In this document: positions 1 to 40,233 of the stretch, piece by piece
How positions within the stretch are numbered: the stretch's first letter is position 1
How the letters are laid out: each line of letters starts with the position of its first letter
NCBI GenBank assembly: GCA_028691975.1
Contig: JAQUYF010000012.1
Location: 1-40,233, forward strand
Origin: Bacteroidales bacterium
GTDB taxonomy: Bacteria > Bacteroidota > Bacteroidia > Bacteroidales > UBA932
Direction: 5' to 3'
Length of the DNA stretch: 40,233 nucleotides
Notes under the pieces: generated by a model
Database searches by the model: none
Told to the model about the DNA's origin: nothing
The model's input: only the letters and a program-made list of their open reading frames with translations
Program-made: the position numbers and the translations under genes

Positions 1-60
1 CTGGCGGGATACCTTTCCAAGCTTTACACCAAATGGTTTAAAAAAACTGCTGTAGCATAG
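1..60 (+). CDS. 3' end of an unidentified gene (partial)
   Basis: Frame 1 is open from the window edge to a TAG at 58-60 and gives 19 residues ending in a basic, aromatic-rich tail (KLYTKWFKKTAVA). A hairpin follows at 87-110 and a promoter at 125-132, which is what one expects downstream of a gene end. The tail looks like the cytoplasmic end of a membrane protein, but that is a guess and no family can be assigned from 19 residues. A 60-nt open frame can also occur by chance. Confidence 0.45.
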   Translation: MAGYLSKLYTKWFKKTAVA

Positions 61-86
61 AGAGAGTATCATCTTCTAATTATTCG

Positions 87-110
87 GGATGCCTCTTAAT
101 TGAGGCATCC
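87..110 (+). terminator. 9-bp perfect hairpin, possible terminator of the upstream gene
   Basis: GGATGCCTC (87-95) and GAGGCATCC (102-110) are perfect inverted repeats around a 6-nt loop, TTAATT. The sequence that follows is TATTAAAAAA, not a clean T-run, so it is a weak intrinsic terminator by the usual rule. Its place between a stop codon and the next promoter favours terminator or RNA-end function. Confidence 0.5.
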
Positions 111-124
111 TATTAAAAAAGTAG

Positions 125-132
125 TACATTTG
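125..132 (+). promoter_or_regulatory. Bacteroidetes -7 promoter box for the efflux operon
   Basis: TACATTTG matches the Bacteroidetes sigma-ABfr -7 consensus TAnnTTTG exactly. A TTG at 100-102, 22 bp upstream, could serve as the -33 element. The box ends 26 nt before the ATG at 159, giving a short leader. Confidence 0.6.
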
Positions 133-158
133 TAAGTTATACCGCCATAACATAGAGC

Positions 159-1487
159 ATGAACGATCTAAAAAAAACGATTTTGCCCCTGTGCCTTATC
201 CTGACAACGATTGCCTGCCATGGGCAGTCTTCAAAGAGATGGACACTGGACGAGTGTATTTCATACGCCTGGAACAATAATCTTCAAGTCAAACAGCAGG
301 AGATAGTTCACGAACAGGATATCAACAACTTGAAGCAGTCAAAGCTAAGCTACATTCCCAATTTCAGTGCTTCAATGGGACAAAATTTCAACTGGGGAAG
401 AAGCGTGAACATTCAGGAATTACAGATTATCGAGAACAAACTCAGCATGGCAACGAGTGCTTCTATAAGTGCATCTACCCCACTTATTGACGGACTCTCT
501 AAATATTATACGGTTAAGAGCAATACAATTCAGGCCGAAATATCGGAACTGAATATAGAAAAACTGAAAAACGACATTTCTCTCAATATAACGAGAGCAT
601 ATTTGCAACTGCTGCTCTCAAAGCAGGTCTATGACAACGCAATGTTGAGTTACGAAAATATCGTAGCCCAAAAAGAACAGACCGCCCGTCTGGTGGAAGC
701 CGGTAACCGGCCGTACAGTGCGCTGCTCGAAATAGAAGCGCAGGTAGCATCGGAAAAAGTACAGGTAGTAAATGCTGTCGGTAATGTGGAAACCAATACT
801 CTGGCTCTGTCACAGATGCTTGACCTTCCTTACGATGAGACTTTCGATATAGTTTCTCCAAACATTGACAGTCTAATGTCTGGACATAACGCACTTACCG
901 TTAGCGATTTATATAGTACAGCCAAGACTTTACCTCAAATTAAAAGTGCGGAATATGCACTGGATAACAGCCAGGTACAGCTTTCCATGGCCAAAGGAGC
1001 ACGATATCCTTCAATCTCACTCTCTGCAGGTTACGGCACTTTCTATAGTGACGCGGCCGAAGGAGCTTTCAAAGAGCAGTTTATTGACAATCGGAACCCA
1101 TCGATCGGCATAAGCCTGAATATTCCTATATTCAACGGTTATCAGGCTGGCACTAAAGTCAAGAATGCCAGATTGAATGTCAAAAATTACGAGATAGAAT
1201 TAAGTACTCGCCATCAGGAATTGCTCAAAGAGATCCGGTCCGCCATCACCGAAGCTAACAACTGCTACGAACGGACCATTGCAGCCGAGCAGAATATGAG
1301 GGCAATGGATGAGTCTTTCCGCATGGCCATGCGCAAGTTTGAGAGCGGAGCGATCACGAGTACGGACTATATTACATCAAAGACAAACTACCTGAAAGCA
1401 CAGTCCGAATACTATCAGGCAAAGTTTCAGTATATTTTTCAGATAAAAATTTTAGATTATTACAAGGGGATCCCCATAAAACTATAA
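159..1487 (+). CDS. TolC-family outer-membrane efflux protein
   Basis: The 442-residue product has an N-terminal signal sequence (basic start, hydrophobic run to about residue 19, then CHGQ) followed by WTLDECISYAWNNN. The latter is the usual first helix of outer-membrane efflux proteins. Two long helical halves (about 30-230 and 240-440) fit the duplicated OEP domain of a trimeric channel-tunnel. The Cys at position 20 sits near the cleavage point, but the residues before it are a poor lipobox, so lipidation is uncertain. It is the first gene behind the promoter at 125-132. It lies 8 bp before the adaptor gene at 1496 and almost certainly partners with it in a tripartite exporter. No pump gene lies in this operon, so the substrate is unknown. 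Confidence 0.93.
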   Translation: MNDLKKTILPLCLILTTIACHGQSSKRWTLDECISYAWNNNLQVKQQEIVHEQDINNLKQSKLSYIPNFSASMGQNFNWGRSVNIQELQIIENKLSMATSASISASTPLIDGLSKYYTVKSNTIQAEISELNIEKLKNDISLNITRAYLQLLLSKQVYDNAMLSYENIVAQKEQTARLVEAGNRPYSALLEIEAQVASEKVQVVNAVGNVETNTLALSQMLDLPYDETFDIVSPNIDSLMSGHNALTVSDLYSTAKTLPQIKSAEYALDNSQVQLSMAKGARYPSISLSAGYGTFYSDAAEGAFKEQFIDNRNPSIGISLNIPIFNGYQAGTKVKNARLNVKNYEIELSTRHQELLKEIRSAITEANNCYERTIAAEQNMRAMDESFRMAMRKFESGAITSTDYITSKTNYLKAQSEYYQAKFQYIFQIKILDYYKGIPIKL

Positions 1488-1495
1488 ATTCAACT

Positions 1496-2692
1496 ATGGC
1501 TAAAAAGAAAAGTAAAATAAAGACGTGGCATATTATCCTCGCTGTCATAGTGATAGCGGTTGCCGTAATAGTCATCGTCGGAGGTAAAGATAAGGGAGTA
1601 AAAGTCAGTACGGCCTCTGCCGAGATCAAAGATATCATTGAATCCATACCTGCCAGCGGTAAAATCCAGCCCGTAATTGAAGTTAAGATCTCCCCCGACG
1701 TCTCGGGCGAAATAGTCGAACTGAATTTCGAAGAAGGTGAAAAGATCAACAGAGGTGATCTGATTATCAAGATTAAACAGGATGTTTATATCTCTCTTGT
1801 TGAGAGATCGGAGGCAGCCTTAAATACATCAAAAGCTCAATATTGGCAACAAAATGCACAAATGATTCAGGCTGAACTCAGCTACAACCGTAATAAATCT
1901 CTATATGAGCAGAAAGCCATCTCTGCGTCAGACTTCGAGACGGCACAAGCCAACTATGAGGTAGCCAAGGAGCAGCTCAAAGCTGCTGAATACAATATCA
2001 AGAGTAGCGAGGCCTCCCTGAAAGAAGCTCGTGAGAATCTCACTAAAACAGTCATCTACGCCCCCATGAATGGCGTTATTTCCAAAATGAGCGTCGAAAA
2101 GGGCGAAAGAGTCGTAGGAACCAGTCAGATGGCAGGTACCGAAATGCTGCGAATAGCCGATTTCAGCAACATGGAAGTATTAGTGGATGTCAATGAAAAC
2201 GATATCATCCGCCTTCGCACCGGTGACACCGCTACCATAAATGTAGATGCATATCCAAACAGAGAGTTTAAGGGAGTTGTGACTCACATAGCAAATTCCG
2301 CAAAAAACATTGACTCCGGAATGAATCAGGTAACTAATTTCGAAGTAAAAATAGCCATTCTGCAAGATTCATATTCCGATTTGTTGGAAAATAACTCTAT
2401 TCCATTCCGTCCCGGCATGTCAGCCTCTGTATCTATTGTAACCAATCAGAGGAAAGGCATATTAACCGTTCCCGTCCAGAGCATTTTCACAAAAGAGGGA
2501 AAGGAGCACGTATGGCTTGTGTCGGAAGATCATATTGTATCCTCACACATAATTACAACCGGAGTACAGGATCTGACCTCAATTGAGATTACCGATGGCC
2601 TTACAGGAGAAGAAAAAATTGTCATCGCACCATACTCGGCTATCACTCAAACGCTTAAAGACGGAGACAAGATTACTTTGGATACTAAATAA
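1496..2692 (+). CDS. Periplasmic adaptor (MacA/HlyD-type membrane fusion protein)
   Basis: The 398-residue product starts with a lysine-rich cytoplasmic tip and one membrane helix (about 13-29). A lipoyl-like half follows (PDVSGEIVELNFEEGEKI), then an alpha-helical hairpin (about 100-185), the second lipoyl half (YAPMNGVISKMSVEKGERV), and beta-barrel and membrane-proximal domains ending in LKDGDKITL. This is the RND/MacA-type adaptor order. Such proteins bridge an inner-membrane ABC or RND pump to a TolC channel. The channel gene is immediately upstream, but no macB-type permease is visible in the window. The substrate cannot be read from the sequence. Confidence 0.92.
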   Translation: MAKKKSKIKTWHIILAVIVIAVAVIVIVGGKDKGVKVSTASAEIKDIIESIPASGKIQPVIEVKISPDVSGEIVELNFEEGEKINRGDLIIKIKQDVYISLVERSEAALNTSKAQYWQQNAQMIQAELSYNRNKSLYEQKAISASDFETAQANYEVAKEQLKAAEYNIKSSEASLKEARENLTKTVIYAPMNGVISKMSVEKGERVVGTSQMAGTEMLRIADFSNMEVLVDVNENDIIRLRTGDTATINVDAYPNREFKGVVTHIANSAKNIDSGMNQVTNFEVKIAILQDSYSDLLENNSIPFRPGMSASVSIVTNQRKGILTVPVQSIFTKEGKEHVWLVSEDHIVSSHIITTGVQDLTSIEITDGLTGEEKIVIAPYSAITQTLKDGDKITLDTK

Positions 2693-2700
2693 CATTAAAA

Positions 2701-3381
2701 ATGGAAGAACCCGTATTATTGCTGATTGAAACAAGTACAGAGAGTTGCTCTGTAGCACTGGCAAAAGGTGGAAAAATAATCTCAAGGAGACTTACTACAA
2801 CACCGCGTCTGCACGCCTCCATCCTTGCTCCCTATATTCAGGAAGTACTTTTAGAAAGTGGCATCGACATAAAAGATTGCTCTGCGATCGCGGTAAGTGA
2901 AGGGCCGGGCTCATACACCGGACTGAGAGTCGGAGTCTCTACTGCCAAGGGGTTGTGCTTTGGAGTCGGCAAGCCCCTTATCGGGATCAATACCCTACAA
3001 ATTCTTGCCATGCAGGGAATCGGAGCAGCAGACAAGATTGTCCCAATGATAGACGCCAGAAGAATGGAAGTTTACAGTGCAGTGTTTGATTCAAGTTGTC
3101 ATCAAGAATCTAATACAGAGGCTATTATCCTTGAGAAGGAGAGTTTTTGCGAGTTGCTTGATCACAATACGGTACTTTTTATTGGCAATGGTGTTGCCAA
3201 ATTTAAAGCAATAACAGACCATCCTAACGCCAAGTTTTGTAATTGCTACCCTGATGCCGCAGCTATGTTGATTCCGGCAACAGAGTCACTGCAAAAAAAA
3301 GAGTTCAAAGATGTAGCATACTTTGAACCCTTCTATCTTAAAGAATTTGTGGCAGGAATCTCTAAAAAGTCTCTTCTATAG
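2701..3381 (+). CDS. tsaB: tRNA threonylcarbamoyladenosine synthesis protein TsaB
   Basis: The 226-residue product begins VLLLIETSTESCSVAL and has the diagnostic SEGPGSYTGLRVG motif (about 66-78), both typical of TsaB. TsaB is a catalytically inactive homologue of TsaD. It scaffolds the TsaB-TsaD-TsaE complex that transfers threonylcarbamoyl to A37 of ANN-decoding tRNAs. The length matches the family (about 220-230 residues). The gene starts 8 bp after the adaptor gene, so it is probably co-transcribed with the efflux genes although unrelated in function. Its stop overlaps the convergent thioredoxin-like gene by 6 bp, leaving no room for a separate terminator. Confidence 0.95.
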   Translation: MEEPVLLLIETSTESCSVALAKGGKIISRRLTTTPRLHASILAPYIQEVLLESGIDIKDCSAIAVSEGPGSYTGLRVGVSTAKGLCFGVGKPLIGINTLQILAMQGIGAADKIVPMIDARRMEVYSAVFDSSCHQESNTEAIILEKESFCELLDHNTVLFIGNGVAKFKAITDHPNAKFCNCYPDAAAMLIPATESLQKKEFKDVAYFEPFYLKEFVAGISKKSLL

Positions 3382-4515
3382 GAGCTTTTTAATTGCTGAT
3401 TCCAATTTTTGTTTGTCAAAAATATCTTTCCCTACTATATCTCCACCTCTGTCGATAATAAACATCGACGGGATTTTTTCTATATTGTAAGCTATTATGG
3501 ATGACGAATTGGTACCATATCCGTCATTTACGCTAATCCATGGAAGATTCTGAGCCTTTACGGTAGCAGCCCATGCAGGCTTGTCAACATCAAGTGCAAT
3601 CTGAAATATCTCAAGACCTTTGTCATGATACGCATTGTAAATAGCAAGCAAATCATTGTTGAACATCTTGTGATCGTTCTGAGATACACTCCAGAAGGAG
3701 AGGATAATCACCTTGCCTTTAGACTCTGACAACATTCTGTCCTTACCGTCGATATCAGGCATTACCAAATCGGGAAAGCCGACAGTCTGAGCATCAGAGA
3801 GCTTAGTTGTCATATCCATGATACTCTTCCTTTTTTGAATCTCATTGTCCAAAATAGACAAATACTCCGTATGAGGGTATTTAACTGCCAATGAATCACG
3901 AACTCTCTGGAAAAGAATCATATCTGTAGCTTCGGGAAAGACCAGCAGATTATCGTTGAATTTCTGGAAAAGAATGGTTGCGGAGGTGATTGATCCCGGA
4001 TTGGCCAAAACCCTACGGGTAGCATTTCTTTTCTGATTGACATAAACTCTGCCCATCTGTGTATTTATCTCCTTAATCTTAGCCTGATCATTGGCCTCTA
4101 TTGCCTGCGCAGCAAGTTCGTCAAGAGCATAAGATGCCTCCGAAAATTCCTTATTTGCCTCAAGCAAAAGTTGAGACTCTTCCGAACCGACAATATTGTA
4201 TAAGCCAAGAGAATCACTGATCAACTCAACGTTATCACCGGGAAGTAAGACAAGTATGGCAACAGGGGTGTCGCAAAAATACAGATAATAAAAATTAGGG
4301 GAGTCATTGGGCAACTTGACTTTATATGTAAACTTGCCTTCTGCGTTGGTAATAATAGTATCGACTTCCTGCAATTTATTGACATTGTACCTCTTCAGCT
4401 CAAGCTTTGTTGAGTCGTTTGCGCCAATAATGGTAGCGGAAATCGATGCCGTCGGCTTGTTGTTGCAAGAACAAACAAGTAATGCAATAACTCCGACTAA
4501 TAAAAGTTTCTTCAT
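3376..4515 (-). CDS. Lipoprotein with DUF4369-like and redox-inactive thioredoxin-like domains
   Basis: The 379-residue product has a lipoprotein signal peptide with Cys17 in VCSC. The N-terminal half (about 20-115) resembles the Bacteroidetes DUF4369 beta-domain, followed by a helical middle. The C-terminal thioredoxin/TlpA fold (about 245-379) is recognisable from FPDLVMPDIDGK, VIILSFWS, IFQIALDVD and the cis-Pro region KIPSMFIIDRGG. Where TlpA/ResA proteins have W-C-x-x-C, this one reads FWSVSQNDHK: QNDH at 279-282 replaces CxxC, so it cannot do thiol-disulfide exchange. It may be a binding or structural periplasmic protein. It is last in the greA-HIT operon, 14 bp after the HIT gene. Confidence 0.85.
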   Translation of the reverse strand: MKKLLLVGVIALLVCSCNNKPTASISATIIGANDSTKLELKRYNVNKLQEVDTIITNAEGKFTYKVKLPNDSPNFYYLYFCDTPVAILVLLPGDNVELISDSLGLYNIVGSEESQLLLEANKEFSEASYALDELAAQAIEANDQAKIKEINTQMGRVYVNQKRNATRRVLANPGSITSATILFQKFNDNLLVFPEATDMILFQRVRDSLAVKYPHTEYLSILDNEIQKRKSIMDMTTKLSDAQTVGFPDLVMPDIDGKDRMLSESKGKVIILSFWSVSQNDHKMFNNDLLAIYNAYHDKGLEIFQIALDVDKPAWAATVKAQNLPWISVNDGYGTNSSSIIAYNIEKIPSMFIIDRGGDIVGKDIFDKQKLESAIKKLL

Positions 4516-4529
4516 TGTGTAGTATCTTG

Positions 4530-4931
4530 TTAAAGTTTATTATATGCTTCTGAAATCTTTCGCTCTATCTCCTTAAACTGCTCCGGAGTAAGTTGCTTTT
4601 TGGCTTTTCTGAAGTCGAGATCCCCCTCACTCTGAAGCGGTACCAGGTGTATGTGTGTATGAGGCACTTCCATTCCAAGCACTGCCATACCTATTCTTTT
4701 GCATGGAACAGCCGATTCAATAGCTTTCGCTACCTTTTTCGCAAAAACGAACAGATCCTTATAGGTCTTGTCATCAAGATTGAAAATATAATCCACCTCT
4801 ACCTTGGGAATCACAAGAGTATGCCCTTCCATCAGTGGATTGATATCCAGAAATGCATAAAAACGATCGTCCTCCGCAACTTTGTACGAAGGGATCTCTC
4901 CATTTACGATCTTAGTAAAAATAGAAGCCAT
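4530..4931 (-). CDS. HIT-family nucleotide hydrolase/transferase
   Basis: The 133-residue product has the histidine triad HTHIHLVP at 91-98 and the N-terminal IFTKIVNGEIPSYKVAEDD typical of Hint-like proteins. It also has the FLDINPLMEGHTLVIPK block that shapes the nucleotide pocket. Family members hydrolyse AMP-linked phosphoramidates or dinucleotides in the cytoplasm; the true substrate is unknown. The length is normal. The gene starts 4 bp after greA ends, so the two are transcribed together. Confidence 0.93.
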   Translation of the reverse strand: MASIFTKIVNGEIPSYKVAEDDRFYAFLDINPLMEGHTLVIPKVEVDYIFNLDDKTYKDLFVFAKKVAKAIESAVPCKRIGMAVLGMEVPHTHIHLVPLQSEGDLDFRKAKKQLTPEQFKEIERKISEAYNKL

Positions 4932-4935
4932 ATTG

Positions 4936-5406
4936 CTAAATAGAAATGTTTAGAATCTCAAATTTAAGAAGGCCGGAAGGCACCTTTACCTCTACGATAT
5001 CACCCTTTTTTCTACCGATTAAAGCCTTTCCGATAGGTGTGGCGGCAGCAAGCTTTCCCTCTTTAAAGTTAGCTTCACTCTCCCCCACCAATGTGTATTC
5101 AACAACCGTATTGTTGAGTAGATTTTTCAACTTAACTTTATTAAGCATCTGTACCTGATCCGTATTGATCTTGGACTCATCTATGACCCTCGCATTGGCT
5201 ATCAGATCCTGTAACTTGGAGATCTTTAGCTCCAGCAATCCCTGAGCCTCTCTTGCAGCATCATACTCGGCATTTTCAGACAAATCTCCTTTGTCTCTGG
5301 CTTCACCGATTGCTTTTGAAATTACGGGACGTTGGGCAACCAATTTAGCTAATTCCGCATTTAAATTGTCTAACCCTTCCTGAGTTAAATAATGTGTTTG
5401 TGACAT
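4936..5406 (-). CDS. greA: Transcription elongation factor GreA
   Basis: The 156-residue product starts with YLTQEGLDNLNAEL and has the acidic coiled-coil tip GDLSENAEYDAA (about 40-51), whose Asp/Glu residues support cleavage of backtracked RNA in RNA polymerase. The C-terminal FKBP-like domain contains GESEANFKEGKLAAATPIGKALIGRKKGD. Length and motifs are standard. It is the first gene of greA-HIT-TlpA-like. A TAnnTTTG box on the minus strand at 5463-5470 gives it a leader of roughly 50 nt. Confidence 0.96.
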   Translation of the reverse strand: MSQTHYLTQEGLDNLNAELAKLVAQRPVISKAIGEARDKGDLSENAEYDAAREAQGLLELKISKLQDLIANARVIDESKINTDQVQMLNKVKLKNLLNNTVVEYTLVGESEANFKEGKLAAATPIGKALIGRKKGDIVEVKVPSGLLKFEILNISI

Positions 5407-5462
5407 AATATAAAAAATTAAAAAGAATCCCGTTTGTTCGAGACCCTTTCATTTATCTTTTG

Positions 5463-5470
5463 CAAAGATA
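5463..5470 (-). promoter_or_regulatory. -7 promoter box for greA operon
   Basis: On the minus strand this reads TATCTTTG, an exact TAnnTTTG match, 56 nt before the greA ATG. A TTTG lies only 14 bp further upstream (5485-5488), shorter than the usual spacing, so the -33 element is uncertain. Confidence 0.55.
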
Positions 5471-5494
5471 GTAAAATTTAATTACAAACTAAAA

Positions 5495-5869
5495 TTACAT
5501 CTCTTTCCACTTGGGCTGCATCAATTCCGAATAAATAATCAATTTGCGGGGGTCTATTCCATCCACCGGGGCCTTGTGCGGAAGATCTGGATCCTCCTGT
5601 TCGAAGCCCTCCATTGCTTTGTGTGTGATGGTAACTTCAGAAGCCCTTGTAGCAGGCGTACCCTCCTCAAATATTTTTGCTTCCGAATGCGGTGCAGATA
5701 CAGGGGCAGGCCTCTCTTCAACCCGTGCCTTCTCTATTTGGTCAAGAATATCCGACAAAGAGGGCCCTTTCGGACTCTGCTTAACTTGACTTTCAGCCTT
5801 TTTCTTCTGAATGTTGATGAAAATACCTATCAAAGAGGCAAGTATTAATATGATTGCAGAAACGGACAT
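5495..5869 (-). CDS. Small membrane-anchored protein of unknown function
   Basis: The 124-residue product has one N-terminal membrane helix (about 3-20, AIILILASLIGIFI) and a KKK stop-transfer. A low-complexity Pro/Ala/Glu linker (about 35-90) leads to a compact C-terminal segment, IDPRKLIIYSELMQPKWKEM. From memory, that tail resembles a segment in small Bacteroidetes proteins of unknown function, but I cannot check this. It is monocistronic-looking, with its own -7 box at 5886-5893, and lies between ribF and greA. The bulk is probably cytoplasmic because the positive charges follow the helix. Confidence 0.75.
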   Translation of the reverse strand: MSVSAIILILASLIGIFINIQKKKAESQVKQSPKGPSLSDILDQIEKARVEERPAPVSAPHSEAKIFEEGTPATRASEVTITHKAMEGFEQEDPDLPHKAPVDGIDPRKLIIYSELMQPKWKEM

Positions 5870-5885
5870 AACAGCTTATTTTTTG

Positions 5886-5893
5886 CAAATATA
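5886..5893 (-). promoter_or_regulatory. -7 promoter box for the small membrane protein gene
   Basis: The minus strand reads TATATTTG, an exact TAnnTTTG match, ending 16 nt before the ATG at 5869. It lies in the 29-bp gap after ribF, so the -33 region falls inside the ribF 3' end. Confidence 0.55.
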
Positions 5894-5898
5894 AACAT

Positions 5899-6810
5899 TT
5901 ATCTTAAAACAATGGCGGAAGCATCAGGCATGTTGTCGCATGCAAAACATTTATCCTGTATAAGCTGCTCTTTCAAGTGCTCAACAGTTTCAAACTTCTG
6001 CTCATCCCGCATTCTCCGCACAAATTCTATTTTCAGGTCAAGGCCATAAATATCTTCGTCAAAATCAAGAATGTGTGTCTCAATAGTAACACCTCTGCCA
6101 TCTCCCATGGTCGGACGATTGCCTATGTTGCAAATTCCTTTATGGACCTGCCCATTAACCTCAGCCCAAACCATATAGACTCCATTGGCCGGAATCAGCT
6201 TCAAAGGTTCGTATAGTTGCAAATTTGCAGTGGGAAAGCCGTAAGTGCGTCCTATTTTATTGCCCGCAACCACAACACCGTGCAAAGCATACCGATAACC
6301 GAGAAGCTCATTTGCGCAAGCGATATCACCGGTAAGAAGCACCTTGCGTATAGCTGTGGAACTCACAATTTTGCCGTCAAAAAAATACTCCTCTACTTTG
6401 ACCGGATTGATCCCGCATCTTATCGCCGTATCGATCATATCTTGCTGAGACTGTGACACATCGTGCCCAAGTCGATGATCGTAACCTATGATAAGCGTAG
6501 AGACGCTGTACCGATCGACAAGATACTCCTTCATAAACTCCTCGACAGAGAGCATGCTGAAGGCCTTGTTAAAAGGAATTACAATAAAATCATCCACCCC
6601 GATACTCTGACAGAGCTTGCGTTTCTCATCAAGGGTCGTCAAAAGCCTGAGTTTATCGGCATCCTGCTGTAAAATATTTCTCGGATGAGGCCAGAAAGAG
6701 ATGATGGCGCTACGCTTTCCTTCACGTCGAGCGATAGCGCACATCTGCTCTATAACCTTTCTGTGACCGAGATGGACTCCGTCAAAAAAACCTGTTGCCG
6801 CTACAACCAT
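5899..6810 (-). CDS. ribF: Bifunctional riboflavin kinase/FAD synthetase RibF
   Basis: The 303-residue product has an N-terminal FMN adenylyltransferase domain (about 1-170) with FDGVHLGH (9-16), FWPHPR and VSSTAIR (149-155). A C-terminal riboflavin kinase domain (about 175-295) has GRTYGFPTANL (188-197) and GICNIGNRPT. It phosphorylates riboflavin to FMN and adenylates FMN to FAD. The start lies very close to the FDGVHLGH motif, so the usual 10-15 leading residues are missing. The ATG overlaps the end of the preceding phosphorylase gene by 10 bp, suggesting translational coupling. It is the last gene of the glycogen block, a placement with no obvious functional link. Confidence 0.93.
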   Translation of the reverse strand: MVVAATGFFDGVHLGHRKVIEQMCAIARREGKRSAIISFWPHPRNILQQDADKLRLLTTLDEKRKLCQSIGVDDFIVIPFNKAFSMLSVEEFMKEYLVDRYSVSTLIIGYDHRLGHDVSQSQQDMIDTAIRCGINPVKVEEYFFDGKIVSSTAIRKVLLTGDIACANELLGYRYALHGVVVAGNKIGRTYGFPTANLQLYEPLKLIPANGVYMVWAEVNGQVHKGICNIGNRPTMGDGRGVTIETHILDFDEDIYGLDLKIEFVRRMRDEQKFETVEHLKEQLIQDKCFACDNMPDASAIVLR

Positions 6811-9800
6811 TTTACCAACTCAAAGTCTTGTCTGTTAGACATTAACTTGTTCTTGGCATAAACACGTCCTGCAATATGATATTGACCGGCATTGTCAGGA
6901 ATCATATCACAGCGATATTTAGCAATACCATCTTTAAAACTGACATTTTTATAGGCAAAAATCTCCTTTATCCTGTATTCCCCTTTCACATTCTGATCAG
7001 CCACAACCATCTCTACCCCCAAATCATCAGGATCCAGATCACCTATGTAGATAACCAACTCCGAGAAGCACTCTTTCCCCAGCAGAAGAGCACCCCTGTC
7101 ATCGTTTGGCTTTACATAAGAGATGACCTCAATATGTCCCCATTCTCTGCGAAGTCTCTTTTTCCAGAAAGCAATCTCTCGGGACTGATGGTAGTCATCT
7201 TCAATCATCGCTTTCTGACGTTTATAGAGAGGATAATAGTACTGATTAAGGTAGTCGGACATCATACGGTTGGTAGTGAAGTTGCATGCAACCTGAGCAA
7301 TGGTATTCTTAATAGTCTGAATCCATTCGGGAGAGAGGCCTTCACTGTCCTTATCATAAAACATCGGACCTATCTCATTTTCAAGAATTGTATAGATAGT
7401 GGCAGCGTCCAGCTCATCCTGAAATGACTGGTCATCATACGTCCGCTCCATTGGCAAAGCCCAGCCTGCCCCCTGTTTATAACCTTCTACCCACCATCCG
7501 TCAAGTACCGAAAAGTGCATTACTCCATTCATAACAGCCTTTTCTCCACTGGTTCCGGAAGCCTCCAAAGGCCTTGTAGGATTGTTCATCCATACATCTA
7601 CCCCCTGAACAAGAAGTTTGGCTAATGTGATATCATAATTAGGGACAAATACTATCTTGCCTAAGAATTGAGGCATCTTGGAGATATCTATTATTCTCTT
7701 TATCAGATCTTGACCTGCTTTATCGGCAGGATGAGCCTTGCCGGCAAACAGGAATTGTACAGGTCTGTCGGGGTTGTTTACGATCTCGTTGAGTCTGTCA
7801 AGATTGGTAAACAGAAGCAAGGCACGTTTGTATGTTGCAAACCTGCGGGCAAAACCTATTGTTAAAACATCGTCTCGCAGTGTTTTTTTAATCTTGACAA
7901 TCTGACGCGGAGAATAGTGGTTGGACGAGGTGGTATCACTCATTCTATCCTTAACCGACTCGATCAATCTGTGGCGCAAAGCCTGACGAGTTTCCCAAAT
8001 CGTTTTGTCCGGGACTTGATATATCCCGTCAAAACAGCTCTTGTCATAGTGGTGTGTTCTGAAGTCATCACCGAATACTTGAGCATGTATCTTTTTCCAC
8101 TCCGGAGCCGTCCATGTCGGATAGTGAACTCCGTTAGTAACGTAGGTAACATTTAACTCCTCGGGAAGATAGCCTGTCCAAAGCTTAGCAAATATCTTCT
8201 GGCTCACCTTACCGTGAAGCCAACTTACTCCATTGACCTCCTGAGAAAGATTTGCTGCCAGAAAGCTCATTGAAAACTTCTCGCCCGGATCCTTTGGGTT
8301 GGCCTTACCGAGCCCCATCAATGTCTGCCAATCAATCTTTAAGCGATCAGGATAGTGCGCTATGTAAGCTCTGAGCAGATCCTCTGAAAATGCATCATGG
8401 CCGGCAGGAACAGGCGTATGAGTTGTAAACAGCGAAGAAGAACGGACTACTTCCATAGCCTCGAGAAACGATAGATTGTCCTGCAAAATATATTCTCGAA
8501 GCCTCTCAAGCCCTGTAAATGCGGCATGGCCTTCATTGCAATGATAGACATCGGCTTCGATGCCCAAAGCCCTGAGCATTCTGATACCGCCTACACCAAG
8601 CAGAAGTTCCTGCTTGAGACGATTTTCCCAGTCTCCGCCATAAAGCTGATAAGTAACTTGTCTGTCCTCGGGGAGATTTCCCTCAAAATCGGCATCCAGC
8701 AGGTAGAGATCAATTCGGCCCACATCCACTCTCCATACTCTCGCCGACAGATTACGACCTGGTAAAGCAACATTAATCGTAACCCAATTGTCATTACCGT
8801 CACGAACAGGAGTTGCCGGAATCTTCATAAAGTCCTGCGGCTCGTAAGTAGATATCTGATCACCGAATGCTGACAGATGTTGAGTAAAATACCCGTATCT
8901 GTAGAGCAAGCCGACGGCAGTAAGATTGACATTCATGTCACTTGCCTCTTTAAGATAGTCTCCGGCAAGAATTCCAAGTCCTCCGGAATAAATCTTCAGA
9001 GATGTATCAAGACCGTATTCCATACAGAAATATGCGATACGCGGATTCTTCTCCTTAGGCTTCTCTGACATATAATCTTTAAAGGAACGATATACGGCAT
9101 CCAACTTTTCAATAAATGCCTCATCCTTCTCAAGTTCCTTATATTGAGAAAGCGATATTTTGTCGAGCATGGCAAGCGGATTACCGTTTGACTCTGCCCA
9201 AAGCTGACTGTCTATTCCCGAAAACAGATCTATCGCCTCCTGATTCCAGCACCACCAAAGGTTTTTGGCAAGCAGATCAAGATGTTTCAGTCTGTTGGGA
9301 ATCTGTCTGTTAATCAACACACTTGTCCACGAAGGCGAGTTTGTAACAAGTCTGGTGTATGCCTGTGGCTTATCATCTACCAATTCCGGAAAATCCCCTT
9401 TAACGTCGATGACCTTCTTTATCGCAAGAGCATAAGCCTGCTTATAATAGCAGATGTTATTCTCCCACAAGGCGATTTTAGATACATCTCTCGCATTTGT
9501 ACTATACTCTTCCTGCTCCTCCGGTGTCAATTTGGCAATCTCGAGAATGCGGTTGACGACACCATTTACGACTTCGTCATAATTTGCATCGTTTCTCGGA
9601 ATAATATCTATTCCTTTATGGCTTTTATTTTTAGGATAATGACTTTCTACCCAAAGGCCGAAACCGGCCAAAGTAGTAGTGGTGGTAGGCACCTTGAATG
9701 CAAGCGATTCCAGCGGAGTATAGCCCCACGGCTCATAATATGAAGGAAAGATTGTCAAATCCAGACCTACCAGCAAATCATAGTACGTCATATTAAATAT

Positions 9801-11039
9801 GCCGTCATTTCCATTCAGGTATGACGGAATGAAAAACACGTTAACATCATCGGCAGCTGCATTATTGAGGTTTAAAGATCTGAGACGATTTGTAATCACG
9901 TCATAATCATCCATCAAATAGTGAGTGATATTGGTAGTGTATGTGGATGCAGGATTTTGCATTTTTGCCAGCAACTCTTTATTGGGACCGTTGTTACCTG
10001 CTGGAACCATGATGAAGGCAAGCACTTTCTTACCTTTGTAGTTACCCGTATTCAACCTGCTCAGGGCATCAATAAAAACATCAATACCCTTATTGCTGTA
10101 CTCGTATCTTCCACTTATCCCGATCAACGGAGAATCATCCGGAAAGGTCTGAGAAGCCATAATGGAAGCTATCTCCAGCAACTTCTTTCTTGCTCTCTGA
10201 CGGTAATCATCATACTCTTCTTCAGGAGGAGTAAAACTGTTTTCGAAGCCATTCGGAGTCACTGTATCCACCTCTCTGCCAAGAAATTGCTTACATTCAA
10301 CAGCTGTAATCTCACTCACGGTGGTAAAGACGTCAGCATTAGTCGCAGCTGCCTTTTCAAGAGAGTGACGGGCTACAACACCGTACTCTTTGGCAAGTTC
10401 ATCGGCATTCATGTGTCCAATCTGGTCATATAGAGGCTTGTTCTTACCTGCAACACAACGTCCTATAACTGTTGCGTGTGTTGTAAACACAGTGCCGATA
10501 GGGAGATTGGCATTGACAATATAGAGCAATCCGGCCCCTGTCATCCACTCATGGAACTGAGCCACAACCTTGTGGTGCGGGCTTAAATTGAACTTTACAA
10601 AACTTTCGATAACTTTTCCGGTTGCGTAGCCGAAGAGTGCTGATTCAATATATTCCCAACTTCCGCTGATTGAGTCAACTCCATTGGCCTTCCACAATTC
10701 GGTCAGTATTTCGTCCTTTTTCGGAATAAATTGAGTGTAATCCACCAAAATAGCAATGGGATTACCCGGTACGTTCCATCTGCCGACTCTGATACGCAGA
10801 CCCTCTTGCAAGGCGTCCTCTCTCCATGAACGGAACAAATGGGGATCCTCAGTAAACTCAGGATTCTGTTCGACATCTCGCCAGACGTCTGGTCCAATGT
10901 GTATATGATTTTTCTTTAACTCTTTGCCCAGGAACAGCGCCTTTGTTGCAAGAACAGTATGAATTCCACCTACCTTGTTACAAACTTCCCAACTAACTTC
11001 AAACAAATAATCGGGCATAGTTTCTTTTTCAATTGTCAT
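6801..11039 (-). CDS. Fused glycogen synthase (GT3) - alpha-glucan phosphorylase (GT35)
   Basis: One uninterrupted 1412-residue frame joins two enzymes. Residues about 8-550 match eukaryote-type GT3 glycogen synthase: FEVSWEVCNKVGGIHTVL (13-30), QFHEW (161-165), THATVIGR, TPNGFE, GRYEYSNKGID and YEPWGYTPLESLAF (435-448, catalytic Glu region). Residues about 580-1412 are a short-type GT35 phosphorylase. That part starts with a DUF3417-like segment (LKHLDLLAKNLWWCWNQEA), then IAYFCMEYGLD, YSGGLGILAGD, CNEGHAAF, THTPVPAGHD and RPLEASGTSGEKAVMNG, with K1167 as the expected pyridoxal-phosphate lysine. One polypeptide would therefore both extend and phosphorolyse alpha-1,4-glucan. GT3 enzymes use UDP-glucose. 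ATG at 11039 gives MTIEKET; a second ATG at codon 8 is possible. The gene lies 10 bp after the GH57 gene. Confidence 0.93.
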   Translation of the reverse strand: MTIEKETMPDYLFEVSWEVCNKVGGIHTVLATKALFLGKELKKNHIHIGPDVWRDVEQNPEFTEDPHLFRSWREDALQEGLRIRVGRWNVPGNPIAILVDYTQFIPKKDEILTELWKANGVDSISGSWEYIESALFGYATGKVIESFVKFNLSPHHKVVAQFHEWMTGAGLLYIVNANLPIGTVFTTHATVIGRCVAGKNKPLYDQIGHMNADELAKEYGVVARHSLEKAAATNADVFTTVSEITAVECKQFLGREVDTVTPNGFENSFTPPEEEYDDYRQRARKKLLEIASIMASQTFPDDSPLIGISGRYEYSNKGIDVFIDALSRLNTGNYKGKKVLAFIMVPAGNNGPNKELLAKMQNPASTYTTNITHYLMDDYDVITNRLRSLNLNNAAADDVNVFFIPSYLNGNDGIFNMTYYDLLVGLDLTIFPSYYEPWGYTPLESLAFKVPTTTTTLAGFGLWVESHYPKNKSHKGIDIIPRNDANYDEVVNGVVNRILEIAKLTPEEQEEYSTNARDVSKIALWENNICYYKQAYALAIKKVIDVKGDFPELVDDKPQAYTRLVTNSPSWTSVLINRQIPNRLKHLDLLAKNLWWCWNQEAIDLFSGIDSQLWAESNGNPLAMLDKISLSQYKELEKDEAFIEKLDAVYRSFKDYMSEKPKEKNPRIAYFCMEYGLDTSLKIYSGGLGILAGDYLKEASDMNVNLTAVGLLYRYGYFTQHLSAFGDQISTYEPQDFMKIPATPVRDGNDNWVTINVALPGRNLSARVWRVDVGRIDLYLLDADFEGNLPEDRQVTYQLYGGDWENRLKQELLLGVGGIRMLRALGIEADVYHCNEGHAAFTGLERLREYILQDNLSFLEAMEVVRSSSLFTTHTPVPAGHDAFSEDLLRAYIAHYPDRLKIDWQTLMGLGKANPKDPGEKFSMSFLAANLSQEVNGVSWLHGKVSQKIFAKLWTGYLPEELNVTYVTNGVHYPTWTAPEWKKIHAQVFGDDFRTHHYDKSCFDGIYQVPDKTIWETRQALRHRLIESVKDRMSDTTSSNHYSPRQIVKIKKTLRDDVLTIGFARRFATYKRALLLFTNLDRLNEIVNNPDRPVQFLFAGKAHPADKAGQDLIKRIIDISKMPQFLGKIVFVPNYDITLAKLLVQGVDVWMNNPTRPLEASGTSGEKAVMNGVMHFSVLDGWWVEGYKQGAGWALPMERTYDDQSFQDELDAATIYTILENEIGPMFYDKDSEGLSPEWIQTIKNTIAQVACNFTTNRMMSDYLNQYYYPLYKRQKAMIEDDYHQSREIAFWKKRLRREWGHIEVISYVKPNDDRGALLLGKECFSELVIYIGDLDPDDLGVEMVVADQNVKGEYRIKEIFAYKNVSFKDGIAKYRCDMIPDNAGQYHIAGRVYAKNKLMSNRQDFELVKWL

Positions 11040-11049
11040 AAATTTATAA

Positions 11050-12258
11050 TTAAGATTTCTTCTTTATCGCAAGTAATTTGTCCTGAACTCTAATCTCAAA
11101 ATCGCTCAATACATTCATATAATTGATAAATGCCTCGTAAGGCGTTTCATACGGATTAAAGTAGCTGTGCACGACTCCGTCTGAGAAAAATTTGGTACAC
11201 ATGTAGTAAAAATGATCACTCTCCTGCAATCTTCTGTATGTACTGATCAAATTTTCATCCTTAGTCTTAAAGACCTTGCTTTCAAGGGCATATATCTTAC
11301 CGAAGGCTTCGTTCTGAAGCTCGTTACCAAGCCATGCACTGGTATCTCTCTCTTCATCCGCCCACGAGATCGGGAACGGTACATGCAGTGGAGCTACAGG
11401 CTGATACATCTTAACTGCCTCACTCGGAGTACAGAAGCCTATACCATGAGACAGCATTACACCCGGCAGAGCATACATGAAATCGAAGATTCCTGTAGAG
11501 GCGTTCTGGTGCTCACCGAAAGTCTCATAGTCCATAAAAAGATTGACCACATCACCGTCGTTAAAGGCATTCATCACCCATGTTGCATATTTATCTGCTG
11601 TCAGTGGCCATGAATCCCACGACTTGTCGGAAAATCTGAAGGCTATGTCATCGCTCATATTAAAGTTGCGCAGCAATAACTTTAATCGAGGGTTAATCGC
11701 ATTGGTATAGATATAGTTTGGACTCTTCCATCCCAGGATCTGTTTTGCACCTTCAGTCAGCATAGTATGATATCCCAACTCGGACACAGTCTCACCGATA
11801 GCATCGGAATAGACCAGCTCTGTATTGCGGAAAGCTGTCGGCTTAACGCCAAAATACTTTTCTATCAACTGAGCATGCTGCTTTACCTGTTTTTTAAACT
11901 CGGTTGGAGATACCATTGAGGCAAGTGAGTGGGAATATGTCTCCGCCAAAAATTCGACACATCCTGTCTTTGCAAGAGCCTGAAAACTCTCAAGCACCTG
12001 AGGTGCATATTTTTCGAATTGTTCTATGGCAACTCCGGAGATAGAATATGTGATTTTAAACTCCTTACCGTATTTTTTTATCAGGTCGAGCATCATGTTG
12101 TTTGCAGGAAGATAGCACTTCTCCGCCACTCTCTTCAGTATAGTTCTATTGGCAAAGTCATCAAAATAGTGAGAATCGTTACCGATATCGAAAAATCTGT
12201 ATAATCTCAGTCTATCGGGCTGATGCACTTGAAAGTAGAAACAAATTGTCTTATTCAT
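11050..12258 (-). CDS. GH57 alpha-amylase-type glycoside hydrolase
   Basis: The 402-residue product begins ICFYFQVHQPDRL, the first GH57 signature. It carries FRNTELVY with E147 as expected nucleophile and FMDYETFGEH with D243 as expected acid/base. The N-terminal (beta/alpha)7 region and following helical part match bacterial GH57 enzymes of about 400 residues. There is no signal peptide, so it should act on cytoplasmic glycogen or maltodextrin; hydrolase versus transglycosylase activity cannot be decided by reading. It lies 12 bp after the GT4 gene and 10 bp before the synthase-phosphorylase fusion. Confidence 0.92.
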   Translation of the reverse strand: MNKTICFYFQVHQPDRLRLYRFFDIGNDSHYFDDFANRTILKRVAEKCYLPANNMMLDLIKKYGKEFKITYSISGVAIEQFEKYAPQVLESFQALAKTGCVEFLAETYSHSLASMVSPTEFKKQVKQHAQLIEKYFGVKPTAFRNTELVYSDAIGETVSELGYHTMLTEGAKQILGWKSPNYIYTNAINPRLKLLLRNFNMSDDIAFRFSDKSWDSWPLTADKYATWVMNAFNDGDVVNLFMDYETFGEHQNASTGIFDFMYALPGVMLSHGIGFCTPSEAVKMYQPVAPLHVPFPISWADEERDTSAWLGNELQNEAFGKIYALESKVFKTKDENLISTYRRLQESDHFYYMCTKFFSDGVVHSYFNPYETPYEAFINYMNVLSDFEIRVQDKLLAIKKKS

Positions 12259-12270
12259 ATCAATATATTT

Positions 12271-13560
12271 TTATTTTTTACTGTTAATGGCGGCTTCGTA
12301 GACCTGTTTAATCCTGGTCGCCGCGTTATCCCACTTAAGGGCATTCACTTCGTCAGCCCCTTTTGCAACCGCCTCCTTTGAGATGGCGGGGTACATGAGC
12401 AAGGCATACATTGCATCTGCAAGAGCATCAATATCCCAAAAATCAACCTTTATGGCATACTTTAATACTTCAGCCACTCCGGACTGCTTGGATATGATAG
12501 TCGGCACATTAGACTTCATCGCCTCAAGAGGAGAGATACCAAACGGCTCCGAGACAGACGGCATCACATACACATCGGAGTATGCGAACATCCTCTGGAC
12601 GTCATCCCCTCTGAGAAATCCTGTAAAATGGAATCTGTCGGCAATTTTCAATTTCGCCACACGACGAATGGAGCGATTCATCAAATCTCCGCTTCCCGCC
12701 ATAACAAACCTCACGTTCGGATACATTTTCAACACCTTGTTGGCCGCTTCTATAAAATATTCCGGCCCCTTCTGGAACGTGATACGCCCCAAAAAGGTGA
12801 TAACCTTCTCTTTAACCCCTCTTTGCACGGAAAGATCGCTTCTGCCGGTAAAATCAACCGCATTATGGACCGTAATCACTTTTGCAGGGTCAATCCCATA
12901 TTTATTGATTACTATATTGCGGGTTAAGTTACTGACCGTAATCACGCGATCCGCTTCCTGCATGCCCATCTGTTCAAGATGGAACACTTCTGTATTGATA
13001 TTTTCACCGGAACGGTCAAATTCTGTAGCATGAACATGTATCACAAGCGGCTTGCCGGAAACACGTTTGGCCGCAATACCGGCCAGATATGTAAGCCAGT
13101 CATGAGCATGTATCACATCAAACTGATTGTCCATGGCAATCGCACCGGCAACCATTGCGTAGCGCGACACCTCTTCCATCAAGTTCTTTCCGTACCTGCC
13201 TGAAAATTTGTATTTTTGTTTAAAATAGCCGGTAAATTCCTCTCTTTGAAACCGCTGCTCTTTTTCCACCAAAGATGTAAACTCTACCGGATCTATGTAA
13301 GGACTCAGATTGGACCCTACCCTAAGAAAATTAACCTTTGACAGAAATTCATCTACACTGTGACATTTGTCGTAAACCGCTACATCACTTGCATTGATAA
13401 TCCTGACAGCACTCTGATCTTCGTCGCCCGATGCGGAAGGCATCACGAAAAGTACCTCCACATCATTGTGTGCAAGCCCTTTCGTCATTCCATAACAAGC
13501 TGTCCCAAGACCTCCCGCAATGTGGGGAGGAAACTCCCAGCCAAACATCAAAACTTTCAT
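12271..13560 (-). CDS. GT4/GT5-like retaining glycosyltransferase of the glycogen cluster
   Basis: The 429-residue product starts KVLMFGWEFPPHIAGGLGTACYG, the glycogen-synthase-like donor/acceptor loop. It has the C-terminal GT-B domain with FLGRITFQKGPEYFIEA and the EX7E motif SEPFGISPLEA (E338 and E346). It resembles GT4-type enzymes found in bacterial glycogen clusters more than classical GlgA. Since the operon also has a GT3 synthase domain, this one may prime or extend a different chain; that is inference. Its ATG overlaps the TGA of the debranching gene (ATGA at 13557-13560), implying coupled translation. Confidence 0.88.
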   Translation of the reverse strand: MKVLMFGWEFPPHIAGGLGTACYGMTKGLAHNDVEVLFVMPSASGDEDQSAVRIINASDVAVYDKCHSVDEFLSKVNFLRVGSNLSPYIDPVEFTSLVEKEQRFQREEFTGYFKQKYKFSGRYGKNLMEEVSRYAMVAGAIAMDNQFDVIHAHDWLTYLAGIAAKRVSGKPLVIHVHATEFDRSGENINTEVFHLEQMGMQEADRVITVSNLTRNIVINKYGIDPAKVITVHNAVDFTGRSDLSVQRGVKEKVITFLGRITFQKGPEYFIEAANKVLKMYPNVRFVMAGSGDLMNRSIRRVAKLKIADRFHFTGFLRGDDVQRMFAYSDVYVMPSVSEPFGISPLEAMKSNVPTIISKQSGVAEVLKYAIKVDFWDIDALADAMYALLMYPAISKEAVAKGADEVNALKWDNAATRIKQVYEAAINSKK

Positions 13561-15497
13561 TTCTCAGCATCCTCCTTTTTGTATTTATTAATCAAATATT
13601 TAACTCTCAATATCTCTGAGACGCTCGCAGCCGAATTGATGGCTCCGTGCGGATAGTGAGGTGGATCTCCATCATAGATCTCCGCAACCGCCCCAAGTCC
13701 GTGGATGTTCATATCTTCCGCAAAACCATCTACCAGCATCTCTGCAGTACGAAGATAAGATGGCCCGTAAAGCTTTAGATTGGCTGTAATGTAAGGGCCT
13801 AACAGCCATGGCCTCGTACAGCCGTTATGGTATGCCAGGTCTCTCTGGATCTGATTGCCTTCATAAACCCCCTTATAGAGCGGATTTTTAGGTGAAAGTG
13901 TGCGAATACCGCGATCTGTGACCAACTCACGGTTAATCGACCTCAACACCTCCGCCTGAATCTCTTCGGAGATGGGGCAGTAAGGCAGTGAACATGCATA
14001 TATCTGAGAAGGTCTGGTAAATATATTCTGTCCGTCACGATCTACATAGTCGGCAAGATGGCAACGTTCCTCAACCCAAAACATCTTCAAGAAATTATCT
14101 TCTATCAACTTCTTGATATTAAGACATTTGTCAATAAAGACCTTATCTTTTCCGAATTTTGCTTCCATATCTGCCGCAAAGCTTACAGCATTGTACCACA
14201 GAGAATTAGTCTCTACCTGATAACCTGCACGCTCCGTAACCGGCACTCCGTCAAGATAAGCATTCATCCAAGTCAGTGCGACCCCCTTCTTCTCTCCCCA
14301 CAAAAGGCCATTGTCGTGCATCTGCACTTCCGGCCGACCTGCAATATAGCTTAATATAATATCTTTCAGTATCTTACCATATTTAGTCCATGCCCCCTTC
14401 TCGTCATTGGTAAATGAAGCTAAATGCTGCACATCCGGCGTAATTCTCAGCGGGCCGTCAACCTGATTGCAGCCGTGCAGAATTGCATCTTTGTGTATGG
14501 TGATCAAGTCGCTCAACACTTTGTTGAAGAGCGTCACATTTCCGTCATTGTAAAGTGTAAGGCCCGGCAAGAAAACACACGTATCACGCAGGATTCCCGT
14601 AGCCAGCCATGAGAAGCCGCTGCAAACCCTTGTAAATGGACCGTTTATGGCAAATAATTGAGCAGCAGCCGCCTTTAGACAGTCTTCATAATTCTCACGC
14701 TTGACTCTTGTCTTCTCCTCCTTAGTAAAATTAGGTTTGAAACTTCTCGTATTCATCGCCTTTGTCGAAGCGGAGAAAATGACAGTCTCACCCTTCTTAA
14801 TCGGCATCTCAAAGAAACCCGGAACAAACAAATCCTCTGTACAGTCAAATCCTCTCCTGTACTCCTCTCTATAGACGATGCCACGATACCAGTCCGGATT
14901 ATGAACATATTCACAAGACTTTGAGCACTGAAGATTCAGATCCGGAAAGCCCGCATACATATTGAAAGCCACCCCGTTTTCTATTGGAGTGTAATGTGTA
15001 TCGGCATCAGTATTGGCATGCGTAAGGGAGTGAATGTCTCTGAAGGCAAGAAACGGCTTCAAACGCAGTACAGTCTCTGAATTGGCCTCCAGAAGAGTGT
15101 ACTTGATCAGAAGCTGCTCCTCTTCATGAATGAAAATAAAGGACTTCTGAAAGATCATCCCGCCTACACGGTACGTAATTGTAGGAATAGGATCCATTTC
15201 AAAGTCTATGATATACTTATGACCTCTCGGCTCATATACATTTCCGTAATTGTGGATGCCCAAATTGAAAGGCTGCCCATGCTGGAGCAATGTCTCATCG
15301 AGAGAGGAGAGCAAAATGTATTTGTCAGCTCCGAATTTATCCATCGGGACAACGAGCAAGCCATGATACTTCCTCGTATTACAACATACAATTGTAGTGT
15401 TTGCATAGCCTCCGGCCCTATTTGTTGACAATACTTCCCGCTTTAGAGAGTATTCAAGGTTGACTAATTCAGCCTTATTAAACTTTAAATAAGCCAT
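13557..15497 (-). CDS. Glycogen debranching enzyme (GDE N- and C-terminal domains, GH133-type)
   Basis: The 646-residue product has the bacterial GDE N-terminal domain (about 15-245: LSTNRAGGYANTTIVCCNTRKYHGLLV, then SSLDETL) and an (alpha/alpha)6-barrel C-terminal domain (about 270-640). The latter includes GFSWLATGILRDTCVFLPGL, DGPLRITPDVQHLASF, the LTWMNA region (408-413), VETNSLWYNAVSF (428-440) and a final PHYPHGAINSAASVSE. It should remove alpha-1,6 branch points as an amylo-alpha-1,6-glucosidase. In many relatives the motif reads WMDA; here residue 412 is Asn, which may or may not matter. It lies 47 bp downstream of glgB, and I see no clear -7 box in that gap. Confidence 0.9.
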   Translation of the reverse strand: MAYLKFNKAELVNLEYSLKREVLSTNRAGGYANTTIVCCNTRKYHGLLVVPMDKFGADKYILLSSLDETLLQHGQPFNLGIHNYGNVYEPRGHKYIIDFEMDPIPTITYRVGGMIFQKSFIFIHEEEQLLIKYTLLEANSETVLRLKPFLAFRDIHSLTHANTDADTHYTPIENGVAFNMYAGFPDLNLQCSKSCEYVHNPDWYRGIVYREEYRRGFDCTEDLFVPGFFEMPIKKGETVIFSASTKAMNTRSFKPNFTKEEKTRVKRENYEDCLKAAAAQLFAINGPFTRVCSGFSWLATGILRDTCVFLPGLTLYNDGNVTLFNKVLSDLITIHKDAILHGCNQVDGPLRITPDVQHLASFTNDEKGAWTKYGKILKDIILSYIAGRPEVQMHDNGLLWGEKKGVALTWMNAYLDGVPVTERAGYQVETNSLWYNAVSFAADMEAKFGKDKVFIDKCLNIKKLIEDNFLKMFWVEERCHLADYVDRDGQNIFTRPSQIYACSLPYCPISEEIQAEVLRSINRELVTDRGIRTLSPKNPLYKGVYEGNQIQRDLAYHNGCTRPWLLGPYITANLKLYGPSYLRTAEMLVDGFAEDMNIHGLGAVAEIYDGDPPHYPHGAINSAASVSEILRVKYLINKYKKEDAEK

Positions 15498-15544
15498 ATA
15501 TCTAATATTTTTAACCGCGCAAGTTACAACAAAAAATCGGATAA

Positions 15545-17542
15545 TCAGTTACATTTTAGGACGAGCACGCTTCTGCACGGCAAATAAAGCGACAGAATAG
15601 AGTCCCCTCCTTCCATGTGAGTAAAATGATCTATGCTGTCCACATTACGGCTGAAGCCTCCGAACTGCTCCGCATCGCTATCCAGCACAACCGACCATTT
15701 ACCTGCGGGTGCTTTAAATTCATAATTATCAAAAGACTGATTCGGATTGAAATTAAAAGCGAACAAAAAAGAGCCGCGAGTGAATATAAGTACTTTTTTC
15801 ATCTCATCAGCCCTTAGGCAGAACAAGCTGTCTTTCAATATTTTATTCTTCGAAAACAGGTGAATCATCGACTTGTCAAATTCACGTAACGATTTGTAAC
15901 GAAGATGGTCCGCATCCGACAGCGACCACTGTCTGCGGGCGTAAAAGTAGGACCAGTTATTACCTTCTCGAGGAAAGTCAATCCATTCCGGATGACCGAA
16001 CTCATTACCCATGAAGTTGAGGTATCCATTGCCGGCCGTAGCAAGTGTTACGAGTCGTATCATTTTATGAAGGGCGATGCCGCGATCCACAACAATGTTC
16101 TGCGAATCTTTGCTCATAGAGTAGTACATCTCCTTGTCTATCAGTCTGAAGATAATAGTTTTATCTCCGACAAGAGCCTGGTCATGACACTCTGCATAAC
16201 TGATAGTCTTTTCGTCTGCACGCTTATTGGTCAGCTGATAATAGATCTCTCCCATACTCCAGTCCCAATCAGACAACTCTTTAATCCATTTGATCCAGTG
16301 GTCACAAATGCCCATACTCATCCTGAAATCAAACCCGATACCTCCGTTTTCCAGCGGAGCTGCAAGGCCCGGCATTCCCGACATATCTTCAGCTATTGTG
16401 AAGGCATTGGTCTTCAACTCTTTAATAAGTATATTCGCAAGACCGAGATAGGTTATCGCATCTTCATCCTCTCCTCCGTCAAAATAGTTATTGTAGCCGT
16501 TAAAATCGCGCTCCAAACCGTGATCAAGATAGAGCATACTCGTCACCCCGTCAAATCTGAACCCATCCAAATGGTACTCTTCCATCCAATACTTACAGTT
16601 TGAAAGCAGGAAGTATAAAGTTTCACTTTTTCCGTAATCGAAGCATCTTGATGTCCAGGCCGGATGTTCTCCCCTTGCTCCCGCATGGAAATATGTCGTA
16701 GATGTGCCGTCAAACATGCTTAAGCCCTCTGCCTCATTTTTCACGGAGTGAGAATGAACTATATCCATTATCACCGCAATACCCTTTCCATGCGCCTCAT
16801 CTACCAGTTGCTTAAACTCTTCCGGTGTCCCGAAACGACTGCTCAGGGCGAAAAAGTTGGATACCTGATAGCCGAAAGAACCATAGTATGGATGCTCCTG
16901 CAGAGCCATAATTTGAATGGTATTGTATCCCAAATCCACTATTCGAGGTAACACATCCTTACGAAATTCCTCAAAAGTGGCGACCTTCTCCTTTTCCGAA
17001 CTCATACCGATATGTGTTTCATAAATGAGCGGATTCTCCACTTTCTTCGAAAATTTATGCATCCATTCATAAGGCTTCTCCGGATCCCACACTTCTGCCG
17101 AAAATATCTTTGTGTCCGGATCCTGAACGCAACGCGTCACATAAGCCGGAATTCTCTCCGCACCGCCATTAGGCCATTCAATAAACCACTTATAATGATC
17201 GCCGTGATGTATTTGGCTTACAGGTACTTTCAATTCCCAATTACCTCCTCCGATCGGATTCAGGGCATACTGCCGTTCACGCTTCCAATTGTTGAAATCT
17301 CCTATCAGATAGATTTTTGTGGCATTCGGCGCCCACTCTCTGAATACGCGACAGTCTCCCTCCGTATGAAGAGCATAGTAGAGATGATTGTTTACGGCAT
17401 TGCTCAGTTTTTTTCCGTAACCGGCTATCTCCTGTTTTTTAGTGATAATCCGATGGTTACGTTCAATTATTGTCTTTTTATACGGCTCCAGATAGGGGTC
17501 GGTATCATATATCATCATAGCCTTACTGTTGTTACTCCTCAT
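15545..17542 (-). CDS. glgB: 1,4-alpha-glucan branching enzyme, eukaryote-like GH13_8 type
   Basis: The 665-residue product has an N-terminal segment DPYLEPYKKTIIERN, a CBM48 domain (about 55-150, FREWAPNATKIYLIGDFNNW) and a GH13 barrel. The barrel shows MDIVHSHSVKN, DGFRFDGVTSM (nucleophile D331), TIAEDMSG (acid/base E385) and AECHDQAL (D454). The run from YETHIGMSS to DGVTSMLY is strikingly like animal, fungal and plant branching enzymes, so it belongs to GH13_8, not the longer GH13_9 GlgB. It introduces alpha-1,6 branches into glycogen. The ATG at 17542 overlaps xseB by 11 bp. ATG codons at positions 9 and 10 of the frame are alternative starts; the conserved sequence begins just after them. 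Confidence 0.94.
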   Translation of the reverse strand: MRSNNSKAMMIYDTDPYLEPYKKTIIERNHRIITKKQEIAGYGKKLSNAVNNHLYYALHTEGDCRVFREWAPNATKIYLIGDFNNWKRERQYALNPIGGGNWELKVPVSQIHHGDHYKWFIEWPNGGAERIPAYVTRCVQDPDTKIFSAEVWDPEKPYEWMHKFSKKVENPLIYETHIGMSSEKEKVATFEEFRKDVLPRIVDLGYNTIQIMALQEHPYYGSFGYQVSNFFALSSRFGTPEEFKQLVDEAHGKGIAVIMDIVHSHSVKNEAEGLSMFDGTSTTYFHAGARGEHPAWTSRCFDYGKSETLYFLLSNCKYWMEEYHLDGFRFDGVTSMLYLDHGLERDFNGYNNYFDGGEDEDAITYLGLANILIKELKTNAFTIAEDMSGMPGLAAPLENGGIGFDFRMSMGICDHWIKWIKELSDWDWSMGEIYYQLTNKRADEKTISYAECHDQALVGDKTIIFRLIDKEMYYSMSKDSQNIVVDRGIALHKMIRLVTLATAGNGYLNFMGNEFGHPEWIDFPREGNNWSYFYARRQWSLSDADHLRYKSLREFDKSMIHLFSKNKILKDSLFCLRADEMKKVLIFTRGSFLFAFNFNPNQSFDNYEFKAPAGKWSVVLDSDAEQFGGFSRNVDSIDHFTHMEGGDSILSLYLPCRSVLVLKCN

Positions 17543-17720
17543 TAACGATTTTATCTACCTCCTCTTCCTTTCCCTTAATATAATTACGGCAGAGCCTGGT
17601 AAGCTCGGTAACTCTTTTAATCTCGTCACTCATTTTGGTAATGTCAGCACTTGGATCTTCAATCTTCTTCAGCAAAGTTTCCATCTCTGCCATAGCCTCA
17701 TCATATTTAAACTGCTTCAT
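17532..17720 (-). CDS. xseB: Exodeoxyribonuclease VII small subunit
   Basis: The frame extends further upstream, but the family's conserved start (FKYDEAMAEMETLLKKIEDPSADI) directly follows the ATG at 17720, giving 62 residues. That matches the usual 60-80 residue two-helix subunit. Several XseB chains bind one XseA to form exonuclease VII, which degrades single-stranded DNA to oligonucleotides. The gene overlaps the xseA 3' end by 14 bp and the glgB start by 11 bp, so this is a tightly coupled xseA-xseB-glgB string. Confidence 0.9.
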   Translation of the reverse strand: MKQFKYDEAMAEMETLLKKIEDPSADITKMSDEIKRVTELTRLCRNYIKGKEEEVDKIVNEE

Positions 17721-18909
17721 CTTCCGTCTTATTTTTAGATTTAACAATACACTCGGCAATTCCGTCTCTCAGCATCAGTGTAACAACATCATTCGGGCAT
17801 AAGTCCTCCACGGAACCCACCTTACGCCCCTGCTTAAAAGCAAGAGCAAATCCCTTTAAGAGCACCTGATGCGGATCGACTGCCGCAACACGAAACTCTA
17901 TCTGATCCAACTTCTTATTTTCCATCAGGAAACGAAGCGAAACGGCACTCCTGACTCTCATCAAATATCGGTCCAAAGTATCGTACATACTCTGCCACCT
18001 CCCTTTCAGGGCCATCTGCAGGCGTAATGCCATAGAACCTATCCTGTACTCTTCCTGAGCAAAAATATCTATGATATAATCCGCCAGCGCAGTCGGAGTC
18101 TTTACGTTAGTATGGGCCACCATATCTATAACATGGTAGTCGTGGTCATGCCCGATGCCTGTCAGTACAGGCATCGGAAATTGCGCCACATTGACAGCAA
18201 GGTCGTAATCGTCAAAACAGACGAGATCCATTGCGCCCCCGCCTCCTCTGAGTATCAGCACCGCATCATACCGATCTGCCTGTATAGCTATCTCATCCAG
18301 AGCGGCAATGATTCCCTGAGGTGCTTCATTTCCCTGCATTGGTGCAGAAAATAGAGTAGTTTCAAATTTGTAGCCGTACTCATTTTCATGCAGATGACGC
18401 ATAAAATCGCGATAACCGGCAGCACTCTCACTTGAGATCACGGCAAATCTGCGCGGCAGAGTGGGCAGGAACAATGTGGCCTGCATATCAAACATACCGT
18501 CGGCACGAAGCCTGGCTATCGTCTTCTGTCTTAACATCTCCCACTCCCCGACAGTAAATGCAGGGTCAATATCACATATAATCAGAGATAATCCGTAAAT
18601 CTCCGAATACTGCACCTGTACCTTTACAAGAAGGTTCATTCCAACTGCAAGCGGCTGTCCGGCAGTGCTTTCAAAATAAGGCTTCAACATCCGGTAAGAA
18701 GAACTCCAAATGACTGCCGAAACTTTGGCCTGGATGCCGTTTCCGTCCTCACTCTTTTCAATCAATGTAAGATAGCAATGTCCGGAAGGATGCTCCTTTA
18801 CCTCGCTAATCTCTCCACGCACCCAAACACAGTCAACAAAAGTTCCTTTAATACTCTCCTTAATCCTCTTCTGCAACTCAAGCAGGCCTATTTGCGTTTC
18901 ATTTGCCAT
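17707..18909 (-). CDS. xseA: Exodeoxyribonuclease VII large subunit
   Basis: The 400-residue product has the N-terminal OB-fold (about 20-110: VWVRGEISEVKEHPSGHCYLTLIE, then the VQYSEIYGLSLIICDIDP strand). The catalytic region includes FLPTLPRRFAVISSESAAGYRDF, VLILRGGGGAMDLVCFDDYDLA, PVLTGIGHDHDYHVIDMVAH and VKTPTALADYI. These are the XseA hallmarks. Length is slightly short for the family because the coiled-coil part is compact. It begins the long minus-strand run that continues into the glycogen genes. A -7 box at 18918-18925 lies only 8 nt before the ATG, predicting a nearly leaderless mRNA. Confidence 0.95.
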   Translation of the reverse strand: MANETQIGLLELQKRIKESIKGTFVDCVWVRGEISEVKEHPSGHCYLTLIEKSEDGNGIQAKVSAVIWSSSYRMLKPYFESTAGQPLAVGMNLLVKVQVQYSEIYGLSLIICDIDPAFTVGEWEMLRQKTIARLRADGMFDMQATLFLPTLPRRFAVISSESAAGYRDFMRHLHENEYGYKFETTLFSAPMQGNEAPQGIIAALDEIAIQADRYDAVLILRGGGGAMDLVCFDDYDLAVNVAQFPMPVLTGIGHDHDYHVIDMVAHTNVKTPTALADYIIDIFAQEEYRIGSMALRLQMALKGRWQSMYDTLDRYLMRVRSAVSLRFLMENKKLDQIEFRVAAVDPHQVLLKGFALAFKQGRKVGSVEDLCPNDVVTLMLRDGIAECIVKSKNKTEDEAV

Positions 18910-18917
18910 AACAGGCG

Positions 18918-18925
18918 CAAAGTTA
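18918..18925 (-). promoter_or_regulatory. -7 promoter box for xseA (and the downstream run)
   Basis: The minus strand reads TAACTTTG, an exact TAnnTTTG match. Only 8 nt separate it from the xseA ATG, so transcription would start at or a few bases before the start codon. It is divergent from the engB promoter at 18967-18974. Confidence 0.5.
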
Positions 18926-18966
18926 CTATTTAATCAACATTTTTTTCTTTTTGCATTAGCTTTTCG

Positions 18967-18974
18967 TACTTTTG
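18967..18974 (+). promoter_or_regulatory. -7 promoter box for engB-prs-nadE
   Basis: TACTTTTG matches TAnnTTTG exactly and ends 20 nt before the ATG at 18995. The upstream region is a T-rich tract (18941-18953) that could supply a -33 element, though no properly spaced TTTG stands out. Confidence 0.55.
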
Positions 18975-18994
18975 TTGTTTGTAAATAACCTATT

Positions 18995-19588
18995 ATGATT
19001 GTAAACCAGGCTATATTTGCGGGCAGCAGTGAATTAGTCAGCCAGAAACCGAAGGCATCCCTTCCGGAATTTGCGTTCATCGGCAGATCCAATGTGGGGA
19101 AGTCATCTCTGATTAACGCCCTCTGTGCAAAGAAAAATCTGGCTCACACCTCCTCTACCCCTGGTAAAACTCAACTTGTAAATCACTTTCTAATCAATGA
19201 TTCGTGGTATCTTGTCGATTTGCCTGGTTACGGCTACGCCAAAATGGGTAAAAAGTCAAAGGAGAAACTCAGTAACATTATAGACAACTACATCGCACTC
19301 TCCGAGGAGATGGTGATATTGTATGTGTTGTTAGACTGCCGTCACGACATTCAGAAGATAGATTTGGACTTTCTGTGCCGGCTTGGAGAACATGAAATTC
19401 CGTTTGCAATCATTTTCACAAAGTGCGACAAACTTGGCACGAATGTCCTCTCAACGCAGATAGAGAGGAATAAAGAAGAACTGCTCAAGTACTGGGAAGA
19501 GCTACCACCGGTATTCTTGAGTTCTGCTGAAAACGGTATGGGAAGAAATGAGATACTTAATCACATTGAACAAATATTAAACTCATAA
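18995..19588 (+). CDS. engB: Ribosome biogenesis GTPase YsxC/EngB
   Basis: The 197-residue product has a single G domain with G1 GRSNVGKS (30-37), the TPGKTQ switch-I segment (55-60), G3 DLPGYG (75-80) and G4 TKCD (142-145). The short N-terminus (AIFAGSSE) and the length are typical of YihA/YsxC/EngB, an essential GTPase for late 50S subunit assembly. It is first in a plus-strand operon, 13 bp before prs. Confidence 0.95.
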   Translation: MIVNQAIFAGSSELVSQKPKASLPEFAFIGRSNVGKSSLINALCAKKNLAHTSSTPGKTQLVNHFLINDSWYLVDLPGYGYAKMGKKSKEKLSNIIDNYIALSEEMVILYVLLDCRHDIQKIDLDFLCRLGEHEIPFAIIFTKCDKLGTNVLSTQIERNKEELLKYWEELPPVFLSSAENGMGRNEILNHIEQILNS

Positions 19589-19601
19589 AAAACTATACAT
19601 T

Positions 19602-20555
19602 ATGGAGCAACATGATCACAAGTTTAAAATCTTTTCCTGCAGGAATTCCCGCTATTTGGCTGAAAAAATAGCGAAAAATCTCGAAACCACCTTGGGACAG
19701 TCCGAGGTTACAGTCTTTAGCGACGGTGAATTTCAACCGGCATTCACCGAAAGTGTCAGGGGCGCAACCATCTTCATCGTCCAGTCCACTTTTCCTCCTA
19801 CAGAAAATCTTTTTGAATTGTTGCTTATGATTGATGCGGCACGTCGTGCATCTGCCTATAAAGTTATCGCGGTAATGCCTTACTTCGGGTGGGCGCGACA
19901 GGACAGAAAAGACCGTCCGAGGGTCTCTATCGGAGCCAAATTAGTTGCTAATCTCCTTCATGCCGCAGGATGCGACAGAGTGATGACCTGTGACTTGCAT
20001 GCAGACCAGATTCAGGGATTCTTTGATTTCCCGGTCGATCATATTTATGCAAGCTCCGTATTTTTGCCGTACTTGAGAGATCTGAAGATTGACAACCTCT
20101 CGATTGCTTCTCCGGATATGGGCGGGGCAAAAAGAGCAAATGCTTATTCGAGGATTCTCGAGGTTCCTATGATTATTTGCCACAAATCTCGTGAAAGAGC
20201 CAATGTGGTAGGATCCATGACTGCTATCGGCGATGTGGAAGGGAGAAACGTAGTGATTGTGGATGATATGGTCGATACCGCCGGAACTATTACAAAATGT
20301 GCCGACATGTTGCTTGAAAAGGGTGCATTGAGCGTAAGAGCCGTTGCAACCCATGCCGTACTTTCCGGCAATGCTTATGAACGAATTGCAAAATCATCTC
20401 TTCAGGAGTTTATCGTTACGGATACGATTCCTCTGTCAAGTGATCCTAATATCGACAAATCCAAGTTTACAGTTCTATCCGTGGCAAAGACCTTCGCCGA
20501 TGTGATTGAGAAAGTTTATAATTTCCAGCCTATCAGCGATACTTTTGTTTTTTAA
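19602..20555 (+). CDS. prs: Ribose-phosphate pyrophosphokinase (PRPP synthetase)
   Basis: The 317-residue product has the flexible catalytic loop RQDRKDRPRVSIGAKL (99-114), DLHADQIQGFF with H133, and the PRPP-binding loop VVIVDDMVDTAGT (217-229). These mark a class I PRPP synthetase. It makes PRPP from ribose-5-phosphate and ATP for purine, pyrimidine, NAD, His and Trp synthesis. The next gene, nadE, starts 4 bp later, a fitting neighbour because NAD synthesis consumes PRPP upstream. Confidence 0.96.
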   Translation: MEQHDHKFKIFSCRNSRYLAEKIAKNLETTLGQSEVTVFSDGEFQPAFTESVRGATIFIVQSTFPPTENLFELLLMIDAARRASAYKVIAVMPYFGWARQDRKDRPRVSIGAKLVANLLHAAGCDRVMTCDLHADQIQGFFDFPVDHIYASSVFLPYLRDLKIDNLSIASPDMGGAKRANAYSRILEVPMIICHKSRERANVVGSMTAIGDVEGRNVVIVDDMVDTAGTITKCADMLLEKGALSVRAVATHAVLSGNAYERIAKSSLQEFIVTDTIPLSSDPNIDKSKFTVLSVAKTFADVIEKVYNFQPISDTFVF

Positions 20556-20559
20556 GACC

Positions 20560-21399
20560 ATGATACTCAACGACAAATTACCTATAGATCAGGTGTATGA
20601 CATCCTGATTGCAAAGATAGGCGACTATTTTAAGAAGGCAGGCAAGCAGCGTGCTGTTGTAGGACTTTCCGGAGGAATTGACTCGGCGGTCGTGATGGCC
20701 TTAGCCTGCAAAGCTTTGGGTACCGACAATGTACACGGCATACTGATGCCCTCACAGTTCTCTACGGTTCAGTCCGTATCGGACGCTGTCGATCTTGCCG
20801 ACAATCTGAATGCCAAATATGACATTATCCCTATTGAGAAGATTTACGGCAAGTTTATGTCGGAGATGGAAAGTTATTTCAAGTTTGGTGAATGGAGCGT
20901 TGCTCAGGAAAACCTTCAGGCCCGCATCCGCGGCACTATCCTGATGACATATTCCAACAAATTTGATGCGCTGCTGCTGAACACATCCAATAAAAGCGAA
21001 CTTTGCACAGGGTATGGGACTCTTTACGGAGACCTGTGCGGATCAATAATGGTAATTGCCGACCTCTACAAAGTTCAAGTCTATGAACTTGCCAACTACA
21101 TCAATACAGATGACAATGTTATTCCGGCAGCCATCATGCAAAAAGCTCCTTCAGCTGAACTTCATCCAGGCCAGAAAGACAGTGATTCGCTCCCTGTTTA
21201 TGATCAGTTGGACCCTATCCTCTACGCTTTGAACGAAGAGGGCAAGAGTGTGGATCGACTTATTTCCGAAGGGGCAGATAAAGTACTGTTAGATAGGATT
21301 TTAAGACTAATGCACGGAGCAGCATTCAAAGTACATCAGTTAGCTCCGGTAATTACTGTCAGTGACAAACCTGTTGTCCCTGCAAATAAGTGTCTGTAA
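20560..21399 (+). CDS. nadE: NAD synthetase, stand-alone synthetase domain
   Basis: The frame is open further upstream inside prs, but the ATG at 20560, just after the prs stop, starts the conserved region and gives 279 residues. The N-type ATP pyrophosphatase motif SGGIDS lies at 37-42. Family blocks include HGILMPSQFST, NLQARIRGTILMTYSNK, LLNTSNKSELCTGYGTLYGD and PSAELHPGQKDSDSLP. It converts nicotinate adenine dinucleotide to NAD+. There is no nitrilase-type glutaminase domain, so ammonia is the likely nitrogen donor unless a separate glutaminase partners with it. Confidence 0.93.
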   Translation: MILNDKLPIDQVYDILIAKIGDYFKKAGKQRAVVGLSGGIDSAVVMALACKALGTDNVHGILMPSQFSTVQSVSDAVDLADNLNAKYDIIPIEKIYGKFMSEMESYFKFGEWSVAQENLQARIRGTILMTYSNKFDALLLNTSNKSELCTGYGTLYGDLCGSIMVIADLYKVQVYELANYINTDDNVIPAAIMQKAPSAELHPGQKDSDSLPVYDQLDPILYALNEEGKSVDRLISEGADKVLLDRILRLMHGAAFKVHQLAPVITVSDKPVVPANKCL

Positions 21400-21400
21400 T

Positions 21401-21688
21401 ATGGACCTGTTGGTTATTTCCATAATTTTACTCGGTTTGTGCTTCATTTTGATGAGCGTACGCGTACTCCTTATAAAAAATGGAACATTTATAGACGGTG
21501 AGATCACCCGCAATGAGGAATTGCGCAGACTGGGCATCACCTGCGCCAAGGAGGAAGAGTTAAAATTATGGGGAAAGCAGAACAGGAAAAGACACCCTTT
21601 ATGCTCGGATATCGGGTGTGAAGAGTGCATCTTCCATACAAGAGAAAAGGAACTTATCGAGAAAAGAAAAAAGAAGAAAGACTCTTAG
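21401..21688 (+). CDS. Small membrane protein with a C-terminal cysteine cluster
   Basis: The chosen ATG at 21401 is one base after the nadE stop and gives 95 residues; an upstream in-frame ATG lies inside nadE and is unlikely. One membrane helix spans about 3-23. The cytoplasmic part has [22 protein letters not shown], then four cysteines overall (C48, C68, C73, C76), of which [11 protein letters not shown] suggests a small metal site. The tail is very lysine-rich. I recall similar small Bacteroidetes membrane proteins with a NKE[13 protein letters not shown] segment but know no function. It overlaps the convergent lptB by 4 bp. Confidence 0.75.
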
Positions 21689-22437
21689 TCCTCTACTTTA
21701 TCGTGTAAGACAGCTTTCCTTAATTCAAAGTTCTGTCCCAAGTACTTCTTGCGAACTTCAGGATTGTTTGCAAGTTGTTCGGCTGTGCCGCTTTCAAGGA
21801 TTGTTCCCTCATACAGCAGATAGGCTCTATCCGTAATGGCTAAAGTTTCGTGTACGTTGTGGTCGGTAATTATTATCCCGATATTTTTCGTCTTCAGCTT
21901 GGCAATAATGTGCTGAATATCTTCTACCGCTATGGGATCTACCCCTGCAAACGGCTCGTCAAGCAAAATAAACTTAGGATCGATAGACAATGCGCGTGCA
22001 ATCTCACAGCGACGTCTCTCTCCGCCTGAAAGTTGGATACCGAGACTCTTGCGTACCTTACCGAGACCAAACTCTTCAATCAGATCTTCAAGTCGGTCAT
22101 ACCTCTCATTTTTGGAAAAATTGGACATCTCCATGACTGCAAGCAAATTATCCTCAACACTCAGTCTTCTGAAAACCGACGCCTCCTGAGCAAGATAGCC
22201 AAGACCCTTTTGAGCTCTTTTATACATTGGAAGTCCCGTAATCTCCTCATCATCAAGGAATATCCTTCCCGAATTGGGCTTGATAAGCCCGGTAATCATA
22301 TAAAAACTTGTGGTCTTACCGGCACCGTTCGGGCCGAGAAGTCCGACAATCTCACCCTGCTCAACCTCGATAGAGACTCCCTTTACGACAGTCCTCTTTC
22401 CATATTTTTTAACCAAATTGGTACAAAAAAGTTTCAT
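21685..22437 (-). CDS. lptB: Lipopolysaccharide export ABC ATPase LptB
   Basis: The 250-residue product has Walker A GPNGAGKT (35-42), Q-loop YLAQEASVF (81-89), signature LSGGERRR (136-143), Walker B FILLDEP (156-162) and H-loop H193. The LptB-specific blocks [13 protein letters not shown] and [12 protein letters not shown] are present. It powers extraction of LPS from the inner membrane by LptF/G. It follows dnaX by 17 bp and is probably co-transcribed with it. Confidence 0.95.
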
Positions 22438-22454
22438 CTGTTTCCTGTTTTAAT

Positions 22455-24179
22455 TTATGACAGTTCAAGTCCCAAGTCCTTTCCCAGCTCCATGAATTCG
22501 GAAGAACTCTCTCGCAAAAAGTCTGCCTTAGTTGATGGCATATACAATTTATTTTTATTCGGATTGTCTTCATCAGAGGCAGTCTCAATTATCAGTTCAA
22601 TCGTATCGTCACCGAAATTTGCGCGGATAAACTTTTCCAAACGCACTTTGCAATTCTTTACTATCCAATCTTTCTGGGCATCATTTCCGACAACAAAATG
22701 GATCTTTTTACCCTCAAAATCTGTGACCGGCGGCTTCTGAGAGATGGCAGATGACAGACGGGGCATCGCCGACTCGTTTTCAGCCATGCGCATCCATACT
22801 TTTAATATATTTTCTTCCGTAAACTCCAACGTCTCTGTGATAATAGCTTCTTCGACATTTTTCTTCTTCGGAGCATTCACCTCCTTCATAATATTCCTTA
22901 TCGAAAGTTGTCCAGGTGCCGGTGCAGTCGTTGCAGTCTCAACGGCAGGCTTAGCCACGGCATGATCGGAAGCATCCGCCACGGTATCCTTAGCTTCGGC
23001 AGGTTTCGCATCAGCAACAGGTTTTGTCTCAACAGCAGGCTTTGCCTCGACAGCAGGCTTTGCCTCGGCAGGGGCCACATTTGCCGCCCCCATTATACGG
23101 GAAATATCAAGCAGGGTAAATTCAATAAGCAACCTCTGATTGCCGCTCTGCTTGTATCCTGTCTCACATGCTGTAGTACGGCTCAAAGCCTCGAACAGAA
23201 AATTGAGAGAACACCTTGATGCTGTGGTTTTGTATCTTTGTGCTACTGTCGGCGCAAGCTCCATCAGTGTCTGGGAAGCCTCATTTTTGCAAACTAAAAG
23301 ATCTCTGAAATGAGTACTCAAGCCTGAAATAAAATGCAGCGCATTAAATCCTTTTGAAAGGATCTCATCGAAGGTAAGCATTGCAGCTGCGTAGTCTCCC
23401 GCAAGGAAGTCATCCGTCAACTTGAAATAATAGTCGTAATCGAGTACATTAAGATTTTTGATAACCTGCTCGTATGTAATATCCTTTCCACAAAAGGCAA
23501 CAGTCTGGTCAAACAAAGTAAGAGCATCACGCATGGCTCCGTCAGCCTTCTGAGCTATAATATGGAGAGCATCATCACTGATAGTAACAGACTCCTTTTG
23601 AGCGATATTTTTCAGATTGCGGACGATATTCTCAACCGAAATCCTGTTGAAATCGTAGGTCTGACATCTCGATAAGATGGTAGGCAGTATCTTGTGCTTT
23701 TCTGTCGTGGCAAGAATAAAGATCGCATGTGCCGGCGGCTCCTCAAGTGTCTTCAAAAAGGCATTGAAGGCTGATTGCGAAAGCATGTGAACCTCATCTA
23801 TAATATAGACACTGTATTTCCCGACCTGCGGAGGGATCCTGACCTGATCGGTCAAAGCCCTTATGTCCTCCACCGAGTTATTTGATGCCGCATCAAGTTC
23901 ATGAATACTGTAAGAACGTCCTTCGGCAAATGAGAGGCACGACTCGCACGTACCGCAAGGTTCCATATCCTCGGAAAGATTGGAACAGTTAATAGTCTTT
24001 GCAAATATGCGCGCAGCACTTGTCTTACCTACGCCGCGCGGGCCGCAAAACAGATAAGCGTGAGCCAGCTGATGTCTCAAAATGGAATTTTTGAGAGTCC
24101 TGGCTATATTTTCCTGACCAATTAAAGCCTCAAAACTGTTTGGTCTATACTTTCTTGCAGATACGATGAATTGTTCCAT
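22455..24179 (-). CDS. dnaX: DNA polymerase III gamma/tau subunit
   Basis: The 574-residue product has the clamp-loader AAA+ core: KYRPNSFEALIGQ, Walker A GPRGVGKT (46-53), a zinc-binding Cys set (C65, C75, C78, C81), DEVH (128-131) and the SRC sensor (170-172). Domain III follows to about 365. A low-complexity Ala-Lys-Pro-Glu linker (about 367-424) leads to a C-terminal tau-like domain. It assembles the clamp loader and couples polymerases. I found no A AAA AAG slippery heptamer, so a frameshifted gamma form is not supported. A -7 box only 7 nt before the ATG predicts an almost leaderless mRNA. Confidence 0.95.
   Translation of the reverse strand: MEQFIVSARKYRPNSFEALIGQENIARTLKNSILRHQLAHAYLFCGPRGVGKTSAARIFAKTINCSNLSEDMEPCGTCESCLSFAEGRSYSIHELDAASNNSVEDIRALTDQVRIPPQVGKYSVYIIDEVHMLSQSAFNAFLKTLEEPPAHAIFILATTEKHKILPTILSRCQTYDFNRISVENIVRNLKNIAQKESVTISDDALHIIAQKADGAMRDALTLFDQTVAFCGKDITYEQVIKNLNVLDYDYYFKLTDDFLAGDYAAAMLTFDEILSKGFNALHFISGLSTHFRDLLVCKNEASQTLMELAPTVAQRYKTTASRCSLNFLFEALSRTTACETGYKQSGNQRLLIEFTLLDISRIMGAANVAPAEAKPAVEAKPAVETKPVADAKPAEAKDTVADASDHAVAKPAVETATTAPAPGQLSIRNIMKEVNAPKKKNVEEAIITETLEFTEENILKVWMRMAENESAMPRLSSAISQKPPVTDFEGKKIHFVVGNDAQKDWIVKNCKVRLEKFIRANFGDDTIELIIETASDEDNPNKNKLYMPSTKADFLRESSSEFMELGKDLGLELS
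23032..23067 (-). repeat. Two perfect 18-bp tandem copies in the dnaX linker
   Basis: The 18-bp unit at 23032-23049 is repeated exactly at 23050-23067, with a degraded third copy at about 23014-23031. Each unit encodes six residues of the (A/E)KPAVE type. The surrounding 22955-23075 stretch is built from related Ala/Lys/Pro/Glu codons, as expected for slippage-driven growth of an unstructured linker. Confidence 0.8.
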
Positions 24180-24186
24180 AATTCTA

Positions 24187-24194
24187 CAAAAGTA
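24187..24194 (-). promoter_or_regulatory. -7 promoter box for dnaX-lptB
   Basis: The minus strand reads TACTTTTG, an exact TAnnTTTG match, ending 7 nt before the dnaX ATG. It is back to back with the plus-strand box at 24207-24214, separated by 12 bp. Confidence 0.5.
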
Positions 24195-24206
24195 CGAATA
24201 TTTCTA

Positions 24207-24214
24207 TAACTTTG
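24207..24214 (+). promoter_or_regulatory. -7 promoter box for the M16 peptidase operon
   Basis: TAACTTTG matches TAnnTTTG exactly and ends 24 nt before the ATG at 24239. Its -33 region would overlap the start of dnaX, so the two divergent promoters share DNA and may interfere with each other. Confidence 0.6.
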
Positions 24215-24238
24215 CAGCCTTTTCATAGATAAAAATAA

Positions 24239-25504
24239 ATGAACACTCCCGAGCAACAGCCATATATCAAATTCTTTCCATGCGGGCTTCAATTTGCCCT
24301 TAAAAAAAGCAACTCTCGAGTCGCCTACTGCGCCTTGAGCATCAAGTCAGGGACCCGCAATGAGCCGGATGAGTTTAGCGGACTGGCCCACTTTACTGAG
24401 CACATGATATTTAAGGGAACCTCTCATCGCACCTCCAACAGTATCAACAATCGACTTGAAAAGCTTGGCGGAGAGTTGAATGCCTATACCACCAAAGAGG
24501 AAACGGTAGTCTATTCCACCACACTTCGAGAGGACCTTCCAAAAGCCGTTGATCTTCTCTTTGAACTTGTATTCGACTCTGTATTTCCGCCAAAGGAGCT
24601 GCAGAAAGAGAGATCTGTCGTGATAGATGAGATCAATATGTACAAAGATTCCCCCTCAGAATACATATTCGATGACTTTGAGGAGTTTCTGTTCGGCCAC
24701 CATCCACTCTCCAAATCCATATTGGGAAGCAGTAAAAGTCTCGGCAAGATAACTTCAGAGACTCTTCACGACTACGTGAAAGCTAATTTTACTCCACAGA
24801 ATATCACCTTTTCCATCGTGGCCGACATCTCTTCAGATAAGGCTGAAAAGCTCGTGGCCAAGACAATACACAAGTATATCCCCTCTGCAGAGGCTGTTCA
24901 GACGCCTGTACGGCATCCCGTAACATTCGGAAAAGAGAGTCTTGCTGCCGGCTGTGTCTTTACCAAAGAGGCTTCAAAAAAGAACCATCAGGTCAACTGC
25001 ATCATCGGAACTTCCGCCTACTCGCTTTATGATGAGAAAAGGATAGCTTTAATCCTGCTGACCAACATTTTGGGCGGGCCCTCATCAAACTCTATCCTAA
25101 ATCAGGTACTGCGCGAAAAGGGGGCTATGGTCTATACGGTTGAAGCCTCTTTCAATCAATATTCGGACACCGGAGTCGTTACTATCTACTTCGGATGTGA
25201 CAAAGAAAATCTGAACAGATGTGTAGATCTGGTCCACAGAGAGATAGCAAAGTTGAGAAGCCATACCGTGTCCGACTCGGTACTCAAAGGAGCAAAAAAG
25301 CAACTGTTGGGGCAGATTGCGGTATCCTCAGACAATGGTGAAACCCAGTGTCTTACTATGGGAAAGAGCCTTCTTGCTTTCGGAGAGATACTCCCGGATG
25401 AAGTAGTGCGTAAGAAGATTGAAGCCGTAACTTGTGACGAACTTTTTGCAGTGGCAAATGAAATATTTGCCGAAAAACGACTTTCAACTTTGATATACAA
25501 ATAG
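24239..25504 (+). CDS. M16-family zinc metallopeptidase
   Basis: The 421-residue product has the inverted zinc motif HFTEH (51-55) and a Glu at 131 in ERSVVIDEINMYKD, which is the expected 75-residue spacing to the third zinc ligand. The N-terminal M16 domain (about 10-165) is followed by an M16_C domain (about 170-345). It is a single-unit M16B peptidase like the mitochondrial processing peptidase beta type, expected to work as a dimer. No signal peptide is visible, so it is probably cytoplasmic; the substrate is unknown. It is 2 bp from the next gene. Confidence 0.93.
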   Translation: MNTPEQQPYIKFFPCGLQFALKKSNSRVAYCALSIKSGTRNEPDEFSGLAHFTEHMIFKGTSHRTSNSINNRLEKLGGELNAYTTKEETVVYSTTLREDLPKAVDLLFELVFDSVFPPKELQKERSVVIDEINMYKDSPSEYIFDDFEEFLFGHHPLSKSILGSSKSLGKITSETLHDYVKANFTPQNITFSIVADISSDKAEKLVAKTIHKYIPSAEAVQTPVRHPVTFGKESLAAGCVFTKEASKKNHQVNCIIGTSAYSLYDEKRIALILLTNILGGPSSNSILNQVLREKGAMVYTVEASFNQYSDTGVVTIYFGCDKENLNRCVDLVHREIAKLRSHTVSDSVLKGAKKQLLGQIAVSSDNGETQCLTMGKSLLAFGEILPDEVVRKKIEAVTCDELFAVANEIFAEKRLSTLIYK

Positions 25505-25506
25505 TT

Positions 25507-26136
25507 ATGGAAGCTCTTGACTCATATTTGAAGCAGTATTCCACTCCTCAGAGTGAAGCTTTGGATTATATAGAAAAACAGACACATCTGAAGACCAACC
25601 ATGCACGCATGCTATCCGGACCGGTACAGGGCAGGTTGATTGCTATGATTTCCCGGATAATCAATCCGCTGCACATACTCGAACTGGGTACTTTTACAGG
25701 ATATTCAACTGTTTGTCTGAGCGAAGGGCTGCGCGAAGGAGGATCTATCGACGCATTAGAAATTAACGATGAATTGGAAGATCTAATAAGGGACGGCTAT
25801 GCCAAAGCGGGCATCTCCGATCGTGTCAATCTGATGTTTGGAGATGCAAAGGCTTTGATTCCCACACTTTCTGCACAGTATGATCTGGTCTATATTGATG
25901 CAAATAAACGAGAGTATGTGGATTATTATCAACTCGTTATCGAAAAGGTAGTGCATGGCGGGATCATTCTTGCCGACAATGTGCTTTGGGACGGGAAAGT
26001 GCTTGAAGATCCTCCACAAACAGACGCACAGACTCAAGGCATTCTGTCTTTCAACAAGTTAGTATCAGAGGATGAACGTGTCGAGAATGTAATAATCCCT
26101 TTACGAGATGGTCTTAACCTTATTCGTGTAAAATAG
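25507..26136 (+). CDS. Class I SAM-dependent O-methyltransferase (Methyltransf_3 / TrmR-like)
   Basis: The 209-residue product has the SAM-binding motif LELGTFTGYST (58-68), the acidic IDALEIND strand, FGDA, YIDANKREY (129-137, metal-binding Asp131) and ADNVLWDGKV (156-165). These are the blocks of the catechol-O-methyltransferase-like family. Bacillus TrmR in this family methylates 5-hydroxyuridine in tRNA, so a tRNA-modifying role is possible; small-molecule methylation is the alternative. It starts 2 bp after the M16 peptidase stop and shares its promoter. Confidence 0.88.
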   Translation: MEALDSYLKQYSTPQSEALDYIEKQTHLKTNHARMLSGPVQGRLIAMISRIINPLHILELGTFTGYSTVCLSEGLREGGSIDALEINDELEDLIRDGYAKAGISDRVNLMFGDAKALIPTLSAQYDLVYIDANKREYVDYYQLVIEKVVHGGIILADNVLWDGKVLEDPPQTDAQTQGILSFNKLVSEDERVENVIIPLRDGLNLIRVK

Positions 26137-26147
26137 AACTTTTTTAT

Positions 26148-26155
26148 TATATTTG
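26148..26155 (+). promoter_or_regulatory. -7 promoter box for the BACON/LRR lipoprotein
   Basis: TATATTTG matches TAnnTTTG exactly, 21 nt before the ATG at 26177 and 12 nt after the methyltransferase stop. Confidence 0.6.
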
Positions 26156-26176
26156 TAGTTTAATAATTACAGAGGT

Positions 26177-28342
26177 ATGAAAAAGTTGTACATTGTCATG
26201 TCGCTTATGGTTCTGCTCTTAACGGCAGGATGCAAGCCGGAGCCCTATATCATAGTAGAAAAATCCGATTATAAATTTGACTGTAACGCAGCAACGGATT
26301 CTGTCATATTTACGACCAATTATGCCTGGACAACTCAGACTTACAACTCATGGATAACTGTCTCTCCGGCAACGGGAGCTACCGCAAGAGGTGTAGTTAA
26401 ATTTCAGGTTAGCCAAAACAAAACTTACGGCGCAAGAGAAGGTACCTTTGCCATTCACTCCGTAGACGGACAGCTTGAGCACATAATCCGTATATCGCAG
26501 GCTCAAAATGATACTTTGGTTCTGAATTATGACTCTTTTACTGTTCCAAGTACGGGAGGTACTGTTGCCGTCAATGTGATTACAAATGTTGATTTTGAAG
26601 TAGAAATAGATTGCAACTGGATTACACAGTCTAAAGCACTTTCAAGCAAAATGGTTTACTTGGAAGTTGATGCCGCCCCCGACAAATATTCATCCAGGGA
26701 GGGAAAGGTATATATCAATTCGAAAGACTCTACCGGCTTGATGAAATATAGAAAAGAGATCACCATTACCCAGCAGCAGGACAACTACTTGTCTTTAGCG
26801 CATAAGCTTTACAGTGTTGAAACGGGTGGTGAGACCTTTGATGTGGATGTTACCACAAATATCCCGTACAGGGTGATAATTCCTCCCGAATACGCTTCGT
26901 GGGTTAAAGAGGTTACAACCAAGGCTCTCCATACTGATTCATATACCTTTACAGTCTCACCGAATACCACTTACAGTTGGAGAAATGCATACATCGTGTT
27001 TGCCGGCACCACTACTTCTCTGACAGATACAATCAAAATTACTCAAGACCAGACAAACTATATGCAACTTGAGGAGGAGCTTTATCAACTCGATTCTAAA
27101 GTTAACACCATTGATGTCGTGGTCAATACCAATGTGGAAATTTATCACCAGATTCTGGACGATGCGCAGAGTTGGCTCTCAATCGTTGCGACCAAAGCTC
27201 TATCGGACAAGCATTTCAATGTAACTACAACCTCTTTCGCCGGATCAGAAACAGAGGTATTTAGAAGCGGACGCATAGTATTTTACAATAACGAAAAGAA
27301 TGTCTCCGACACTTTAACCGTAGTGCAGACTGCCGATGGCGTATATTATGTGCGGTTAGCTTCTCCGGGCACCTTAAGTACTTATTTTGAGTCAAGTGAA
27401 TATTCTCAGGTTCAAAAGATTATTGTTACAGGAACTGTTCGAGACAGCGATATTACATTCATCAGGGACAACTTAAGAAATTTAACGCATATAGATTTCA
27501 GTGAGTTGACCAATACCTCTCTACCGTATAATTCATTTTACAACAATAGTGATGGTATGCCGTTGTTGAAGCGTATTGTTTTGCCTCAGGCACTTACCAT
27601 TATCAACCACCATGCCTTTACCAATTGTGCAAAACTGGAAGATATTGTTCTTCCGTCAACTATGACCTCCATCCAACAAAATGCGTTCTCAGGGTGTACA
27701 AGTTTGAAGAGTATCAACCTTCCAAACAGCATCACAACAATCGAGAGCAGCGCATTTGCAGAGTCAGGATTAACAGCCATTACGTTACCAAGCTCACTTT
27801 CTACTATTTCTCAGGCTTTGTTTAAAGGTTGTACAAGCCTTGCCTCCGTAACCATAGGAATAGGTGTTAACAGTATTGGTATTGAATCTTTCTACAACAC
27901 AGGACTTAAGAGCGTGGTTGTACCATCAAATGTCACTTCGATTGCAAGAAGTGCATTTTATCAATGTACATCGCTGGTAACTGCGGTACTGCCGGAGAGC
28001 CTGACTACCCTTGATGCTCAGGCATTTGCATATTGCTCATCGCTGACATCCGTTAATATCCCAACCTCATTTACCTCAATTAACAACAATATGTTCCGAG
28101 AATGTACTGCTCTAAAGACAATTACAATCCCGGCAGGCATAACGAGGATAGACTATAATGTCTTCTCAGAGTGTTCATCTCTTGAGTTGATTATTTGTAA
28201 TGCAAGTACGCCACCGACTCTGGTATCCGATCCATTCAGTGGCGTTAACAAAGAGACATGCGTGCTGCGTGTCCCTGCAGGCTGTGCAGATACCTACAAA
28301 GCTACCTATATGTGGCAACAGTTTGTCAACATTACAGAGTAG
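26177..28342 (+). CDS. Surface lipoprotein with four BACON-like domains and BspA-type leucine-rich repeats
   Basis: The 721-residue product has a lipoprotein signal with lipobox LTAGC (Cys19). Four beta-rich repeats of about 90 residues follow (roughly 27-110, 113-200, 205-290, 296-385). Each has a TTN-(Y/V)-x-W-like strand and ends in an ITQ(A/D/Q)Q or VVQT strand, the BACON pattern. Residues about 410-690 are LRR_5/BspA repeats with the recurring theme aFxxCtsLxsIxLPxslttI, capped by PPTLVSDPFSGV and CVLRVPAGCADTYKA. BACON domains are linked to mucin or glycan binding and BspA repeats to host or surface adhesion. The role here is inferred to be binding, with no catalytic domain seen. It is monocistronic-looking. 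Confidence 0.88.
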   Translation: MKKLYIVMSLMVLLLTAGCKPEPYIIVEKSDYKFDCNAATDSVIFTTNYAWTTQTYNSWITVSPATGATARGVVKFQVSQNKTYGAREGTFAIHSVDGQLEHIIRISQAQNDTLVLNYDSFTVPSTGGTVAVNVITNVDFEVEIDCNWITQSKALSSKMVYLEVDAAPDKYSSREGKVYINSKDSTGLMKYRKEITITQQQDNYLSLAHKLYSVETGGETFDVDVTTNIPYRVIIPPEYASWVKEVTTKALHTDSYTFTVSPNTTYSWRNAYIVFAGTTTSLTDTIKITQDQTNYMQLEEELYQLDSKVNTIDVVVNTNVEIYHQILDDAQSWLSIVATKALSDKHFNVTTTSFAGSETEVFRSGRIVFYNNEKNVSDTLTVVQTADGVYYVRLASPGTLSTYFESSEYSQVQKIIVTGTVRDSDITFIRDNLRNLTHIDFSELTNTSLPYNSFYNNSDGMPLLKRIVLPQALTIINHHAFTNCAKLEDIVLPSTMTSIQQNAFSGCTSLKSINLPNSITTIESSAFAESGLTAITLPSSLSTISQALFKGCTSLASVTIGIGVNSIGIESFYNTGLKSVVVPSNVTSIARSAFYQCTSLVTAVLPESLTTLDAQAFAYCSSLTSVNIPTSFTSINNNMFRECTALKTITIPAGITRIDYNVFSECSSLELIICNASTPPTLVSDPFSGVNKETCVLRVPAGCADTYKATYMWQQFVNITE

Positions 28343-28358
28343 CCAAAAGCAATTGGCT
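28341..28358 (+). terminator. Short hairpin after the BACON/LRR gene, weak terminator candidate
   Basis: AGCCAA (28341-28346) and TTGGCT (28353-28358) form a 6-bp stem with a 6-nt loop, starting at the stop codon. No T-run follows (the sequence continues TAAAGCTATTTAT), so termination here is only possible. Confidence 0.35.
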
Positions 28359-28370
28359 TAAAGCTATTTA

Positions 28371-28378
28371 TATATTTG
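28371..28378 (+). promoter_or_regulatory. -7 promoter box in front of the structured RNA
   Basis: TATATTTG matches TAnnTTTG exactly. It is 316 nt upstream of the next coding start (28695), far more than for any other box in this window (7-56 nt), so it probably drives a non-coding transcript or a long leader. Confidence 0.55.
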
Positions 28379-28446
28379 TACCATTAACCAGATAAAAAAA
28401 CAAAAGTTAAGAAAGTAAAATTATAACATACATAATGCATTAGCTA

Positions 28447-28649
28447 TTATTTCGCGTTTACCGAAGCCCAGGAAACTTCATATACAAGAGCCGAATAATA
28501 ACAAGTAAAAGAGGACTACGATAGTAACTCTTTTTGCCGGTAAATAATAAGCCATGCTCGCACTTTTGGTGTGGGCTATCTTTATTCCGGCAATAAGGTT
28601 TCTATCCTGGGCACCTTGGTAAACGCAGTAAGATGGCCCACGCCTTTTT
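28447..28649 (+). ncRNA. Structured non-coding RNA candidate, 6S-like rod architecture
   Basis: This is the core of the 352-bp gap 28343-28694, which has no supportable gene. Paired segments: GCGTTTACC (28454-28462) with GGTAAACGC (28618-28626), perfect 9 bp; GCCCAGG (28466-28472) with CCTGGGC (28606-28612), perfect 7 bp; AAACTT (28473-28478) with AAGGTTT (28596-28601 region). The closing stem may extend by TTATT (28447-28451) with AGTAA (28627-28631). A 29-nt unpaired strand (28479-28507) follows. A small hairpin AAAGAG/CTCTTT (28508-28513/28528-28533) has inner ACTA/TAGT. The terminal arm is TTGCCGG/CCGGCAA, AATAA/TTATT and GCTCGCAC/GTGTGGGC. A T5 run at 28645-28649 marks a likely 3' end. 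A long rod, asymmetric bubble and about 200-nt size resemble 6S RNA. A leader of the next gene is the alternative. Confidence 0.6.
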
Positions 28650-28694
28650 ATTGCGCTAAGTGATTGATAGTTGTGCTACAAACCATCTACATTT

Positions 28695-30206
28695 ATGAAA
28701 TCACTATCACCAATTTCAATCACTTTGACCTGTTTTTTACTATTCTCATTTATTCTCTATTCATGCGTCAAATTTCCAAAATTTGACCCTGTTGAACCTA
28801 TTGACCCTGTCTCACCTGGAGACACTACCGTAACCGGGGAGAATCCAAACGTTACTCCGGCATATATTTATCCGTTTTCGGACGAAGTATCAAACTCAGT
28901 AGCTGAAATCACTCTCTCTTTTGATACTAACGTAGATATCTCTACTCTTTCTGCAGAGATTCCATATCTGAAATACAACAAGGAGTGGTTACTTCTTCTC
29001 ACCCAGGACGATTGCAAGCAGGCTGCCTATTGTAGAACATGGGCAGTTATCAATGGCAGACCGGTATCATCATCGGAAACCATTGAAATCCCTCCATATT
29101 GGGTTGAATTGTATTATACTTCTTTGCATCTGAGAAGTAACGACTTACCTCCCACCATTATAAAAGAGAGCACTCCGCTATGTTCTACGGATGGCGCAGG
29201 AAAAGATGTTCGATTTGCCTTTACCACTACCCTTATGCCGGAAGGCAACTCTATGAAATCTGCAATCTCGGTCACGCCGGGCTTTACAGACAATTATTAC
29301 CGTTTTTATGTGCGTTCGGGACTTGCATGGGAAGATGTTACGGAGATGGTCAATTATGGAGTAGGCATCGCTTTTCATGATGTAGATTCCTATGATGTCT
29401 CTACCCCTTCTGTAATTGCAACACATTACGGGATTTGTCAGGATACAATAAAAAGTCGTCTTGCAGGACGTGGATGCAAGATGTTGACTGAACCTAACGG
29501 AAATAAGGCATATATAGTTGCAGCCCAGGAATTTCCGGACATCCTTACAATAACTGCACAAAGCGGCGGACAAAAGTTGTACCCATTTCAGGTTAGTGGA
29601 GATCTTAAGCAGGCAGTGTTGGAACGCACCGTGTATGATAACTTCACCGATATTTATTCAAAGATAAATACGGAAATGTCAAAGCCAAAAGAGACACGCG
29701 AAGCTATTTTAATAGGCGTTCATGGGACGAATAACGAGTGGATGGATTTTTTTAGAGATATCCGCAACAAATATGGCAAGGGTGGCGCTGACAATGTATG
29801 GTTTACAAGCCAGGAAGAGTATTTCGAGTACAATTATTACAGAGTTCACAGTAGCGTGGCCCTTTCTCAAATAGATTCGAAAACGGTTAAACTTACCGTT
29901 ACTCTACCAAGCGAAAACCTCTTTTACTACCCCTCAATCACACTAAATCTGCTTGGACTTAATAATGCAAATGTGATATCCGTGAGTTCTAACAATACTG
30001 TCAGCGGTCTTTCTCACGCAAAATATGGTACAGGAGAGATGATCAACATTGATTGCCGCAAGCATCTGGCCGCTATGGCTACTCACTATGTGGAGACTTA
30101 TGAGTCCGATAAGAGTGTATCATATTTCAAATGGGACGCAGAGTACTTCACCAATATGCTAAAAGACTCCGACACCAAAACCGCACTACTGGAAAGAATT
30201 CAATGA
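28695..30206 (+). CDS. Lipoprotein with a divergent polysaccharide-deacetylase-like (NodB) region
   Basis: The ATG at 28695 is preferred to one 8 codons upstream because it places a Lys directly before the hydrophobic signal. This gives 503 residues with a lipoprotein Cys at 24 (LYSC), then a Pro/Asp/Thr linker. The folded part has EWLLLLTQDDCKQAAY (97-112), where TQDD resembles the catalytic DD of NodB enzymes. It also has GIAFHDVDSYD (224-234), ATHYG, GVHGTNNEWMDFF and YGKGGADNVWFTSQEEYFEY (360-379). That last block recalls the end of NodB-like domains in Bacteroidetes. The zinc-site HxxxH motif is not intact, so activity is doubtful. The family call is from pattern memory only. No good promoter box lies directly upstream; the RNA region at 28447-28649 separates it from the nearest one. 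Confidence 0.7.
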   Translation: MKSLSPISITLTCFLLFSFILYSCVKFPKFDPVEPIDPVSPGDTTVTGENPNVTPAYIYPFSDEVSNSVAEITLSFDTNVDISTLSAEIPYLKYNKEWLLLLTQDDCKQAAYCRTWAVINGRPVSSSETIEIPPYWVELYYTSLHLRSNDLPPTIIKESTPLCSTDGAGKDVRFAFTTTLMPEGNSMKSAISVTPGFTDNYYRFYVRSGLAWEDVTEMVNYGVGIAFHDVDSYDVSTPSVIATHYGICQDTIKSRLAGRGCKMLTEPNGNKAYIVAAQEFPDILTITAQSGGQKLYPFQVSGDLKQAVLERTVYDNFTDIYSKINTEMSKPKETREAILIGVHGTNNEWMDFFRDIRNKYGKGGADNVWFTSQEEYFEYNYYRVHSSVALSQIDSKTVKLTVTLPSENLFYYPSITLNLLGLNNANVISVSSNNTVSGLSHAKYGTGEMINIDCRKHLAAMATHYVETYESDKSVSYFKWDAEYFTNMLKDSDTKTALLERIQ

Positions 30207-30367
30207 CAATCGGGATTAATTCATACCTTGAAACAAGAACCTTACAAGAAGAATCTTGCAAAAAGTTGCAAAATATATACTTGACTAATCGAAATAAGTT
30301 GCAATCATGCTTAACAGAAAGGTTAATAACAGCCTGAAAGAATGGCTCCTATCAAATTTATTTTCGA

Positions 30368-31807
30368 TTATTCAGTGTATCTTTGACTGATCGGGCCAAG
30401 AATCATCTGGTCATACAACTCAGAGATGACAAAGTTTTCACTGCGTGCAATAATTTTGGATTTATGGGCTTCATACTGCTCCATATTTTCTTTAGCTATA
30501 GGCTCTGCAGGAGGTGATTCCATCTTGAGAGGATTGATTGGTGAGCCGTTTTTCCAAACTCTAAAATCCAGGTGAGGTCCTGTAGAAGAGCCGGTACTTC
30601 CGACATATCCGATAATCTGTCCCTGCGATACGCGAGTTCCGACAGCTATACCGGCTCCATACTTCGAGAGATGCAGATATGCCGTGGTGTAAACAGAATT
30701 GTGTCTGATCTTTACAGTATTACCACCTCCTCCGTTGTAGCCTTTCTGGATAACAACACCATCGCCTATACTCATTACAGGGGTGCCTTTGGGAGCAGCA
30801 TAGTCAACTCCGGTGTGAGGTCGGACTACACGGGTAATAGGGTGCTTTCGAGCGTATGAAAAACCGGAACTGATTCTGGAAAAGTTTAAAGGAGCCTTAA
30901 GGAAAGACTTGCGCATACTCTCCCCTTTCTCATTCCAATAGCGATTGGTTGACCCATCTTCCTCAAAGTAGAATGACTGATACTCCTTGTCCCCGTGTCT
31001 GAATACAGCATAATAGACATCTCCTATATCCATAATTTTACCATCGCAGGTAATCTCATCATATAAGGCCGTGAATTTATCTCCTTTTTGCAGTCCAAAG
31101 AAATCTATACTCCATGCATAAATATCGGACAACTTCATAGCAAGAAGCGATGTAACTCCTGCATTCTGAGTATCCACCCAAAGTGAATTCTGTATTGTAA
31201 CCTCAACGTATCGAGGAACGAGCACAACTTCTTTTTCAACAATTTTAACATCGGTCGAATCTATCAGAGAAAAGACAACTACCGAAAGTTTATCCTTTTC
31301 GTAAACCCAGTATGCGAGTCGAGGCTCTTCATCCTTCGTGAAGTAAGCATGATAAGACTTGCCTATCTGAATGTTGCGAACATCGAATGTCGGCTGTGAG
31401 GCCTGAGAGATATTGTAAATTTCCTTCTGAGAAACACCAAAGTCATTCAAAATAGTTGAGAAAAAATCACCTCTCTTTACTACACCTTCCCTCATTTCAT
31501 ACAGGTTGACAGGAATACCATATTCGTAAACATTGTCATCAACACCCATATTATCAAATTCAGCGACACTCTTTTTAGTTAACCCTCTATTAGGCGACTT
31601 CTTCGCACGTTCTTTCTTTCTTATAGGCTCGTGCGACTCTCTCTCTTCCGAGTTATGCACAGAGAGGCTATCTTTCACCATCAAACTCTCTGACGCACTT
31701 TTATATGGCCTCCACACAGCAGACTTTCTTCCCAAAAAGAACGATAAAACAATCAATAATAGTGCTGAAACAATTATAATCAGTCTCTTTTTTCTGCTAT
31801 TTTTCAT
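30368..31807 (-). CDS. M23 (LytM/NlpD-type) peptidase-like protein, membrane anchored
   Basis: The open frame runs into mraZ on the other strand. The ATG at 31807 begins a typical basic start plus membrane helix (KNSRKKRLIIIVSALLLIVLSFFLG), giving 479 residues. A linker and a peptidase-associated OapA/LysM-like region (about 95-300) lead to the M23 domain (about 305-430). That domain has RPHTGVDYAAPKGTPV (H331, D335), TTAYLHL (H378) and GPHLDFRVWKNG (H412, D414). In active LytM enzymes the last motif is HxH; here the zinc-binding His is Asp. It may be a regulator of cell-wall hydrolases or have altered metal binding. It is divergent from the dcw cluster. The 161-bp gap 30207-30367 at its 3' side shows no strong terminator. 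Confidence 0.9.
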   Translation of the reverse strand: MKNSRKKRLIIIVSALLLIVLSFFLGRKSAVWRPYKSASESLMVKDSLSVHNSEERESHEPIRKKERAKKSPNRGLTKKSVAEFDNMGVDDNVYEYGIPVNLYEMREGVVKRGDFFSTILNDFGVSQKEIYNISQASQPTFDVRNIQIGKSYHAYFTKDEEPRLAYWVYEKDKLSVVVFSLIDSTDVKIVEKEVVLVPRYVEVTIQNSLWVDTQNAGVTSLLAMKLSDIYAWSIDFFGLQKGDKFTALYDEITCDGKIMDIGDVYYAVFRHGDKEYQSFYFEEDGSTNRYWNEKGESMRKSFLKAPLNFSRISSGFSYARKHPITRVVRPHTGVDYAAPKGTPVMSIGDGVVIQKGYNGGGGNTVKIRHNSVYTTAYLHLSKYGAGIAVGTRVSQGQIIGYVGSTGSSTGPHLDFRVWKNGSPINPLKMESPPAEPIAKENMEQYEAHKSKIIARSENFVISELYDQMILGPISQRYTE

Positions 31808-31867
31808 CTTGAAATCTTGAATACAGGGCGCAAGATAGCCATTTTTTATTTTTGTTGATAACTTATG

Positions 31868-31902
31868 TGGAAAAAATTGTAAAAATTTGGAATAAAGTGG
31901 AA
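31868..31902 (+). promoter_or_regulatory. Putative MraZ operator: four boxes at 10-bp spacing
   Basis: TGGAA at 31868, TGTAA at 31878, TGGAA at 31888 and TGGAA at 31898 lie exactly 10 bp apart, that is, 5-bp boxes with 5-bp spacers. MraZ proteins of other phyla bind repeated TGGGN boxes with the same 10-bp period upstream of mraZ. The array covers the -33 region of the mraZ promoter (31912-31919), a position suited to autorepression. Confidence 0.6.
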
Positions 31903-31911
31903 AAGTATTAT

Positions 31912-31919
31912 TACTTTTG
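31912..31919 (+). promoter_or_regulatory. -7 promoter box for mraZ / dcw cluster
   Basis: TACTTTTG matches TAnnTTTG exactly, with TTTG at 31886-31889 as a -33 candidate 22 bp upstream. The box ends 27 nt before the mraZ ATG. Confidence 0.65.
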
Positions 31920-31946
31920 CAGAACACATCACAAAACAATATTTGA

Positions 31947-32393
31947 ATGGCTAAGTTCATCGGCGAATATAAAGCGAAGATAGACGACAAGGGGAGGTTA
32001 ATCTTCCCCTCTGCCTTCAAATCTCTTATGGGTGAAGGTGCTGATCTTCGATTTGTTGTGAAAAAGTCACTGTTTGCAGAATGTCTTGAGATGTACACAT
32101 ATTCAGAGTGGGAAAAGGACTCTGATGAAGTTAAAAGCAGACTTAATTTTTTCAATAAAGAGCATACGATTTTCTGGAGAGAATATATGAGAGGCAGTGC
32201 CATCATAGAGCCTGACGAAAAACTTTCCCGTATGCTTATTCCTAAACCCCTGTTGGAAGCAATAGGAGTAGAAAAGGATGTTGTTTTCTGCGGAAGCAAC
32301 TATAAAATCGAGATCTGGGCTAAAGAAAAATACGAGGCTCAGAGACTCGAAAGCGACGATTTCGTCTCCCTTGCAGAGAAAATTCTTGGATAA
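31947..32393 (+). CDS. mraZ: Transcriptional regulator MraZ
   Basis: The 148-residue product has two SpoVT/AbrB-like half domains: IDDKGRLIFPSAFK (12-25, DxxGRxxxP intact) and PDEKLSRMLIPKPLL (89-103), where the Gly of the motif has become Ser. MraZ forms ring oligomers and represses the dcw operon, including itself. The gene is first in the cluster, directly behind the promoter and four-box array. rsmH follows after 14 bp. Confidence 0.95.
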   Translation: MAKFIGEYKAKIDDKGRLIFPSAFKSLMGEGADLRFVVKKSLFAECLEMYTYSEWEKDSDEVKSRLNFFNKEHTIFWREYMRGSAIIEPDEKLSRMLIPKPLLEAIGVEKDVVFCGSNYKIEIWAKEKYEAQRLESDDFVSLAEKILG

Positions 32394-32402
32394 AAGGAGG
32401 TG
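32394..32402 (+). promoter_or_regulatory. Strong Shine-Dalgarno sequence for rsmH
   Basis: AAGGAGGTG lies 5 nt before the rsmH ATG and overlaps the base after the mraZ stop. With the preceding A bases it would pair with nearly the whole anti-SD of 16S rRNA. Most starts in this window have no such sequence, so this site stands out. Confidence 0.8.
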
Positions 32403-32407
32403 TCAGC

Positions 32408-33310
32408 ATGTCAACCTACCATATACCAGTACTGCTTGAAGAGAGCGTATCGGCGCTTGCCATTAACAAAGATGGTGTCTATGTAGATGCCACTTTCGGG
32501 GGAGGCGGACACAGTAGGGCTATACTTGACCGACTTGGCAAAAAAGGAACTCTGATAGCATTTGACAAAGATGCGGAAGCTCTTGCAAATGCTCCAAAAG
32601 ATAAGAGACTTATCCTGGTACACAACGACTTCAGATTTGTACACAACTACATAAGATATTATGGATTTGAGACGGTTGATGGAATCTTGGCGGATTTAGG
32701 GGTATCATCTCATCAGTTTGACACCGGAGAGCGCGGCTTTTCATTCAGATTTGATGCTCCTTTGGATATGAGAATGAATACCCTCGCCCAAAAGAGTGCG
32801 AAAATAGTAGTAAATAGTTATAGTTTCGAAGAGTTAGAGACAATTTTCAGATTGTACGGAGAGGTAGAGATCAGTAGAAAGATTGCAGACATGATATGCA
32901 AAGAGAGGGAGAAGTCTCCAATACAGTCAACAGATGATTTGGGCAGGGCCATTGCAGATGCTCTGCCTAAATTTGCTGAACACAAGTATCTGGCTAAGAT
33001 ATACCAGGCTCTGAGAATTGAGGTAAACGGGGAGATGAACTCTTTAGAAAAATTTATGGCCGGAGCAACAAAATCTCTTGTATCAGGGGGAATTATTTCG
33101 GTGATAACCTACCACTCTCTTGAGGACAGGATAGTAAAAAACTTCTTGAAGAGCGGCAATGCCTCCGGAGAGGTAAAGAGAGACTTGATGGGGAGGGGCA
33201 TTTCCCCCTACCTTCCGGTAAATAAGAAACCGATCCTGCCGGGTGAGGAAGAGATATCGGGCAATACGCGCGCCAGAAGCGCAAAATTGAGAATAGCACA
33301 AAAAAGATAA
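32408..33310 (+). CDS. rsmH: 16S rRNA (cytosine-1402-N4)-methyltransferase RsmH
   Basis: The 300-residue product begins YHIPVLLEESV and has the SAM-binding DATFGGGGHS (27-36). It also has DGILADLGVSSHQFD, GFSFRFDAPLDMRMN and the closing VITYHSLEDRIVKNF with NTRARSAKLR. All are RsmH/MraW signatures. It methylates N4 of C1402 in the ribosomal P site. It is second in the dcw cluster with a strong ribosome-binding site; ftsL follows after 2 bp. Confidence 0.97.
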   Translation: MSTYHIPVLLEESVSALAINKDGVYVDATFGGGGHSRAILDRLGKKGTLIAFDKDAEALANAPKDKRLILVHNDFRFVHNYIRYYGFETVDGILADLGVSSHQFDTGERGFSFRFDAPLDMRMNTLAQKSAKIVVNSYSFEELETIFRLYGEVEISRKIADMICKEREKSPIQSTDDLGRAIADALPKFAEHKYLAKIYQALRIEVNGEMNSLEKFMAGATKSLVSGGIISVITYHSLEDRIVKNFLKSGNASGEVKRDLMGRGISPYLPVNKKPILPGEEEISGNTRARSAKLRIAQKR

Positions 33311-33312
33311 TT

Positions 33313-33660
33313 ATGTTAAAAAAGTGGCTGCACAACATAGGGATGACTATCATCAAAATATTCAGTGGAGATATAATCCTTGAAAAGAAATGGGACAGAT
33401 ACTTGCCGTTTGTCTTCTATCTCTTTGTGCTTGTTTGCGGCTTTATCGTGTGGAATCTTTATGTTGAATCGAAACTTGTAGAAGCGAAAAAGAATGAATA
33501 TAAAATCGAGGAAATGGTCATAGCCAATCATCAGAGTTCGCTTGATCTCGCTGCCCTGAACGAGAGAAGTAAAGTGGAAAGACTTCTACTGGCCAATGGA
33601 TCCACGCTCCATGCTCCGACTGTGCCACCCGTCCTCATAAAATTGGAGGAGACAAAATGA
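33313..33660 (+). CDS. FtsL-like cell-division protein
   Basis: The 115-residue product has a cytoplasmic start, one membrane helix (about 31-50, LPFVFYLFVLVCGFIVWNLY) and a short periplasmic helical region. This fits FtsL, which forms a complex with FtsB and FtsQ to activate FtsWI. Sequence similarity to FtsL is low in general, so the call rests on size, topology and position between rsmH and ftsI, the standard place. Its TGA overlaps the ftsI ATG (ATGA at 33657-33660). Confidence 0.8.
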   Translation: MLKKWLHNIGMTIIKIFSGDIILEKKWDRYLPFVFYLFVLVCGFIVWNLYVESKLVEAKKNEYKIEEMVIANHQSSLDLAALNERSKVERLLLANGSTLHAPTVPPVLIKLEETK

Positions 33661-35693
33661 AAACCGGGCTAAAAACACTCCCTGTAGCGGGAGTTTATCT
33701 TGCATTTGTAGTTTTGGCAATTTATGCCATAATTAAGATTATTGACATCCAGTTTGTACACAAACCTGAAAAGGTAGCCAGCAACACCAAGGAGGAGACG
33801 CTTGAATGCCTCCGCGGTGGTATTTTATCGGATGATGGCCGATATTTCGCATTTTCCGTTCCAAGATATGTTCTCCACATGGATTGCGTACAGCCGAAAG
33901 ATTCCATCTTTAACGCCGGAATCGATTCACTTTCTAAATGTCTTGCAGCCCTCTATGGTGATCAACCTGCCGCACAATATAAAAAAAAGATTGTAGATGG
34001 ACGTCTAAGCGGCAAACGTTACATGAAAATAAATGGTGACCGAAAAATAAATATGCTCACCTATCAGCAAATGAAGCAAGCCTCCGGCTTCCCTATCTTC
34101 AATAAAGGGCGCAGCTATGGAGGTGTCATATTTGAAACAATTGACTATCGTGAATATCCTTACGACAGACTCGCGTTCCGAACTCTCGGATACATCAAAA
34201 GCAACGGAGAGAACCCAACGATTGGCCTTGAAGGCAGTCTCGACTCTGTTCTCAGTGGACAGCGCGGTGTACAGTATCTCCGTGAAACAGAACATCACGA
34301 GTGGATTCCGGACAGTGAAATAGAGACCGTTTATCCTGTTGACGGCATGGATGTGCAGACTACAATTAATATTGAGATACAGCATATCGCTCAAAAAGCA
34401 CTCCTTTCAAAACTGAAAGAGAATGATCTGCTGTCTGCCGGGACAGTTATAGTAATGGAAGTGGCAACCGGAGAGATAAAAGCTATGGTCAACATGATGA
34501 AAACAGACAATGGCACATTTGACGAAGTGAAGAATTATGCCATCGCCGAGCGAGGCAATCCGGGCTCCGTATTTAAACTTGCCACCCTCACCATGCTTCT
34601 TGATGACCATAAGGTCACCTTGGATACCAAGATAAAAGCGGAGACAAACTGGCATTACAAAAATCTCAAGAAGCCTTTCGAAGATAAATATCTGAAAGCA
34701 TACGACAGTATCTCCGTATTGAGAGGATTTGAAATCTCCTCGAACAATGTATTCAGAATGTTGTCGGCAAGATACTACGATTCCAATCCGGAAGCATTCG
34801 TCCAAAGATACAAAGATATCAAGATATGCTACACATTTCCGTTTGAAATAAAAGGCATGGCCAAGGATTCCATCTTAAGTCCAAAAGATAAGCACTGGAG
34901 CGATAGCGACTTACCGCAAATCGGAATGGGGTATGTAGTAGAGCTCACCCCTCTTCACACCCTGAACTTTTACAATGCAATCGCCAACAACGGAGTCATG
35001 GTTAAACCTCATCTTGTCAGGAATTATCAAAAAAACGGAGCGATTGTCAAAGCATTCGATACTGAAATTATTGATACCGTATGTACTCCGTCAACCGTAA
35101 AAGATCTACACAAAGCACTGCGTGGAGTGGTTACGGATGGTACGGCAAAATCCATATTCAAGGATTGTAAAGTCGCCGTGGCGGGAAAGACTGGTACTGC
35201 ACGTATTCTGGATCTCAAAACCGGAAAATACGAAGTTAAAATTAACGGACAAACCTACAAGCAACACCAGGCAACTTTTGCCGGATTTTTCCCGTACGAA
35301 TCGCCGAAGTATTCGGTAATTGCGGTTGTGTACTCAACGCTGTCAACAAAAGATTTTTATGGAGGTACCTGGGCGGCTCCCGTAGTCAAGGAAATAGCGG
35401 AAGAGATCTACCTCGCCTCTCCTTCGTGGAACGCTCCTGTCAGGGAGAACGGCAAGTTACCTGAAATACCTCAATATGAAAACTACTCAATCAACGACAC
35501 CCTGCAGGGAGTACCTGATCTGCTTGGGATGGGGCTGAAAGAGGGTTTATACCTGCTGGAGCAGAAAGGCTACCGAGCATCATTTACCGGAAAGGGAAGA
35601 ATATCCCAACAATTCCCCGCTCCGGGAGTGATTACAGATCAAAAAAATATAAAACTTATTTTGTCGGAGGAACTGAATCATGTATTTGAGTAA
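33657..35693 (+). CDS. ftsI: Septal peptidoglycan transpeptidase FtsI (PBP3-like) with PASTA domain
   Basis: The 678-residue product has one membrane helix (about 8-28), a class B dimerisation domain (about 45-225) and a transpeptidase domain. The latter has SVFK (304-307, acylated Ser304), SSN (361-363) and KTG (511-513). A C-terminal PASTA domain lies at about 617-676 (GVPDLLGMGLKEGLYLLEQKGY). It cross-links septal peptidoglycan with FtsW. A GGAGGAG sequence at 33645-33651, 5 nt before the ATG, gives it a good ribosome-binding site inside the ftsL gene. It overlaps murE by 14 bp. Confidence 0.95.
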   Translation: MKTGLKTLPVAGVYLAFVVLAIYAIIKIIDIQFVHKPEKVASNTKEETLECLRGGILSDDGRYFAFSVPRYVLHMDCVQPKDSIFNAGIDSLSKCLAALYGDQPAAQYKKKIVDGRLSGKRYMKINGDRKINMLTYQQMKQASGFPIFNKGRSYGGVIFETIDYREYPYDRLAFRTLGYIKSNGENPTIGLEGSLDSVLSGQRGVQYLRETEHHEWIPDSEIETVYPVDGMDVQTTINIEIQHIAQKALLSKLKENDLLSAGTVIVMEVATGEIKAMVNMMKTDNGTFDEVKNYAIAERGNPGSVFKLATLTMLLDDHKVTLDTKIKAETNWHYKNLKKPFEDKYLKAYDSISVLRGFEISSNNVFRMLSARYYDSNPEAFVQRYKDIKICYTFPFEIKGMAKDSILSPKDKHWSDSDLPQIGMGYVVELTPLHTLNFYNAIANNGVMVKPHLVRNYQKNGAIVKAFDTEIIDTVCTPSTVKDLHKALRGVVTDGTAKSIFKDCKVAVAGKTGTARILDLKTGKYEVKINGQTYKQHQATFAGFFPYESPKYSVIAVVYSTLSTKDFYGGTWAAPVVKEIAEEIYLASPSWNAPVRENGKLPEIPQYENYSINDTLQGVPDLLGMGLKEGLYLLEQKGYRASFTGKGRISQQFPAPGVITDQKNIKLILSEELNHVFE

Positions 35694-37128
35694 ATTACTC
35701 GAGGGAATAGCCGTGCTAAAGAGCTGCGGCCCGCTTGAAAGAGAGATTAACTCTGTCTGTTTTGACTCACGCAAAGCCTGCGTGGGTTCCATGTTTATAG
35801 CCATCAACGGAACTCAATCGGACGGACACCTGTACATCGGAAAGGCTATCGAAAGCGGAGCCATTGCCGTAATATATGAAGAAGGCGAGATTTGTGACGA
35901 AAGGGTAACCTCGGTGAAAGTAAAGAACAGTCGTCAGGCACTTGCACTGATTGCTGCCAACTTCTATGATCACCCCTCTTCAAAGCTAAATCTGGTAGGT
36001 ATCACCGGAACAAACGGCAAGACGACCACAGTAACATTGCTTTACAATCTGTTTACCTCACTCGGATATTGCTGCGGACTGCTTTCGACTATTGCAAACT
36101 ATATAGACGGACAAATAATCGCCGCCGATCATACTACTCCCGACCCCTTGGAGATCAACTCTCTGCTTAACACTATGATAGAAAAGGGGTGCGAATACTG
36201 CTTCATGGAGGTCAGTTCCCATTCACTCGATCAGGACCGTGTGCTCGGACTGGACTTCAAAGGAGGTATATTTTCAAATCTGACACACGATCACCTCGAT
36301 TATCACAAGACTTTTGAAGAGTACTTGCGATGCAAAAAATCCTTCTTCGACCAACTGCCGAAAGGTGCTTTTGCCCTTACCAACATTGATGACAAGAATG
36401 GCTCTGTAATGGTACAAAATACTGCAGCAAAAGTATATACATATTCGTGCAGAACCATGGCAGACTTTCATTGTAAAGTCGTTGAAGAAAATTTGGACGG
36501 CATGCTCCTCAACATTGACGGCACACAGTTCTGGAGCAGATTTATAGGCAATCACAATGCCTATAACCTTCTGTCCGTATACTCATGCGCTGTACTGCTC
36601 GGTGCAAAAAAAGATGAAGTTCTAATTAAAATGAGCTCTCTCAACTCGGTTGCCGGCAGGCTGGAATATATCCGCGGAGGAAATGATCTGACAGCAGTAG
36701 TTGACTATGCCCACACTCCCGATGCTTTGGAAAATGCTCTCAAGACACTTCGTGAAACAGGCAAGGATCGCCTGCTCATTTGTGTTTTCGGTTGCGGAGG
36801 CAACCGTGACAAAACAAAACGTCCGGAAATGGGCGTGATTGCTGCAAAATATGCTGACAAGGTAATCGTGACCTCTGACAACCCGAGGTTTGAAAAGCCT
36901 GAAGAGATAATAAAAGATATCAAAGACGGCATGGATGCCAAGGCTCGCGCCAAATCCGTCTATATCACCGACCGCAAAGAGGCCATCCGGACAGCTCTGA
37001 TGATGGCTCCTGAAGGTGCAATAATTCTCGTTGCCGGCAAAGGACATGAGGATTACCAGATAATCGGGGATGTGAAACATCATTTTGACGACAAAGAGAT
37101 AATAAAAGAAACTTTTAACGAATTATAG
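35680..37128 (+). CDS. murE: UDP-MurNAc-L-Ala-D-Glu:meso-diaminopimelate ligase MurE
   Basis: The 482-residue product has the Mur ligase ATP loop ITGTNGKTTT (108-117), HTTPDPLEI (UDP-sugar side), SSHSLDQDR, and a Lys in RCKKSFF near 219-220 as the expected carbamylated residue. DNPR (400-403) is the motif that selects meso-diaminopimelate over lysine. It adds the third residue of the stem peptide. The start overlaps the ftsI end by 14 bp, with GGAGG at 35666-35670 as a ribosome-binding site. murF, often next in other phyla, is absent here; mraY follows after 25 bp. Confidence 0.96.
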   Translation: MYLSKLLEGIAVLKSCGPLEREINSVCFDSRKACVGSMFIAINGTQSDGHLYIGKAIESGAIAVIYEEGEICDERVTSVKVKNSRQALALIAANFYDHPSSKLNLVGITGTNGKTTTVTLLYNLFTSLGYCCGLLSTIANYIDGQIIAADHTTPDPLEINSLLNTMIEKGCEYCFMEVSSHSLDQDRVLGLDFKGGIFSNLTHDHLDYHKTFEEYLRCKKSFFDQLPKGAFALTNIDDKNGSVMVQNTAAKVYTYSCRTMADFHCKVVEENLDGMLLNIDGTQFWSRFIGNHNAYNLLSVYSCAVLLGAKKDEVLIKMSSLNSVAGRLEYIRGGNDLTAVVDYAHTPDALENALKTLRETGKDRLLICVFGCGGNRDKTKRPEMGVIAAKYADKVIVTSDNPRFEKPEEIIKDIKDGMDAKARAKSVYITDRKEAIRTALMMAPEGAIILVAGKGHEDYQIIGDVKHHFDDKEIIKETFNEL

Positions 37129-37153
37129 ACTAAAACCTAAAACCTGACCTACA

Positions 37154-38446
37154 ATGCTCTATCAATTATTTGAATACCTGGAAAAGCAGCATATCGATTT
37201 CCCCGGAATCGGTTTGATGCAGTATATCTCTTTCAGAAGCGTATGCTGCAGTATTTTCGCTATCCTGACATCGCTCTTTATCGGAAAAAAGATTATCACC
37301 TTCCTCCAGAAGAAACAGATTGGAGAAGAGATTAGGGACCTGGGGCTTGAAGGACAGTTGAGAAAGACCGGAACGCCTACAATGGGGGGAATTATTATTC
37401 TTATCGCCATACTGGTCCCGATACTCCTGTTCGGCAATTTGAGCAACGTCAATATTCAACTATTGATTTTAACCACAGTATGGCTCGGATTTCTGGGCTT
37501 TATGGATGACTATATCAAGGTATTCAAGCATAACAAGGCAGGTCTTCCCGGTAAATTCAAAATTGCCGGGCAAGTAGTGCTCGGACTTATTGTCGGGCTT
37601 ACCATCTGCTTTAGCAACAATGTCGGGTTCAGAGAGTATCGACCTGCAACTCAGGAAGAAATCATAGCTTCGGGAGAAGATACTCTCGCGACATCGGAAG
37701 GTCAGCCAATGGTGGCATCCATCAGCAACAGCGCAAAAACAACCATTCCTTTTATCAAAAATAATGAATTTGACTACAAGTGGCTTTCGCCGTTTAAGGG
37801 AGAATTAGGAGAACACTTCAAATGGTTTATGTACATTGTCGTCATTATTTTCATCATCACCGCCTGCTCCAATGGTACCAATCTGACTGACGGAATGGAC
37901 GGAATGGCAACCGGTGTCACTATAATAGTCGGTGCGACGCTTGGAATCCTGGCATACCTGTCCGGACACGTTGGCTATGCAGACTACCTTAACATTATGT
38001 TTATCCCACACAGTGGTGAGATAACTGTCTTCCTCTCCGCCCTTATCGGTGCGTTGCTTGGCTTTTTATGGTATAACTCCTACCCCGCTCAGGTATTTAT
38101 GGGTGATACGGGCAGCCTCACATTAGGAGGGATCGTCGGAGTCTGTGCAATTTTGATTAGAAAGGAGCTGCTTCTACCTATTCTTTGCGGAATATTTATG
38201 GTAGAGAGCCTATCCGTTATAGTTCAACGGGCTTACTTTAAATATACAAAGAAAAAATACGGTACAGGAAAAAGAGTCTTTAGAATGGCCCCTCTTCATC
38301 ATCATTATCAGAAGAGTAACGATGAGATAGATGCTATCATAAAAACTCCTAAAAATCCCATTCCGGAAGCTAAAATAGTTACCAGATTTTGGATCGTATC
38401 CATCATTCTGGCAGTACTTACAATAATAACATTAAAGATCAGATAG
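37154..38446 (+). CDS. mraY: Phospho-MurNAc-pentapeptide transferase MraY
   Basis: The 430-residue polytopic protein has RKTGTPTMGG (70-79), FMDDYIKVFKHNKAGLPGKFK (D118, D119), SNGTNLTDGMDGMATG (239-254), FMGDTGSLTLGG and MAPLHHHY, all MraY catalytic motifs. It makes lipid I from UDP-MurNAc-pentapeptide and undecaprenyl phosphate. It is about 70 residues longer than E. coli MraY because of an insertion at about 155-222 between membrane helices. The insertion is rich in polar residues and probably periplasmic. murD follows after 4 bp. Confidence 0.96.
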   Translation: MLYQLFEYLEKQHIDFPGIGLMQYISFRSVCCSIFAILTSLFIGKKIITFLQKKQIGEEIRDLGLEGQLRKTGTPTMGGIIILIAILVPILLFGNLSNVNIQLLILTTVWLGFLGFMDDYIKVFKHNKAGLPGKFKIAGQVVLGLIVGLTICFSNNVGFREYRPATQEEIIASGEDTLATSEGQPMVASISNSAKTTIPFIKNNEFDYKWLSPFKGELGEHFKWFMYIVVIIFIITACSNGTNLTDGMDGMATGVTIIVGATLGILAYLSGHVGYADYLNIMFIPHSGEITVFLSALIGALLGFLWYNSYPAQVFMGDTGSLTLGGIVGVCAILIRKELLLPILCGIFMVESLSVIVQRAYFKYTKKKYGTGKRVFRMAPLHHHYQKSNDEIDAIIKTPKNPIPEAKIVTRFWIVSIILAVLTIITLKIR

Positions 38447-38450
38447 TAAT

Positions 38451-39785
38451 ATGGAACGTATCGTTGTACTGGGTGGAGGCGAAAGCGGCGTTGGTGCTGC
38501 AGTCCTCGCTAAAATGAAAGGATTTGATGTATTTCTTTCAGACAATGGAATAATGAAGGATAGCGTGAAGGCTACTCTTGACAAATATGATATTCCCTAT
38601 GAAGATGGAGATCACACCTATTATAAAATATTGAATGCAAAAGAGATTATCAAGAGTCCCGGCATCCCTGAGACAGCTCCGCTTGTCATGGAGATTCGCA
38701 AACAGGGCATCCCTGTAATCTCCGAAATCGAATTTGCAGGAAGATATGACGCTGCAAAAAAGATTTGCATTACCGGAAGTAACGGAAAGACTACTACTAC
38801 TTCCATGATCTATTTTCTTTTGAAAAATGCAGGGCTGAACGTTGGCCTCGGTGGAAATATCGGCCAAAGCTATGCCATGCAGGTGGCAACCGAACATCAT
38901 GATATATACGTACTTGAGTTGAGCAGTTTTCAGTTGGACGGCATGTACGATTTCAAGGCTGATATCGCTGTGCTTTTGAATATCACTCCAGACCACTTGG
39001 ATCGCTATGGACACATAATGCAAAACTATGTCAATTCCAAATTCCGCATTACTCAAAATATGTCGTCAGAGGATTGTTTCATCTTCTGCTCGGATGATGA
39101 TATTACCGTTAAAAATCTCAACAGGATTGTACTGCAAGCCCAAAAACTACCTTTCAGTCAAAAAGAACAGGTAGAACAGGGAGCATACCTTGAAAATGAG
39201 ATTATGTATGTCAAATATGGAGAAAGTGAATATGAAATGCCTATCAAAGATCTGTCCCTCAGTGGTATGCACAATGTTTACAACTCTATGGCGACAGCTA
39301 TTGCCGGTAAAATTATGAATATTACCAACAGTACTATCAGAGAGGCCTTGATGACATTTAAAGGCATTGAGCACCGAATGGAAAAAGTACTGTCAGTCGG
39401 TAACGTTTTATATATCAATGACTCTAAGGCTACAAATGTAAATTCAACATGGTATGCGCTTGAATGTGTCAACACCCCTGTCATCCTGATAGCCGGTGGT
39501 ACGGACAAAGGAAACGACTACGAGCCGATAGCGGATCTTGTACGGGAAAAAGTTAAGGCTCTTATCTGCTTGGGGCTGGACAACAAGAAGTTGCATGACT
39601 TCTTTGGAGATAAGGTTCCGTTCATCTGTGATACGACAAGTGCCCAGGACGCTGTTAAGAAAGCTGCGGAATTGGCCGTTCCGGGGGATACCGTATTGCT
39701 CTCACCTTGCTGTGCAAGTTTTGACCTGTTCAAGAATTATGAAGACAGAGGGACTCAATTTAAAGAAGCAGTTAGAAAATTATGA
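38451..39785 (+). CDS. murD: UDP-MurNAc-L-alanine:D-glutamate ligase MurD
   Basis: The 444-residue product starts RIVVLGGGESGVGAAVLA (nucleotide-sugar Rossmann domain). It has SPGIP (69-73), the ATP loop TGSNGKTTTT (108-117), ELSSFQLDG, NITPDHLDRYG, GIEHRMEKV, YINDSKATN and LLSPCCASFDLFKNYEDRG. These are MurD signatures. It adds D-Glu as second residue of the stem peptide. Its TGA overlaps the ftsW ATG (ATGA at 39782-39785). Confidence 0.96.
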   Translation: MERIVVLGGGESGVGAAVLAKMKGFDVFLSDNGIMKDSVKATLDKYDIPYEDGDHTYYKILNAKEIIKSPGIPETAPLVMEIRKQGIPVISEIEFAGRYDAAKKICITGSNGKTTTTSMIYFLLKNAGLNVGLGGNIGQSYAMQVATEHHDIYVLELSSFQLDGMYDFKADIAVLLNITPDHLDRYGHIMQNYVNSKFRITQNMSSEDCFIFCSDDDITVKNLNRIVLQAQKLPFSQKEQVEQGAYLENEIMYVKYGESEYEMPIKDLSLSGMHNVYNSMATAIAGKIMNITNSTIREALMTFKGIEHRMEKVLSVGNVLYINDSKATNVNSTWYALECVNTPVILIAGGTDKGNDYEPIADLVREKVKALICLGLDNKKLHDFFGDKVPFICDTTSAQDAVKKAAELAVPGDTVLLSPCCASFDLFKNYEDRGTQFKEAVRKL

Positions 39786-40233
39786 GTAGAATTAAATTAA
39801 GAGGAGACAAACTTATCTGGATGTTTGTTGTGCTGTTGGCCATGATCTCCATAGTGTCCGTCTTCTCATCAAGCACTTATTTAGCTAACAAATACAATGT
39901 TAGCAAGGTTCAAATATTCGTCCAGCAGATTAGATCCGTCGGTATAGGCTTGGTTCTGTTGGTGATTGCGTATTTTATTCCGATGAAATGGTACAGAGCG
40001 TTGGCTTTTTTCGCATTCGCAATAAGCATTGTCATGTTACTTATGCTCATCATACCAAATCAATTCAGAGTCTACTATAACGGAGCATTTCGTGCCCTTA
40101 AAATTAAAGGCTATACTATTCAGGTCTTTGAAATTGCGAAGGTAGGCATGATCCTCTATTTAGCCAAGGCCATGGAGCTTTGGCAAGACAGTATTAACAC
40201 ATTTAAAGATTTCTTTATCAAGTTATTATTACC
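39782..40233 (+). CDS. ftsW: FtsW-like SEDS glycosyltransferase (5' part, runs off the window)
   Basis: An open frame from the ATG overlapping the murD stop stays open to the window end (150 codons). It reads MSRIKLRGDKLIW, then membrane helices VVLLAMISIVSVFSSS, VGIGLVLLVIAYFIP and ALAFFAFAISIVMLLML. A loop with GAFRALKIKGYTIQVFEIAK corresponds to the SEDS motif with the pattern RWIxxxxxxxQPSExxK. Position after murD and the SVFSSS segment favour FtsW over RodA. SEDS proteins polymerise lipid II with their cognate class B PBP, here the upstream ftsI product. The usual QPSE is VFEI here, so the Gln-Pro pair is not conserved. Confidence 0.88.
   Translation, partial: MSRIKLRGDKLIWMFVVLLAMISIVSVFSSSTYLANKYNVSKVQIFVQQIRSVGIGLVLLVIAYFIPMKWYRALAFFAFAISIVMLLMLIIPNQFRVYYNGAFRALKIKGYTIQVFEIAKVGMILYLAKAMELWQDSINTFKDFFIKLLL

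Follow-up and report, generated by a model that had tools for sequence, protein, structure and literature searches.

A structured RNA family, mostly heading restriction-modification genes in Bacteroidales, with a possible role as a portable 5' leader

The locus and the predicted fold

The window analysed here is the whole 40,233-nt stretch of a Bacteroidales contig (JAQUYF010000012.1, assembly GCA_028691975.1). Within it, a 352-nt gap (28343-28694) separates the stop codon of a BACON/LRR gene from the ATG of a forward-strand gene (28695-30206) matching Pfam PF15421, a putative polysaccharide deacetylase, with a lipoprotein-like start as judged by eye. A preliminary description of the sequence had pointed to this gap, to an exact TAnnTTTG box within it, and to a set of nested helices that might form either the 6S RNA of this organism or a new RNA. 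The gap and the box are as described there, the latter (TATATTTG) lying on the forward strand at 28371-28378, 66 nt before a conserved 15-mer, GCATTAGCTATTATT (28437-28451, forward strand); we take the box to be the Bacteroides -7 element. An AACATA motif (28425-28430, forward strand) is found just 5' of the RNA, and in 14 of the 19 family members introduced below it lies no more than 20 nt from the 15-mer.

The sequence from 28452 to 28655 has a predicted folding energy of -72.8 kcal/mol, compared with -47.2 +/- 4.4 for shuffled versions (z -5.83, none of 200 shuffles being as stable), and the whole gap is likewise exceptional (z -4.32, 0/100). All of the helix arms named earlier can be located, and their joint stability is beyond chance. 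On the forward strand they make up a rod (28454-28626) consisting of P1 (28454-28464 with 28616-28626), P2 (28466-28473 with 28605-28612), a side hairpin (28508-28533) that is the small 6+4-bp hairpin already noted, P4 (28534-28540 with 28587-28593), P5 (28546-28551 with 28581-28586) and the apical hairpin P6 (28556-28576), with strands A (28556-28564) and B (28568-28576); across 18 aligned members, 98% of P6 cells are paired. Two details needed revision. An unpaired strand given as 29 nt does exist, but in the centroid structure it measures 34 nt (28474-28507), five of which (28488-28492) are paired in the minimum-energy fold. The arms AAACTT/AAGGTTT are present, but their helix competes with a neighboring one and is missing from the minimum-energy fold.

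The longest helix in the gap had gone unnoticed: 15 uninterrupted pairs between GGUGUGGGCUAUCUU (28568-28582) and AAGAUGGCCCACGCC (28630-28644, strand A'), on the forward strand, incompatible with the GCTCGCAC/GTGTGGGC apical hairpin (P6) because both use strand B. Directly 3' of A' is the expected T5 run (28645-28649, forward strand), which gives B:A' the look of a terminator. When B:A' is forced in the window, the best fold has -62.9 kcal/mol, 12.8 less stable than the rod at -75.7, and B:A' is thus the less stable state in this energy model, which ignores pseudoknots. A further choice concerns a tail element, GATTGATAG (28662-28670, forward strand), whose predicted partners are either the 15-mer, forming a helix (P0) of which the 15-mer is the 5' strand, or the start-codon region, where 28658-28667 pairs with 28716-28725 in a forward-strand hairpin (28658-28725) holding the ATG at 28695 in its loop.

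Compared with G026, whose O-methyltransferase is the most similar among the congeners, the window has an extra segment (28343-30367, about 2 kb) made up of the RNA and the PF15421 gene: at the G026 locus (L053), the stop codon of the LRR homologue, 53% identical, is 4 nt from that of the M23 gene. Gain of the segment by transfer is a simpler reading than its loss in G026. The PF15421 gene was absent from all 36 congeners searched, and the family occurs in seven of 393 genomes of the order, the window's own genome included. With this gene as guide, no related loci were found; in G108 the homologue comes after a different ORF, which leaves no space for the RNA.

Across the genus, what lies between the O-methyltransferase and M23/mraZ genes (26177-30367 in the window) is itself variable, with an LRR gene in G026 and, in the window, an LRR gene, the RNA and the PF15421 gene. 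By eye, the O-methyltransferase-M23 gaps of seven congeners each hold an ORF, which we take to resemble mscL, and the RNA was not found in them. Near the PF15421 N-terminus, the window has three overlapping copies of an 18-nt sequence at 9-nt spacing (28783-28818; TTGACCCTG/TTGAACCTA), and in G049 (L048) the PF15421 homologue is broken near its start by what looks by eye like an IS66-type insertion.

A structured RNA family without an Rfam match

A structure model of the window RNA (R1), run on the 393 genomes of the order, gave eight matches at E <= 1: the window copy itself, three weak matches, and four full-length ones from other families (G546, G742, G680, G543) that score 66-86 bits. As few candidates per genome were scored, a lack of matches in the remaining genomes counts for little. 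GCATTAGCTATTATTTCGCG is identical in the first five copies, and all five carry the 15-mer exactly. Used as a search key in the same genomes, the 15-mer occurred at 22 places in 18 genomes, compared with six for a reversed-pattern control. Seventeen of these places were read as true copies; the other five (in G524, G565, G782, G441 and G527) were dropped, none being matched at E <= 0.1 by R2, a second model built from the first five copies. At this threshold R2 recovers 16 of the 17, including 12 of the 13 not used in building it, and the one missed, L303, carries the 15-mer and aligns with the other members. One more member, L229, was the only one of 78 viral-contig methylase loci to score better than E 1 (0.07 with R1, 0.011 with R2; two others reached 1.7 and 2.1), and is no unbiased find, since it was taken from methylase loci to begin with. 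With the window copy, this makes 19 members of the leader type.

Other searches returned little. At the DNA level the window copy stood alone in its own genome (one place), among relatives (1/100) and in the genus (1/40); phages gave nothing, and nine plasmid records matched in pieces only, at E 4. The pattern GCGTTTACCNNNGCCCAGG occurred in 18 viral stretches and a looser gapped pattern in at least 117 stretches of genome contigs, none of the former and none of the 80 of the latter that were scored being matched by R1 at E <= 1. A 20-mer and a pattern for one subset of members (group 2) were absent from viral contigs; the homologous leaders as queries found nothing in plasmids or phages (one collection each for the group-2 leaders). 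R1 applied to six nearby loci gave partial helices at best (E 0.14), and no match in 397 other genomes of the family, a weak absence because strict filters left few candidates to be scored per genome.

Two weak matches, L196 and L197 (L203:3857-4005 and L204:7759-7909), are by eye probable remote members and stand outside all counts. They have a similar rod and, by eye, a B:A' helix before a T6 run, without the GATTGATAG tail; one precedes a gene for a 314-aa secreted-type protein, and the other, on a short contig, has no long ORF behind it. A third, L198, overlaps an ORF and was judged a chance match.

By covariation, the window RNA belongs to a structured RNA family. In an alignment of 18 members, 49 of 56 pairs are altered on both sides and 91.5% of cells are paired, compared with 34-41% for slid versions of the structure, the alignment having been fitted to the structure model and so leaning towards it. 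This is the covariation among homologous sequences that the preliminary description had named as a check. A model-free MAFFT alignment of the 12 group-2 members gave, with RNAalifold, P1, P2, P6, the terminator-like hairpin and the start hairpin, with 12 of 50 pairs changed on both sides and a covariation term of -3.51. For the first five copies the term depends on the alignment: it is unfavorable (+0.88) with MAFFT, where RNAalifold nonetheless draws P0, and -7.9 with the model-fitted version. P0 lies outside covariation testing, its 5' strand being the search key.

Could this be the 6S RNA of the organism? A rod of about 190 nt with a large one-sided bubble is what one would look for, and the Bacteroidales-1 RNA (RF01693), a suggested Bacteroidales 6S, is similar to the window RNA in length and clade. 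The gap, however, matched none of the 6S, 6S-Flavo and Bacteroidales-1 models at E <= 10, its sole Rfam match at that level being MicX (11.5 bits, E 5.9), and at gathering score Rfam had no match in the window or in 20 loci with homologues. 6S RNA is expected to be general among relatives, whereas the window RNA was missing by DNA search from all 39 congeners, which argues against its being 6S.

A separate Bacteroidales-1-like stretch is also present in the same genome. Although RF01693 has no match there at E <= 0.001, it gives weak full-length matches (33-36 bits) in three congeners, and one of these is 81% identical to G000:C27:8090-8292 (L014:1501-1703) in the window's own genome, which itself scores 24.3 bits (E 0.38). 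This stretch is probably the genus's diverged Bacteroidales-1 (suggested 6S) RNA. Scores for four copies in the genus are 24-36 bits, below the gathering score of 60, so that a 6S label for them is provisional and this lineage may escape the Rfam model. Nor would 6S be expected to stand before varied genes, most of them for restriction-modification, and we consider it extremely unlikely that the window RNA is 6S or a variant of it; the other suggestion made at the outset, a new RNA, agrees with the covarying homologues and the lack of an Rfam match at gathering score.

Competing pairings and possible control of the gene behind

Two mutually exclusive predicted pairings recur in most members. 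The nine-pair core of B:A' is complete in all 12 group-2 members (108/108 cells paired) and in the window, i.e., in 13 of the 18 members counted (L229 being left out), with both-sided exchanges; G596 has 8/9, and the four other group-1 members have 6/9, five of them contiguous. Permuting A' among members gave p 0.005 for group 2 and, for all 18, 0.002 with Watson-Crick pairs and 0.0005 with G-U pairs added, figures which are lenient because the members are related. Strand A' is followed by U-rich sequence in 18/18 members tested.

For the tail, a helix of GATTGATAG or its variants with the 5' element (P0) is available in 19/19 members; the longest such helix has 7-11 pairs, and in G596 and G680 it lies in a different register. 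The competing start hairpin averages 10.2 pairs compared with 6.3 in shuffled sequence, and in 16/19 members no more than 25 of 500 shuffles reach it (again leniently, given relatedness); three members fail this test, namely G076b (166/500), G596 (316/500) and G680 (40/500), and two are borderline: G076a (23/500) and the window, where the hairpin, taken by itself, is weak because 22 of 500 shuffles do as well. The hairpin is made of other sequence, with pairing kept, in G696, G076a and L229. In the window, where this arm is degenerate in its usual place, 10 pairs form with an arm inside the coding sequence and the ATG lies in the loop; G076b also has its arm within the coding sequence.

In all 19 members the RNA is on the same strand as the gene behind it (its cargo), with 45-68 nt between the end of A' and the ATG, the start of this stretch being an estimate for L229. 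Eleven of the 19 have an exact TAnnTTTG box at a distance of 60-90 nt on the 5' side of the 15-mer, and eight do not; mononucleotide shuffling gives a chance expectation of 0.37 for positions -95 to -55. Between A' and the ATG there is none (0/19). From this distribution, transcription of the cargo would most likely require passage of the polymerase through the RNA.

The reading that we favor, and hold to be somewhat probable from these sequence comparisons, is that of a portable 5' leader, of a family outside Rfam, which would control in cis the gene behind it. Control might have two steps. Transcription would start about 50-80 nt before the RNA, and strand B would then pair either with A, completing the rod, or with A' beside the U-run, altering whether the polymerase stops. 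If it continues, the GAUUGAUAG tail could leave the start codon free by pairing with the 5' element, or mask it by pairing with the start-codon region. The choice of state would be set by a signal that these cells, or their phages, have in common; cargo proteins as dissimilar as these would hardly share autoregulation, which is why such a signal is proposed. In the window, the leader would govern the surface-polysaccharide-type gene.

The U-rich sequence after A' in every member tested could also mark the end of a free-standing small RNA, acting in trans or as the RNA part of a defense system, with the cargo merely lying behind it. L196 and L197, which keep the rod and a by-eye B:A' before the T6 run and lack the tail, would suit this, as would an apical domain that, chiefly in its P5 arms, varies between near-identical copies in the manner of an identity helix (see below). 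The box count, however, makes the gene seem dependent on read-through, the start hairpin draws on the RNA's own tail, and the cargo proteins are too dissimilar for one common protein partner; a free-standing RNA therefore seems to us unlikely, though worth keeping in mind.

Exchangeable cargo and relation to known systems

In 15 of the 17 true copies, the RNA is followed at once by genes for restriction-modification or for related restriction systems, five kinds in all; the other two precede a sulfatase and an unplaced ORF. The window copy, with its putative deacetylase, is unlike the usual pattern. In G546, G742, G680 and G543 the gene right after the RNA encodes an EcoRI-type adenine methylase (Pfam PF13651) and is followed by a second gene that is GmrSD_N/HNH by Pfam in the first three and a partial ORF alike by eye in G543; PADLOC, on two of each, calls type II MTase and REase.

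Restriction-modification genes are hazardous to a new host, and their expression needs timing. Riboswitches and attenuators are 5' leaders with mutually exclusive pairings, and the family would resemble them in having a conserved structured domain 5' of a gene, an alternative terminator-like pairing and start-codon masking; it differs in that its cargo is not one pathway, and in its lack of a known ligand and of an Rfam match. What seems new is an RNA family without an Rfam match that mostly heads restriction-modification genes in Bacteroidales. If a structured sense leader is indeed shared by unlike restriction systems, it would be an added layer of control over mobile Bacteroidales defense genes, it could be used to find further defense cargo, and it would raise the question: what does the RNA sense?

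A possible precedent is the D12-methyl RNA motif, an RNA candidate near DNA methyltransferase genes; if it is in Rfam 15, neither the window nor the 20 loci matched it, and its name is not among the literature matches listed. Control modes of restriction-modification systems have been reviewed (PMC12707154): as covered in its main text, they comprise proteins, promoter methylation, antisense RNAs (EcoRI, Eco29kI) and hairpins, the last at REase starts. The present family is like the antisense and hairpin modes described there in acting, if it does, at the RNA level on restriction-modification genes, with one methylase family (EcoRI-type) in common; it is unlike them in that those antisense RNAs, according to that text, arise inside genes, whereas the present RNA is a structured sense leader, about 250 nt long, that unlike systems share. 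"Riboswitch" and "leader" have no matches in that main text. The RNA is not described in the available text of the literature searched (including PMC8040213, PMC11109978 and PMC12707154), and may stand unnamed in a structured-RNA survey, motif tables having been outside this search.

Exchange of cargo behind a constant leader can be seen at one orthologous locus. G758a (L311) and G696 (L310) have in common what lies upstream, the genes on the far side of the cargo and, outside the apical domain, the first 200 nt of the RNA. One species has a methylase/nuclease pair as cargo, the other a sulfatase, and the RNA tails near the ATG differ as well. Together with the extra segment in the window relative to G026, and with cargo that starts right where the element ends, this might suggest that the element works mainly as DNA, its palindromes forming a docking or recombination site for cargo exchange. 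G-U pairs and compensatory changes, however, indicate pairing as RNA. Nor does any inverted-repeat pair join the ends of the window segment: seven pairs were found within 28343-30367, one of them running from 28564 to 30169, and these are not terminal. No recombinase was recognized in a by-eye view of the ORF ends listed. A mainly DNA-level element appears improbable to us, and more so than the free-standing RNA.

The leader itself is not uniform. In two pairs of near-identical copies, differences are concentrated in the apical domain: 18 of 58 positions, compared with 5/205 elsewhere, between G580b (L314) and G734 (L315), and 19 of 60 compared with 2/143 between G696 and G758a. They lie mainly in the P5 arms, which by eye re-pair. 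The G580b and G734 methylases are identical over 250 residues, after which their C-termini diverge, and the nucleases are 98% identical; a guess from this one pair would be that P5 tracks methylase specificity. An extended version of the leader reading, speculative and in our estimate rather doubtful, would have an anti-phage cassette of exchangeable genes headed by this RNA as its constant part, and would make the hypervariable P5 an identity element for cargo specificity, so that the helix would change whenever the cargo or its DNA specificity does, with the leader sensing infection and releasing a restriction or surface-modifying cargo (the window deacetylase, the sulfatase).

One cargo is perhaps broken: in G708 (L305), the leader's ATG opens a frame of 56 codons, and a 772-aa ORF in another frame has no Pfam or PADLOC match.
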